From Gemmatimonadota bacterium (GTDB taxonomy: Bacteria > JAAXHH01): 46,550 nucleotides of DNA. Every line of letters begins with the position of its first letter. Position 1 is the first letter of the stretch. Location of the stretch: assembly GCA_026702745.1 (NCBI GenBank), contig JAPPBT010000001.1, positions 1-46,550 on the forward strand. Direction: 5' to 3'. This document shows positions 1 through 46,550 of the stretch, in pieces. Position numbers and translations under genes: made by a program. The notes below the pieces were generated by a model. It did not search any database. It was not told the origin of the DNA and saw only the letters and a list, made by a program, of their open reading frames with translations.

Positions 1-110
1 GGGTTCGGTCACGCCGCAACACTCCAGAATATGACGCGGTCGACGCGGGGTCCTTGCATGTCGTGCGCTCCGGTTATATCGGGTGGGTACGGCACTCCCC
101 GCACGGATGC

Positions 111-2615
111 TCAGTGCGGGATGTTCAACTCGTGCATGCGCCGGTGGATGGCTTCACGGGCCTGCACGTAGGGCGCTTCGAGGAAGGCCTCGTGGTCGTC
201 GCCGCCGTGATGGTGGGTCGTCGTGCCCGGCTTGTGCTGCCAGCTCCGGCGCTTGATGTAGGACAGGCCCCCTTCGATCAGGCTCAGCATGTACTGGGCG
301 TTCTCCAGGTCGAACAGCCAGTAGGGGCCCCCGCAGGCCACGTAAACCGGCGACGTATGGGCCATGATGCCCCGGCGCCAGCCGTCGTGGTGCGGTATGC
401 TCGAGTAGTTCGGCCCGGCGCACCGCGCCGCCAGCCAGGTGTGGCCTTCGATTTTCAGCGAGGTCCTGAGCGACAGCCGCCGGGTGCCATTGCGCTCTTC
501 CGCCGACGCGACCACCCGGCCCTGCTGGACGATTTCCAGCGTATGGATCGGCAACGTCGAATCCGCCGACGCCTCGATCTCGACCGTCCCGCCGTTGCCG
601 GGCAGATTCACCGTGTCGCCGATATCCTGGCCGTTCACCTTGAAACGGATGATGGGTCCGGCGCTCAGGAAGGTGTTCCCGCCGCGCAGCGCTTTGCACC
701 AGTTGTCGTAGGTAAAGGGCTCGTCCGGTGGGATGTAGGCGTAGGTCCGGTAGATCCCCACGGGCACGTCGCTGGACATTTTGTCCGTCCCGCCCGCGAG
801 CGGTAGCCTGTACCCGCAATTCAGGTACCGATAGTACTCCAGGTGGTTGTATTCGCTATGGACCAGCATCTCCACGGCGTCGGCGCGGTCCGTGGCGATC
901 AGGACCGCCGGTTCGCAGATGGGATTGGGGATGTGGGGGATCACGACCGTCCCGCCCTGGGCGTGGCAGGCGTCGGCCCAGTACGACAGGGTCGTTTCCA
1001 GGTTGCCGCCCAACTCGGCCTCACCGGGTCCGTCCGAACACCAGGGCATGACCGGTTCCTTGAGGCCCAGGAGCGACAGGTGGCCCAGGATGTGCTGCCG
1101 GTTCTCCTGCGTGGCATACACGATCGTATCGCCATCCGGAGCCACGTTCGCCGATCCCGTGAATTCCTCGGTATTCGTGAAAAGGCCTCCCCACTGGGAG
1201 AGCAGGAGGTTGACCACGTTCAGGTCTTCTCCTTTGGCTTCGAGCTGGGCGCCCTGGGTGGAGAGGAAATGCACGTGGGTGTCGCCGCTGAAGTACCGTT
1301 CCGCGTTCAGATCGGTCCAGCGCTTGAGCCGCAGGGTGAGTTCGCGCTGACCGGGTTCGATGTGGACGCGCTCGCGAATCGGTTCGTACTCGAATCCGCG
1401 GGCCACGTCCACGTGCACTTCGCCCCGGGGCAGCCAACCCTGGCATTTGCCGTCGATGTAGGCGTAGGACATCTGGCCCAGGCGCACGTCGCCGCCCACG
1501 TCCACGTGCCAGGTATCCAGATTCGAGTTTACGTGGGCATGGTGGCCGTGCGGGGCGTAGGGCACGCCGCGGGCCGACCGGAAATGCACCCGGCACGGGA
1601 CGGGCTTGCCCGTCTCGTCGTCCAGCACCGTGGTATGTACCCAGTTCCGGCCCGTGTCGATGACCTCGAACCGCACCGAGGGAGTCTCGACGACCTCTTT
1701 GGCCTCCAGCTCCCCCCAGTTGGCCGAACCGACCGCCTTCCCATCCTGCTTCACCGTTACGGTGGCCGACGGCGTGCCGGCCACGCCCACGTGGGCGGGA
1801 CTGGCGCGATGGGTGTCCGCCTGGCCCCATCCGCGGTGCGTGTCGGTCAGGAAAGCCTGGTCGACCTGATCGGGCAGCGGATAGGCGTACGTCGCGTAGC
1901 CCCGGTCGACTTCCACATCCAGGTTGAAGGGCTTCCCCGCGTCCTCCGGATGCTTGAGCTCGATCTGGACGTCCCGGGCAGCCCACCGGCAGATGGGATC
2001 TTCGTCGACATGGCCGAGCGTAACGGCGGCCACGACGAAGGGCGGGCCCTGCGGCGTGATTTCAATCGAACGGATGCTCTGGTCGGGATGAGGATTGCGC
2101 CAGGCCCAGAGATAGTAACCGCGCGGCCACCCTTGCTCCGCCTCTGTCTGCCGGCGGCCCGCGTCGCTCCAGTCGCCGCCCGCCCGGCTGTAGGTCGACG
2201 GCTTCTCGTCCGGGACGCAGAGAAAGGGATACTGCCCCCAGGGTAGGGGCATGTAGCCGATTTCGAATCGTTCACGGATCGTAACGGATTCGGCGCGTCC
2301 GTCGTCCCAGACGAACCGGTACGTGGCCACGGGAAGGGCGATCGGGCCACCCGCCTCGATCTCCGATCGGATCACCGCGTGGGCGAAAACCACGTTGACC
2401 GCGGCATGGCCGACCGGAATCTCGACGGACTCGGACGGACAGCCCACCTCGGACCCGAAGCCGATGAAGCAGTCGGTTTCTCCGGTTCCGTCGCCGATTT
2501 GAAAGGGCAGCCCGTAGAATTCCTGCGATCCCAGGGGAGGATCGGCAATGGAATCGTATACGCACCGGTTCGCGTTGTAAATCGGGGTGAGGTCCAGGGG
2601 CTGGTAGTCCGGCAT
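111..2615 (-). CDS. CehA/McbA-family PHP-like metallohydrolase
   Basis: Large protein of 834 residues. The middle carries a PHP-type metal-binding start motif, GDTHVHF (about residue 442), followed by further His/Asp/Glu positions such as HIPNP and the GGTDKMSS stretch near residue 610, as in the CehA/McbA branch of the PHP superfamily, whose characterised members hydrolyse esters such as carbaryl. The N-terminal 400 residues look like beta-sandwich modules, and a short immunoglobulin-like segment follows the catalytic domain. No clear signal peptide is visible. It is the last gene of a minus-strand group, 26 bp after the STAS gene, and its stop codon lies inside a 7-bp GC-rich hairpin (98-120). 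Family placement is fairly secure; the substrate is unknown. Confidence 0.75.
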   Translation of the reverse strand: MPDYQPLDLTPIYNANRCVYDSIADPPLGSQEFYGLPFQIGDGTGETDCFIGFGSEVGCPSESVEIPVGHAAVNVVFAHAVIRSEIEAGGPIALPVATYRFVWDDGRAESVTIRERFEIGYMPLPWGQYPFLCVPDEKPSTYSRAGGDWSDAGRRQTEAEQGWPRGYYLWAWRNPHPDQSIRSIEITPQGPPFVVAAVTLGHVDEDPICRWAARDVQIELKHPEDAGKPFNLDVEVDRGYATYAYPLPDQVDQAFLTDTHRGWGQADTHRASPAHVGVAGTPSATVTVKQDGKAVGSANWGELEAKEVVETPSVRFEVIDTGRNWVHTTVLDDETGKPVPCRVHFRSARGVPYAPHGHHAHVNSNLDTWHVDVGGDVRLGQMSYAYIDGKCQGWLPRGEVHVDVARGFEYEPIRERVHIEPGQRELTLRLKRWTDLNAERYFSGDTHVHFLSTQGAQLEAKGEDLNVVNLLLSQWGGLFTNTEEFTGSANVAPDGDTIVYATQENRQHILGHLSLLGLKEPVMPWCSDGPGEAELGGNLETTLSYWADACHAQGGTVVIPHIPNPICEPAVLIATDRADAVEMLVHSEYNHLEYYRYLNCGYRLPLAGGTDKMSSDVPVGIYRTYAYIPPDEPFTYDNWCKALRGGNTFLSAGPIIRFKVNGQDIGDTVNLPGNGGTVEIEASADSTLPIHTLEIVQQGRVVASAEERNGTRRLSLRTSLKIEGHTWLAARCAGPNYSSIPHHDGWRRGIMAHTSPVYVACGGPYWLFDLENAQYMLSLIEGGLSYIKRRSWQHKPGTTTHHHGGDDHEAFLEAPYVQAREAIHRRMHELNIPH

Positions 2616-2641
2616 GAGGGCCTCGGGCTCCGGTTTGATCG

Positions 2642-2983
2642 TCAGGCGAGCATGTTTTCCACGGCGGCGTCTACATCGTCATACGTCTTGAAGACCGTAT
2701 ATAGCCGGGTGATCCGGAACAGATGATCCAGCCGGTCGTTGACGCCTGTGAGCACCATTTCCCCGTCCCGGGATCGAATCTTCTTCATGGCCGCGATCAG
2801 CGAACCCAGTCCGGAACTATTCATGATGGGCACGCCGGTCAGATCGGCGACGAACCGCGTGCAGCCCCGGGTCAGGGTGTCTTCGATCATCCGGTCCAAC
2901 TCGACGGTGTCGCCTTCTTCCCACAACCTGCCCTCGATGCGAAGCACGGCGATTTCGTCTTCCAGCGAAACGTAGATGTTCAT
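2642..2983 (-). CDS. STAS-domain anti-sigma factor antagonist
   Basis: 113 residues spanning a single STAS domain (SpoIIAA/RsbV type). The phosphorylatable serine motif is visible as IMNSSGLGSL around residues 53-62, preceded by the typical strand VADLTGVP. In this family the unphosphorylated protein binds an anti-sigma kinase and releases a sigma factor or other partner; partner switching is cytoplasmic. No kinase or phosphatase partner is encoded nearby, so its circuit cannot be read from the window. It sits between the selenoprotein gene (34 bp upstream) and the CehA-like gene, in one minus-strand run. An AAGG ribosome site precedes the ATG. Confidence 0.85.
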   Translation of the reverse strand: MNIYVSLEDEIAVLRIEGRLWEEGDTVELDRMIEDTLTRGCTRFVADLTGVPIMNSSGLGSLIAAMKKIRSRDGEMVLTGVNDRLDHLFRITRLYTVFKTYDDVDAAVENMLA

Positions 2984-3017
2984 ACCAACCTTAATCCTCG
3001 CTGCAGATGAATGCGCG

Positions 3018-3257
3018 TCAGCCCGCGATCGATGCCTCGATGACGTCCTTGACCTCCGCGTATTCCGGAAACCGATCGGCCGCCAGCTTGGAGAAGATCA
3101 GCGAGTCATCCACCGTGACTTCGAACCTGCCTCCTCCGGAAGGCACGAGCTGCAGCTGTTCGATATCGTGTTTGTAGTACTCCAGCAGTTTCACCGCCAA
3201 CCCGGCGGCGTCTTGTTCGTAGCTTCAATCAGCGCAGTAAACGATACGTACGATCAC
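3018..3257 (-). CDS. SelW/Rdx-family selenoprotein, in-frame UGA read as Sec
   Basis: Small thioredoxin-fold redox protein of the SelT/SelW/SelH (Rdx) family. A plain reading gives only a 60-residue fragment starting at 3200. Reading upstream through one TGA (3225-3227) gives 79 residues that begin at a GTG (3255-3257) placed behind a strong AAGGAGG site (3263-3269). The TGA is codon 11 and forms a C-x-x-U motif, CADU, exactly where the family has its redox CxxC/CxxU pair. The downstream part matches the family closely: VPSGGGRFEV and a FPE motif near the end. A hairpin suited to a bacterial SECIS follows the TGA. First gene of the minus-strand group with the STAS and CehA genes. The only alternative is a degraded pseudogene, which the intact motif, start and ribosome site argue against. 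Confidence 0.82.
3192..3210 (-). promoter_or_regulatory. Candidate bacterial SECIS hairpin
   Basis: Starting 14 nt after the in-frame TGA, the minus-strand RNA can form a 7-bp stem (one G-U pair) closed by the 5-nt loop GGGUU; the core is CCGCC/GGCGG. The loop starts with G and lies 21 nt after the UGA, inside the 16-37 nt range described for bacterial SECIS elements. The hairpin lies within coding sequence, as bacterial SECIS elements do. Confidence 0.65.
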
Positions 3258-3435
3258 CGTGTCCTCCTTGAACGCAGGGTGCGGCCGGCAGCCGGATCGG
3301 CTGCACACGTCAGAAACTATATAAACATGGGATAGACGACATGGCAAGGATTCTGAACAGCGTCACCCGGGTCCGGCCTGGCCACGGGTCGGTATGTCCC
3401 GGGTCCGGCCCGACCACGGGTCTATTCATTCGCGC
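3258..3435. repeat. Intergenic spacer with a 25-bp direct repeat
   Basis: Between the divergent selenoprotein and tatA genes. Two copies of a 25-bp GC-rich unit (3366-3390 and 3398-3422) match at 23 positions with a 32-bp period; each begins CCCGGGTCCGGCC and ends CCACGGGTC. Probably a small tandem duplication. No gene is visible here. Confidence 0.6.
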
Positions 3436-3464
3436 TTGACAAGACGGGTCGATAAGGGTATTCT
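3436..3464 (+). promoter_or_regulatory. Sigma70-type promoter of tatA
   Basis: A perfect -35 box TTGACA (3436-3441), a 17-bp spacer and a -10 box TATTCT (3459-3464). Transcription would start near 3471, so the tatA mRNA would begin at or just before its GAGGAGG ribosome site. Confidence 0.7.
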
Positions 3465-3485
3465 CAATGCGAGGAGGTGATTTAC

Positions 3486-3680
3486 ATGCTAGGTAGTTTC
3501 GGCACGACCGAACTGATTATCATTCTTGTCATCGTCATGATCCTTTTCGGTGCGAAGAAGCTTCCCGAACTGGCCAAGGGTCTGGGCCAGGGGATCACCG
3601 AGTTCAAGAAAGCACAGAATAAAGAGCCCTCCGAAGAGAAACAGGGTACCTCCGGCACGTCCGCCACGAAGGACGGCTGA
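3486..3680 (+). CDS. tatA: Sec-independent translocase protein TatA/TatE
   Basis: 64 residues with the standard TatA layout: a short N-terminus, a transmembrane helix (about residues 8-21, [20 protein letters not shown]), the F-G hinge and an amphipathic helix ([16 protein letters not shown]), then a charged tail. TatA multimers form the membrane part of the twin-arginine pathway that exports folded proteins. I start at the ATG at 3486, seven bases after the AGGAGG site; a GTG at 3477 overlaps that site and is unlikely. No tatB or tatC lies nearby, so this is a stand-alone tatA transcribed from its own promoter. Confidence 0.9.
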
Positions 3681-3681
3681 A

Positions 3682-3710
3682 CGTTGGTGTAGCAACGTGC
3701 AACGGTTTTT
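3682..3710 (+). terminator. Weak intrinsic terminator after tatA
   Basis: ACGTTG (3681-3686) can pair with CAACGT (3693-3698), or CGTTG with the second CAACG (3700-3704), followed by TTTTT at 3706-3710. The stem is short, so the call is tentative. Confidence 0.35.
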
Positions 3711-4114
3711 ACGGATGCGTACCGAAGCGCTTCTTCCGAGCGGTCAGGTCGGTTGAATCGACAGGGCGCCTGACCGTGTCTTGGGTCGTCAATCGGTGTT
3801 CCGGGACGCTTGCTGGTGTCCTGGGATACCTGCCGGTGGTCGAGGCAGCGGCTTCTGGCGCACCAGCCTACGTCGACCGACGCCGACCAGCCGGTATTTC
3901 CTCGCTTTACCCCGCAGTTCCTGCCTTCAGGTAATTCGTCAGTCATTATCCCGTACCGCCTGACAGGCCTCGTCGTCTACAGGTAACAAGTTATCCTCGA
4001 CATTCCTCGTTCCAGTACGTTGAATCCAAATTCGTACACAACCATTCCGGATCATAGCCGGTCACATACACAGAAGGCGCCCGCATAAGACGGCACTCTA
4101 CGCCAGGACACAAC
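3711..4114. other. Intergenic region, no gene recognised
   Basis: About 400 bases between tatA and the sigma factor gene. Short reading frames are present on both strands, but none has a convincing ribosome site or a protein-like sequence. I expect it holds the promoter of the sigma operon, possibly autoregulated as in many ECF systems, but I see no clear -35/-10 pair. Confidence 0.4.
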
Positions 4115-4774
4115 GTGGAATCTGCCCTCAAACTCGAAGGCCGAATCGCGCCGGACCATCAGGACGAAAACATGGAGATCGATTCGGCAAGGGATCGCAC
4201 GGACCTGGAGGATCGCAGGTTGATTCTCAAGGCAAGGGAAGGCGACGTGCGGGCCTTGGAAGATCTGGTCTACCGATACGACGAGAAAGTGCTGTCCATG
4301 GCCATGTCCTTCGTGGGTGACATGGACGATGCCAAGGACATCTACCAGGAAGTCTTCATGCGATTGTTAAAAGCCCTTCCAAAATTTGAATTCCGCAGCC
4401 GGTTTTCGACCTACTTGTACAGGATCGTCACCAATGTCTGCCTTACGCACCGAACACGAGATGGAAAAAGGCGCTTCGTCCCGATCGAAGACGAGCAGGG
4501 AGAAGACCATGACTCGACGAAACAGGGGGTTACACTCCATTCCCCCGATCGGTCGGACGCGGCCGTCATCAACCACGAAATCGCTTCACGGATACGTGCC
4601 GCCGTCAGCACCCTATCGCCCCGGCTGCGAACCGTGTTCGTGCTGCGTCACCACGAGGGATTCAAGCTGAGGGAAATCGCAGGCATCATGGAATGTGCCG
4701 AAGGCACCGTGAAGAAATACCTATTCGACGCCACCCGGCGGCTGCGCATTCAACTCGAGGACATACGAACATGA
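4115..4774 (+). CDS. RNA polymerase ECF-type sigma factor (RpoE-like)
   Basis: Group IV sigma factor of up to 219 residues. Region 2 is clear: the DAKDIYQEVFMRLL segment (about residues 70-83) and FRSRFSTYLYRIVTN, which binds the -10 element. Region 4 (about 150-215) has the HTH LREIAGIMECAEGTVKKYLF. The linker between them is long and acidic. The GTG at 4115 gives the full frame; an ATG at 4172 (MEIDSARD) has an equally good AGGA site and may be the true start, giving 200 residues. Its stop overlaps the start of the anti-sigma gene in an ATGA, the normal coupling for ECF pairs. It probably controls its own operon and an envelope response. Confidence 0.9.
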   Translation: MESALKLEGRIAPDHQDENMEIDSARDRTDLEDRRLILKAREGDVRALEDLVYRYDEKVLSMAMSFVGDMDDAKDIYQEVFMRLLKALPKFEFRSRFSTYLYRIVTNVCLTHRTRDGKRRFVPIEDEQGEDHDSTKQGVTLHSPDRSDAAVINHEIASRIRAAVSTLSPRLRTVFVLRHHEGFKLREIAGIMECAEGTVKKYLFDATRRLRIQLEDIRT

Positions 4775-5766
4775 AAGAAGACCAGGACCGATCTCACGCG
4801 AAGTGGGAGGAATGGCTGGAACTCTCCCAGTACGGTGAACTGTCGGACGCGGATCAGCGAGCCCTTGACCGTCATCTCAAGGATTGCGCCCAGTGCCGGG
4901 CGTACCGGGTGCAGCTGGATCAATTCAGGATGGTCATGGCGCAGGCCGCCCCTGCGAAGCCTGGGGAATCGGACCTGCTCGATGCCCGAGCCAACCTGTG
5001 GTCCAGCGTGACGCTGGGCCGCTCCGAAAATCGCTTTTCCAATGGATGGCTGAGTAGTTTTGTCGATGGCCTGCAAGGACTTACGAACAGCGTTTTTCCA
5101 CAATACCGAACGGTGCTCGCAGGCGCGCTTCTGTTGTTTATCGGCCTGGCAGGCGGTTACTATCTGGCTTTCCAGGGCGACCGGACGCTCGGATTCGCGG
5201 CGCCGGGCATGGACCGGACGGACCTGCTGAACAACGATGACGTGGCCATCTCCAACGTCCGGTTCGTGGATTCCGACGTGTCCGACGGCACGCTGGGACT
5301 CCGGTTCGAAGCCGTCCGTCCCGTACAGATCATGGGACCGGTCGATGATCCGGAGATACAACGCATACTCACCTTTGCCGTGCTGAATGAGCAGAATCCC
5401 GGGGTCAGGCTTCGGGCGGTGAACGCCGTAAGTACTTCCGAACGCCTTCATTCGGATTTCGAGATCAGGGACGCCCTCGTCACGGCCTTGAAGACCGACT
5501 CGAACGCCGGCGTCCGCGGCGAGGCGTTCAACGCGCTGTCCCGGTATCCCTTCGACGAGGAAATCAGGGACGCCATGATCTACGCCTTGATGTTCGACGA
5601 CAATGCCGCGCTTCGGATCAGCGCGATCAACCGGCTCCAGGAGCAGGGACCGGCCTCATTCGATGAACAGCTGGAAAGCGTACTCAGGACCAGGATGGTT
5701 CTCGACGAGAACGCTTACATCCGCACGAAGGCAAGGACCGTGCTGAGCAATCTGTCCGCACCCTAA
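4771..5766 (+). CDS. Anti-sigma factor: zinc-finger, one TM helix, HEAT-like tail
   Basis: 331 residues, translationally coupled to the sigma gene by ATGA. The N-terminus is a ZAS-type anti-sigma domain with the zinc motif H35-x3-C39-x2-C42. One transmembrane helix follows at about 114-134. The outer part holds repeats such as NPGVRLRAVNAVS, NAGVRGEAFNALS and NAALRISAINRLQ, which are HEAT-like helical repeats spaced by about 31-37 residues. Architecture implies that the cytoplasmic domain sequesters the sigma factor while the periplasmic HEAT-like part senses a protein or envelope signal. The DUF4097-like secreted protein next door is a candidate target or effector. The function of the HEAT part is inference. 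Confidence 0.82.
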   Translation: MKEDQDRSHAKWEEWLELSQYGELSDADQRALDRHLKDCAQCRAYRVQLDQFRMVMAQAAPAKPGESDLLDARANLWSSVTLGRSENRFSNGWLSSFVDGLQGLTNSVFPQYRTVLAGALLLFIGLAGGYYLAFQGDRTLGFAAPGMDRTDLLNNDDVAISNVRFVDSDVSDGTLGLRFEAVRPVQIMGPVDDPEIQRILTFAVLNEQNPGVRLRAVNAVSTSERLHSDFEIRDALVTALKTDSNAGVRGEAFNALSRYPFDEEIRDAMIYALMFDDNAALRISAINRLQEQGPASFDEQLESVLRTRMVLDENAYIRTKARTVLSNLSAP

Positions 5767-5796
5767 AGGGACGCGGCCGATAAGGGAGTAGCCATA

Positions 5797-7275
5797 ATGA
5801 AACTTCTGATAACCACGATAGGCGTCTTGATAATTGCCCAGCAAGCCCTGACGCAGCAAGCACTGGCGCTCACGGAGGATCAGAACCGGGCTACGGGAAA
5901 CCGGACGGAGACCTTCCAGGTGGAAAGGGACGGTCGGCTCGACCTGAATACCCGCGCGGGCGATATCACGATCTCCACGTGGAGCAAAAATGAAGCGGTC
6001 GTGAACGTTCAAGGCGTCCCGGCGAGCGGTGCGGATGATCTGAGAATACGTTACGAAGGGGGCATACTGCGCGTCGATTACGACTCCAGGAGATGGTCGA
6101 TGAATCGAAGTAGGGGCCTGCGTTTCAAGATCGATCTGCCATCGGATTTCGACCTGGACCTGCGCACCGGCGGCGGCGATATCGAGGTCGTGGGCAACCT
6201 GGGCGGAGACGTGAGAAGCCATACTTCGGGCGGCGACGTAACGCTCCGGGATATCGGCGGTGACGTGGAGCTGACCACCTCCGGCGGAGACATCCGCGTG
6301 GGCACGGTCGGCGGCGACGTTCACCTGCAGACGTCGGGGGGCGACATCCGGGTCGAAAAGGCCTCGGCCGACCTGGACGTCCAGACCTCCGGCGGTGACA
6401 TCCGGATCGGCCACGTCGGCAATGAACTGGAAGCCCAGACTTCCGGTGGGGACATCACCATTGAATACGTAGGCGGAAAATCCCGGATCAGGACATCCGG
6501 CGGCGATATCGAGATAGGCGAACTCCTGGCGAATGCCCGAATCACCACGTCCGGCGGCGACATCGAGCTGCGCGACGCAAAGGGTGAATTGCAGGTGAAA
6601 ACCGCCGGGGGCGAGTTGGAGCTTCTGAATGTAACGGGGTCGATCGACGCGCGTACCGCTGGCGGTGAGATCCTGGCTGAAATCACTCCAGAGGGATCCA
6701 AGGGCAGCTCGCTCATTTCGGCCGGCGGCGACGTCGTACTCTACGTGGACCCGGAAGCGAAGGCGACCATCGAAGCGCGGATTCGCGTGGATAAGAAATC
6801 GAGATTCGGGGTGTTTCAAATGAGTCCACTGCCAGGTAGTGACGCGCCCATAATCATCGACATACCCGAAATTCCGATGATCGACACCGACCAGGCCGTT
6901 ACGAAAATCGACGAGGAAGAGTTGAAGGAGATTATCGAAAAGTTGACACGAAGCGTAAACGAGGCGGTACAGTTGTCGGCCGAAGAGGCGCAGCGGTTGC
7001 TGCAAGAGTTACAACGGGACCTGAGGACAGCACAGCGTGAGTTGCAGGCGGCACAGAGGAAGTCTGTCGAAGCGCAGAAGAAGATGATCCAAAACCGGAA
7101 CACCGTCAGAAGCTCGCTGCGATACAATATCCGGTCCGATTTCGAAGCGGAGCGCTACGATGTAGATGCGGATGAAGGGGAGATCAGCGCTACGTACACG
7201 CTCAACGGAGGCGGCGCCAGAATCTGGGTTGAAACCAGCGACAGCAATATTGAGATCCGCGAGTTGAATAAGTAA
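5797..7275 (+). CDS. Secreted DUF4097-like beta-repeat protein with C-terminal coiled coil
   Basis: 492 residues with an N-terminal hydrophobic signal-like segment (first 26 residues). Residues about 45-330 contain repeated beta-strand units with TSGGDI/RTSGGDI cores roughly every 17-21 residues, as in the putative adhesin domain DUF4097, a right-handed beta-helix-like fold. Residues about 365-435 are rich in E, Q, L and A and form a predicted coiled coil (KEIIEKLTRSVNEA to RKSVEAQKK). The last 60 residues return to beta strands. It follows the anti-sigma gene by 30 bp with an AAGGGAG site, so it belongs to the same operon. In other bacteria such proteins accompany envelope-stress sigma systems. 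It may be periplasmic or surface-exposed; the molecular role is unknown. Confidence 0.75.
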   Translation: MKLLITTIGVLIIAQQALTQQALALTEDQNRATGNRTETFQVERDGRLDLNTRAGDITISTWSKNEAVVNVQGVPASGADDLRIRYEGGILRVDYDSRRWSMNRSRGLRFKIDLPSDFDLDLRTGGGDIEVVGNLGGDVRSHTSGGDVTLRDIGGDVELTTSGGDIRVGTVGGDVHLQTSGGDIRVEKASADLDVQTSGGDIRIGHVGNELEAQTSGGDITIEYVGGKSRIRTSGGDIEIGELLANARITTSGGDIELRDAKGELQVKTAGGELELLNVTGSIDARTAGGEILAEITPEGSKGSSLISAGGDVVLYVDPEAKATIEARIRVDKKSRFGVFQMSPLPGSDAPIIIDIPEIPMIDTDQAVTKIDEEELKEIIEKLTRSVNEAVQLSAEEAQRLLQELQRDLRTAQRELQAAQRKSVEAQKKMIQNRNTVRSSLRYNIRSDFEAERYDVDADEGEISATYTLNGGGARIWVETSDSNIEIRELNK

Positions 7276-7310
7276 GATGGTACGTCGGCGTGGGCGAGGC
7301 GGCTAAGACG

Positions 7311-8450
7311 CTAACCCGTCTCCCCAATCACCCGCTCCGCCGCGGCCACGCCCGCACCGGATTCGAACGCATACCCGTGTTGGCTCAGGCCGTGCTCGAG
7401 GGCCGTAAGGGCAACGATCATGTCCGACGGGACCACATTGTAGCCCAGGTGGGCGATGCGAACGTACTTGCCCCTGTAGTGATCCATCCCGTTGGCGATG
7501 GTCACGCCGCACTCCTGCTTGATCGTCTTCAGCAAATCGGAACCGTCGATACCGGGCGGCATGACGACCGAAGTCAGCACGTTGGATGGCCTGCGTGCGA
7601 AGAGATCCAGGCCAAGGGCCGCGACGCCCGCGCGGGTCACCAGGGCGTTCCGCTCGTGTATCCGGTAGATTTCCTCCAGGCCGAGTTCCTTCATCATCTT
7701 CAGCGACTCGCTCAGTCCCATGAGCAGTGATACAGCGGGCGTATAGGGCGTCAGCCCCTTCGCGAACGAATCCCGGGCCCGTTTCAGGTTCAGATAGTAG
7801 GATGGCTGGCGGCTTTCTTCGATACGCTGCCACGCCCGCTCGCTGACGCTGATGAAAGCCAGTCCGGGCGGAATCATGAGCGCTTTCTGCGAACCTGTGA
7901 GGGCGATGTCGACGTGCCAGTCGTCCGTCCTTAGTTCATTGGCGCCCAGGCCGCTGATGGCGTCCACGACCAGGTAGCAGCCGTGACCGCGAGCGACCCC
8001 GCCCAGGGCCTCGATGTCGTGGAGCACGCCCGTCGATGTCTCGCTGTGGGTGGCCAGCACCGCTTCGAAGGGTCCCTGTTCTCCCAGGATACGGTCGACC
8101 TCGTCCGGATCCGCTGCTTTCCCCCACTCCACATCCAACGTCACGGCGTCGATGCCGTAGGTCGCACACAGTTCGACCCACCTGCCGCCGAATTTCCCTC
8201 CGCTGATCGCCAGCACACGGTCTCCGGGCGAAAGCAGGTTGACGACCGCGGCCTCCATGGCGCCGCTGCCCGAAGCCGTGAGCACGAGCACGTCGTTCTC
8301 CGTCCGGAATACGTGCTGAAGCCCCGAGGCGACCCCCCTGAGCAGGTCGCTGAATTCGGTGGAACGATGGGTGAGGATCGGTGCCGACATCTTCCGGACG
8401 ACCCGGTCGGGAACCGGCGTCGGTCCGGGGGCAAAGTTGGTAACCTTCAC
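7311..8450 (-). CDS. Class V PLP aminotransferase (alanine-glyoxylate / serine type)
   Basis: 379 residues, the usual length for the alanine-glyoxylate/serine-pyruvate aminotransferase family. Visible marks are the N-terminal FAPGPTPVP and the substrate/phosphate motif LTASGSGAMEAA. The Asp of VVDAISGLGA contacts the PLP ring nitrogen, and TGSQKALMIPPG contains the Schiff-base lysine. The family transfers an amino group between alanine or serine and glyoxylate or pyruvate, and some members work in serine or phosphonate metabolism; the substrate cannot be told here. It follows the YfgM-like gene by 10 bp on the same strand. GC content and style match the host. Confidence 0.88.
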   Translation of the reverse strand: MKVTNFAPGPTPVPDRVVRKMSAPILTHRSTEFSDLLRGVASGLQHVFRTENDVLVLTASGSGAMEAAVVNLLSPGDRVLAISGGKFGGRWVELCATYGIDAVTLDVEWGKAADPDEVDRILGEQGPFEAVLATHSETSTGVLHDIEALGGVARGHGCYLVVDAISGLGANELRTDDWHVDIALTGSQKALMIPPGLAFISVSERAWQRIEESRQPSYYLNLKRARDSFAKGLTPYTPAVSLLMGLSESLKMMKELGLEEIYRIHERNALVTRAGVAALGLDLFARRPSNVLTSVVMPPGIDGSDLLKTIKQECGVTIANGMDHYRGKYVRIAHLGYNVVPSDMIVALTALEHGLSQHGYAFESGAGVAAAERVIGETG

Positions 8451-8460
8451 GCGATCTCCG

Positions 8461-9132
8461 TTAGAGCGCGGTCAGTGCGATCCGGGCATCCCGGGCATAG
8501 GGCGTCTCTTCATAGTTCTCGACCACCCGGTCGTACAGGGCCCGTGCCTGGTCCTTCTGGTCGGCGGCCCCGAAACATCGCGCGGCATTCAGGAGTAAAC
8601 CGGGGGCGAGGTAGCTATCCGGATCTTCGTCCGCCAGGGCGAGATACTGGTTCGCCGCCTCTTCGTACTTCTCTTCCTCTTCGTCACACGCGGCCAGTCC
8701 CGATCGTGCGGCCAGCCAGAAATGCACGTCCTGCCTGCCGTATTCGTCCAGGTAGGTCTGGTAATAGGTGCGCGCCTTCTCGATGTCACCTGTCTGAAAA
8801 CAGGCGTTGGCCAGTTCGATCGTGGCTTCGAGGGCTACTGCAGTACCACCGAATTCGGTCACGACCCGCTCGAAAATGGGAATGGCGTCTTCATAGCGGC
8901 TGTCCTGCATCGCCGTCTGGCCCGGCGCGAATACCTGTCCCGCCTCCACCAGGTCATCGGCCTGCATGTTGGTCCAGTAATACCAGCCGACCACGCAGGC
9001 GACCACCAGGACGACGGCCGCGGTAAGCGATTTCCAGTGCCTGTCGATCTCGCTGCTCATTTCGTACAGCCAGAGAATGAAGCGGTCTTCCTTCATCTCA
9101 CGACGGCTGATCCGCCGTCTCGTTCTTGCCAT
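8461..9132 (-). CDS. YfgM-like membrane-anchored TPR protein
   Basis: About 223 residues. A basic N-terminus (ARTRRRISRREMKED) leads to one transmembrane segment (LTAAVVLVVACVVGWYYW, around residues 36-53), then TPR-like helices rich in Ala/Tyr/Asp: AMQDSRYEDAIPIFERVV, TGDIEKARTYYQTYLDEYG, EKYEEAANQYLALADEDP and DQKDQARALYDRVV. This matches the YfgM/tetratricopeptide-like domain family, which in E. coli works as a periplasmic chaperone partner of the Sec translocon. I prefer the ATG at 9132, nine bases after AGGAGG; a GTG at 9138 is too close to that site. Upstream of the aminotransferase gene on the same strand. Confidence 0.78.
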   Translation of the reverse strand: MARTRRRISRREMKEDRFILWLYEMSSEIDRHWKSLTAAVVLVVACVVGWYYWTNMQADDLVEAGQVFAPGQTAMQDSRYEDAIPIFERVVTEFGGTAVALEATIELANACFQTGDIEKARTYYQTYLDEYGRQDVHFWLAARSGLAACDEEEEKYEEAANQYLALADEDPDSYLAPGLLLNAARCFGAADQKDQARALYDRVVENYEETPYARDARIALTAL

Positions 9133-9475
9133 CGACACGGTCCTCCTGGATATGGGTTGCGTAAAACTGCCGGTTGGAATCCGGTGTAGTCACGTTGGTC
9201 AATCAATCTAAAACGCACCGGGTCGAACGTCGTCATTCTCACTTGCTGAACGTCGAATAGACGGGGTTTCAGACCCCGGCGCAAAGCCTAGAACATATAA
9301 GAGAATCGGGGCTTTTCGTCAAGGGCTTTCTATGGAGTTTTAACTTGACAACAAGCGCCCTTGGCGTATTTTACGAGGCACAAGTTGGGTTTTGAACTTG
9401 ACGAAATCCAGCCGGTTTCGTGAGCGGTAGATCACGTCCTGTGCGGGATATCCTCGTTTTATAAGGAGACGGTCG
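9133..9475. other. Divergent intergenic region of the ilv operon
   Basis: About 340 bases between the YfgM-like gene and ilvB. It holds a 6-bp hairpin with a 5-nt loop (CGGGGT/ACCCCG, 9262-9278) without a T-run, an AT-rich block with the ilv promoter, and a leader of about 100 bases. I looked for a leader peptide with runs of Leu/Val/Ile codons, or a T-box, and saw neither. Confidence 0.5.
9345..9372 (+). promoter_or_regulatory. Sigma70-type promoter of the ilv-leu operon
   Basis: A perfect -35 box TTGACA (9345-9350), a 16-bp spacer and TATTTT (9367-9372). Start near 9379, giving a leader of roughly 100 nt before ilvB. Confidence 0.6.
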
Positions 9476-11215
9476 ATGAAACTGTCGGGTGCTGAAATAG
9501 TCATAGAGTGTCTGAAGCAAGAAGGGGTCGATATCGTCTTCGGGTATCCCGGCGGCGTGGTGATCCCGACTTATGACGTCATTCAGCGCACCACAGGCCT
9601 GAGGCACATCCTCGTACGCCATGAGCAGGGCGCGACCCACATGGCCGACGGATATGCGCGGGCGACCGGCAAGCCCGGCGTGGTCCTCGTCTCCTCCGGT
9701 CCGGGCGCCACCAACACGGTAACCGGCATCGCGACCGCGTACATGGATTCGATCCCGATGATCGTGATCACGGGCCAGGTACCGGTGCACCTGATCGGAA
9801 ACGACGCCTTCCAGGAATCGGACACTGTAGGCATTACCCGGCCGATCACGAAACACAACTTCCTGATCAAGGAAACCGAAGACATCGCGCAGGTTTTCGC
9901 CGAGGCGTTCCATATCGCGACGACCGGCCGGCCCGGCCCCGTCCTGATCGACGTGCCCAAGGACGTCCAGATCGGGGAAGCCGAGTTCTCTTACCCGGAA
10001 CGGCCGGACATCCGCGGGTACAAGCCCCGGACCGAGGGGCATCCGAAGCAGATCCGCAAGGCGGCGGAGATGCTCACCTCGGCCAGGAAACCGGTGATCT
10101 ACGTGGGCGGCGGAGCGATCATCTCCGAGGCGTCGGAAGAAATCCGCACGCTGGCCCGCAAACTCAACGCGCCGGTGACGACCACGCTGATGGGACTCGG
10201 CGCCTACCCGGAGAACGATCCCCTTTCGCTCAAGATGCTCGGCATGCACGGCACCTGGTACGCGAACACGGCCGTGATGATGTGCGACCTGCTGGTCTGC
10301 ATTGGCGCCCGTTTCGACGACCGGGTGACCGGCAAGCTGGAGGAGTTTTCGCCCCATTCGAAGAAGATCCACATCGACATCGATCCGTCGTCCCTCAACA
10401 AGAACGTGCGGGTGGACCTCCCCATCGTGGGCGACGTGAAGCAGGTGCTGCAGCAGTTGATTCCCCTGGTGGAACGGGCCGATACGGAAGAGTGGCTCCA
10501 GCAGATCGAGGCGTGGAAGCGGGACCACCCGCTGACCTACGCGAACACGATCGGGCTCCACGAGGAAGGCCTGGAGGGCGTCGACCGGGAGACCGTCGAG
10601 AAGGATACAGATCAATTTCCCCTTTGCGCCCAGTACGCCATCGAGCGGATCGGCCAGCTCACGAAGGGCGAGGCTTACGTGGTCACCGACGTCGGCCAGC
10701 ACCAGATGTGGGCGGCCCAGTGGTACGGCTTCTCGAACCCCCGGTCGATGATTACCTCCGGCGGGCTCGGCACCATGGGCTTCGGACTGCCCGCGGCGAT
10801 CGGCGCCCAGTTCGCCTTTCCCGACCGCGAAGTCATCGTGTTCTCGGGCGACGGCAGCATCCAGATGAACATCCAGGAAATGGCCACGGCCGTGGCCTGC
10901 GGCCTGCCCATCAAGATCGTGCTGCTGAACAACGGCTACCTCGGCATGGTGCGCCAGTGGCAGGAACTGTTCTACGCGCAGCGTTACTCCGAGGTGGACC
11001 TGCGTGACTCCAACCCGGATTTTGTGAAGCTGGCGGAGGCCTACGGCGCCGTGGGCATCCGGGTCTTCAAGGATGAGGACGTGGAAGGCGCCTGGCTAGA
11101 GGCCTGCAAGGTCAAGGACCGCCCCGTGATGCTCGACATGGTGATCGCCGAAGAAGGCAACGTGTATCCCATGATCCCCGCGGGTGCGGCATCCCACGAG
11201 ATGATCGAAGAATAG
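9476..11215 (+). CDS. ilvB: Acetolactate synthase, large catalytic subunit
   Basis: 579 residues, full length for the ThDP-dependent enzyme that condenses two pyruvates to acetolactate (valine/leucine) or pyruvate with 2-oxobutyrate (isoleucine). The N-terminal domain has the catalytic glutamate in RHEQGATHMADGYARATG and SSGPGATN. The C-terminal domain shows the ThDP/Mg motif, beginning GDGSIQMNIQEM and ending LLNN. The conserved VYPMIPAGA lies close to the C-terminus. A clear AAGGAGA site precedes the ATG. First gene of the ilvB-ilvN-ilvC-leuA-leuB operon, with the regulatory subunit 48 bp downstream. Confidence 0.97.
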   Translation: MKLSGAEIVIECLKQEGVDIVFGYPGGVVIPTYDVIQRTTGLRHILVRHEQGATHMADGYARATGKPGVVLVSSGPGATNTVTGIATAYMDSIPMIVITGQVPVHLIGNDAFQESDTVGITRPITKHNFLIKETEDIAQVFAEAFHIATTGRPGPVLIDVPKDVQIGEAEFSYPERPDIRGYKPRTEGHPKQIRKAAEMLTSARKPVIYVGGGAIISEASEEIRTLARKLNAPVTTTLMGLGAYPENDPLSLKMLGMHGTWYANTAVMMCDLLVCIGARFDDRVTGKLEEFSPHSKKIHIDIDPSSLNKNVRVDLPIVGDVKQVLQQLIPLVERADTEEWLQQIEAWKRDHPLTYANTIGLHEEGLEGVDRETVEKDTDQFPLCAQYAIERIGQLTKGEAYVVTDVGQHQMWAAQWYGFSNPRSMITSGGLGTMGFGLPAAIGAQFAFPDREVIVFSGDGSIQMNIQEMATAVACGLPIKIVLLNNGYLGMVRQWQELFYAQRYSEVDLRDSNPDFVKLAEAYGAVGIRVFKDEDVEGAWLEACKVKDRPVMLDMVIAEEGNVYPMIPAGAASHEMIEE

Positions 11216-11263
11216 ACTCGTGAACTGGCCGGGCGGATCGTCCCGGCAGGAGTGGATTGAACC

Positions 11264-11824
11264 ATGGCACGCCATACAATATCCATGGTGGTCGAGAACC
11301 GGTTCGGAGTCCTGGCCCGCATTTCCGGGCTGTTCAGCGGCCGGGGTTTCAACATCGACAGCATCGCCGTCGGCGAAGCCGCGGAACCGGGCACGGCGCG
11401 CATGACCATCGTCACGCAGGGCGACGAGATGATCATCGAACAGATCATCAAGCAGTTGAACCGCCTGGTGGACGTGATCCGGGTCGTGGATCTAACCGGG
11501 GAGAACTTCATCAACCGCGAACTCGCCCTCATCAAGGTGAACGCCAGCCAGGCCACGCGGCAGGAACTCGTGCAGATCGCCGATATCTTCAAGGCGAAGA
11601 TCGTCGACATCAACCAGAAGACGATCATGCTGGAAGCCACGGGCAACGAGGACAAGATCGACGCCATCATCACCATGGTGCGGCCCTTCGGCGTGCGGGA
11701 AATAGCCCGGACCGGAAGGGTGGCGCTGGCCCGCGAATCGACCAGCAAGGACACCCCGTCACCGGAAGCCCCGCAGCCCGTCTGGGAGCGGGAACGCAAG
11801 CAGATCACCGCCGACCTGGCCTGA
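11264..11824 (+). CDS. ilvN: Acetolactate synthase, small regulatory subunit
   Basis: 186 residues. An N-terminal ACT domain (about 3-78) carries VVENRFGVLARISGLFSGRGFNI, the family signature for valine binding and feedback control, followed by the C-terminal ALS-small-subunit domain (RELALIKVNA onward, ending IARTGRVALARE). The length is slightly above the usual 160-175 because of a charged tail. It binds IlvB, raises its activity and gives end-product inhibition. The gene lies directly between ilvB and ilvC. Confidence 0.95.
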   Translation: MARHTISMVVENRFGVLARISGLFSGRGFNIDSIAVGEAAEPGTARMTIVTQGDEMIIEQIIKQLNRLVDVIRVVDLTGENFINRELALIKVNASQATRQELVQIADIFKAKIVDINQKTIMLEATGNEDKIDAIITMVRPFGVREIARTGRVALARESTSKDTPSPEAPQPVWERERKQITADLA

Positions 11825-11832
11825 GCAAGCAT

Positions 11833-11893
11833 GGCCGCAGGTACGGCACGCGACTGGATCACCGCCGGAACGGCCTGACCGCCGGTACGGCAT
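11833..11893 (+). repeat. Short imperfect repeats between ilvN and ilvC
   Basis: The 80-base spacer contains three copies of a roughly 15-bp unit, variants of ACCGCCGGTACGGCA, at about 11833, 11861 and 11878. Probably replication slippage; the last copy ends next to the AAGGAG site of ilvC. Confidence 0.45.
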
Positions 11894-11905
11894 GAAGGAG
11901 AACCA

Positions 11906-12901
11906 ATGGCTCGACTGTATTACGATCAGGACGCCGACCTGGGCATACTGGACGGCAAGACCATCGCGGTTGTCGGTTACGGCAGCCAGGGACACGCCCA
12001 CGCCCTTTCCCTGCGCGATTCCGGACTGGACGTCATCGTGGGATTGCGCAAGGGCGGCTCGTGGGACCAGGCCGTGGAGGACGGATTCGAGCCCCGTACC
12101 GTGGAGCAGGCGGCCGCCGAGGCCGACATCATCATGTTGCTGGTCAACGACGAGCTTCAGTCGCGTCTATTCAACGATTATATCGCGCCGAACCTGGCGG
12201 AGGGCAACGCCCTGGCCTTTGCCCATGGTCTGAACATTCATTTCAACCAGATCGTCCCGCCCGATAACGTGGACGTCTTCATGGTCGCCCCCAAGGGCCC
12301 GGGCCATCTCGTGCGCCGGGTTTTCGAGGAAGGCGGCGGCGTGCCCTGCCTACTGGCGGTTCACCAGGACCACACGGGCCGCGCCCGAGACGTCGGCCTG
12401 GCCTACGCCAAGGGCATCGGCGGAACACGGGGCGGCGTCATCGAGACGACCTTCAGGGAAGAAACCGAGACCGATCTCTTCGGTGAGCAGTCCGTCCTCT
12501 GCGGCGGCACCTCCGAACTCGTCCTGGCCGGGTTCGAGACCCTGGTGGAGGCCGGATACCAGCCCGAAATCGCCTACTTCGAGTGCCTGCACGAGTTGAA
12601 GCTCATCGTGGATCTCATGTACGAAGGCGGGATCGAAGGCATGCGGTATTCCGTCAGCAACACGGCCGAATACGGCGATCTGACCCGCGGACCGCGGATC
12701 GTAAACGAGGAAACCCGCGCCGAAATGAAGCGCATCCTGGCTGAGATCCAGTCTGGCCAGTTCGCCCGCGAGTGGATGCTCGAGAACCAGGCCAACTCGC
12801 CGGTCCTGCACGCGCTGCGGCGTAACGCGTCGGAAAAGAAGATCGTAGAGGTCGGACGGCAGTTGCGCAAAATGATGAGCTGGATCGAAGAGAAAAAGTA
12901 A
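11906..12901 (+). CDS. ilvC: Ketol-acid reductoisomerase (class I)
   Basis: 331 residues, the short class I form. The Rossmann glycine motif is [17 protein letters not shown], followed by the NADPH-selecting loop GLRKGGS. The C-terminal knotted domain contains the Mg-binding acidic residues in [12 protein letters not shown] and [17 protein letters not shown]. It converts acetolactate and acetohydroxybutyrate to the dihydroxy acids. The start is placed at the ATG after AAGGAGAACC. The next enzyme of the pathway, dihydroxy-acid dehydratase (ilvD), is not in this operon. Confidence 0.97.
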
Positions 12902-12927
12902 CCGGAAGCCAACAGGAGCACGCGGCG

Positions 12928-14454
12928 ATGCGAAAAGTGGATATCTTCGACACTACGTTGCGTGACGGGGAGCAGGTCCCCGGCGCCTCGCTGAACCGGG
13001 ACGAGAAGATCCAGGTCGCGCACCAGCTTGCCGAACTCGGCGTCGACGTGATCGAAGCGGGGTTTGCCGCGTCCTCGCCCGGTGACTTCGCCGCGGTCAA
13101 GAACATCGCCGAGCAGGTCGAAGGTCCCGTGATCACGGCCCTCGCGCGGGCCGTGGAATCGGACATCGTGGCCGTGGCCGAGGCCGTCAAACCCGCGAAA
13201 AGGCCCCGGATCCACATCGTCCTGGGCACGTCCGACACCCACCTGAAGCACAAATTCCGCAAGTCCCGCCAGCAGATCATGGACATGGGCGTGCAGGCCG
13301 TCCTCTTCGCGAAGGAACTCTGCGAGGACATCGAATATTCGACCGAGGACGCCTCCCGGAGCGATTTCGATTACCTGTGCGAGACCGTCGAGGCGGTCAT
13401 CGACGCCGGCGCCACCGTGGTGAATATCCCCGATACGGTGGGCTATGCCGTGCCCGAACAGTGGGGCAACCTGATCTCCCGGCTCATCGCGACCGTGCCG
13501 AACATCGAAAAGGCCAAGGTCAGCGTGCACTGCCACAACGATCTGGGCATGGCGACGGCCAATTCCCTGGCGGCCATCAAAGCGGGCGCGACCCAGGTCG
13601 AATGCACGGTGAACGGCGTGGGCGAGCGGGCGGGCAACGCCTCCCTGGAAGAGATCGTCATGGCGGTCAAGATGCGCGGAGATTTCTACGACGCACGCAC
13701 CGACATAGAAACCACGCAGATCTACTCCACGAGCCTGCTGGTGCGGGACTTGATGCACATGCCCGTTCAGCGCAACAAGGCCATCGTGGGCAGCAACGCC
13801 TTCGCCCATTCATCGGGCATCCACCAGGACGGCTTCCTGAAGCACCGGGAGAACTACGAGATCATGAGCCCGTCGGACGTGGGCATCGAGAAGAGCGACA
13901 TCGTGCTGACGGCACGGTCTGGACGGCACGCCCTGCGGCACCGGCTCGAGTTGCTGGGCTACACGTACGACGAAACCCGGAAGGAAGAATTCGAAAAGGT
14001 GCACGTGCGCTTCCTGAACGTGGCGGACCGGCAGAAGGAGGTGGCGGACGAAGACCTCCACCGGATCGTATCCGACTCCCCGGTCGAAGTGCCCGAACAG
14101 TACCTGCTGGAAGATTTCAGGGTGACCTCCTCGCACTCCGGCCAGGCCGATGCGAGCGTTCGCCTTCACGTCAGCGGCGAGACGATCGAAGAGGCGGGCG
14201 TGGGCGACAACCAGATATTCGCCGCGCTGAACGCCGTCGACCGGATCACCAAGCTGCCCACCTACGTGAAGGATATCCAGACCTCGTCGAACGGCCGCGA
14301 AGGCGCCCACCACGTCCAGGTCAGCGTCGGGTTCCACGACCAGTCCTTCAACAGCCACGCCTCCGATACCGACGTCGTGAAAGCCAGCATCCAGGCCTAC
14401 CTGCATTCCCTCAATCAACTCGTAGCACGGCACGGCGGGTTGATCGTCGAATAA
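12928..14454 (+). CDS. leuA: 2-isopropylmalate synthase
   Basis: 508 residues, normal for bacterial LeuA. The catalytic HMGL-like barrel begins [12 protein letters not shown] and contains [14 protein letters not shown] (metal-binding His) and [13 protein letters not shown]. The C-terminal regulatory LeuA dimer domain (about 380-505) is present, which suggests leucine feedback inhibition. It condenses acetyl-CoA with 2-oxoisovalerate, the first committed step to leucine. It follows ilvC by 26 bp with an AGGAG site. Citramalate synthase is a relative, but the pairing with leuB favours LeuA. Confidence 0.94.
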
Positions 14455-14490
14455 ACCCACCCCACATTCCCACATACACGGGAGGAACAC

Positions 14491-15543
14491 TTGTACAATA
14501 TCGCGGTCATTCCGGGCGACGGGACCGGCCCGGAGGTCGTGCGTGAGGGGCTGAAAGTGCTCAACGCGGCCTCGAAGAAGTTCTCATTCGACTACGAACT
14601 CACGGAATACGATTTCGGCGGTGAAAGATACCTGAGGACGAGAGAGATCCTGCCCCGGGAGGGTCTGCAGGAACTGGGCCACTACGACGCCATCTACCTC
14701 GGCGCCATCGGACATCCGGACTGCCCGCCGGGCCTGCTGGAGAAGGGCATCCTCCTGACCATCCGGTTCGAGCTGGACCTCTATATCAACCTGCGGCCCG
14801 TCAAACTGTACCCGGGCGTAGACTGCCCGCTCAAGGACAAGGGACCAGAGGATATCGATTTCGTCGTGGTCCGGGAGAACACCGAGGACCTGTACGTCGG
14901 CGCCGGCGGCGTGTACAAGAAGGGCACGCCCGACGAGGTCGCGGTGCAGGAGTCCATCAATACCCGCAAGGGCGTGGAGCGGTGTGTCCGCTTCGCCTTT
15001 GAGACGGCCAAGGTCCGCAACCGCCAGAACAAGGTGACGCTCTGCGCCAAGACCAACGTGCTCACCTACGCCCACGACCTCTGGGAGCGGACGTTCTACG
15101 AAGTCGCCGAGGAGTATCCCGGCATCACGGCCGATTACGCCCACGTGGACGCGACCTGCATGTGGATGGTCAAGAACCCCGAGTGGTTCGACGTCATCGT
15201 CACGACCAACATGTTCGGCGACATCATCACCGACCTGGGCGCTATCATCCAGGGCGGCATGGGCATCGCCGCGGGGGGCAACATCAACCCCGAAGGCACC
15301 GCCATGTTCGAGCCCATCGGCGGTTCGGCGCCGAAATACACGGACCAGAACGTCATCAATCCCATCGCGGCCATCGCCTCCTGCCAGATGATGCTGGCGC
15401 AGCTCGGCGAAGCGCAGGCCGCCGATGCCGTGGAACGGGCCATCATCGACGTGGTAAGCAGCAAGATGAAGAGCATGGACGCCGGCCGGATGGGGTACAG
15501 CACCAGCGAAGTCGGCGACCTCGTGGCCGGGGCGTTGGGCTGA
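14491..15543 (+). CDS. leuB: 3-isopropylmalate dehydrogenase (isocitrate/IPM DH family)
   Basis: 350 residues of the beta-decarboxylating dehydrogenase family. Motifs are VIPGDGTGPEV at the N-terminus, REN-TEDLYVG, the metal-binding VDATCMWMVKNPEWFDVIVTTN region and the cofactor loop GGSAPKYTDQNVINP. It probably oxidises and decarboxylates 3-isopropylmalate with NAD. The REN-TEDLYVG and GGSAPKY forms resemble a sub-branch that also includes tartrate/isocitrate-type enzymes, so LeuB is called mainly from the operon context. The start is TTG behind GGAGGA. leuC and leuD are not adjacent. An intrinsic terminator follows. Confidence 0.85.
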   Translation: MYNIAVIPGDGTGPEVVREGLKVLNAASKKFSFDYELTEYDFGGERYLRTREILPREGLQELGHYDAIYLGAIGHPDCPPGLLEKGILLTIRFELDLYINLRPVKLYPGVDCPLKDKGPEDIDFVVVRENTEDLYVGAGGVYKKGTPDEVAVQESINTRKGVERCVRFAFETAKVRNRQNKVTLCAKTNVLTYAHDLWERTFYEVAEEYPGITADYAHVDATCMWMVKNPEWFDVIVTTNMFGDIITDLGAIIQGGMGIAAGGNINPEGTAMFEPIGGSAPKYTDQNVINPIAAIASCQMMLAQLGEAQAADAVERAIIDVVSSKMKSMDAGRMGYSTSEVGDLVAGALG

Positions 15544-15603
15544 GGGCGGTGGCCTGAGGGCGGTGGCCTGAGCAGATATCTTTGAACGAGCAGAAAGAAG
15601 AAG

Positions 15604-15639
15604 CCCTCTGGCGGCCAGCTGGTCGACCGGAGGGTTTTT
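15604..15639 (+). terminator. Rho-independent terminator of the ilv-leu operon
   Basis: CCCTCTGG (15604-15611) pairs with CCGGAGGG (15627-15634), 8 bp with one G-T pair, around a loop that can fold further, followed at once by TTTTT and an AT-rich stretch. It separates leuB from the convergent CoA-transferase gene and touches its stop codon. Confidence 0.85.
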
Positions 15640-16822
15640 ATTTAATCACCCCAGCCTCGCGCCACTGTGCCAAATCGTCCGACGATGCATCGAGCAGCGT
15701 TTGAAGTATCTGATCGGTGTGTTCCCCCAGGGTGGGGGCGCGGCGGGTGACTTCGGGCGGGGTTTCCGACAGCTTGAGGGGTGAGCCTGCCACGCGCAAG
15801 GGGCCGGCGATGGGATGCAGGATCTTCACGATCATTTCGCGGGCCAGCACCTGGGGATCCTCCACGACCTCCTTGACGTTCTGAATGGGTCCGCAGGGTA
15901 TCTCGGCCGAGTCGAGACGCCGCAGCCAGTCTTCCGAAGCGCTTTCCCTGAACACCCCGGTCAATATCTCGTGCAGTTCGCCGTGATTCTCGGTGCGCAG
16001 GTTGTTGTCCCTGAACCGATCGTCGCGGACCAGGTCTTCCCGCCCCATGACCTCGCACAACCTCTGCCATAGAACGTTGTTGCCCGCCGCGATCATGATC
16101 CATCCGTCCCGCGTCTCGACGGCCTGAAAGGGCGTGATGGATGGATGCCGGGCCCCGAGGGGCTCCGGCACGGTGTCCGTCATGTCGTACCGGGCGATGG
16201 CGTTCTCGAGCAGGGCGACCTGGCAGTCCATCATGCCGATGTCCACCATCTGTCCCCTGCCCGTCTGCGTACGGGTAAAGAGCGCCGTGAGGATGCCGAT
16301 ACAGGCGTAAAGGGCGGCGGCAATATCGCCGATGGATACACCCACCCGCACGGGCGGACGGTCCGGTTCGCCGGTAATGCTGACGATGCCACCCATGCCC
16401 TGGATGATCATGTCGTAGGCCCCGCGCCGGGCGTAGGGTCCGGTCTGCCCGAACCCGGAACAGGCGGCGTAGATCAGTCCCGGAAACCGCGACTTCAGCG
16501 TCTCATAGTCCAGTCCGAGCTTCTTCATCACGCCCGGCCTGAAGTTCTCCACCAGGACGTCCGACCTGCCGATCAATTCGAGGAGCAGTTCGCGGCCGTC
16601 TGAATGCTTCAGATCGACCGCGATGCTCTGCTTACCCCGGTTGACATTCTCGAAGTAGCCGCTCACGCCCTCTTTGAACGGACCAAATCCCCGCGCCTCG
16701 TCGCCGCCAAAGGGCTCGACCTTGATGATATCGGCGCCCAGGTCGCCCAGGGTCATGGTCGTGAAGGGACCCGCGAGCACCCGGGTCAGGTCGATGACGC
16801 GAATGTCTTTGAGAGCGCCCAT
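15638..16822 (-). CDS. CaiB/BaiF-family CoA-transferase (class III)
   Basis: 394 residues, typical of the family that moves CoA between carboxylic acids (formyl-CoA, carnitine and bile-acid CoA-transferases). Visible marks are the N-terminal RVIDLTRVLAGPFTTMTLGDLGADIIKVE, with the nucleophilic Asp expected in the GQMVDIGMMDCQ segment, and the family patterns LVENFRPGVMKKLGLDYE and GFGQTGPYARRGAYD. The substrate acids are not evident. It lies at the end of the Rrf2-cysK-cysO-thrB group, 4 bp after thrB, but has no obvious link to threonine or cysteine synthesis. Confidence 0.9.
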   Translation of the reverse strand: MGALKDIRVIDLTRVLAGPFTTMTLGDLGADIIKVEPFGGDEARGFGPFKEGVSGYFENVNRGKQSIAVDLKHSDGRELLLELIGRSDVLVENFRPGVMKKLGLDYETLKSRFPGLIYAACSGFGQTGPYARRGAYDMIIQGMGGIVSITGEPDRPPVRVGVSIGDIAAALYACIGILTALFTRTQTGRGQMVDIGMMDCQVALLENAIARYDMTDTVPEPLGARHPSITPFQAVETRDGWIMIAAGNNVLWQRLCEVMGREDLVRDDRFRDNNLRTENHGELHEILTGVFRESASEDWLRRLDSAEIPCGPIQNVKEVVEDPQVLAREMIVKILHPIAGPLRVAGSPLKLSETPPEVTRRAPTLGEHTDQILQTLLDASSDDLAQWREAGVIK

Positions 16823-16825
16823 GGC

Positions 16826-17746
16826 TCAGTCCGACAGCACCTGGCAACCGTCGTTGTCTATGGGGAGGACCCGGTATTGTCCGGTAACGCCGTGCCGGGC
16901 GAAGGCATCGACCATGGCGTTCCCGATCCCCTCGTGGTTTTCCGTGGCCAGGGCGATGGCCGTGGGTCCCGCGCCGCTGAGGGCCGCGCCGTGTGCGCCG
17001 GCGTCCAGGGCGTCTCGGGTGACTTCCGCCAGTCCGGGAACCAGGTGTTGCCGGTAGGGCTGGTGCAGTCGGTCGGACATGCCCTCCCGGAGCAGGGCGT
17101 AATTCCCCGACGCCATCCCGCCCACCAGCAGACCTACGCTGCAGAGGTTGAAGACCGCGTCCTCCATGGATACCGCATCCGGCAGGACGCCGCGGGCTAC
17201 CTTCGTATCGAGGGTGAATTCGGGGATGGCCACGACGGTCTGGAGGTCGGAGGGCACGGAGAAAGTATGGTATACGATCGTTCCCGCCCGCTCGCCGCTG
17301 ACGGAGAGCCCGCCGAGCAGGGACGGAACGACATTGTCGGGATGGCCTTCCAGGTCGGAGCAGATGCGGAGGAGTTCCGGGGTTCCCAGCGGCCGCCCCG
17401 CGAGGGCGTTGGCCGCGAGGGCATTGGCCGCCACGGCGCCCGCCACGATGGCGACTCCGCTGCTGCCCAGGCCCCGTGAGACGGGAATAGCGTGTTGCAT
17501 GCGCGCCTTGAGACCGGCGGGCTGCCAGCCCGCGGCGCTAAAAACAGCCCGGGCGGAGACGATGCACAGGTTGCCTTCATCCAGGGGCACCGCTTCGGCC
17601 CCTTCACCCTCCACGACCACGTCCAGGCCGGATTCCGTTTCGGTAAACTCGATGGTGTTGTAGAGGCCGAGGGCCATGCCGGCGCAGTCGTAACCGGAAC
17701 CCAGGTTGCCCGTGGTCGCGGGAACGCGCACCCGCACGGAGGACAT
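16826..17746 (-). CDS. thrB: Homoserine kinase (GHMP family)
   Basis: 306 residues. The N-terminus RVRVPATTGNLGSGYDCAGMAL is the GHMP substrate-binding start. The ATP phosphate loop is seen in PVSRGLGSSGVAIVAGAVAAN, and the C-terminal motif is ALSGAGPTAIAL. It phosphorylates homoserine on the way to threonine. Its ATG shares one base with the stop of the sulfur-carrier gene (TGATG), so the two are translationally coupled. Being tied to a sulfur carrier and a cysteine synthase is notable, because O-phosphohomoserine can also feed sulfur amino-acid pathways; that link is inference. Confidence 0.92.
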   Translation of the reverse strand: MSSVRVRVPATTGNLGSGYDCAGMALGLYNTIEFTETESGLDVVVEGEGAEAVPLDEGNLCIVSARAVFSAAGWQPAGLKARMQHAIPVSRGLGSSGVAIVAGAVAANALAANALAGRPLGTPELLRICSDLEGHPDNVVPSLLGGLSVSGERAGTIVYHTFSVPSDLQTVVAIPEFTLDTKVARGVLPDAVSMEDAVFNLCSVGLLVGGMASGNYALLREGMSDRLHQPYRQHLVPGLAEVTRDALDAGAHGAALSGAGPTAIALATENHEGIGNAMVDAFARHGVTGQYRVLPIDNDGCQVLSD

Positions 17747-18054
17747 CAGCCGCGGTCCTGCTGGCCGCCCGGACCACCCAGGCCGCCCGCGATGGCGGGC
17801 ACGATGGAAACCCGGTCTCCGGTCTTGACCGCGGAGTCCGTACCGTCCAGAAACCGGATGTCTTCTTCGTTGATGTAGATGTTGATGAACCGCCGCACTT
17901 TTCCGGACTCGTCGCAGAGGCGATCCTTGATGCCGGGGTAGGATGCCTCCATGTTTCCGATCAGCGATTCGACGGTTTCGCCGTCGATCTCGATTTCGGA
18001 CCGGTTGTCGGTCAACTTGCGCAGCGGGGTTGGTATGCGAACGGTAACGGGCAT
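17746..18054 (-). CDS. CysO-like ubiquitin-fold sulfur carrier with extended tail
   Basis: 102 residues with a MoaD/ThiS beta-grasp fold: [13 protein letters not shown] at the start, [14 protein letters not shown] in the middle and the carrier motif [10 protein letters not shown] near the end. CysO, MoaD and ThiS need the Gly-Gly at the extreme C-terminus for adenylation and thiocarboxylate formation. Here nine or more residues follow ([13 protein letters not shown]), so the precursor should need proteolytic trimming, normally by a JAMM/Mec-type metalloprotease. It lies 16 bp after the cysteine synthase gene, the same pairing as mycobacterial cysO-cysM. No adenylyltransferase (MoeZ-like) or protease gene is in the window. 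Confidence 0.82.
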
Positions 18055-18070
18055 CTAACGGATCCTCCTC

Positions 18071-19018
18071 TCAGTCGCTCTGTCCTTCGAAATACTCCCG
18101 GATGCTGAGGTATCTCTCTCCGGTATCGCACAGGATGGTTACGATTCGGCCTTTTCCCATGTCCTCCGCCAGCCTGAGGCCGGCGCAGACATTGGCGCCT
18201 GCAGAGATACCCACCAGGAGCCCCTCCTCCAGGCCCACGCGGCGGGCCGTCTGGTAGGCGTCCTCGTCGTCGATCAACATCACGTCGTCAATGATCGATC
18301 GGTCCAGGATGTCGGGAACGAACCCGGCGCCGATGCCCTGGATGGCGTGCACCAGGCTCTCCACGGGCTTGCCCGATATCACGGGGGACAACGAGGGTTC
18401 CACCGCGATCACGCGGATGCGTTCGTCCTTCTCCTTCAAGAATTGCCCCACGCCGGTCAGCGTTCCCCCGGTGCCCACGGCGGCCACGAAGGCGTCGATT
18501 TTACCGCCGGTCGCGTCCCAGATCTCCTCGGCCGTGGTCTTGCGGTGAATTTCCACGTTGGCGGGGTTCTTGAACTGCTGGGGCATGAAGTAGTCGGGAT
18601 GTTCGGCGAGGATCTCCTCCGCCTTCTGCACGGCGCCGGCCATGCCCAGCATGCCCGGTGTCAGCACCAGCTCCGCGCCGTAGGAGGTCAGCAGCACGCG
18701 CCGCTCCGAACTCATGTTGTCCGGCATCACGAGGATGACCTTGTAGCCCCGTACCGCGGCCACCATGCTCAGGCCGAGCCCCGTGTTGCCGCTCGTCGGC
18801 TCCACGATGGTGCCACCCGGTTTGAGCAGGCCCTGCTGCTCGGCGTCCAGGATCATGCTCAGGCCGACGCGGTCCTTGACGCTGCCGCCGGGGTTGCCTG
18901 ACTCGAGCTTGCCGAGCAGGTCGACCCCCGGGACATTGTTGATCCGGTTCAGGCGAACCAGGGGGGTGTTGCCGATCAGGTCGAGCGCGCTGTCGTATAT
19001 TCCGTTCCCGGACGCCAC
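18071..19018 (-). CDS. cysK: Cysteine synthase (CysK/CysM family)
   Basis: 315 residues of fold-type II PLP enzyme. Key motifs are IGNTPLVRLNRI, the Schiff-base lysine in SGNPGGSVKDRVG, the substrate loop PTSGNTGLGL, the phosphate-binding GTGGTLTGVG and the C-terminal GISAGANV. It makes cysteine from O-acetylserine, O-phosphoserine or a related acceptor plus sulfide or a carrier-bound thiocarboxylate. The adjacent CysO-like gene suggests the carrier-dependent (CysM-like) route, but the sequence alone does not settle it. Starts at GTG behind AAGGAT. It lies 10 bp after the Rrf2 gene and is probably regulated by it. Confidence 0.92.
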   Translation of the reverse strand: MASGNGIYDSALDLIGNTPLVRLNRINNVPGVDLLGKLESGNPGGSVKDRVGLSMILDAEQQGLLKPGGTIVEPTSGNTGLGLSMVAAVRGYKVILVMPDNMSSERRVLLTSYGAELVLTPGMLGMAGAVQKAEEILAEHPDYFMPQQFKNPANVEIHRKTTAEEIWDATGGKIDAFVAAVGTGGTLTGVGQFLKEKDERIRVIAVEPSLSPVISGKPVESLVHAIQGIGAGFVPDILDRSIIDDVMLIDDEDAYQTARRVGLEEGLLVGISAGANVCAGLRLAEDMGKGRIVTILCDTGERYLSIREYFEGQSD

Positions 19019-19028
19019 GGGCTATCCT

Positions 19029-19469
19029 TCAGATGTAGTACATGGACAGGCTCTTCTGCGCCTGCCTGGAAATGTCTTCGAAAGTGATGCCGTCCATGAT
19101 ATCGCCGAGTTTTTCCTGCACCCCCATCCAAACGTCCTTCAATACGTGCTGGCCGCTCAACTGGTCCGTTATCTCGGCGTCGCCGGACAGGCTTTCTACG
19201 GAGATCAGGGCCCCGTCCATGGCCCGGATCACGTCACCCAGCGAGATTTCGCCCGGGGCCCTGGCCAGCGAGTAGCCCCCGGTCGCTCCACGCTTGCTCC
19301 GCACCAGTCCGGCGCGCTGCAGCTGCAGGAGGATTTGAACGAGGTATTTTTCGGGGATGGATTGACGGACGGCGATGTCGCTGATGTGGATGACTTCCGC
19401 CTTGTCGTGGTATCTTGTCAGTTCCAGCACGGCCCTGCACGCATACTCCGCCTTGGCCGATACTCGCAT
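19029..19469 (-). CDS. Rrf2-family transcriptional regulator (CymR-like)
   Basis: 146 residues. The winged HTH spans the first 70 residues (KAEYACRAVLELT, ISDIAVRQSIPEKYLVQIL, and the wing SKRGATGGYSLARAP). The region where IscR/NsrR carry three cluster cysteines has none (LISVESLSGDAEITDQLSG), so it is a cluster-free type like CymR, which in Bacillus represses sulfur genes through a complex with CysK. First gene of the operon with the cysteine synthase. The 19-bp palindrome over its own start point is the obvious operator, so negative autoregulation with control by cysteine status is the simplest model; that model is inference. Confidence 0.88.
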   Translation of the reverse strand: MRVSAKAEYACRAVLELTRYHDKAEVIHISDIAVRQSIPEKYLVQILLQLQRAGLVRSKRGATGGYSLARAPGEISLGDVIRAMDGALISVESLSGDAEITDQLSGQHVLKDVWMGVQEKLGDIMDGITFEDISRQAQKSLSMYYI

Positions 19470-19495
19470 GCGCCCTCCCTGGCCTCCGGGGTTTA

Positions 19496-19543
19496 GTTTA
19501 CTAATTTAGTCAACATTATAAGAAGGCGGAGGTTCGGCGTCAA
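19496..19543 (-). promoter_or_regulatory. Promoter and palindromic operator of the Rrf2-cysK operon
   Basis: On the minus strand, TTGACG (19543-19538), a 17-bp spacer and a perfect TATAAT (19520-19515) form a strong promoter. Directly after the -10 box lies a 19-bp near-perfect inverted repeat (19496-19514), GTTKACTAA-T-TTAGTMAAC in consensus form. It covers the transcription start and would block initiation when bound. AT-rich dyads of this size suit Rrf2 regulators. Confidence 0.75.
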
Positions 19544-19585
19544 GGTATTTAGGGAACTGCAGGGGCGAGCAGCCAGGCGAGGACG

Positions 19586-20518
19586 TCAGTCGAATCGGCT
19601 GGTGTGGGTTTCCAGATACCGATCCGGATCCAGCGGCTTCATGCGCAGGTCCGCGGGCGCCGCCCCGCCCAGGGCTTCGCGGGGAGCGAGTCCGATCAGT
19701 TCGCTTTCCAGGACCTCGACCCCTTTGGATTCCGCGAGGTGCGCGACCGTTGCGTATGCCCGGGCCATGTCCGTTTGCCGGTAGTCGGTCAGGTTCATGG
19801 ACACCTGGGCGAGGTGCCGTCCCGGGAGCATCAGTCCGAGCGCTCGCACCCCGGGCAGGCCCCCACTTTTCTCCCGGACTACCTGCGCGATCGTCCGGGC
19901 CACGCGAACGTCGTCGGTTTCCAGGTTCACATTGTACGCGATGAGGATATCGCGGACGCCGACCGCCGTGGCGCCGGCGGAAGCGTGAACCTTGCCCGGT
20001 CCCGCGTCGGGCGCAAGGTCCGGTTCCTGCTGGGCGCGTTGGGCCTTTTGTACCTGTCGGGTTCGTTCGACCAGGCCTTCGAATCCTCCCCGGCGTATGT
20101 CCGGTAGCTCGCCGCGGCGCGCATCAGAGGCGGCATGGCCGTAGAAGTACACCGGAATCCCGAGGGATCGGCCGATCTCCACGCCGCAGTCCCGGGCGAG
20201 GGTTATGCAGTCGTCCATGCTGTAACTGGAAAGGGGTATGAAGGGGATGACGTCCGTGGCGCCGATCCGGGGATGTACGCCGCGGTGGCGTCTAAGGTCG
20301 ATAAGGTCCCGGGCCGTCCTGCAGCCTTCAAAAGCGCCCCGGGCGACATCTCCGGGCGAACCCATGAACGTGATCACGGAGCGGTTGTGATCTCCGTCCA
20401 TTTCCATGCCGGCCAGGTGGACACCGTCGACGGCGGCGATGCTGGCGGCAATGGCCTCCACGATGCCCGTATCGCGCCCTTCACTGAAGTTGGGCACACA
20501 CTCGACCAGGGCACTCAT
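19586..20518 (-). CDS. Glutamate formimidoyltransferase (FTCD N-terminal type)
   Basis: 310 residues covering the two formiminotransferase subdomains without the cyclodeaminase part. The start ECVPNFSEGRD is the family signature, and DGDHNRSVITFMG, RIGATDVIPFIPL and VRDILIAYNVNL also match. It moves the formimino group of formiminoglutamate (from histidine breakdown) to tetrahydrofolate. No other histidine-degradation genes are in the window. Its ATG overlaps the stop of the RraA-like gene in TGATG, so the two are co-translated. Last gene of the minus-strand run that starts at 23342. Confidence 0.9.
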   Translation of the reverse strand: MSALVECVPNFSEGRDTGIVEAIAASIAAVDGVHLAGMEMDGDHNRSVITFMGSPGDVARGAFEGCRTARDLIDLRRHRGVHPRIGATDVIPFIPLSSYSMDDCITLARDCGVEIGRSLGIPVYFYGHAASDARRGELPDIRRGGFEGLVERTRQVQKAQRAQQEPDLAPDAGPGKVHASAGATAVGVRDILIAYNVNLETDDVRVARTIAQVVREKSGGLPGVRALGLMLPGRHLAQVSMNLTDYRQTDMARAYATVAHLAESKGVEVLESELIGLAPREALGGAAPADLRMKPLDPDRYLETHTSRFD

Positions 20519-21231
20519 CAGAGAATGCCGTATTTCTCGAAGGCGGCGGTCGCGGACATGCCGTTCTGCAGGGCCTGCTTGACCTCTTTTTCTTCGGCTG
20601 CCTTCTCGAATGCCGCTTTCAGTACCTGATCTTCCGCGGCCTTGGGTACGACCACGACCCCGTCGAAGTCGCCGAATATCAGATCGCCCGGACAGACCTT
20701 CACGCCGCCGCAGTCGATGGGCGTATTGTAGGCAATGACGTCGCTCCTGCCCTTCGAATCATAGGGCGCGATACCGCGGACGAACAGCGGAAAGCCCATG
20801 TCGGCGATGGCCTGCGAATCCCGCGTAAACCCGTCGATCACGGCTCCGCGTGCTCCCCGGGCCTCCGCGGCGGTAGAGAGCAACTCGCCCCAGAGACTGC
20901 TTCGCGTCGTACCATTGGTCTGCGCCACGAGGACGTCCCCGGACTTCAGCGCGTCCACGGCTTCCAGCTCGAGCTTGTAGGGCTCGTCGGGAATCTCGTA
21001 TACGTCGACGGACAGGACGGTCAGCGCCCGGCCCACGACGACCGCATCGGGAAACAGGGGCCTGATGTCGTGCCGTAGGATCTGGTCGCGGAATCCACAG
21101 GCGTCCAGGGCGTCCGCGATCACCGCCGAAAACAGCTTCGCCTTAATCTCTTCGAAGCGTTCGTTGCTTGATGCTGTGCTCAATTTTGCGTTCTCCCCGC
21201 ATTGGCGTTCTTCCCGGCACGGACACATCAC
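20518..21231 (-). CDS. RraA-like / HMG aldolase family protein
   Basis: Up to 237 residues of the RraA/4-hydroxy-4-methyl-2-oxoglutarate aldolase fold. Motifs are VIADALDACG, GRALTV, GDVLVAQTNGTTRSSLWGELLSTAA, then RGAVIDGFTRDSQAI with the Mg-linked Arg-Asp pair, and GDLIFGDFDGVVVVP. These proteins include metal-dependent oxaloacetate/HMG aldolases; others bind RNase E. The first 16 residues are Cys/Arg-rich and unlike the family; a TTG at 21183 behind GGGGAG may be the true start, giving about 221 residues. Coupled to the formimidoyltransferase gene, 26 bp after the OmpA gene. Confidence 0.82.
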   Translation of the reverse strand: MMCPCREERQCGENAKLSTASSNERFEEIKAKLFSAVIADALDACGFRDQILRHDIRPLFPDAVVVGRALTVLSVDVYEIPDEPYKLELEAVDALKSGDVLVAQTNGTTRSSLWGELLSTAAEARGARGAVIDGFTRDSQAIADMGFPLFVRGIAPYDSKGRSDVIAYNTPIDCGGVKVCPGDLIFGDFDGVVVVPKAAEDQVLKAAFEKAAEEKEVKQALQNGMSATAAFEKYGIL

Positions 21232-21257
21232 GCGACTCTGCGCCGGTGCGTTTTGTA

Positions 21258-22796
21258 TTATAGATCTCTGGTGAAGGTCAGGACCACGTCGATGCGTCGG
21301 TTTCTTTCCCGGCCGCTGCGTGTATTGTTGCTGTCGATGGGCTGCGCGCTGCCATGGCCGGAGGACGTCATACGTTCGGCCTCAACACCGGATTGATCCG
21401 CCAGAAACTGCATGACCGCATCGGCGCGGGACTTCGAAAGGGTGATATTCTTGTCCTCCGCGCCGGTGGCGTCGGTATGGCCCTCCACGGCCACGCGAGT
21501 CTGAGGGTACAACACGAGGAACGCCCCGAGGCTCTCGAGCAGCCCGCGCGCACCTCCGGGTATTTCCGTTCTACCCGCCTGGAAAGACAGCCCGATGAGG
21601 CGCAGGGTAAGGCGTTCGGCGTCTCGCACCACGATCGCCTGGCTGTCCGAAAACCGCTCCTGGGCCTGTGCGGCGGCATCCAACTGGGTCTTTTCGTAAA
21701 CGTACTCCCTGAGTTCCCGGCGTTCCCGGTCCAGCGCCTCTTTTCTCCGCTGAAGGTCCTGTTGGTAGCTTTCCACCATGGACGACAGGCGTATCTGCTG
21801 TTCCTCGATCGCCTGGTGCAGGGAATCAACCTTGGCGCTGAGCACCGCGGCGTCCCCCTCTGCCTGCTGGAGCAGGAGGCTTAAGGAATCCTGCCTGGCG
21901 GCGAGCGTGCGCAGGCTTTCCGTCATAATCGCCTGCGGATCATCGGCCAGGAAATCGGCGGAGATCCCCGCCATGTCGGCGGCCTGCCGGACGAGTTCCT
22001 CCTGTGTCAGCAACATGCGCTCCCAGTTCCCGGAATCGCCGCGGAGTGCGTCGACTTGTGTCGCAATCTCAATGGCGCGCCGTGCCGCGTAATCGGCGGT
22101 CTGTGCCTTGGTTCGGAGCGCGGCAGTCAGGGGTTCCCCGCGGTGCAGCGCGCCGGTCACTTCATCCACCAACCGGCGGGCCTGCGCGAAGGACGCCGGA
22201 GCCAACCGGTCCCAATCCCGGTTCTCGGCTTCGGCCAGGCCGATCTGCGCCGATCCGATGAGCGACATCTCGATCACCGACGACCTCACGTTATCGAAGA
22301 GCGCGGCCGCTTCCTGCCCCTGGGCGAAGGCATCGGAGACCCGGTCGTCTTCCAGCCTGGAAATAGCCCGTTCGAGGCGGCTTTCGGCGTCCTCGAAGGC
22401 ATCCGGAACCATCGCGGGGGCGTTCGCCCGCTGGGCCGCCGCCCGTTTCTCCAGCGGTACCATCAGTATCTCGTTTACGCGATCCAGCCGTTCCCGCGCC
22501 AGGACCAGGGCGGCGTCGAACTCCGTATAGGACCGATCGATATCCCGGGTCGATTTGCCTTCCCGTATATCCCGTGTATATCGATCGTAAGCCTCCCGGA
22601 CCTTGTTGTAGGTATCAGGGATCAGGAAACCGGCGTCGAGATCGGAAAGCCGATTCAGAGAGGTAGTAGCCGCAGTGATCCGACCGGCCGCACTGGCTGG
22701 ACTACTGCTACCGGAGCCTTGCGCCGATATGGGAAGGGGAGTTGTCAGAAATGAGAATATACAAAGGCAAAGGGGAACCAGTATGCCAGCTCGCAT
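21258..22796 (-). CDS. OmpA-family cell-envelope protein with long helical region
   Basis: 512 residues. A signal peptide (first 25 residues, ending ISAQG) is followed by a long helical, coiled-coil-prone region (about 40-380) rich in Ala, Arg, Glu and Gln (for example RKEALDRERRELREYVYEKTQ). A C-terminal OmpA/MotB peptidoglycan-binding domain (about 400-510) carries VEGHTDATGAEDKNITLSKSRADAV and GSAQPIDSN. It probably links the outer membrane or periplasm to peptidoglycan. The helical part resembles DUF4398-type segments seen before OmpA domains. It follows the unknown gene by 4 bp. No lipobox is visible. Confidence 0.85.
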   Translation of the reverse strand: MRAGILVPLCLCIFSFLTTPLPISAQGSGSSSPASAAGRITAATTSLNRLSDLDAGFLIPDTYNKVREAYDRYTRDIREGKSTRDIDRSYTEFDAALVLARERLDRVNEILMVPLEKRAAAQRANAPAMVPDAFEDAESRLERAISRLEDDRVSDAFAQGQEAAALFDNVRSSVIEMSLIGSAQIGLAEAENRDWDRLAPASFAQARRLVDEVTGALHRGEPLTAALRTKAQTADYAARRAIEIATQVDALRGDSGNWERMLLTQEELVRQAADMAGISADFLADDPQAIMTESLRTLAARQDSLSLLLQQAEGDAAVLSAKVDSLHQAIEEQQIRLSSMVESYQQDLQRRKEALDRERRELREYVYEKTQLDAAAQAQERFSDSQAIVVRDAERLTLRLIGLSFQAGRTEIPGGARGLLESLGAFLVLYPQTRVAVEGHTDATGAEDKNITLSKSRADAVMQFLADQSGVEAERMTSSGHGSAQPIDSNNTRSGRERNRRIDVVLTFTRDL

Positions 22797-22800
22797 GAGG

Positions 22801-23094
22801 TCAACCTCCGCCTCTCAAAAAGGCCATGGTCAGCACGGGTTTGACATCGGGCAGGTGATCGTCGACCGTGACCTCAATCGCGGGGATTTCACCCAGCCTG
22901 GCCAGAGGATGGGTCTTCGTGGTATGGTAGGCCAGGGTGATTTCCCCGGTTTCGGATGCGACATCGATCGCGAATACGACCTGGTCATCGGCCTCGCGGA
23001 CGGACACCACCGGGATGTTCTTATCCTGTAGCGCCCGTTTCAGGCCCCGTACGGCGTCTTCCAGCTTGAATCCGAAATAGGTGTGGCAGGACAC
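22801..23094 (-). CDS. Unrecognised small protein paired with a sulfur carrier
   Basis: 97 residues that I do not recognise. The sequence alternates helix and strand (KLEDAVRGLKRALQDKNIPVVSV, VVFAIDVASETGEITLAYHT, AIEVTVDDHLP) and looks like a compact alpha/beta domain with one early Cys-His (SCHTYFGF). It ends in Arg-Gly-Gly-Gly. It starts 5 bp after the MoaD-like gene and ends 4 bp before the OmpA gene, so it is co-transcribed with both. It could be a partner of the sulfur carrier; that is a guess from position only. Confidence 0.7.
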   Translation of the reverse strand: MSCHTYFGFKLEDAVRGLKRALQDKNIPVVSVREADDQVVFAIDVASETGEITLAYHTTKTHPLARLGEIPAIEVTVDDHLPDVKPVLTMAFLRGGG

Positions 23095-23099
23095 CGGCC

Positions 23100-23342
23100 C
23101 TACGCCCCGCCGGCAATCGGCGGGAAGAAGCTGACCACCGCGCCATCCGTCAGCGGGGTATCTTCAGCCGAGTGTTTTCCGTCGATCAGGATCAGGTGTA
23201 TGTGTCCATCAGGGATGGCCAGTTGCGCGATGATGTCACCCGCCGTGGCCTGGTCACCCAGTTCAATCGTCGCCGTTTTATTGACCGCGTCCTCGGGCAG
23301 GTATTTTCGCAGGGTGGCAAAGAGCTTGACGGAAACGGTCAT
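23100..23342 (-). CDS. MoaD/ThiS-like sulfur carrier ending Gly-Gly-Ala
   Basis: 80 residues of beta-grasp fold: VSVKLFATLRKYLP at the start, HIHLILIDGKHSAEDTPLTDGAVVSFFPPIAGG near the end (described in parts: LILIDGK, then VSFFPPIAGG). A single Ala follows the Gly-Gly before the TAG stop. A closed C-terminus of this kind is known for HcyS of Wolinella, whose Ala is removed by the metalloprotease HcyD before sulfur loading. It is therefore more likely a dedicated sulfur-amino-acid carrier than the molybdopterin synthase subunit; no moaE or other moa gene is nearby. First gene of the minus-strand run to 19586. Confidence 0.82.
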   Translation of the reverse strand: MTVSVKLFATLRKYLPEDAVNKTATIELGDQATAGDIIAQLAIPDGHIHLILIDGKHSAEDTPLTDGAVVSFFPPIAGGA

Positions 23343-23487
23343 GGGGCATCCTCTCCAGTTCTGGTAATCGATAAATACCTGTTTTACAGATGGTTAAGTG
23401 CGATCGAAAATACCCACGAATGGGCAATTCCCGACCGTTAACTTAAAGGGAAAATCACGGTTCAATCAAGGAGAAAATGGGGGCAAA

Positions 23488-24480
23488 TCACACCCACTTG
23501 AACACTACCCCCAGCACCTCCCTGGGATCTTCCGCAAGCATGTCGTAGACGGACTGGCAGTCGGAGGGGTCGGCTTCATGGGTGATCAGGTCTTCGATCG
23601 GCAGTTTTCCTTCGCTCATGAGCCGCAGAACCAGGTCGCGATCCCTGCGCTTGCTCCAGGGATAGTACAGGTCGGCCTCGTCGGGTGTTTTGGGCTGGTG
23701 AGCGCCTAGAATCGTGACCTCACGCAGATGGACCTCGTGGAAAAAGCTCACCTCCACCGATCCGCGTGGGGAACCGAGGGCGAGCAGACGGCCACCGAGC
23801 CTCGCCAGCGTCAACGCCATCGGATATACAGAAGGCACACCGGTTGCTTCGATGACCAGGTCCGCACCGTCTGCCGCGCAGTGCTGCCGAACTGCTTCAG
23901 CCACATCGGTTTCTTTCTCCGGGTTAATACATACGTCGACCCCGCGTTCACGGGCTTTTTGAAGGCGAAAGTCATCCAGATCCACGCCGATTACAGGTAC
24001 GGCGCCGCTCAGTTTCGCAAAGGTGGCGGCCAACTGGCCCACGATGCCCATGCCGGTCACCGCCACGGCCTCACCCAGTTCGGGACGGGCAACGCGATGG
24101 CCGTGCAGTGACGTCGCCCCCATGACCATGAATGCCGCTGCCCTGGAAGATACATTCTCCGGAACCTTGTTGATTAAGCCAGACATGATCGAATGACTCG
24201 CGTGATTCCCCTGTCCGGTAACACGGTCGCCCGGAACAATCTCCTTTACATCCTTTCCAACCTCTAAAACTACGCCCGCATTACAATAACCTGTATATCG
24301 TGGAAACCTCGGAATTCCACCAGGCTCGCAGCCATTTATATAATTGTATATCTCCGTGCCCACGCTTACGGCCGTATACTCGTTCTGAACAAGTATACCA
24401 TCATTCGGCAATTCGGGAAGATCATACTCCTCAAGTTCAATTTGCCGAAAATCTGTGTTTATAAAACGTCGTGGGTGCAA
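23488..24480 (-). CDS. Zinc-type medium-chain dehydrogenase (MDR family)
   Basis: 330 residues. The GroES-like N-terminal domain has TAVSVGTEIYNYINGC and GYCNAGVVLEVG; the Rossmann domain has VTGMGIVGQLAATFAKL and VIGVDLDDFRLQKARERG. It looks like the sugar/polyol or threonine dehydrogenase-like branch, but the usual zinc cysteines are largely missing, so the metal status is doubtful. The start is TTG at 24480; no ATG or GTG exists upstream in frame. Base composition changes inside the gene: the first 80 codons (24240-24480) are near 43 percent GC, the rest near 60. The 5' end borders the phage control region, so this gene may mark the host-phage junction. Confidence 0.8.
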   Translation of the reverse strand: MHPRRFINTDFRQIELEEYDLPELPNDGILVQNEYTAVSVGTEIYNYINGCEPGGIPRFPRYTGYCNAGVVLEVGKDVKEIVPGDRVTGQGNHASHSIMSGLINKVPENVSSRAAAFMVMGATSLHGHRVARPELGEAVAVTGMGIVGQLAATFAKLSGAVPVIGVDLDDFRLQKARERGVDVCINPEKETDVAEAVRQHCAADGADLVIEATGVPSVYPMALTLARLGGRLLALGSPRGSVEVSFFHEVHLREVTILGAHQPKTPDEADLYYPWSKRRDRDLVLRLMSEGKLPIEDLITHEADPSDCQSVYDMLAEDPREVLGVVFKWV

Positions 24481-24495
24481 TGTAGTGACTTGGTG

Positions 24496-24515
24496 TTGTA
24501 AATCGTGGTTTACAA
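24496..24515 (-). promoter_or_regulatory. Dyad upstream of the MDR dehydrogenase
   Basis: TTGTAAA-N6-TTTACAA, a perfect 7-bp inverted repeat 16 bp upstream of the dehydrogenase start. Likely an operator. Its TTTAC half resembles the TAAAC/GTTTA dyads of the phage 39-bp element. Confidence 0.45.
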
Positions 24516-24568
24516 ACTTTCGACGGAAGGAGTATACCTGGTTTTTAAGACGAACCGAACATAACGGA

Positions 24569-24753
24569 TGTACAATTTATCTACTTATTGTACATACGTG
24601 CCCATAATATGTACAAATATACTCTTTTTTGTATTATGCAATAATGTACAACCCTATACATCTTTGTATGTGCTGCAACAACATTTGTACTAATATTTTA
24701 TTATTTGTACATCCTATTTATGGTATATGTACAACACTCTTTTCATTTGTACA
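24569..24753. repeat. Phased array of TGTACA palindromes
   Basis: AT-rich 185-bp block with six perfect TGTACA palindromes (24569, 24589, 24610, 24645, 24706 and 24728), one more at 24748, one TGTACT at 24686, and degenerate TGTATN copies at 24630 and 24665. Centre-to-centre distances are 20, 21, 20, 15, 20, 21, 20, 22 and 20 bp, so nearly all sites lie two helical turns apart on one DNA face, with one phase shift in the middle. Several are flanked to read TTGTACAT or ATGTACAA. This looks like a cooperative operator, centromere or integrase-arm array. The window does not show which. Confidence 0.75.
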
Positions 24754-25060
24754 CTGGCATTTTCTTTCCATTCTAGTCCGATTTATAGCTCCAGGCCCCA
24801 AAATCCTCCCTTTACCCCTCCAAAACCCTACTTCGCATAATAGATAGTATGCCCCTCGGAACGCCCTAAACCGCTCTATTCACAATAGTTACGTCTAGTT
24901 TTCCGTTTCAGGTCCTTGCCGTATCCGTGGCGCGCCTGTAGGCCCATCTCCGGGCTAAACGGACATGCGCTTCACTAAACACGGCACTAAACGTTCGATT
25001 TCTGCATCTGGGACGCTTTCACCTTCCGGTGCCGGAGTGCGAGCAGGGAGAAGCTAAACG
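24754..25060. other. Phage left-end control region with CTAAAC motifs
   Basis: About 300 bases without a convincing gene. Five CTAAAC copies in plus orientation lie at 24866, 24955, 24975, 24987 and 25054, the same hexamer that opens the 39-bp element elsewhere in the phage. The 13-bp core TTATGCGAAGTAG occurs on the minus strand at 24828-24840. The region likely holds the early promoter(s), but no classical -35/-10 pair stands out. Confidence 0.5.
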
Positions 25061-25249
25061 ATGGCATTAGAAATCAGAATCATCAGTGCTGGAAAGCAGG
25101 GCAAGTCCACCTGGGAGCTGCTGCAGGACGAAACACCTATTGCCCAGGCACCACAGAACTACCGCTCGTTGAAGAACTGCAGGGCGAGTGTCGACCGTTT
25201 CAAAGAGGCGATGCGCATCAAATTCGACGTCCACCAGATAGATCCGTAG
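25061..25249 (+). CDS. Small DUF1508/YegP-like protein
   Basis: 62 residues. The pattern of a short strand, then STWELLQDETPIAQAPQNYRSLKNC, then a helix with ASVDRFKEAMRI resembles half of the YegP/DUF1508 fold (strand, gap-filled turn, then xxxKxxCxxxIxxxK). Function unknown. It is the first plus-strand gene of the phage, preceded by GGGAGAAGCTAAACG, which serves as ribosome site and holds a CTAAAC motif. Confidence 0.6.
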   Translation: MALEIRIISAGKQGKSTWELLQDETPIAQAPQNYRSLKNCRASVDRFKEAMRIKFDVHQIDP

Positions 25250-25279
25250 CCGGCCGCCAGAAACGCGAAAGGATTCCGC

Positions 25280-25396
25280 ATGGTTCTGATCCAGATCTAC
25301 GACCTGACCTCGCTGCTGTTGATCCTGATCGGCATGTTCCTGGGCATGTTCGTCCTGGTGAACTGGCTTATCGGGAAGGTGTTCCAGGACATCTAA
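25280..25396 (+). CDS. 38-residue single-pass membrane micro-protein
   Basis: ATG behind GAAAGGA at 25268-25274. The product has an uncharged core (residues about 9-30, LTSLLLILIGMFLGMFVLVN) and ends LIGKVFQDI. Predicted inner-membrane peptide of unknown role. It is not similar to the EWLV micro-proteins at 32796 and 37570, although it has the same length. Confidence 0.55.
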   Translation: MVLIQIYDLTSLLLILIGMFLGMFVLVNWLIGKVFQDI

Positions 25397-25482
25397 CAGA
25401 ACCCCTCAAGGCGCCCGTGCGCGGCCTGTGCTGGCCAAACGGGCGCCCGGGAGGGTGAAAACCCCACTACGGGAGGTTAACG

Positions 25483-25713
25483 ATGCTACAACCCAAGAAA
25501 CCCATGAATTCGAGGGTACACCTGGTACTACCCGACGATCTGTATCACGACATCAAGTTTCGGGCGGATGCTGCCGGCATCACAGTCGCGGAAGCCATCC
25601 GCCAATACCTGGAAATCGCAGTCCGCCAGGACGGTGCTGAAGCACCCTTAGCAGGGGGCGAAGCTCCATCGGAGGCCGTGGGGAACGGTCATGGAGGTGC
25701 GCGCGATGAATGA
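25483..25713 (+). CDS. Ribbon-helix-helix DNA-binding protein
   Basis: 76 residues. Residues about 9-45 fit an RHH (CopG/Arc/MetJ-like) unit: strand SRVHLVLP, helix DDLYHDIKFRADAAG, turn and helix ITVAEAIRQYLEIAVRQ. A flexible acidic, Gly-rich tail follows. RHH dimers bind short palindromic sites cooperatively, so this is the best candidate in the window to bind the TGTACA array 730 bp upstream (inference). Strong GGGAGGTTAACG site before the ATG. It overlaps the next gene by 8 bp. Confidence 0.75.
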   Translation: MLQPKKPMNSRVHLVLPDDLYHDIKFRADAAGITVAEAIRQYLEIAVRQDGAEAPLAGGEAPSEAVGNGHGGARDE

Positions 25714-26149
25714 CCGCAAATACCAGCCTCCGCAGACGCGGGAGGATTTTCTGCGCCAGGACGCCGAGAACAGCGCATTCATCGAAAGCATGAAAGCCTG
25801 GGAGACCTGGTACCGCCATGGCGTCCACCATCCCGTTGCCGAGGACGAGCCACCGGCGCATCCGGTGAGCAACGGGACACTGTTTCCGGACTTGATGCGC
25901 GACCTGACCGCAGCCACCGACGCCAGGCTGATAGAGGTCTTCCCTGACGCAACCCACCAGCTGGTCGGAGAAGTTGTCGTCTGTGCTGACGGAAAGGCCT
26001 GTCGCCACAACTGCCTGACGGACCGGGAGGGTTCGTGCTACAGGGTCGAAAACTGCGCCCCGCGGCCCGAATACGGGCCCACGTGGAAGTTCGGAGACAA
26101 CGCGCCTAAACTGATATCTCCGGATCGGAGGCGTCATGAGTCAGGATAA
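25706..26149 (+). CDS. Hypothetical phage protein with Cys/His-rich centre
   Basis: 147 residues, family not recognised. The N-terminus is charged and helical (NDRKYQPPQTREDFLRQDAEN). The middle contains ADGKACRHNC, and further on GSCYRVENCAP, giving four cysteines and a histidine that could bind zinc. I start at the ATG at 25706, five bases after GGAGGTG. Its end overlaps the Rad52-like gene by 14 bp. It lies among early genes, so a DNA-metabolism role is possible but unproven. Confidence 0.6.
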   Translation: MNDRKYQPPQTREDFLRQDAENSAFIESMKAWETWYRHGVHHPVAEDEPPAHPVSNGTLFPDLMRDLTAATDARLIEVFPDATHQLVGEVVVCADGKACRHNCLTDREGSCYRVENCAPRPEYGPTWKFGDNAPKLISPDRRRHESG

Positions 26150-26957
26150 GAGCAAACTCGCCGGGTTGTACGAGGCATTCGAGAAGGAATTCGACAATGA
26201 CGCCGTGCGCAGCCGCAAGGTCCGCGGCGGGAAGACGATCCGGTACGTACCGGCGCCGCCAGTCATCCGCCGGCTCAACGAGGTCGCGCCTGACTGGGAG
26301 TTCGAAGTCGACTTCGTGAGCTCGATCATGGTCAAGGAAACACGGTACGACCGCGACAACAAACCCTACGACGTCGAGTACAACCAGATCGCAGTCGTCG
26401 GGAAGCTGACGATCGAAGGCGTTCCACGTCAGCAGTTCGGTTCCGGAGACGACGACGGCGCGACCTACGGTGAGGGACTCAAGGGCGCCGGAACCGACGC
26501 CCTGAAGAAATGCGCGTCGCTTTTCGGGATCGCGCTCTACCTCTACGAAGAAGACGAAAATCCCCGGCCTGGCAACGGCGGGGGCGGGCATGGGGGCGGA
26601 GGCGCCCGCCGCGGCAACCCCGACCAGAAAGCCAGCGAAAAGCAGCGGGCGATGCTGCGCGGAAAGGCCGACGACATGGAAGACATCGGCAACGAGCAGC
26701 TGGCCACGGATCTGCGCCGCGCCGCGGAACACGCAGGGCTCACGAACCAGCATGTCGACAACGCGCTCGCGGCCTACAACCAGGCCAAAGACGATTACGA
26801 GGCGACGAAGCGCCGCGCGGAAGCCCATGGAGGCAGTGAACTACCTTCAGGTGATGGATCAGCCGCGCAGGATCAGGCGGGGCTCGATTTTAACGGGGAA
26901 AGCCCTCCGCCGCAGGAGGAACCGCCGCCGATCGACGACGACGATCTTCCATTCTGA
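26136..26957 (+). CDS. Rad52/Rad22-like single-strand annealing protein with SSB-type tail
   Basis: 273 residues. The N-terminal 145 residues match the Rad52/22 domain: RYVPAPPVIRRLNEVAPDWEFEV, then GKLTIEGVPRQQFGSGDDDGATYGEGLKGAGTDALKKCA (given by its parts GKLTIEGV and GAGTDALKKCASLFGIALYLYEE). These proteins anneal complementary single strands in phage recombination and replication. A Gly-rich linker and a helical region follow. The last residues, PPPIDDDDLPF, copy the acidic C-terminal tip of bacterial SSB (DDDIPF), the docking site for RecO, PriA, Exo I and others. No separate ssb gene is seen in the phage, so this protein may combine annealing with partner recruitment (inference). Confidence 0.85.
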   Translation: MSQDKSKLAGLYEAFEKEFDNDAVRSRKVRGGKTIRYVPAPPVIRRLNEVAPDWEFEVDFVSSIMVKETRYDRDNKPYDVEYNQIAVVGKLTIEGVPRQQFGSGDDDGATYGEGLKGAGTDALKKCASLFGIALYLYEEDENPRPGNGGGGHGGGGARRGNPDQKASEKQRAMLRGKADDMEDIGNEQLATDLRRAAEHAGLTNQHVDNALAAYNQAKDDYEATKRRAEAHGGSELPSGDGSAAQDQAGLDFNGESPPPQEEPPPIDDDDLPF

Positions 26958-27025
26958 CCCACCAGGCTGCTGAAGCCGCTGAAAGTGCGCGCTTCAGCGC
27001 CTAGACATCAATAAGGAGGAGTCCG

Positions 27026-27607
27026 ATGAGTAGCAAATTCAGAAAGTACGTCGAAGACAGGCTGGCGGCCCTCGAGGAAGAAGCAGCATTGCTGCGCAAC
27101 GCGCTCGATGTGCTGACGGATTTCGAGAGAGAGGATGAGTTTTTTGCCGCGGCGCGCTCCGTGTCGAAGGACGACGCCGGCGTACAGGACTCGACCGGAA
27201 GCAACGTCAAGGATCCGGAGGCCGACGTAACTGCTAAGGCAACCCGGAAGGCCACCACGCGTGAGAAGCCCGCGGTCAAGAAGACATGCAGTAAGAGGGG
27301 ATGCACCAACGTAGTGGTCGCCAAAGGCCTGTGCCGTAAGCACTACGACAAGGCCAACCCTAGATCGTCCAGGTCAAAAAAGAAAGAGGAGGCAGCCAGC
27401 GATTCTGCCTCCACCGCCGCAGAAGGTGCGGATCCGGACCCACCCGCGGCAGACAAGAAGCTGCCCAGGAACCGGGTGCCGTGCGGGCATCCGCACTGCG
27501 ATGCGTCGGTGCCGTTCACGGGCGGCATCCCCGACGAACCGATGTACTGCTCGGACTTCTGCAGGAACAACCACGCCAGGATACTGGCGGAGACGGCCGC
27601 AAACTGA
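27026..27607 (+). CDS. Hypothetical protein with two zinc-binding motifs
   Basis: 193 residues. An N-terminal helix (KYVEDRLAALEEEAALLRNAL) is followed by a low-complexity linker. The motif CSKRGCTNVVVAKGLCRKHYD (residues about 92-112, C-x4-C-x9-C-x2-H) follows, and then a second cysteine set near the C-terminus (CGHPHC, then YCSDFCRNNH). The first motif is shared with the gene at 39907. It is close to the zinc-knuckle seen in phage HNH or transcription-modulating proteins. Function unknown. Preceded by AAGGAGG. The next gene begins 30 bp later. Confidence 0.65.
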   Translation: MSSKFRKYVEDRLAALEEEAALLRNALDVLTDFEREDEFFAAARSVSKDDAGVQDSTGSNVKDPEADVTAKATRKATTREKPAVKKTCSKRGCTNVVVAKGLCRKHYDKANPRSSRSKKKEEAASDSASTAAEGADPDPPAADKKLPRNRVPCGHPHCDASVPFTGGIPDEPMYCSDFCRNNHARILAETAAN

Positions 27608-27636
27608 CCACGTCCCACACAGAAAGGAAATCATAA

Positions 27637-28560
27637 ATGGATCATCGGCATTACGGATTGACGGTCGACCACCAGGTTGAACTGGGCGAACACAACAAGA
27701 CGTTCTGGGACGCGCTCAAGAGCGCGGAACGCAAATTCGGCGAAGGCAAACAGGCCATGTGGGACGCCGGCGCCGCGGCTAAAGAGATGCGAGCTCTCGT
27801 TCCTCACGGCCACTGGGAGGACTACTGCCGAAACGCGCTGGGGCACGACCCGGCGTGGATCTGGCGGCTCATCAAGTTCAGAGAAAGCTGCAGCTACGTT
27901 GAGGCGGGCGACGTCAAGTCCGTCCGGGCATATCTCTCCCAGGGGGCGGAAGAAACCGCGGTAATGGATGATCCATTTCAATGGTCCGGCCAAGAGCACC
28001 TGGACCCCAACGACGAGTACGCATACGCCCCCACCGATGACAGTCCACCGCCACATCCTGGCGACGATTCCCCACCGCCTTCTTCGAACCCACCAGATGG
28101 GTTTCCCACTCAACAGTCCGAGCCTGAAGTACACGAATATGTGGGTGGCGTCGAGATCCAGACCGAGGTCGAGGACGTGACGGACGAGGACGTTCAGCCC
28201 GACATCGAGGCGAAACCGGTAATCGGAGGGCGCCTAAGCAAAGTCGACGCGCTGCAGCTCGAGGTCAAAGCCCTCGAGGATGAGGTCGGTCGCAGGGACG
28301 CCGCGATCGAATCGGTGCAGGGCGAGCTCTTCAAGGTCCGCGACGTCTACGACCAGGCCAAGCAGGCTTTGAACAAGGAAAGGATGGCGAAGCAGCGCCT
28401 GCAGCAGCAGCTGACACGGAAGGATGACGAGCTCGAGGACCTGAAGGTCGAGAAACAGCAGCTCGCCGCTTCACTGGACGCAGCGCGGGACCAGTACAAG
28501 GATCTGATGGACATCATCGTTCGAAACGACCTCGACCATATCCTGCCGAGGGCAGAATAG
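27637..28560 (+). CDS. DUF3102-like protein with C-terminal coiled coil
   Basis: 307 residues. The N-terminal 95 residues (KTFWDALKSAERKFGEGKQAMW to HWEDYCRNALGHDPAWIWRLIKF) look like the DUF3102-type helical domain of phage proteins that resembles plasmid-partition or replication accessory factors. A Pro/Asp/Ser-rich linker (about 105-160) leads to a long coiled coil (about 200-305) with regular Leu, Glu and Lys heptads. Probably multimeric. It sits two genes before the replication gene that carries the origin, which suits a replication accessory role (inference). Confidence 0.6.
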   Translation: MDHRHYGLTVDHQVELGEHNKTFWDALKSAERKFGEGKQAMWDAGAAAKEMRALVPHGHWEDYCRNALGHDPAWIWRLIKFRESCSYVEAGDVKSVRAYLSQGAEETAVMDDPFQWSGQEHLDPNDEYAYAPTDDSPPPHPGDDSPPPSSNPPDGFPTQQSEPEVHEYVGGVEIQTEVEDVTDEDVQPDIEAKPVIGGRLSKVDALQLEVKALEDEVGRRDAAIESVQGELFKVRDVYDQAKQALNKERMAKQRLQQQLTRKDDELEDLKVEKQQLAASLDAARDQYKDLMDIIVRNDLDHILPRAE

Positions 28561-28590
28561 CTTCTGGCATGAAGGCCAAAGAAAGGCGGC

Positions 28591-28854
28591 GTGCTGATGA
28601 TCTACCTTCGAACGGGATTTCGAGAAGCGAATAGCTACTTCAAATGGGTTCAGCAGGACAACAGGACCAGGGCGGCCGTCATGCTGCCGGCCAGCCGCGA
28701 CGCTGGGTTCATGGCGAAGCGGCGCCAGACCATCATGAAGGCGGCCCGCACCAAGAACGTAATCGTATGGGGCGATCCTCAAAGCGTGGTTCTGTTCAAG
28801 ACGTGGGCAAGACAGGAAGGTGTCGAGGTAGAGGAGGATAATGCCCAGGCTTGA
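28591..28854 (+). CDS. Hypothetical protein
   Basis: 87 residues, or 85 if the ATG at 28597 is used rather than the GTG at 28591. Mixed alpha/beta with IYLRTGFREANSYFKWVQQ and KNVIVWGDPQSVVLFKTWARQEGVEV; the second half resembles the end of a small Rossmann-like or restriction-fold domain, but no motif is decisive. It overlaps the replication gene by 14 bp. Confidence 0.5.
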   Translation: MLMIYLRTGFREANSYFKWVQQDNRTRAAVMLPASRDAGFMAKRRQTIMKAARTKNVIVWGDPQSVVLFKTWARQEGVEVEEDNAQA

Positions 28855-29344
28855 CGAACTGCCGGGAGAATACACTTCGCTCAGCAACGAAGCTATTTCA
28901 CTCCCAAGACCGGACATCAACGTCCTGCTGGTGATTTCAGCGCTGACCAGAGATGGGAAAAGCCCCGTGCACGTTTCGAGAGTCCTGGCGTTCTGCGTTC
29001 CAGCAGGGATTCCAGATCGGACGGCACATAGGGGTATCAATTCATTGATTGAAGGTGGTTGGATTGTCCGGATCAGGAGGCGCATCTATCTCGTCAAAAC
29101 TGCCACCCGTGGCAGAAACGAGATCGCAGAAACTGCCACCCATGGCAGGGAAAACTGCCACCCGCGGCAGGGAAAACTGCCACCCATGGCAGGAAACGCC
29201 TCGCGCGATCCTTATAGGGCAAATAGCAAATTATCAAATAAGAGATTGCGATGCAAAAAATGCGGGCGGTTCTCGGACGTTCTGTTCGGACGTCACCCTA
29301 ATGGCGTCTGTACAACCTGCTACAACGGAGGAGAGATTTCATGA
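28841..29344 (+). CDS. Winged-helix replication protein carrying the phage origin
   Basis: 167 residues. Residues about 20-85 form a winged-helix unit like phage replication initiators (SLPRPDINVLLVISALTRDG, RTAHRGINSLIEGGWIVRIRRRIYL). The middle is encoded by the iteron block. The C-terminus has a zinc ribbon of the type C-x2-C-x16-C-x2-C (RCKKCGRFSDVLFGR, then CTTCYNGG). As in lambda O, the repeats that an initiator would bind lie inside its own gene. It is much shorter than lambda O, so it may be an adaptor that recruits host helicase, or only part of an initiation complex. The function comes from the origin and the fold, not from a full family match. Confidence 0.6.
   Translation: MPRLDELPGEYTSLSNEAISLPRPDINVLLVISALTRDGKSPVHVSRVLAFCVPAGIPDRTAHRGINSLIEGGWIVRIRRRIYLVKTATRGRNEIAETATHGRENCHPRQGKLPPMAGNASRDPYRANSKLSNKRLRCKKCGRFSDVLFGRHPNGVCTTCYNGGEIS
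29093..29262 (+). other. Lambda-like phage replication origin (iterons plus AT-rich region)
   Basis: Four copies of the 16-bp palindrome CTGCCACCCRYGGCAG occur at 29100-29115, 29133-29148, 29155-29170 and 29177-29192. Start-to-start distances are 33, 22 and 22 bp, all multiples of one helical turn, so the sites share one DNA face. Copies 2-4 also share a GGGAAAA linker. An AT-rich stretch follows (29213-29262). Because 22 is not a multiple of three, each copy is read in a different frame, so selection acts on the DNA and not on a peptide repeat. This is the plan of the lambda origin: iterons inside the initiator gene, then a melting region. Confidence 0.75.
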
Positions 29345-29586
29345 CCCATTACATGCAAACAATCAATGAGGTCGTCGTTCCCCTGAAGCTCTATACCCAT
29401 TACGACGAGCTCGTTGAGATCCACGTCTACGTGCAGAACGGCCGGGTGACCGCGATCAAAGACACGAAGGGCCTGGTGGTGGATTCCGCGAGGTTCAGAG
29501 TCGCGGACATCAAGGGCATGGCGCTGCAGAGGCTGAAGGACTGCGGCGCAGCCATCGCCGCCGACGAACTGGGAAGGGCGATGTGA
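29341..29586 (+). CDS. Hypothetical phage protein
   Basis: 81 residues, not recognised. Beta-rich first half (VVVPLKLYTHYDELVEIHVYVQNGRV) and helical end (IKGMALQRLKDCGAAIAADELG). Its start overlaps the previous stop codon, and its own end overlaps the next start (TGATG), so it is part of one translationally coupled run. Confidence 0.55.
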   Translation: MTHYMQTINEVVVPLKLYTHYDELVEIHVYVQNGRVTAIKDTKGLVVDSARFRVADIKGMALQRLKDCGAAIAADELGRAM

Positions 29587-30002
29587 TGATGGAAATGCAG
29601 CACGATAAGTTCCATGGATACAGGCTTTCGAATGGAGAATGCTTCGTTTCACTGATCTCCACCTACATCCGGAAGACACAGTACGAGCTTCCCCTTCGCC
29701 TGGATCTGCGAAACCACAGCCCCACGGGATTCGAATGGGGCTACGGCGGATCCGGGCCCTCCCAGCTGGCCCTGGCCATGCTGGCGTACGCGACCGATGA
29801 CCATACCGCGCTGGATCTGTATCAGATGTTCAAGCAGGCCTGCGTGGGTCGGCTGCCCGCGAGCAGGTGGAAAGTCCGGATCGATGACGTCCGGAATTGG
29901 GCCAAGGATCCATCGCCCCGCGGATGGAGATCGTACCCTCGGTCCCGAGAGAAGGGATACTTCGCGGTAATCCCTCCCAGCAACAGTTCACAGAAAGGAT
30001 AA
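29586..30002 (+). CDS. DUF6166-like protein
   Basis: 138 residues. The pattern of YRLSNGECFVSL, a basic segment, then HSPTGFEWGYGGSGPSQLALAML and YQMFKQACVGRLP matches the DUF6166 family, found mainly in phages and mobile elements. Biochemical function unknown. I take the ATG at 29586 because it overlaps the previous stop. Coupled to the genes on both sides. Confidence 0.65.
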   Translation: MMEMQHDKFHGYRLSNGECFVSLISTYIRKTQYELPLRLDLRNHSPTGFEWGYGGSGPSQLALAMLAYATDDHTALDLYQMFKQACVGRLPASRWKVRIDDVRNWAKDPSPRGWRSYPRSREKGYFAVIPPSNSSQKG

Positions 30003-30004
30003 CA

Positions 30005-30619
30005 GTGAATCTGTACCACTTCAGTGAGCAGGAGATTGTCAGGCTGCAGAGCAGGGATGAAATGGTCGAGAAGGAAGCCCGGATAGTGGAGGACCTGCCC
30101 GAGGGCGACGAACGGCGCCAGCAGTTTCACGCATTCCTGGACAGGGACGTCCCCTTCGGTAGCAGCTTCAAACCCAAGATGACCTTCTGGTTCTCCGACG
30201 AAAACGCCAACCAGACCTGGTCAGACTGGTGCGATGGCGAACAGTTCCGGCCGGAGAGGATGCGATACCGGTATCCGGTCCACCTGAACAACGAGGACGA
30301 CTGGCTCATCATCCCTGACGTCATTGAGCTGGATCGGTTCACCGACGAGTACATGGACAAGGCCAAGTGGATGGATGACTGCAAGCGGTACGGATACCAC
30401 ATGGCGGTTGACAACATCGACTGGGACCGCGTAGCCGGGAAATACTGCGGCGTCATCATAACCCCATACCAGTGGTCCCGCCGGCTGGAGGGACTCAGCT
30501 CGGGCTGGTATTACCCGTGGGACTGTGCCTCTGGATTCGCTTTCGATCCCGTCCAGTCCATTACCCTGGGGGAGGCGAATCATGAATCAACCGATCAGGC
30601 GAGAGGAGAAAACAGATGA
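30005..30619 (+). CDS. Hypothetical phage protein
   Basis: 204 residues, starting at a GTG six bases after AAAGGA. Rich in Trp, Tyr, Asp and Arg (WFSDENANQTWSDWCD, WSRRLEGLSSGWYYPWDCAS). The last 25 residues are disordered. No family recognised. It overlaps the next gene by ATGA-type coupling. The many aromatic and acidic residues suggest a compact cytoplasmic protein and not a membrane one. Confidence 0.55.
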   Translation: MNLYHFSEQEIVRLQSRDEMVEKEARIVEDLPEGDERRQQFHAFLDRDVPFGSSFKPKMTFWFSDENANQTWSDWCDGEQFRPERMRYRYPVHLNNEDDWLIIPDVIELDRFTDEYMDKAKWMDDCKRYGYHMAVDNIDWDRVAGKYCGVIITPYQWSRRLEGLSSGWYYPWDCASGFAFDPVQSITLGEANHESTDQARGENR

Positions 30620-30810
30620 GCAAAAACCGTAAACTGAAAGCCACCTGGGTGAGGATCCTGGGCGCGAACGTCAAGTGCGACACCCTCACGGACTACGGGA
30701 AGAAGGACGGCCTGTTCCGGAAGCTCGTGGTCATCAACGGCGAGAAGGTCGTGGTAGCCTGCCCGATCCACAAAGGCACCTACGAGCGTACCGAGGAGCC
30801 GGTACCATGA
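30616..30810 (+). CDS. Hypothetical small basic protein
   Basis: 64 residues, Lys-rich at the start (SKNRKLKATWVRILG), then beta strands (LFRKLVVINGEKVVVACPI). No motif identified. Its stop overlaps the ASCH-domain gene start in ATGA. Confidence 0.55.
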   Translation: MSKNRKLKATWVRILGANVKCDTLTDYGKKDGLFRKLVVINGEKVVVACPIHKGTYERTEEPVP

Positions 30811-31229
30811 AAGCCATCTCGGTCCGTCAGCCCTGGGCGAACATGATCGCCTCGGGTAAGAAAACCATCGAGACACGCACGTGGTCCACGCGCTACCGCG
30901 GTCGCCTGGCGATATGCTCGTCGAAGTACGCCAAGCCATACATCCCGCCACTGGGCTGTCTGATCTGTGTTGTAACGCTGGTGGACTGCAAGGTTATGAC
31001 GCCTGAAGATGAAATCGCCGCACAGTGCCCATGTCCAGGCATCGGCATTCTCTATGCCTGGGTACTGGACGACGTCGACCTGTACGTGCCAGTGAAAGTT
31101 CGCGGGCAACTTGGAATCTACGACCTACCGTTCGAAGAAACCGACCTGACGCCCGACCACCTTCCACCACCTGAACCAGAAACGCCCCTGTTTGGTTCGC
31201 TTTCGCATCTCAAGGAGGAACAGCCGTGA
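30807..31229 (+). CDS. ASCH-domain protein
   Basis: 140 residues. The start KAISVRQPWANMIASGKKTIETRTW is the ASCH signature, followed by RLAICSSK and a central GILYAWVLDDV. ASCH domains resemble PUA folds and bind RNA or modified nucleotides; some cleave modified cytidine. Phages often carry them next to small genes of unknown role. The C-terminal 35 residues are Pro-rich. Starts at the ATG at 30807, overlapping the stop of the previous gene. The next gene starts inside its stop codon. Confidence 0.85.
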   Translation: MKAISVRQPWANMIASGKKTIETRTWSTRYRGRLAICSSKYAKPYIPPLGCLICVVTLVDCKVMTPEDEIAAQCPCPGIGILYAWVLDDVDLYVPVKVRGQLGIYDLPFEETDLTPDHLPPPEPETPLFGSLSHLKEEQP

Positions 31230-31441
31230 AATACAAAGGCACGATGGACTTCGTATGGCCCGAGATCGTCGTCGGGCCGCCGGCGCCCCCAGGGGCTCAG
31301 ACCTGCCGGGTGTGCGGATGCTGGGATTACGCCGCCTGTGTGGACGAGTTCACCGGTCCATGCTTCTGGGTCGAAGGAGATCTCTGCTCGGCATGCGCTA
31401 CCGAGGATCAGATCCGTGCCGCGCTCACCATATCCCAATGA
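31226..31441 (+). CDS. Small zinc-binding phage protein (CxxCxC...CxxC)
   Basis: 71 residues. Residues 27-58 hold CRVCGCWDYAACVDEFTG followed by PCFWVEGDLCSAC, a cysteine-rich unit common in phage accessory proteins, usually beginning CRVCGC and ending LCSxC. It probably binds one or two zinc ions. Function unknown. Overlaps both neighbours. Confidence 0.7.
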   Translation: MKYKGTMDFVWPEIVVGPPAPPGAQTCRVCGCWDYAACVDEFTGPCFWVEGDLCSACATEDQIRAALTISQ

Positions 31442-31452
31442 GGGAGGAATCT

Positions 31453-31689
31453 GTGAATCTAGTTGAAGCGTTGACCCGGGAAATCGAACGTGTCACGGAG
31501 CTGCGGGAGCAGTACCGCGAGATCCAGGCCATGTCTGACCGCGGGGACTTTCCCAACAAGGTGTTGACCCAGCCGGCAGTGGCTGGCATGACCCAGGCGC
31601 TCGAGGCAGCGCACCAGGCGATGGCCGAGCATGGGGACATCGAAAAGACGGGCCGCGCGTTGAAACGCCTGCAGGATTTCACAGGCTAA
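31453..31689 (+). CDS. Hypothetical phage helical protein
   Basis: 78 residues from a GTG five bases after AGGGAGG. Two helices (NLVEALTREIERVTELREQYREI and AVAGMTQALEAAHQAMAEHGDIEKTGRALKRLQDF, given by parts) with a short Asp/Gly turn. Similar helical proteins beginning LREQY occur in many tailed phages near small zinc proteins. Its stop codon TAA is part of the first 39-bp element. Confidence 0.6.
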   Translation: MNLVEALTREIERVTELREQYREIQAMSDRGDFPNKVLTQPAVAGMTQALEAAHQAMAEHGDIEKTGRALKRLQDFTG

Positions 31690-31724
31690 ACATGTGTTGA
31701 CATAAGGCCAATTATGCGAAGTAG
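31686..31724 (+). promoter_or_regulatory. 39-bp phage element, copy 1
   Basis: CTAAAC-ATGT-GTTGAC, 10 bases, TTATGCGAAGTAG. The left part is a 14-bp dyad (TAAAC-N4-GTTGA, one mismatch). The right part runs into GGAGGG, so it merges with the ribosome site of the gene at 31734. Confidence 0.75.
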
Positions 31725-31733
31725 GAGGGAACC

Positions 31734-31994
31734 ATGCCAGGAGTGAGTGAAAAGCAGTTCAAGGATATGGGCGGAGTTGAACTGTGCCATCCGTCGTGTT
31801 GCCCGGGCAAAGAAGCGGCTTTCGGGGATGTACAATACCCAGACGCGCACCATGGCCGACCGACAGAAATTCGACGAGGGTGGCCGTCATACGGGGACGG
31901 ACTGACCTTTGCCCCGACGAACAAAGAAGCCGAAGTGGCCCGCGGATCTAGGTCCTTACGTAGTCGAAACGATTACCATGCCAGATTGGCTTGA
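31734..31994 (+). CDS. Hypothetical phage protein, overlaps the next gene
   Basis: 86 residues with a good AGGAGGG site. Early part VELCHPSCCPG has three cysteines and a histidine. It runs 86 bases into the next gene in another frame, where the next gene's reading looks more protein-like. Either this frame is a real short protein or the two were one gene split by a frameshift. Confidence 0.4.
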   Translation: MPGVSEKQFKDMGGVELCHPSCCPGKEAAFGDVQYPDAHHGRPTEIRRGWPSYGDGLTFAPTNKEAEVARGSRSLRSRNDYHARLA

Positions 31995-32304
31995 CGAAGA
32001 ACGGCAATGGTCGCGATGCAAGATCGAACTCATTGACTACGAGGGGACCTGGTCGTTTTCGTACGATCTCCGGATCGATCTGTATGGCCACGCGTTTCCT
32101 GCCCAGTTGAAGTACCGGAAGGCCTTCGAAGATCGTCATGCCGCTTTCGAGGCCGCAAGGGCCGAGATCTGGAACGACATCGAGACCGACTGGCAGGTCC
32201 GTCGCTGGAAGGCACCGAGACCGATAGCCAAACGCGTCCTGAAGTGGATAGATGAGCTGTCCTACGAAGGGCAGATGGAATTCAATTTATGGGAGGCATC
32301 ATGA
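31909..32304 (+). CDS. Hypothetical phage protein
   Basis: 131 residues if started at the TTG at 31909, or 108 from the ATG at 31978. Basic start (PRRTKKPKWPADL), then charged aromatic sequence (YEGTWSFSYDLRIDLYG, AEIWNDIETDWQVRRWKAP). No recognised family. Its end overlaps the next gene in ATGA. The start is uncertain because neither candidate has a strong ribosome site. Confidence 0.55.
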   Translation: MPRRTKKPKWPADLGPYVVETITMPDWLDEERQWSRCKIELIDYEGTWSFSYDLRIDLYGHAFPAQLKYRKAFEDRHAAFEAARAEIWNDIETDWQVRRWKAPRPIAKRVLKWIDELSYEGQMEFNLWEAS

Positions 32305-32561
32305 ACGAATCCGAGAAGCAAGCCGCGCTCGAGGAATCCAAGCGCCGGGCGAAGGAAACCGAAGAGCGAAAGAAACGGGCCATTGAGGATGCGTACCGGT
32401 TGCTCGAGGATCCTGACGCCTCCCGCATGGAGATTGCCGGCGCGATGAAGGAGCTGAGGCTGGCGACGACCAGGATCGGCCCAAACATATACGGCCAACT
32501 CCTGGGGCTGAACGCTCAGCTGTATTTCGCGCTGGGCGCACGCCTCGAGGTGAAGCCATGA
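32301..32561 (+). CDS. Hypothetical helical phage protein
   Basis: 86 residues from the ATG at 32301, four bases after GGGAGG. Highly charged helix at the start (SEKQAALEESKRRAKETEERKKRAIEDA), likely coiled coil, then MEIAGAMKELRLATTRIGPN. No family recognised. Coupled to both neighbours through overlapping start and stop codons. Confidence 0.6.
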   Translation: MNESEKQAALEESKRRAKETEERKKRAIEDAYRLLEDPDASRMEIAGAMKELRLATTRIGPNIYGQLLGLNAQLYFALGARLEVKP

Positions 32562-32749
32562 GGCGGGTACCGAGGCCTGAGAAGAAGTTGACGTGGTATC
32601 TGACCATAGACGCCGCTCTGATGATCGAAAGAGCTCTGTGTTTCCTGGTTAATTCCAAGCGCTTAACCGGTGACGAATTGAAGGCAGCCAACGAGTTGCG
32701 CAAGTACGTATCCAGGGACATCAAGGACTTCCGCGGCGAGAAACACTAA
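32558..32749 (+). CDS. Hypothetical phage protein
   Basis: 63 residues. Basic N-terminus (RRVPRPEKKL), then a helix with IDAALMIERALCFLVNS and a charged end (LRKYVSRDIKDFRG). No motif. Its stop codon TAA is the start of the second 39-bp element. Confidence 0.55.
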   Translation: MRRVPRPEKKLTWYLTIDAALMIERALCFLVNSKRLTGDELKAANELRKYVSRDIKDFRGEKH

Positions 32750-32784
32750 ACACAGGTTTACTTAATCTCATTTATGCGAAGTGG
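32746..32784 (+). promoter_or_regulatory. 39-bp phage element, copy 2
   Basis: CTAAAC-ACAG-GTTTAC, 10 bases, TTATGCGAAGTGG. The dyad TAAAC-N4-GTTTA is perfect. It runs into GGAGG before the membrane micro-protein gene at 32796. Confidence 0.8.
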
Positions 32785-32795
32785 AGGAGGTGGAA

Positions 32796-32912
32796 ATGAA
32801 GAGAACGATAACGATTACAGTCTTGGTTTGCCTCGCGGTCATGCTACTGAGTCCACCGATCACTATGTTGTGGGTTAAGTACATCGAATGGCTCGTGGAA
32901 GTAATCAGGTGA
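32796..32912 (+). CDS. 38-residue membrane micro-protein (EWLV type), copy 1
   Basis: Begins KRTITITV, with one transmembrane helix through residues about 6-29, and ends YIEWLVEVIR. It aligns without gaps to the gene at 37570: shared PP at 20-21, LW at 25-26, Y at 29, EWLV at 31-34 and final Arg. Strong GGAGGAGG site at 32782-32790. Role unknown; a holin-, spanin- or host-interaction-type function cannot be decided. Confidence 0.65.
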   Translation: MKRTITITVLVCLAVMLLSPPITMLWVKYIEWLVEVIR

Positions 32913-32926
32913 AGTCGGAATAGTCA

Positions 32927-33052
32927 GGCGGGGTGGTGAGATCGCGAAACGGCTGTGCACGGTCCGAGTAGCGGCAGGAAAGCACACACGGCGGCAGTTG
33001 CAACTGTGATTCGCAACGACCGTGAGGTCCGGGTTCGACTCCCGGCCCCGCC
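32927..33052 (+). tRNA. tRNA-like element with oversized central part
   Basis: GGCGGGG (32927-32933) pairs perfectly with CCCCGCC (33046-33052). Before the latter lies a canonical T-arm, CCGGG-TTCGACT-CCCGG. The inner 85 bases do not give normal D and anticodon arms. CACGGTC (32959-32965) pairs with GACCGTG (33018-33024) around a 52-base insert that contains the self-complementary CAGTTGCAACTG and the loop CTGTGAT, which would be a His GTG anticodon loop. It could be an unusual or degenerate phage tRNA, a tRNA mimic or an att remnant. Confidence 0.4.
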
Positions 33053-33077
33053 GACCACACACGCAGGAGGAGGGGGC

Positions 33078-33287
33078 ATGAAGGTAGGGGACGTGTTCAA
33101 GATATCGGCGCCGCGGTGCAGAACTCGCGAGATTGAAATCATCGACGGGCCGCCCGAAAGCATGGCTTTCCTGGGTATCTGCCACTTAACGGAAGAGAAG
33201 TTTATCTACCATGTATCTCGGTCGTGCTGGTATCCATACACAGACTTCCGGGTAGCGGTGGAAGAACGCCTGAAACGGTTGGCATAA
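33078..33287 (+). CDS. Hypothetical phage protein
   Basis: 69 residues behind GGAGGAGGGGG. Beta-rich, with KVGDVFKISAPRCRTREIEIID, ESMAFLGICHLTEEKF and SRSCWYPYTDFRVAVEER; three cysteines. Not recognised. The longer upstream frame that runs through the tRNA-like element is not used. Confidence 0.55.
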   Translation: MKVGDVFKISAPRCRTREIEIIDGPPESMAFLGICHLTEEKFIYHVSRSCWYPYTDFRVAVEERLKRLA

Positions 33288-33305
33288 GACTGAGAGGAGA
33301 ACCTG

Positions 33306-33530
33306 ATGAAAGAACTCGAAGACCTTATCAACGAGGTTGAAAACAGCCCTCCACCGAAGAAACCGGGTGTCATCGTCAGCATTCACAGCCCACCGGGCAC
33401 TACCTACCAGGACGTCGTGTTCAGGCTCCGGACCCTGGCCGACCATATCGAGCGTTCGAACAGGACGCCGCCGCGGTGGATCCACGTGCTCGAGCGGATC
33501 TGGTTCAGGCTGCGCCGGCCAGGTACTTGA
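33306..33530 (+). CDS. Hypothetical phage protein
   Basis: 74 residues with a GAGAGGAGA site. Acidic start (KELEDLINEVENS), Pro-rich turn, beta strand VIVSIHS, helix DVVFRLRTLADHIERSN and a basic end. Immediately upstream of the small terminase gene. No family match. Confidence 0.55.
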   Translation: MKELEDLINEVENSPPPKKPGVIVSIHSPPGTTYQDVVFRLRTLADHIERSNRTPPRWIHVLERIWFRLRRPGT

Positions 33531-33561
33531 CAATCGTTTAGTGCTGGGCTTTCTTATACTT

Positions 33562-34020
33562 ATGCCCAAACTCACCAAGAAGCAGCAGGCCTTCGTCCAG
33601 GAATACCTCGTCGACCTGAACGCTACCCGGGCCGCGATTGACGCCGGGTACAGCGAGAAGACAGCCCGATCCATCGCGTCTGAAAACCTAACAAAACCTA
33701 ACATTCAGGCTGCGCTCATCGAGGCCCAAAAGGAGAGATCCGAGCGAACGCAGATAGATCAAGACTTCGTGCTGGAGCTACTGGCTACCGAGGCAAAAGG
33801 AGAAGGGCCGGATACCACCGCGTCGGCGCGTGTGCGGGCCGCGGAGTTGCTGGCGAAACATCTGGGTATGTTCCAGGACGATGCGCACCTCCATCATCAC
33901 TTCGATACGCCCAACACGATCATATATGATGATGGCGAGGGAGATCCTGCCCTGGATGAACTGAGGAAACGGAAAGCTGACAACTCTAACCAAGACGCCC
34001 CCGACGAGCCAGGAGCTTGA
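33562..34020 (+). CDS. terS: Phage terminase small subunit
   Basis: 152 residues. The N-terminal segment LTKKQQAFVQEYLVDLNATRAAIDAGYSEKTARSIASENLTKP (given by its parts LTKKQQAFVQEYL and NATRAAIDAGYS) is the terminase_2/TerS DNA-binding HTH, and ASARVRAAELLAKHLGMF is the usual end of the oligomerisation region. The tail is acidic and disordered. TerS recognises the packaging site and recruits TerL. It overlaps the TerL frame by 44 bases, as is common. Upstream lies a reverse CTAAAC (33537-33542). Confidence 0.9.
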   Translation: MPKLTKKQQAFVQEYLVDLNATRAAIDAGYSEKTARSIASENLTKPNIQAALIEAQKERSERTQIDQDFVLELLATEAKGEGPDTTASARVRAAELLAKHLGMFQDDAHLHHHFDTPNTIIYDDGEGDPALDELRKRKADNSNQDAPDEPGA

Positions 34021-35386
34021 CTCACCGCCTCCTCCTGGTGCCTTTCACCAGCCACGGTGGGCACACGCTCTTTTAGAGAGGAACAAATGGCGGTACAAGG
34101 TTCCATATGGCGGCAGGGGATCAGCGAAAAGCTGGTCTGTCGGCCTGGCGCTCGTGCTCCTGGGCGACCGCGAGCCTATCAGGGTTCCGGTATGTCGCGA
34201 CAGGAAACTCAGCCTGGATCAGTCGAGCAAGAAGGTCCTCGAGGCCTCGATCGAACGCGCCGGTCTTCAATCAAGGTACAATATCCGCGACAATTACATA
34301 TCGCACCCCAACGGCACTTTCTTCTTCTTCCGCGGCCTGTCCAGCGTCCAGGAACGCGAGATCATGGGCTGGGAGGACTGCGACATCGTGTGGATCGACC
34401 AGGCCGAGATGATGACGGCGACGGCTTGGGAACTCCTGCGCCCGACCATCAGGAAACCCGGCTCGGAGATCTGGCTTACTTTCAACCCCAGGTACCGCTA
34501 CGATCCCGTGTACAAGTATTTCGTGGCAAACGAGCAACCCGATGCCTTCACGAAGCTGATCAACTACACCGACAACCCCTGGTTCGAATTGTCTCCCATG
34601 GAGCGCGAGCGCCAGGCCGACCTACGCGATCAACCCGATCGCTACGCCCACATCTGGCTGGGACGGCCGGACGACGAAGGCGCCGAGCGCAAGGTCCTGC
34701 CATACGCGCTCATGGATTTGTGCGTGAAGGCCTGGGAGAAGTACGACATCAGACCCCACGATATGAAGGGCGTGATTTTCGGCGGCCTGGACGTGGCCGA
34801 CACGGGAGCTGCCAAGAACGCCCTGGGGCTGCGTCGAGGTCCGTGCCTGTTTCGCCTGGACAGGTGGAGCGAGAACACCTTGGGCAGGACGGCCAGGCGC
34901 ATGGATGGTGCCATGCGCGAACTGGGCGGCACCAGATTGTACTACGACGTGGGGGGCGTCGGCGCCGGCATCAGGTCCCATCTCATCGAGATGAAACCTT
35001 CGCCAACTTACGGGATCCGGCCGGAGAACTTCGGCGGCGCCGTCAAGGGCCCGAAGGTGCTCTACACCCGCGGGCAGACCAACGAGCAGTTCTTCCAGCG
35101 TCGCAACGCGCAGTTGGGCTGGGGCATGCGCCTGCGGGCTAACCTGACGCAGAGGCTCATGGAGGGCGACGACGTCGACATGAACAAGTGCCTGTTCATC
35201 AGTCCGGAGCTCGAGCGCCGCGAGGAGGCATTAGCAGAATTCGACCAGCCGATCTGGGAGGAGGACACGTCAGGCCGCATGAAGATCGACAAGACGCCTG
35301 ACGACGCGCCGTCTCCAGATGCGTACGACGGGGCTATTCTGTCGTTCGCCTATGACTCGGAGGGTGGGCTGACGCGGCCCACATAA
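33977..35386 (+). CDS. terL: Phage terminase large subunit, probable CTG start
   Basis: 469 residues of PBSX-type (terminase_3) TerL. Translation from the first ATG/GTG/TTG (34154) lacks the ATPase loop. The same frame upstream reads ALLERNKWRYKVPYGGRG then SAKSWSVGLALV, a perfect TerL Walker A with its flanks. A TGA closes the frame at 33962-33964, and the only near-start codon after it is CTG at 33977, nine bases after GAGGA. Walker B follows in DIVWIDQAEMM and the coupling motif in WLTFNPR. The C-terminal nuclease has GLDVADTG and YYDVGGVG and ends PSPDAYDGAILSFAY. TerL cuts the concatemer and pumps DNA into the prohead. The start is inferred; TerS-to-TerL +1 frameshifting is the alternative. 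Confidence 0.88.
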   Translation: MTTLTKTPPTSQELDSPPPPGAFHQPRWAHALLERNKWRYKVPYGGRGSAKSWSVGLALVLLGDREPIRVPVCRDRKLSLDQSSKKVLEASIERAGLQSRYNIRDNYISHPNGTFFFFRGLSSVQEREIMGWEDCDIVWIDQAEMMTATAWELLRPTIRKPGSEIWLTFNPRYRYDPVYKYFVANEQPDAFTKLINYTDNPWFELSPMERERQADLRDQPDRYAHIWLGRPDDEGAERKVLPYALMDLCVKAWEKYDIRPHDMKGVIFGGLDVADTGAAKNALGLRRGPCLFRLDRWSENTLGRTARRMDGAMRELGGTRLYYDVGGVGAGIRSHLIEMKPSPTYGIRPENFGGAVKGPKVLYTRGQTNEQFFQRRNAQLGWGMRLRANLTQRLMEGDDVDMNKCLFISPELERREEALAEFDQPIWEEDTSGRMKIDKTPDDAPSPDAYDGAILSFAYDSEGGLTRPT

Positions 35387-35576
35387 GGTGATTCAGAACT
35401 CGGGAGGCCCTGGGTGGATTACGGTCGCGAGGGACGGCCGGTGAAAGCTTGCGAGGGTCCAGGACAACCTCCCGGCGGCAGCGCTATCCTCGCAAAGCGT
35501 TCCCTCAACCCAGCCCGCCGCCAGTAGGAGGCTTCGCGCCGACTGAAGACGGCGGGCAACCCGAAAACGATAGACA

Positions 35577-35615
35577 CTAAACATAGGTTTTGATAATGTA
35601 CATTATGCGCAGTAG
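35577..35615 (+). promoter_or_regulatory. 39-bp phage element, copy 3
   Basis: CTAAAC-ATAG-GTTTTG, 10 bases, TTATGCGCAGTAG. It lies in the 280-base spacer between TerL and the gene at 35667; the rest of that spacer shows no gene. The 26-bp palindrome follows 11 bases later. Confidence 0.75.
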
Positions 35616-35626
35616 CAGCCTCGCCC

Positions 35627-35652
35627 CAAATCTTGTCCCGAGACAAGATTTG
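35627..35652. repeat. 26-bp palindrome, copy 1
   Basis: Arms CAAATCTTGTC and GACAAGATTTG around CCGA: an 11-bp perfect inverted repeat. It ends 14 bases before the ATG at 35667. Further copies at 39843 and 42233. Confidence 0.8.
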
Positions 35653-35666
35653 CCCATGGAGATCTC

Positions 35667-35948
35667 ATGACCAATTCAATCAACCCCGAAGCCGTCGACC
35701 TGGTCCGCGAACTGGCCAGGACGAACCATGGTCTGGAACTGAGCCACGACGTCGTCGCCCACATCCTCGAGCACGGCGACCACCCAGCACCACTTGGACC
35801 AGGCGGTGGCGTTCAGCCGACCGGTCCGGGCAGCCACGCCGCGACCGAAGCCGTCCGACTCATCAAAGAAATCGCCAGCAGGATCGAGCCGCCCAAGGTC
35901 GTTGTCGCCGGCCGGATCCAGCCGCCCGATGCAGGAGAAAACCAATGA
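35667..35948 (+). CDS. Hypothetical phage protein before the portal
   Basis: 93 residues. Helical start (NPEAVDLVRELARTNHGLELSHDVVAHILEHG), a Pro/Gly linker and a second helix (ATEAVRLIKEIASRIEPP). Not recognised. Its stop overlaps the portal start in ATGA, so it is co-translated with the portal; perhaps a structural or scaffolding accessory. Confidence 0.6.
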   Translation: MTNSINPEAVDLVRELARTNHGLELSHDVVAHILEHGDHPAPLGPGGGVQPTGPGSHAATEAVRLIKEIASRIEPPKVVVAGRIQPPDAGENQ

Positions 35949-37387
35949 ATCTGATCCCCAACCGCATCCGCGGCGCCGTCATCAGGGCCCGCGCCAGGCG
36001 CTTCCTCAAGCAACGCCAGCTGTCCGGACCGGGCTCGGCCGCCTACGGAAAGTTCTACGGCCTCACCCAGGGCGGGCCCGTGAATCCCGTCAGCGGCATG
36101 GGCACGCAAGCGGACAAGTCCGAGCACGCCTTCTTCACTCCGACCCGGGTCAGCTGGCGAGGGGACCTTGAAGTCCTGTATGCTCAATCGTGGGCCTGTA
36201 AAAAATTCATCGACATCCCGATCGACGACATGATGATCAGGTGGCGCCAGTGGGAAGCAGGTGAGAACGAATCCGCAGCTGAGACCATGGACGAGGCCGA
36301 GAAGATGTACCAGGTCGTGCAGAAGCTCGGCCGCGCCATGAAGGCCGGCAGGCTGTACGGCACGGGCCTCCTGGTGATGATGACGAGGGAGGCGCCCCTC
36401 GAGATGCCCATGGATCCAAAGCGGATCCGCCCGGGCGACCTGGTGGGCCTGCAGGTGTTCGATCGCTTCGACGCCTCGGTGATGGTCCGCGACGACGATC
36501 ACATGAGCCCCACCTACGGCCAGGCCCTGGTGTACCGCATCAATCCAGCCCGGGGCTTCGGCTTCAACGTACATGCATCCAGGGTCGTGCGCTTCGATGG
36601 GATCACGCCGCTGTCCGATGACGGGTATACGCTCTATGAGCGGGACTGGGGCATCAGCGAGGTCGTGCCTGCGATCCTGGCCATCATGCAGGACCAGACG
36701 ATCGCCACCGCGGTCGCCCACCTGGCCACGGAGGCCTCGATCCCGGTCATCAAGGTGGCGAACCTGCGCGACGCCCTGGCGGCCGCGGAGAACGACAACG
36801 AGGCCTCAGCTGAGAAGATCGGCCAGGACATCAACCTGTACAAGTCCGTGTTCAGGCTGCTCATGATGGACGCCGGTAATGAGGAGTTCGAGCGGGTGTC
36901 TGTCAACTTCGGGGGCATCAAGGACGTCCAGGAGCAGTTCGCCCGCCGGCTGGCAGCGGCAGCAGGGATCCCGGCCACCAGGTTCTGGTCGCAGTCGCCC
37001 GTCGGGATGAACGCCACGGGCGAGTCCGATATGGTCAACTACGCCCAGCACGTGGCCGCCATGCAGAACAGGCTGCTCACCGATCCGCTGATGCGCCTGG
37101 ACGAGGTCCTGGCCCGCAATGCGGGGATCCGCGAGGCGCCCGAATACGAATGGCTGCCGCTGACCGATATGAGCGAGGTCGACCAGGCCACGATCGCCAA
37201 GAACAAGGCCGAGGCCATGATGGCGGCCGTCAACTCCGGAGTGATCGACGAGGATGATGCCCGCGAGGCGCTGGACGGCGATGCAGTCTTCGGCACGCTC
37301 GAGGGGATGGCGCCGGGCCTGCCCGAGCCCGATCCGCCTCCGGGAGGTCCTGCGGATCCACCTGGTGGAGGTGGTGGCGATGAGTAG
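35945..37387 (+). CDS. Phage portal protein (DUF1073 family)
   Basis: 480 residues. The central part matches the DUF1073 portal family: LYAQSWACKKFIDIPIDDMMIRWRQWE near the start, then GRLYGTGLLVMM, NVHASRVVRFDG and GIPATRFWSQSPVGMNATGESDM. These twelve-fold portals form the DNA channel at one head vertex and dock TerL. The N-terminus is basic and the C-terminus is a Pro/Gly/Asp-rich flexible tail ending GGGGGDE. Starts at the ATG at 35945. It is followed by a 42-residue gene that overlaps its last codons. Confidence 0.9.
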   Translation: MNLIPNRIRGAVIRARARRFLKQRQLSGPGSAAYGKFYGLTQGGPVNPVSGMGTQADKSEHAFFTPTRVSWRGDLEVLYAQSWACKKFIDIPIDDMMIRWRQWEAGENESAAETMDEAEKMYQVVQKLGRAMKAGRLYGTGLLVMMTREAPLEMPMDPKRIRPGDLVGLQVFDRFDASVMVRDDDHMSPTYGQALVYRINPARGFGFNVHASRVVRFDGITPLSDDGYTLYERDWGISEVVPAILAIMQDQTIATAVAHLATEASIPVIKVANLRDALAAAENDNEASAEKIGQDINLYKSVFRLLMMDAGNEEFERVSVNFGGIKDVQEQFARRLAAAAGIPATRFWSQSPVGMNATGESDMVNYAQHVAAMQNRLLTDPLMRLDEVLARNAGIREAPEYEWLPLTDMSEVDQATIAKNKAEAMMAAVNSGVIDEDDAREALDGDAVFGTLEGMAPGLPEPDPPPGGPADPPGGGGGDE

Positions 37388-37508
37388 ACGTCACCTCGAG
37401 CAGGACCGCCGCGAGGCCCAGAAGCAGACCAGGGAGACCAAGCCGATACCCAGGGAGCGTCCGCCGCGGCGCGGAGACCCGGAAAAGCCCAAGACCCGGA
37501 AACACTAA
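37380..37508 (+). CDS. Very basic 42-residue protein
   Basis: Starts inside the portal gene's last codons (ATGAGTAGA). The sequence is almost entirely charged (SRRHLEQDRREAQKQTRETK), Pro- and Arg-rich at the end, and unfolded-looking. It may bind nucleic acid or be a translation-coupling leftover. Its stop TAA lies in the fourth 39-bp element. Confidence 0.45.
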   Translation: MSRRHLEQDRREAQKQTRETKPIPRERPPRRGDPEKPKTRKH

Positions 37509-37543
37509 ACATACGTTTACAGAAGAACCATTATGCGCAGTAG
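37505..37543 (+). promoter_or_regulatory. 39-bp phage element, copy 4
   Basis: CTAAAC-ATAC-GTTTAC, 10 bases, TTATGCGCAGTAG; the dyad is perfect. It precedes the second EWLV micro-protein. A further core copy, TTATGCGAAGTA at 37687-37698, lies only 150 bases downstream. Confidence 0.8.
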
Positions 37544-37569
37544 CCGGTCGGCGAACTGGAGGTAAGGTC

Positions 37570-37686
37570 ATGAAGAAAACGGCTATTCAAGCTTGTATGA
37601 TAATTGCCGGTCTCGCGTTGGCTACTCCACCTGCAATACTGCTTTGGATGGCCTATGTAGAATGGCTTGTAGCCCTCTTCAGGTGA
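37570..37686 (+). CDS. 38-residue membrane micro-protein (EWLV type), copy 2
   Basis: Paralogue of the gene at 32796: begins KKTAIQAC, has one transmembrane helix (about residues 6-29) with PP at 20-21, and ends YVEWLVALFR. Same length, same spacing behind a 39-bp element, GGAGGTAAGGTC ribosome site. The two DNA sequences have diverged at many third positions while the C-terminal motif is kept, which suggests selection on the protein. Confidence 0.65.
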   Translation: MKKTAIQACMIIAGLALATPPAILLWMAYVEWLVALFR

Positions 37687-37688
37687 TT

Positions 37689-37850
37689 ATGCGAAGTATG
37701 ATTCCCGTACTGATTGTCTGCTCGATATTCGGTTTCTACGCCGGCGCAGTGTGTTTTCTCGTCTACAACGGTGCAGGGCCCTGGACGCTGGTGGGGTTCT
37801 CGGTGGTGTATTTGCTGATGGCAAGTGGCCTAAAGTACAAGGACAAGTAA
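37689..37850 (+). CDS. Small two-helix membrane protein
   Basis: 53 residues (MRSMIPVL start; the ATG at 37698 would give 50). Two hydrophobic helices, about 4-25 and 31-46, joined by YNGAGPWT, and a short KYKDK tail. The start codon lies inside a core copy of the phage motif (TTATGCGAAGTA). A holin-like shape, but its position inside the head genes does not support lysis. Its stop overlaps the head-protein start. Confidence 0.55.
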   Translation: MRSMIPVLIVCSIFGFYAGAVCFLVYNGAGPWTLVGFSVVYLLMASGLKYKDK

Positions 37851-39346
37851 TGCCCCGTAACCCCCGACCCGTCCGCGCCAGGCGCGCCCACGAGCGACAG
37901 TACGAGCGCGAGCTGCGCAGGGAGATCCTCGATCCCCTGTTCCAGGGACTGCGCGCGGGCCTGGGTGAAGCTACAGCCGTAACCCAGGTCTACCGGGCCA
38001 TTGACGATGCGGTGGAGGCGGCCGCCGTCCGCGGGGTTCCGATCGACTTCATCCGGGAGCATTTCGACAAGGTCCGGGGATATCACCGCCGGCGCCTCAT
38101 CGAAACGTTCCAGGCCGCCCTGGGCGTCGACATCTCCTTCCTGCTTACCCGCCCCGAGGTCATGCAGTTCATCGACCGCAAGATCGCCGAGAACGTCAGC
38201 CTGATCAAAACCATCCCCCAGCGGATGCACGACAGCCTGACGGACAGGCTGCGCAGCGAGTTCCGGGACGCGCCCTTCGACCGTCAGAAGCTGTCGAAGA
38301 TCCTGGCCGAGGAATACGCCAGCACCGGTTACAACCTGCGGCGCATCGCCCGCGACCAGACCACGAAGACGATCGGCAACTTGACGGAGATCCGGCAGCG
38401 CCAGCTGGGAGTCCAGGGATACAGGTGGGGGACGTCCGCTGACGAGGCCGTGCGGCCGACGCACAGAGAGAACGGCGGGAAGATGTTCCGGTGGGATCAG
38501 CCTCCGGCGAACGGGACGGGCCCCCCTGGCCACGACATTCAGTGCCGGTGCGTGGCCTACCCGGTGCTGCTCAAGGCGGACCGGGACCGTCTGAAGGCAA
38601 TGGCGGGTCAGAAAACACCTTCTGCCCCGAAAAATAAACCACCTGCCACCGTGCCGAAGCCAGCTCCCAAAAAGTCCCCTAAACCCAAAAAGACGCCGGA
38701 TCCGGAACTTCCTCCCGACCCGTTCGGGGATTTTTCAAAACAGTTTGAATCACCGAAAGGACGGATGACTGAAAAGGCGATCGAGGCCAGGAAGAAGAAA
38801 TACCTGCGGTTCCGCGATCGGGCGAAGAAGCAGGGGACGTTCGTTACTGAAGAAATAGCCGACAATTCCGACAACCCCTTCCGATACCATTTGCAGCGCG
38901 ACCTCAACCAGAAATTACGTCGGGGCGAAGCGTTGGACGCCACTGAAACTGCTCTGCACAATCAACGTGTTCAGTCATGTAAGCCAGGGTCAACCGGCGT
39001 TTCCTGGAGGGGTATAAGACTGAGACGCACTGACCTTCCCAAAGCGGGACAGAACTGGCAATACGGTGGAATGGATTCTTGGTCCGATAGATTGGGCGTT
39101 GCCCAGCAATACGCCGGCAAGAAGAAACCCGGGGAAGATTTGTCGAGGGTCGTTCTAAGGGGCAACATCAGAAAAGGCGTCAGGCGGGTTGAACTGGGAG
39201 ATCATGTAGACTGGGGAAACTTCCTGAACGAGCAACAGTTTCACCCAGAAACTAGCATGAGGGTGCTCCGCGTGACACAGGCGAACTGGACACAAAGAGA
39301 AAAGTACGGGATTGACTACCTGGTTGATGTTGACATAGGGGGATAA
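37850..39346 (+). CDS. Minor head (Mu F/SPP1 gp7-like) protein with extra C-terminal domain
   Basis: 498 residues from the ATG at 37850. Residues 1-245 are the head-morphogenesis domain: basic helical start, NLRRIARDQTTKTIGNLTEIRQR, RWGTSADEAVRPTHRENGG and the cysteine motif HDIQCRCVAYP. A Lys/Pro-rich linker (about 250-295) joins a separate domain (about 300-498) with FRYHLQRDLNQKL, VSWRGIRLR, GMDSWSDRLGVAQQYAG and NEQQFHPETSMRVLRV. The Arg, Ser and Glu/Gln spacing recalls ADP-ribosyltransferase toxins, which are known fusions in this protein family, but the catalytic E-x-E appears as N-E-Q-Q, so the assignment is weak. A fused effector could be injected with the DNA. Confidence 0.8.
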   Translation: MPRNPRPVRARRAHERQYERELRREILDPLFQGLRAGLGEATAVTQVYRAIDDAVEAAAVRGVPIDFIREHFDKVRGYHRRRLIETFQAALGVDISFLLTRPEVMQFIDRKIAENVSLIKTIPQRMHDSLTDRLRSEFRDAPFDRQKLSKILAEEYASTGYNLRRIARDQTTKTIGNLTEIRQRQLGVQGYRWGTSADEAVRPTHRENGGKMFRWDQPPANGTGPPGHDIQCRCVAYPVLLKADRDRLKAMAGQKTPSAPKNKPPATVPKPAPKKSPKPKKTPDPELPPDPFGDFSKQFESPKGRMTEKAIEARKKKYLRFRDRAKKQGTFVTEEIADNSDNPFRYHLQRDLNQKLRRGEALDATETALHNQRVQSCKPGSTGVSWRGIRLRRTDLPKAGQNWQYGGMDSWSDRLGVAQQYAGKKKPGEDLSRVVLRGNIRKGVRRVELGDHVDWGNFLNEQQFHPETSMRVLRVTQANWTQREKYGIDYLVDVDIGG

Positions 39347-39350
39347 GATC

Positions 39351-39821
39351 GTGCCGTTGAAATTCCCGGATGAATCAACACTCACGTTGTTTGCAGAAGC
39401 GCTGCTATTCTGGCGAATCAAATGCGGATACTACAAGCGGAAGGCGCCCGAGGGTTTAAAGGGTGGCCGCAGCCTGGTCCGAATACAAGACGATTCATAC
39501 GGCCAGCTGATACTCGATGCGTATGCCTATGCCTATCGAGATGCTGGTGGTGTCGTGTCCGAACTGAACCCCGAGGCGATGGTTTTCGACGGGGAGGATG
39601 TAATGCCTGGAACAGACCCACCGGACAACGGGGCTGTTATGGTGGTGGTGAATCGGATATGGGACGATCTGTATGAACATTGGAGTGCGTTTCGGTCTGC
39701 GGCTGTCGTTCCTTACCCGAAAGCGCCAGCGATCGAAGACGAGCCCTCGATGGCAGTGGCCCTGAAGACGCTCCTGGCGTTCATACCTGGCGCCATCGGG
39801 CATAGACAGGGATTATCATGA
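39351..39821 (+). CDS. Hypothetical protein paired with the fused head protein
   Basis: 156 residues from a GTG four bases after the head-protein stop, behind GGGGGAT. Helical start (FPDESTLTLFAEALLFWRIKCGYY), acidic centre (NPEAMVFDGEDVMPGT) and a helical end. Its acidic character and its place right after a gene with a toxin-like domain would fit an immunity protein, but nothing in its sequence proves this. Confidence 0.6.
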   Translation: MPLKFPDESTLTLFAEALLFWRIKCGYYKRKAPEGLKGGRSLVRIQDDSYGQLILDAYAYAYRDAGGVVSELNPEAMVFDGEDVMPGTDPPDNGAVMVVVNRIWDDLYEHWSAFRSAAVVPYPKAPAIEDEPSMAVALKTLLAFIPGAIGHRQGLS

Positions 39822-39842
39822 CGTACACTACGAATCTCAGGC

Positions 39843-39868
39843 CAAATCTTGTCCCGGGGCAAGATTTG
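39843..39868. repeat. 26-bp palindrome, copy 2
   Basis: Arms CAAATCTTG and CAAGATTTG around TCCCGGGG; one base pair is weakened compared with copy 1. Between the gene ending 39821 and the two DnaA boxes. Confidence 0.78.
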
Positions 39869-39885
39869 AGGAAGCAGTCCAGGAC

Positions 39886-39914
39886 TGTGGATAACTCGGG
39901 GGATATGTGGATAA
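39886..39914 (+). promoter_or_regulatory. Two perfect DnaA boxes
   Basis: TGTGGATAA (reverse of TTATCCACA) at 39886-39894 and 39906-39914, 20 bp apart, in the same orientation. Both match the strict R1 9-mer. The second overlaps the start of the gene at 39907. Possible DnaA-controlled promoter or secondary origin. Confidence 0.6.
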
Positions 39915-40203
39915 GTCAGTGAAGATCTGCTCGAAGAAGGGATGTAACAGGCCCGTGAAGGCCAAGGGCCTGTGCAGGAAGCACTACGACCAGGAATACT
40001 ACGACCTCTCAAAGCCGTCTCGACGGTCGAAGGTGAACGGCCACCATCGCAATGGCGCCGCGGTGAAGGCCGGCCCCGCGGCGCTCAACGGCCATGGCGG
40101 CCGCACCTGCGTGGAGTGCGGCAAGGCACTCGTCTACCGCGCCGAGGACGCAACCCGCTGCGGCGCCTGCCTGCGCAAAGCGTTCCTCAAGACACCTCGA
40201 TAA
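39907..40203 (+). CDS. Small zinc-finger phage protein
   Basis: 98 residues from GTG, or 94 from the next GTG at 39919. Residues 8-27 hold CSKKGCNRPVKAKGLCRKHYD, the same C-x4-C-x9-C-x2-H unit as in the gene at 27026. A second zinc ribbon, CVECGKALVYR with CGACLRKAF, lies in the last 30 residues. Probably binds DNA or RNA. Its 3' end overlaps the reverse-strand nuclease gene by 17 bases. Confidence 0.65.
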   Translation: MDKSVKICSKKGCNRPVKAKGLCRKHYDQEYYDLSKPSRRSKVNGHHRNGAAVKAGPAALNGHGGRTCVECGKALVYRAEDATRCGACLRKAFLKTPR

Positions 40204-40960
40204 GTATCCTGCAGTGATCACTGGGCCCCCACTGAGCCGGACTGTTCAGTGCCCTTGTGCTGACGGAATGCATCAGGCTTCGCGAAGCGAACACGTAGTC
40301 CAGTTGCCTGGTGGCCGTCGCCGGCGTTTGACGGGGATGGTAGTAGGTGGGACCCTGGGGACCGATCATGGGCAACCCGAGTGATGACATCCTGTCGAAT
40401 ACGGCTTGGTTGCGGGCCTTCCAGTAATCGCCTACTTCGTCTTCGTACATTACCGTAGTATCTCCAGCCACGATCATCCGGAAACTGTCCTTCCTGCCTA
40501 TCAGGAGCGAGATGTCCGATATGACGCGATGTACCGACGGGTCCACCAGGTCATTGCTTTTAAGGCCGGATGAAGGATGGTATGTCTCATACTTTGGACA
40601 GAATGAGACCACGTGAATCGGCCAGCCCTGGAACTTGCCTTCAAGAGGAGTTACGACGGCCGCGGACAGGCAACCGGGATGACTGGACTGTATATCCGTC
40701 AGATAATCGACCTTGACCTTGTCGGAAATTCGTACAATAGCACATCTGGACAGTGCCTTGCCCTTTCTGCCTGGTCGCAGTGGATCCTCCTTGAAATATG
40801 ACGCAGGGTCCACTTCTATCCTGTCTGCCACATCCTCTGGCGGTGCATAGCCTTCCTGGAGCAGGACTACGTCTACGTCCTGATAAGGCAAGGATCTCCA
40901 TGCCGCCCATCGATGGCCGATATTCCAGCAGAGCAGTTTCACCAGGTGCCTACTTCGCAT
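40187..40960 (-). CDS. Endonuclease/exonuclease/phosphatase-family protein (moron)
   Basis: 257 residues of the DNase I-like fold. Motifs in order are KLLCWNIGHR with the active-site Asn, VVLLQEG with the metal-binding Glu, MIVAGDTTV (the GDxN-like motif, here with Thr in place of Asn), LDYVFAS and the final GPSDHCRILIEV with the catalytic His. It probably cleaves phosphodiester or phosphate bonds of a nucleic acid, nucleotide or lipid. It is the only reverse-strand phage gene, set between head genes, so a self-contained cargo gene. The ATG (40960) lies in a core copy of the phage motif; a GTG at 40942 (VKLLCWNIG) is an alternative start. Confidence 0.8.
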   Translation of the reverse strand: MRSRHLVKLLCWNIGHRWAAWRSLPYQDVDVVLLQEGYAPPEDVADRIEVDPASYFKEDPLRPGRKGKALSRCAIVRISDKVKVDYLTDIQSSHPGCLSAAVVTPLEGKFQGWPIHVVSFCPKYETYHPSSGLKSNDLVDPSVHRVISDISLLIGRKDSFRMIVAGDTTVMYEDEVGDYWKARNQAVFDRMSSLGLPMIGPQGPTYYHPRQTPATATRQLDYVFASRSLMHSVSTRALNSPAQWGPSDHCRILIEVS

Positions 40961-40962
40961 AA
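40950..40962 (-). promoter_or_regulatory. Isolated core copy of the phage motif
   Basis: TTATGCGAAGTAG in the same orientation as the nuclease gene, without the CTAAAC dyad upstream. It shows that the core is used on both strands and always at gene starts. The remaining spacer to 41150 has a reverse CTAAAC near 41072 and a TTGACA at 41115, but no good -10 box. Confidence 0.65.
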
Positions 40963-41150
40963 AGGACGTTTATGGAAATCTCAGGACACGATCTGGCGGA
41001 CACGGGTTTCCAAAACCCTCCGCATTACCCGATCGTCCCTTGAAACCTAACGCCCGCTGTCAAGATTCACAGACGTTTAGTACCTTCCGGCTCTCCAACA
41101 TTTTACAACTTATTTTGACAAAGTGCTCATCGTTTGTGTAGCGTTAACGC

Positions 41151-42203
41151 ATGATCGACATCGTCGTGCGTAACCACTACAACACGGACGAGGATATCCA
41201 GCGTCTGGCCGACGGCCGCTACTCCGCGGTCATAGCGGTCAACGACGACGTCGGCGACGGCTATCCCATCCAGATCCGGACGATGGACATCGACACGTAC
41301 ATGAAGTACGGGTCTGTGCTCTACGCCCACGAGTCCTGGGAAGATCCGATCGGGCGCACGACAAAGCTCTACTTCGACGATCGCAACCGGCTTATTGCCG
41401 AGTTCGAGTTCTCGAAGAATAACGACCGCGCGGCCGAGAAGAAAAATCTGTGGGACCAGGGTCACCTGCGGTCCGCCAGCATCTCGGCCAGGCCCATGGA
41501 TGACGGCCGTCATCGCCTTGTAGAATGGTCCATAGTCAGCGTTCCCGCCGATACGGACGCAGTCCGCGCCCGGCTGGCGGCCGCTAACAAAGGAGAAAGC
41601 ACCATGACCACCGAAGAGCGCCAGGCTCTTATCAAAGATCTGAAGGCCGAGTTCAAGGGCTCGGAGAACGAGAGTGCCCTGGCATCCAGGCTGGAAAGCC
41701 TGGTCAAGGACCTCGAGGCGAAGGACGCCGATCGCGCCCTCGAGGAGCGCCTGGGCAAGATCATCGACGACAAGCTCGAGTCCGCGGGCCTTACGCGCGC
41801 CGCGGGTGCCCAGGGCACTGGTGAAGGTGCAGACCAGGGCGCCGGCGAGGGTACCGGCACCGGCGAAGGCTTGACCGAGGAGGACGTCGAGAAGCGCGCA
41901 GCTGCACGCGTGGCGCTGCTCCGCCAGGTCGACGGCCTGCTGCCCGACGGGTTCGACACCGCGGGCAAGACGGACAAAGAGATCCTCGTGGCCGCAGGCG
42001 GCGACGAGGTGGAGAACGCGGCCGACAGGAGCGAGGACTACCTGCTCGGGCGGATCGAGGAGATCGCCCAGCGGCGCGCGGACGCGTCCAGGGGCACGAG
42101 CGGCATCGGCACGGGCGGCGGCACCGAGATCTGGCAGTCCGGATCTCGCGCCATGACGGCTGTGGAGTTACGCCGGATGGAGAGCCAGAAGAAGGCGTCC
42201 TGA
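41151..42203 (+). CDS. Prohead protease (HK97/S78-like) fused to a scaffold domain
   Basis: 350 residues. The N-terminal protease (about 1-145) has the family features KYGSVLYAHES with the catalytic His and GHLRSASISARPMDDG with the catalytic Ser, then WSIVSVPADTDA. Residues 150-350 are charged, helical and Ala/Gly-rich (RLESLVKDLEAKDADRALEER, GTGEGADQGAGEG), a typical delta-domain or scaffold that is cut away during maturation. An internal ATG at 41604 (MTTEERQALI) behind AAAGGAGAAAGC could make the scaffold alone, as in lambda C/Nu3. The protease cleaves the scaffold and capsid precursor inside the prohead. Confidence 0.88.
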   Translation: MIDIVVRNHYNTDEDIQRLADGRYSAVIAVNDDVGDGYPIQIRTMDIDTYMKYGSVLYAHESWEDPIGRTTKLYFDDRNRLIAEFEFSKNNDRAAEKKNLWDQGHLRSASISARPMDDGRHRLVEWSIVSVPADTDAVRARLAAANKGESTMTTEERQALIKDLKAEFKGSENESALASRLESLVKDLEAKDADRALEERLGKIIDDKLESAGLTRAAGAQGTGEGADQGAGEGTGTGEGLTEEDVEKRAAARVALLRQVDGLLPDGFDTAGKTDKEILVAAGGDEVENAADRSEDYLLGRIEEIAQRRADASRGTSGIGTGGGTEIWQSGSRAMTAVELRRMESQKKAS

Positions 42204-42204
42204 T

Positions 42205-42221
42205 TCTGCTTAATTTAAGCA
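42205..42221 (+). terminator. Inverted repeat directly after the protease gene
   Basis: CTGCTTAA-T-TTAAGCAG, a perfect 8-bp dyad one base after the stop codon. With no T-run it may be an RNA processing or stability hairpin or a protein site, not an intrinsic terminator. Confidence 0.4.
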
Positions 42222-42232
42222 GATCCTGATCG

Positions 42233-42258
42233 CCGAATCTTGTCCCGGGACAAGATTT
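42233..42258. repeat. 26-bp palindrome, copy 3
   Basis: GAATCTTGTC/GACAAGATTTG arms around CCGG, differing from copy 1 by one arm base. Lies 58 bases before the cement-protein gene. Confidence 0.78.
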
Positions 42259-42315
42259 GACACTCAAAGAATGCTTCAGCACATCTGAAACCACCCCTAG
42301 CAAGGGAGCAGCACG

Positions 42316-42903
42316 ATGACGAACATTCAGCAGCGCTACCGGGCGCACCAGCAGGAAGGCTGGCCCGGGCAGCTCGCGCGGCCCAACGAGCCGCACTACT
42401 ACCACACCGGCATCCTGCACATCCCGGCCAACGGGCGCAAGCCGCGCCCAGGCGACGCGCTGGTGTACGACTCGAGCCAGGATTCCTTCAAGCTGCCGAC
42501 GTCGGACGCCGAGAGCGCCAAGGTGTGCGGTATCCTGGCCTACGACCAGGGCACGGTTCAGAAGTCTCTGGCTTCCGCGCCGACGGGCGTCAACTCCGAG
42601 GCCTTCGTCGAGTACGAGAACGACGCAGTCGTCAAGGTCGGCGTGATGGGTACGTTCTTCGTTATGGCCGGTGCGGCCATGGAGTACGATCAGCTGGTGG
42701 AGTGGCAGCGCGACGACTATCTGTGGAATCCCGTTTCCGACCTGGCCCTGGCCCTGACGGGGAACCAGACAAGCACGACGATCAACACCGGCGTCAACGC
42801 CCTGCTGGCCGCCATGCGGCGCTGCCCGATCGTGTGCGTCTCGCGCGAACCGGTGCCGGCGAACCAACTGGCGGAGGTCCGAATCAACGGACGGGCTTTC
42901 TAG
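42316..42903 (+). CDS. Head cement/decoration protein
   Basis: 195 residues, beta-rich with YHTGILHIPANGRKPRPGDALVYD, AKVCGILAYDQGTV and VVKVGVMGTFFVMAG. This pattern and the place between protease and capsid fit the structural cement (gp24-like) or DUF2190-like proteins that stabilise the expanded shell. Strong AAGGGAGCAGC site. I am fairly sure it is a structural protein, less sure of the exact family. Confidence 0.7.
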   Translation: MTNIQQRYRAHQQEGWPGQLARPNEPHYYHTGILHIPANGRKPRPGDALVYDSSQDSFKLPTSDAESAKVCGILAYDQGTVQKSLASAPTGVNSEAFVEYENDAVVKVGVMGTFFVMAGAAMEYDQLVEWQRDDYLWNPVSDLALALTGNQTSTTINTGVNALLAAMRRCPIVCVSREPVPANQLAEVRINGRAF

Positions 42904-42992
42904 CCATCAAGATGGCCTTTTAGGTCACCTTGAGATCCAGGCAACGCAAAAACCGGCCATGCTGGTCAAACCGTAACAAGGAGAAGAGTACA

Positions 42993-44126
42993 ATGCCCGA
43001 CATCTTCGGACGAGAAGCCCACCAGTATTCCCACATCCGTTCCATGCAGGAGGCGGGGATCTGGGAGGACCAGAGGCGCATGCGGGCGGCGGAGTTCGGT
43101 GGCCAGCCGCACGACTTTGGCGCTCTGGGCCGCGCCGACGGCGACATTCGCCGGGCGGCCAACCCCGAGCAGAACGCCCAGGCGTTCGGCTATCTGACCA
43201 ACAACATCCAGGCCATCCACTCGATGATGGAGGAGATTCTCTACACCAGCTTCAGGCTGCCCGAGTTCATCCCCCTGGTGACCGATGTCCCCGAGGGAGC
43301 GGCGACCTACGCCTACCGAGTGGTCGACCGGGCCGGCCTGGGCCAGTTCATCGACAACGACGGCACCTCCGCACCGTCCGCCAACGTGGGCGTCCGGCTG
43401 GTGCCCTACGGCCTGGAGTATGCAGGCATCATCCCCGAGTGGACGATGGAGGACCTGCGCAGGGCCATGCTGGCCGGCGTGCCGCTCGACTCCGAAACGG
43501 TGGAAGCGGGCATGCAGGGGGCGCTGGACCACATCGAGATGGTCGGCCTCTTGGGTGACAAGGACCGGGGATTTCAGGGCCTCACCAACCTGAAGACGAC
43601 GGGCAGTGGCGCCGTGACCAAGATCGACAGCTCGCACTCCAACACGGACCTGCGTCCCGTCGATTTCAGCGGCTCCACGTCTGAGGCCATCCGGAACTTC
43701 GTTACGGCCGCCATCAACCAGGTCATCAGTGCCACGGCCGAGGTGTTCGGGCGGACGATTCGCTCCGGACTCACCATCTACCTGCCGATCGACCAGTTCA
43801 ACATCATCACGTCGGACCCCATCGGGGACAACGCCGACAGGTCGATCTGGCAGTACATCCAGCTCCACAACGCCTGGAGCGAGTACACGGGCGAGACGCC
43901 CATGCTCAAGGCCGTCCAGGAGCTCAAAGGGGCCGGGGCATCCAGTACCGACCGCATGATCGTGACCGTCAACGACCGCCGTGTCATGGAGATGGCCATT
44001 CCCATCTACCCGCGGATCCTGACCACGATCAACAAGGGTTACACGGTCTGCAGCCCAATGGAGTACAAGATCAGCGGGCTGAACGTGAAGCGCCCGACGG
44101 CCATCTTCTACTTCGACGGTATCTAA
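42993..44126 (+). CDS. Major capsid protein (DUF2184 family)
   Basis: 377 residues from the ATG at 42993, behind AAGGAGAAGAG; a longer frame from 42930 has no ribosome site. Matches the DUF2184 capsid family: NNIQAIHSMMEEILYTSFR, PEGAATYAYRVVDRAGLGQF, YAGIIPEWTMEDLRRAM and QFNIITSDPIGDNADRSIWQYI, ending ATIFYFDGI-like (TAIFYFDGI). Such proteins have an HK97-type fold. No obvious delta domain at the N-terminus, so the protease may act mainly on the scaffold. Confidence 0.85.
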   Translation: MPDIFGREAHQYSHIRSMQEAGIWEDQRRMRAAEFGGQPHDFGALGRADGDIRRAANPEQNAQAFGYLTNNIQAIHSMMEEILYTSFRLPEFIPLVTDVPEGAATYAYRVVDRAGLGQFIDNDGTSAPSANVGVRLVPYGLEYAGIIPEWTMEDLRRAMLAGVPLDSETVEAGMQGALDHIEMVGLLGDKDRGFQGLTNLKTTGSGAVTKIDSSHSNTDLRPVDFSGSTSEAIRNFVTAAINQVISATAEVFGRTIRSGLTIYLPIDQFNIITSDPIGDNADRSIWQYIQLHNAWSEYTGETPMLKAVQELKGAGASSTDRMIVTVNDRRVMEMAIPIYPRILTTINKGYTVCSPMEYKISGLNVKRPTAIFYFDGI

Positions 44127-44265
44127 CCGCTCGCGCGGTTTCCGGACTGCGCACAGCGCACGCTGATGCGGGCGGATCTACCAGCCATAATGGGGCAGAC
44201 CGCGAACTGCCCCGCCCGCAGTACGATTGGTAAACCACCTTCGGGTGCTTGAGAGGGTTTCGCCC

Positions 44266-44622
44266 TTGCCTACCCCGACCCGGGACGAGTTCCGCTCCCA
44301 GTTTCCGGATATAGGTTCGGATGTACTGACGGACGACGACCTCGACAGGCTGATCGCCGAGGCCGTACAGATTCACAACGTCCGCAAGCTGGCGACGCTA
44401 TACGTGATCGCGCACCTGTATGAGCTCGATCGCCAAGCATCCGCCGGCCAGGTTACGAAGGGTGAGGTCAAGAGCGAGGGCGTGGGGCCGATACGGGTCT
44501 CCTACGTCACGCAGGCCCAGGACGGGCCCGAGTCGTTCTTCACGTCGACCAGGTACGGCCAGCGGTTCCTGGCGCTGGAGCGACGCACGCCGCCCCTGGT
44601 AATAACCGCCAGGGTGTTCTAG
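44266..44622 (+). CDS. Head-tail adaptor (DUF4054-like)
   Basis: 118 residues from the TTG at 44266. The sequence TRDEFRSQFPDIGSDVLTDDDLDRLIAEA, then YVIAHLYELD, GEVKSEGVGPIRVSY and STRYGQRFLALER follows the DUF4054/gp6-like connector pattern: helical bundle, then strand pair and conserved YGQxFL. It forms the first ring under the portal. The spacer from 44127 includes a possible hairpin but no gene. Confidence 0.75.
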   Translation: MPTPTRDEFRSQFPDIGSDVLTDDDLDRLIAEAVQIHNVRKLATLYVIAHLYELDRQASAGQVTKGEVKSEGVGPIRVSYVTQAQDGPESFFTSTRYGQRFLALERRTPPLVITARVF

Positions 44623-44640
44623 CTACGATGGAGGCGGGCT

Positions 44641-45102
44641 ATGCCTGTAACGGGTGGACGCAGGCTGCAGCGGAGCTTGAGGAGAGCCCTGACGGCGATC
44701 GGCGTGGACGAGATCGAAATCGGGTTCTTCTCCACGGCCAAGTACCCCGACGGGACGCCCGTGGCCGCGGTGGCCGCCAAGAACGAGTTCGGCACCAGGA
44801 CGCGGGACGGCAAGACACTCGTCCCGGAGCGGCCCTTTTTCCGCCAGGCCCTCGGCATTGCCAAGGAACGGGTCTTCGAACACCTGAAGGATAACGTGGA
44901 GGGCGAGACCCTGGTGGTGGGCGACGCCCTGGGCGACGAGATCGGCGAGATCGTACAGCAGGCCATCCAGGAGCGGATCGTGGAGCTGCGCGAGCCGCCC
45001 AATGCGCCATCGACCCTGGCACGGAAGAAGCCCAAGACGAACCCCCTGATTGATACCGGAACGATGCGGACGGCGGTGACCTACAGGACCGTGAAGCTAT
45101 GA
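44641..45102 (+). CDS. Tail-completion/neck protein (HK97 gp10-like)
   Basis: 153 residues. It has the common pattern of these proteins: EIGFFSTAKYPDGTPVAAVAAKNEFGT (given by parts EIGFFS and AAKNEFGT), then PERPFFRQALG, and near the end APSTLARKKPKTNPLIDTGTMRTAVTYR. It joins head connector and tail. The start overlaps nothing; its stop overlaps the next gene in ATGA. Confidence 0.8.
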   Translation: MPVTGGRRLQRSLRRALTAIGVDEIEIGFFSTAKYPDGTPVAAVAAKNEFGTRTRDGKTLVPERPFFRQALGIAKERVFEHLKDNVEGETLVVGDALGDEIGEIVQQAIQERIVELREPPNAPSTLARKKPKTNPLIDTGTMRTAVTYRTVKL

Positions 45103-45476
45103 GCAGCCAGATCTCCCAGAGCGTAGCGCAGGCACTGCGCTCGAGCTACCTGACCGAGGCGGCCGTGATCGTCAAGACCGCGGACGGCGATCGCAACGAG
45201 CACGGCGAGTGGGTGCCCGGCGCCGAGACGGAGACGCAGATCCTCGTTGTCACTGCGCCCGTTACTGGCGAGGACCGCGAGCAGCTGCCCGAAGGCCTGA
45301 GGCTGTCGGAGGCCAGGAAGTTCTGGACCCTGGAATCTTCCGATGCGGTCCGCGAAGGCGAAGCCGACGGCGACGTGGTCAGGTACCCGGCCGAGAACGG
45401 GACCGAGTACAGAGTAATCATGGTGGACGACTGGGGCGCCTTCAGGGAGCTCATGGCCATCAGGAGAGCGGCATGA
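45099..45476 (+). CDS. Head-closure or neck protein
   Basis: 125 residues, beta-rich after an N-terminal helix (SQISQSVAQALRSSYLTEAAVIV). The region RKFWTLESSDAV and EYRVIMVDDWGAFRELMAIRR suits a head-closure/stopper-like protein by position and fold, with no decisive motif. Coupled by ATGA on both sides. Confidence 0.65.
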   Translation: MSSQISQSVAQALRSSYLTEAAVIVKTADGDRNEHGEWVPGAETETQILVVTAPVTGEDREQLPEGLRLSEARKFWTLESSDAVREGEADGDVVRYPAENGTEYRVIMVDDWGAFRELMAIRRAA

Positions 45477-46012
45477 TTGCCCCTACGTCGACAACCCTCG
45501 AGCGCTCCGTGCGCAGGTGGGTGGCTTCCGGATCCGAACTGGACCGCCAGCTGGTCATCCCTGGACGCAGCAATGGGCCCTCTCCGGAGGATGCCTACGC
45601 TACGTGCCTCCTGGTGCGCGCGCGCGCAGACGGTCACGCCTGGGCAAGGTTGAACGATACGGCGCCGGACGAACAGGATGCATTCATGAGCTATACGTTT
45701 TCCTATTCGCTGCAGTGGTTTCGCGGCGGTTCGGTCGACAGGGCCCACGCCTTCAGGATCTGGGCGGGATCCGCCCTGGGCGTCCTCGAGGCCGAAGAGC
45801 TGGGACTGACCTTCATCCGCGCCGGCGATGTGCGCCTGATGACCGAGGTGGATGATGACGAGTGGGAAGAGCGCGCCGGCCTCGACCTTGCGATCGGCGC
45901 CGTGGTGGTCGATTCGCGGGGCGGCCTGGGCGCCATCGACAACATCGACATCGAGATAGTGCCCGATACGGCCGGGCTTATGCGCCGGACGATCATGCCA
46001 GCAGGAGTGTAA
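45473..46012 (+). CDS. Neck/tail-terminator protein
   Basis: 179 residues from the ATG at 45473. Helical start (TTLERSVRRWVASGSELDRQLVI), beta core (AFMSYTFSYSLQWFRGGSV) and DNIDIEIVPDTAG near the end. These match the LIC_12616/gp12-like neck-terminator proteins found in this position. Assignment from position and pattern. Confidence 0.65.
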   Translation: MIAPTSTTLERSVRRWVASGSELDRQLVIPGRSNGPSPEDAYATCLLVRARADGHAWARLNDTAPDEQDAFMSYTFSYSLQWFRGGSVDRAHAFRIWAGSALGVLEAEELGLTFIRAGDVRLMTEVDDDEWEERAGLDLAIGAVVVDSRGGLGAIDNIDIEIVPDTAGLMRRTIMPAGV

Positions 46013-46016
46013 GACA

Positions 46017-46313
46017 ATGCCAAGCCCAAACCTCGACAGAAGAGACGATCCGCTGCCATGCTTCAGGGGGCGCAGGAGTATTACCCTGGGCAACGCCGAT
46101 TACACGTTGCCCGGCCACGGGTTCTTCGCTGTGGCCAACGGCACGTCCGCCCAGGGCACTCTGCGGGTGGAGTACGCTGACGGCACACTCGAAACCGTGA
46201 CGCTGGCCGGCGGTGCCTCGATTACAGGGCCCGGCAGCGGATTGGTCGGCGTGAGAAGGATCCTGGACCATGCTGAAACGACGCTGGCCACCGTGATCAT
46301 AGGGATATTCTGA
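46017..46313 (+). CDS. Hypothetical phage structural protein
   Basis: 98 residues, beta-strand rich (RRSITLGNADYTLPGHGFFAVANG, GTLRVEYADGTLETVTLAGG). Short, Gly-rich and likely a virion or tail accessory protein. It starts 4 bases after the previous stop, without a strong ribosome site. Not recognised. Confidence 0.55.
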   Translation: MPSPNLDRRDDPLPCFRGRRSITLGNADYTLPGHGFFAVANGTSAQGTLRVEYADGTLETVTLAGGASITGPGSGLVGVRRILDHAETTLATVIIGIF

Positions 46314-46315
46314 CC

Positions 46316-46462
46316 ATGAGAGCGGCATTGATCGTCTTCTGGTGGCTGAAGGCCGGCGTCGGATCCATAACATTGCCCGCCCGCAGCGGCAAGCTGCTCG
46401 CGGAAAACGGCGACGCCCTTTTTACCGAGGGCGGCGACAACATGGTATACGATAGAGGCTAG
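46316..46462 (+). CDS. Hypothetical 48-residue protein
   Basis: Starts two bases after the previous stop. A short hydrophobic start (RAALIVFWWLKAGVG) is followed by LPARSGKLLAENGDALFTEGGDNMVYDRG. The ending repeats a pattern common in virion proteins (A-ENGD-LFTE/GGDN). Probably a tail or structural accessory. Confidence 0.5.
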   Translation: MRAALIVFWWLKAGVGSITLPARSGKLLAENGDALFTEGGDNMVYDRG

Positions 46463-46465
46463 TCC

Positions 46466-46550
46466 ATGGCTGACAGGAAAATATCCGAACTGCCCATGGT
46501 AGGCATCCAGGAGTTCCCCCACAAGGCGCTCGGCGTGGTCCAGGGCGGTG
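46466..46550 (+). CDS. Start of a tail or fibre gene (partial)
   Basis: Begins ADRKISELPMVGIQEF and runs off the window. The ADxKISELP opening is common at the N-terminus of phage tail, baseplate or fibre proteins. Only 28 residues are visible. Confidence 0.55.
   Translation, partial: MADRKISELPMVGIQEFPHKALGVVQGG

Follow-up and report, generated by a model that had tools for sequence, protein, structure and literature searches.

A SelW-like gene of a Gemmatimonadota bacterium with an internal UGA almost certainly read as selenocysteine

A gene on the minus strand of the window, i.e. of the whole analysed stretch of 46,550 nucleotides, almost certainly encodes a bacterial SelW-like selenoprotein of the Rdx family. 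The window comprises all of contig 1 of the host genome, which totals 3.88 Mb in 102 contigs. An initial annotation had proposed that the host decodes UGA as selenocysteine in this gene. The selenocysteine machinery of the host, the fit and covariation of a SECIS hairpin, the alignment to Rdx proteins and the conservation of the TGA all support this proposal, and the gene is therefore almost certainly translated through the UGA.

SelB-dependent delivery of Sec-tRNA(Sec) to a UGA via a hairpin is the established mechanism in bacteria. Translation would accordingly be expected to start at GTG 3257, and the complex SelB-GTP-Sec-tRNA(Sec), with SelB on the hairpin 3210-3192, would decode UGA 3227-3225. 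There the ribosome would add selenocysteine rather than stopping, until the second UGA (3020-3018) would end translation. The product would be a protein of 79 residues, probably with the thioredoxin-like fold of Rdx/SelW proteins, and its CxxU pair would most likely make it a thiol/selenol redox protein with an expected function as oxidoreductase.

Reading frame and protein family

The ORF finder reported an open reading frame of 60 residues with a TTG start (3200-3018). As described in the initial annotation, this frame is lengthened by 19 codons through a single TGA to a GTG at 3257-3255, with an AAGGAGG site ahead of it (3269-3263); the minus strand from 3269 to 3255 reads AAGGAGG-ACACG-GTG. 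Some members of the genus have an ATG one codon upstream of this GTG. The predicted protein begins with V I V R I V Y C A D [TGA] S Y E Q D A A G L A V K L L E Y Y, where the codons TGC-GCT-GAT directly before the TGA yield C-A-D-U and place the TGA at the second redox position. A second TGA terminates the gene. The 7-bp hairpin with the loop GGGUU begins 14 nt past the internal TGA. All sequence details given in the initial annotation were confirmed as correct (Table 1).

Table 1. Positions of the SelW-like gene, its elements and its downstream neighbour in the window
Feature	Position	Strand	Remarks
STAS-domain anti-sigma-factor antagonist, downstream neighbour	2642..2983	minus	PF01740 55.7 bits, TIGR00377 59.8 bits
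SelW-like / Rdx-family selenoprotein gene (predicted)	3018..3257	minus	79 aa, GTG start; one internal TGA on genome match
Bacterial SECIS hairpin (predicted)	3192..3210	minus	CGCCGCC-GGGUU-GGCGGUG; 7-bp stem; UGA-to-loop distance 21 nt
In-frame UGA, predicted selenocysteine codon, U11 of YCADU	3225..3227	minus	from translation; opposite second Cys of CxxC
First redox cysteine codon, C8 of CxxU	3234..3236	minus	invariant in alignment
Shine-Dalgarno AAGGAGG	3263..3269	minus	5 nt before GTG; conserved in genus

The read-through protein is matched by the Pfam model Rdx (PF10262, 74.8 bits, cut-off 22.6) and by TIGR02174 CXXU_selWTH (64.8 bits, cut-off 34.2). Both matches span the TGA and cover the full domain on either side of it (model positions 1-73 of 74). 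The best-scoring NCBIfam model is NF041051, the SelT/SelW/SelH family (seleno)protein represented by Campylobacter SelTWH. However, its score of 78.2 bits falls below the equivalog cut-off of 88 bits and we therefore do not file the protein under this model. Solved Cys-type Rdx proteins (2fa8, 3dex, 2obk, 2oka, 2p0g, 2ojl) align over nearly the full length, with E-values down to 1e-9. An alignment to Rdx proteins had been proposed in the initial annotation; made residue by residue with 2fa8, 3dex and 2obk, it puts the U of YCADU opposite the second cysteine of YCTQC. Whereas these three structures are of the CxxC type, selenocysteine would here replace the second cysteine.

With the bacterial SelW-like family (TIGR02174/PF10262; PMC1088965, PMC1794560, PMC2398784) the gene shares the CxxU motif, the size, the full-length profile match and a bSECIS right after the UGA, and in both the Sec form outnumbers the Cys form in Sec-using bacteria. 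Nothing essential differs from this family; the host lineage is poorly characterised.

Conservation of the TGA and the SECIS hairpin

A search of 59 genomes yielded 17 Rdx matches. They stem from all 12 genomes of the genus, from another genus of its family and from four genomes at greater distance, and all 17 contain exactly one internal TGA and no other stop. Within the phylum of the host, an Rdx gene was present in 13 of 16 genomes, each with one TGA, and the same holds for 50 of 50 Rdx matches in a second phylum. Scanning with a four-sequence alignment detected a TGA at the CxxU position also in three loci from MAGs labelled Planctomycetota. In the genes extracted from relatives, the TGA sits at the same CxxU position. 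The TGA is thus paired with cysteine in a conserved manner: TGA in all 17 and 50 genome matches, cysteine in the solved homologues. We looked for a Cys form of Rdx among the genomes searched (17 and 50 matches) and met none, in line with the published statement that Cys homologues of SelW-like proteins are scarce or missing in Sec-using bacteria (PMC1794560). TGT or TGC in place of TGA, named in the initial annotation as evidence against selenocysteine, occurs in no Rdx gene of the lineage; all of them carry TGA.

Within the genus, variants between the start codon and the TGA number 0, 3 and 11 at codon positions 1, 2 and 3. This third-position bias indicates that the part upstream of the TGA evolves as a protein-coding sequence in this frame. 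The hairpin segment, nucleotides 13-33 past the TGA, shows only 1, 0 and 1 variants, and the 42 nucleotides after the hairpin 2, 2 and 11. The hairpin is near-invariant at all codon positions and therefore held at synonymous sites too.

Bacterial SECIS elements are modelled with a loop of 3-9 nt, a stem of 4-16 bp, a G in the first two loop positions, a UGA-to-loop distance of 16-37 nt and an MFE of at most -7.5 kcal/mol (PMC13188914). The predicted hairpin agrees with this model throughout (5 nt, 7 bp, GGGUU, 21 nt, fold of -13.2 kcal/mol), and comparison with the consensus loop pattern N1-G-[G/U]-N-N2 from the same source revealed no difference. An Rfam search of positions 2900-3500 returned no matching family. 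For the alignment of the hairpin, 31 distinct sequences were used that align gap-free; one family match was left out as it did not fit the extraction motif. Two positions are invariant in these 31 sequences, the apical-loop G in column 23 and the U in column 26. Of the alignment cells, 85% pair, and compensatory changes on both sides occur at five of the seven pairs. The covariation score was 0.355 compared to 0.151 +/- 0.022 after shuffling, with none of 500 shuffles reaching it, and slid pairing partners scored at most 0.127. RNAalifold independently recovered the same stem. In the Planctomycetota rows, pair 19-29 changes from G-C to A-U through an Ala-to-Thr and an Ala-to-Val substitution; pairing is thus kept despite the altered protein. 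Folding statistics of single sequences are weak. Compared to dinucleotide shuffles, the single-sequence stability showed no excess (z = -0.76). The synonymous-codon null is exceeded weakly by each single sequence (p about 0.07 for the present one), and combining seven distinct rows gave p about 0.008. Therefore, the structural argument rests on covariation and not on stability.

These data bear on the reading of the TGA as a true stop, according to which the gene is a pseudogene or yields only the 60-residue C-terminal ORF that starts at TTG 3200. Standard ORF calling indeed yields only this ORF. However, the codons ahead of the TGA change mostly at third positions and are conserved at the protein level, the Rdx profile covers both flanks of the TGA, the TGA is conserved together with the hairpin and the host possesses the full selenocysteine machinery (see below). 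We consider a true stop very improbable.

Motif and hairpin have to be judged against their frequency in the window. Sufficient open frame surrounds 169 TGAs, eight of which lie in a CxxU/UxxC motif, and two of these eight also have SECIS-like geometry; the sequence elements alone are only modestly above chance. The second candidate with CxxU and hairpin (19942, plus strand) lies antisense to a 310-aa ORF (20518-19586) and was rejected for this reason. This chance match is a warning against selenoprotein calls from the motif alone. For the SelW-like gene, chance is ruled out by the homology that spans the TGA and by the conservation of this codon in dozens of genomes.

Selenocysteine machinery of the host

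The initial annotation had suggested searching for selA, selB, selC and selD, and all four were found in the host genome. Above the curated cut-offs we detected selA (C66:87060, 496.4 bits), selB (C66:57356-59284, 349.6 bits) and selD (C46:62395, 263.1 bits). A tRNA-Sec with the anticodon UCA lies about 40 nt past the selB match (C66:59324, 70.6 bits, above cut-off) and was also called as tRNA-SeC (tca) by ARAGORN; selA, selB and tRNA-Sec thus share one contig. The selD gene encodes an Ndh-SelD fusion with Cys instead of Sec in the active-site region (RCAGCG; L041:1396-3843, minus strand), the N-terminal part of which is a pyridine-nucleotide oxidoreductase that exceeds the TIGR03169 cut-off with 399.9 bits. 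Ndh-SelD fusions have been described for marine bacteria (PMC2398784). Of 16 genomes from the phylum of the host, 14 have a selB match above the cut-off.

The host genome also encodes a second SelA homologue, a divergent protein of 523 aa, at C79:57347-58714 (L085:10336-11907, minus strand). It reaches 167 bits with the selA model (cut-off 267.9) and 125.5 bits with Pfam SelA. On visual inspection, the PLP lysine found in SGDKLLGGPQ of true SelA seems to be absent from its sequence AAGGGLIGGPP. Its neighbours are a TIGR04282-type glycosyltransferase on one side and a class II aldolase on the other.

The UGA could also be read by another route, such as near-cognate read-through or a general reassignment, e.g. 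to Trp. For a single codon this would be compatible with the sequence alone, but the same gene terminates in TGA, the position is that of a redox cysteine in homologues, and both a SECIS hairpin and a tRNA-Sec(UCA) are present, which leaves this reading even less probable than a true stop. Least probable of all, to a negligible degree, is an ordinary CxxC Rdx protein whose TGT or TGC was turned into TGA by faulty sequencing or assembly. The genome is a draft in 102 contigs and Cys-type Rdx proteins exist, but the same TGA is conserved across separately assembled genomes, in all 12 from the genus and in each Rdx gene detected in other phyla, which excludes a sequencing error, and the SECIS hairpin covaries. 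Insertion of selenocysteine at UGA 3227-3225 is thus the predicted outcome.

Genomic neighbourhood and relation to known selenoproteins

The STAS gene follows 34 nt past the stop of the SelW-like gene on the same strand, and this adjacency is kept in eight other members of the genus that were examined. In the surrounding region, at 111-7275 of the window, the minus-strand order of a CehA/McbA-type hydrolase, STAS and SelW is kept across the genus over the extent of the loci compared. Within the same reach, the plus-strand order of tatA, a sigma factor and the ORFs 4693-5766 and 5797-7275 is kept as well, and the SelW-STAS-hydrolase set is divergent from tatA in the genus. The ORF at 5797-7275 encodes 492 aa with many TSGGDIR/TAGGE-type repeats and may specify a beta-repeat protein that is secreted or exposed at the cell surface. 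In comparison to the bacterial SelW-like family, the neighbourhood of STAS, CehA/McbA-type hydrolase and TatA is particular to the host lineage. The STAS neighbour is context and stands outside the recoding system. Given the fixed neighbourhood, the selenoprotein could feed redox signals into a partner-switching regulator, which we regard as unlikely. To our knowledge, no such role has been described for a bacterial SelW.

Bacterial SelW-like selenoproteins with CxxU have been described since 2005. In marine metagenomes they are the most abundant selenoprotein family, with 48 genes in the Sargasso Sea (PMC1088965) and 427 genes in the GOS data (PMC2398784); the function of the bacterial family was called unclear (PMC1088965). 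The novelty implied by the initial annotation was therefore not borne out, since this family is long known and very common. Among named records, the closest are MAGs that carry the label Gemmatimonadetes or Candidatus Latescibacterota, and these labels conflict. In the open-access literature, a search for selenocysteine together with Latescibacter- led to one substantive source, in which the phylum appears solely as a reconstructed bin.

The gene adds a well-supported SelW-like member from a MAG lineage labelled Latescibacterota/Gemmatimonadetes and is no new kind of system. Existing knowledge of selenoproteins is unchanged by this finding. In conclusion, our analysis documents likely selenocysteine use in this poorly characterised lineage, supplies a SECIS alignment for SelW-like genes that is backed by covariation, and provides an example of a gene whose active site is lost when UGA is treated as a stop.
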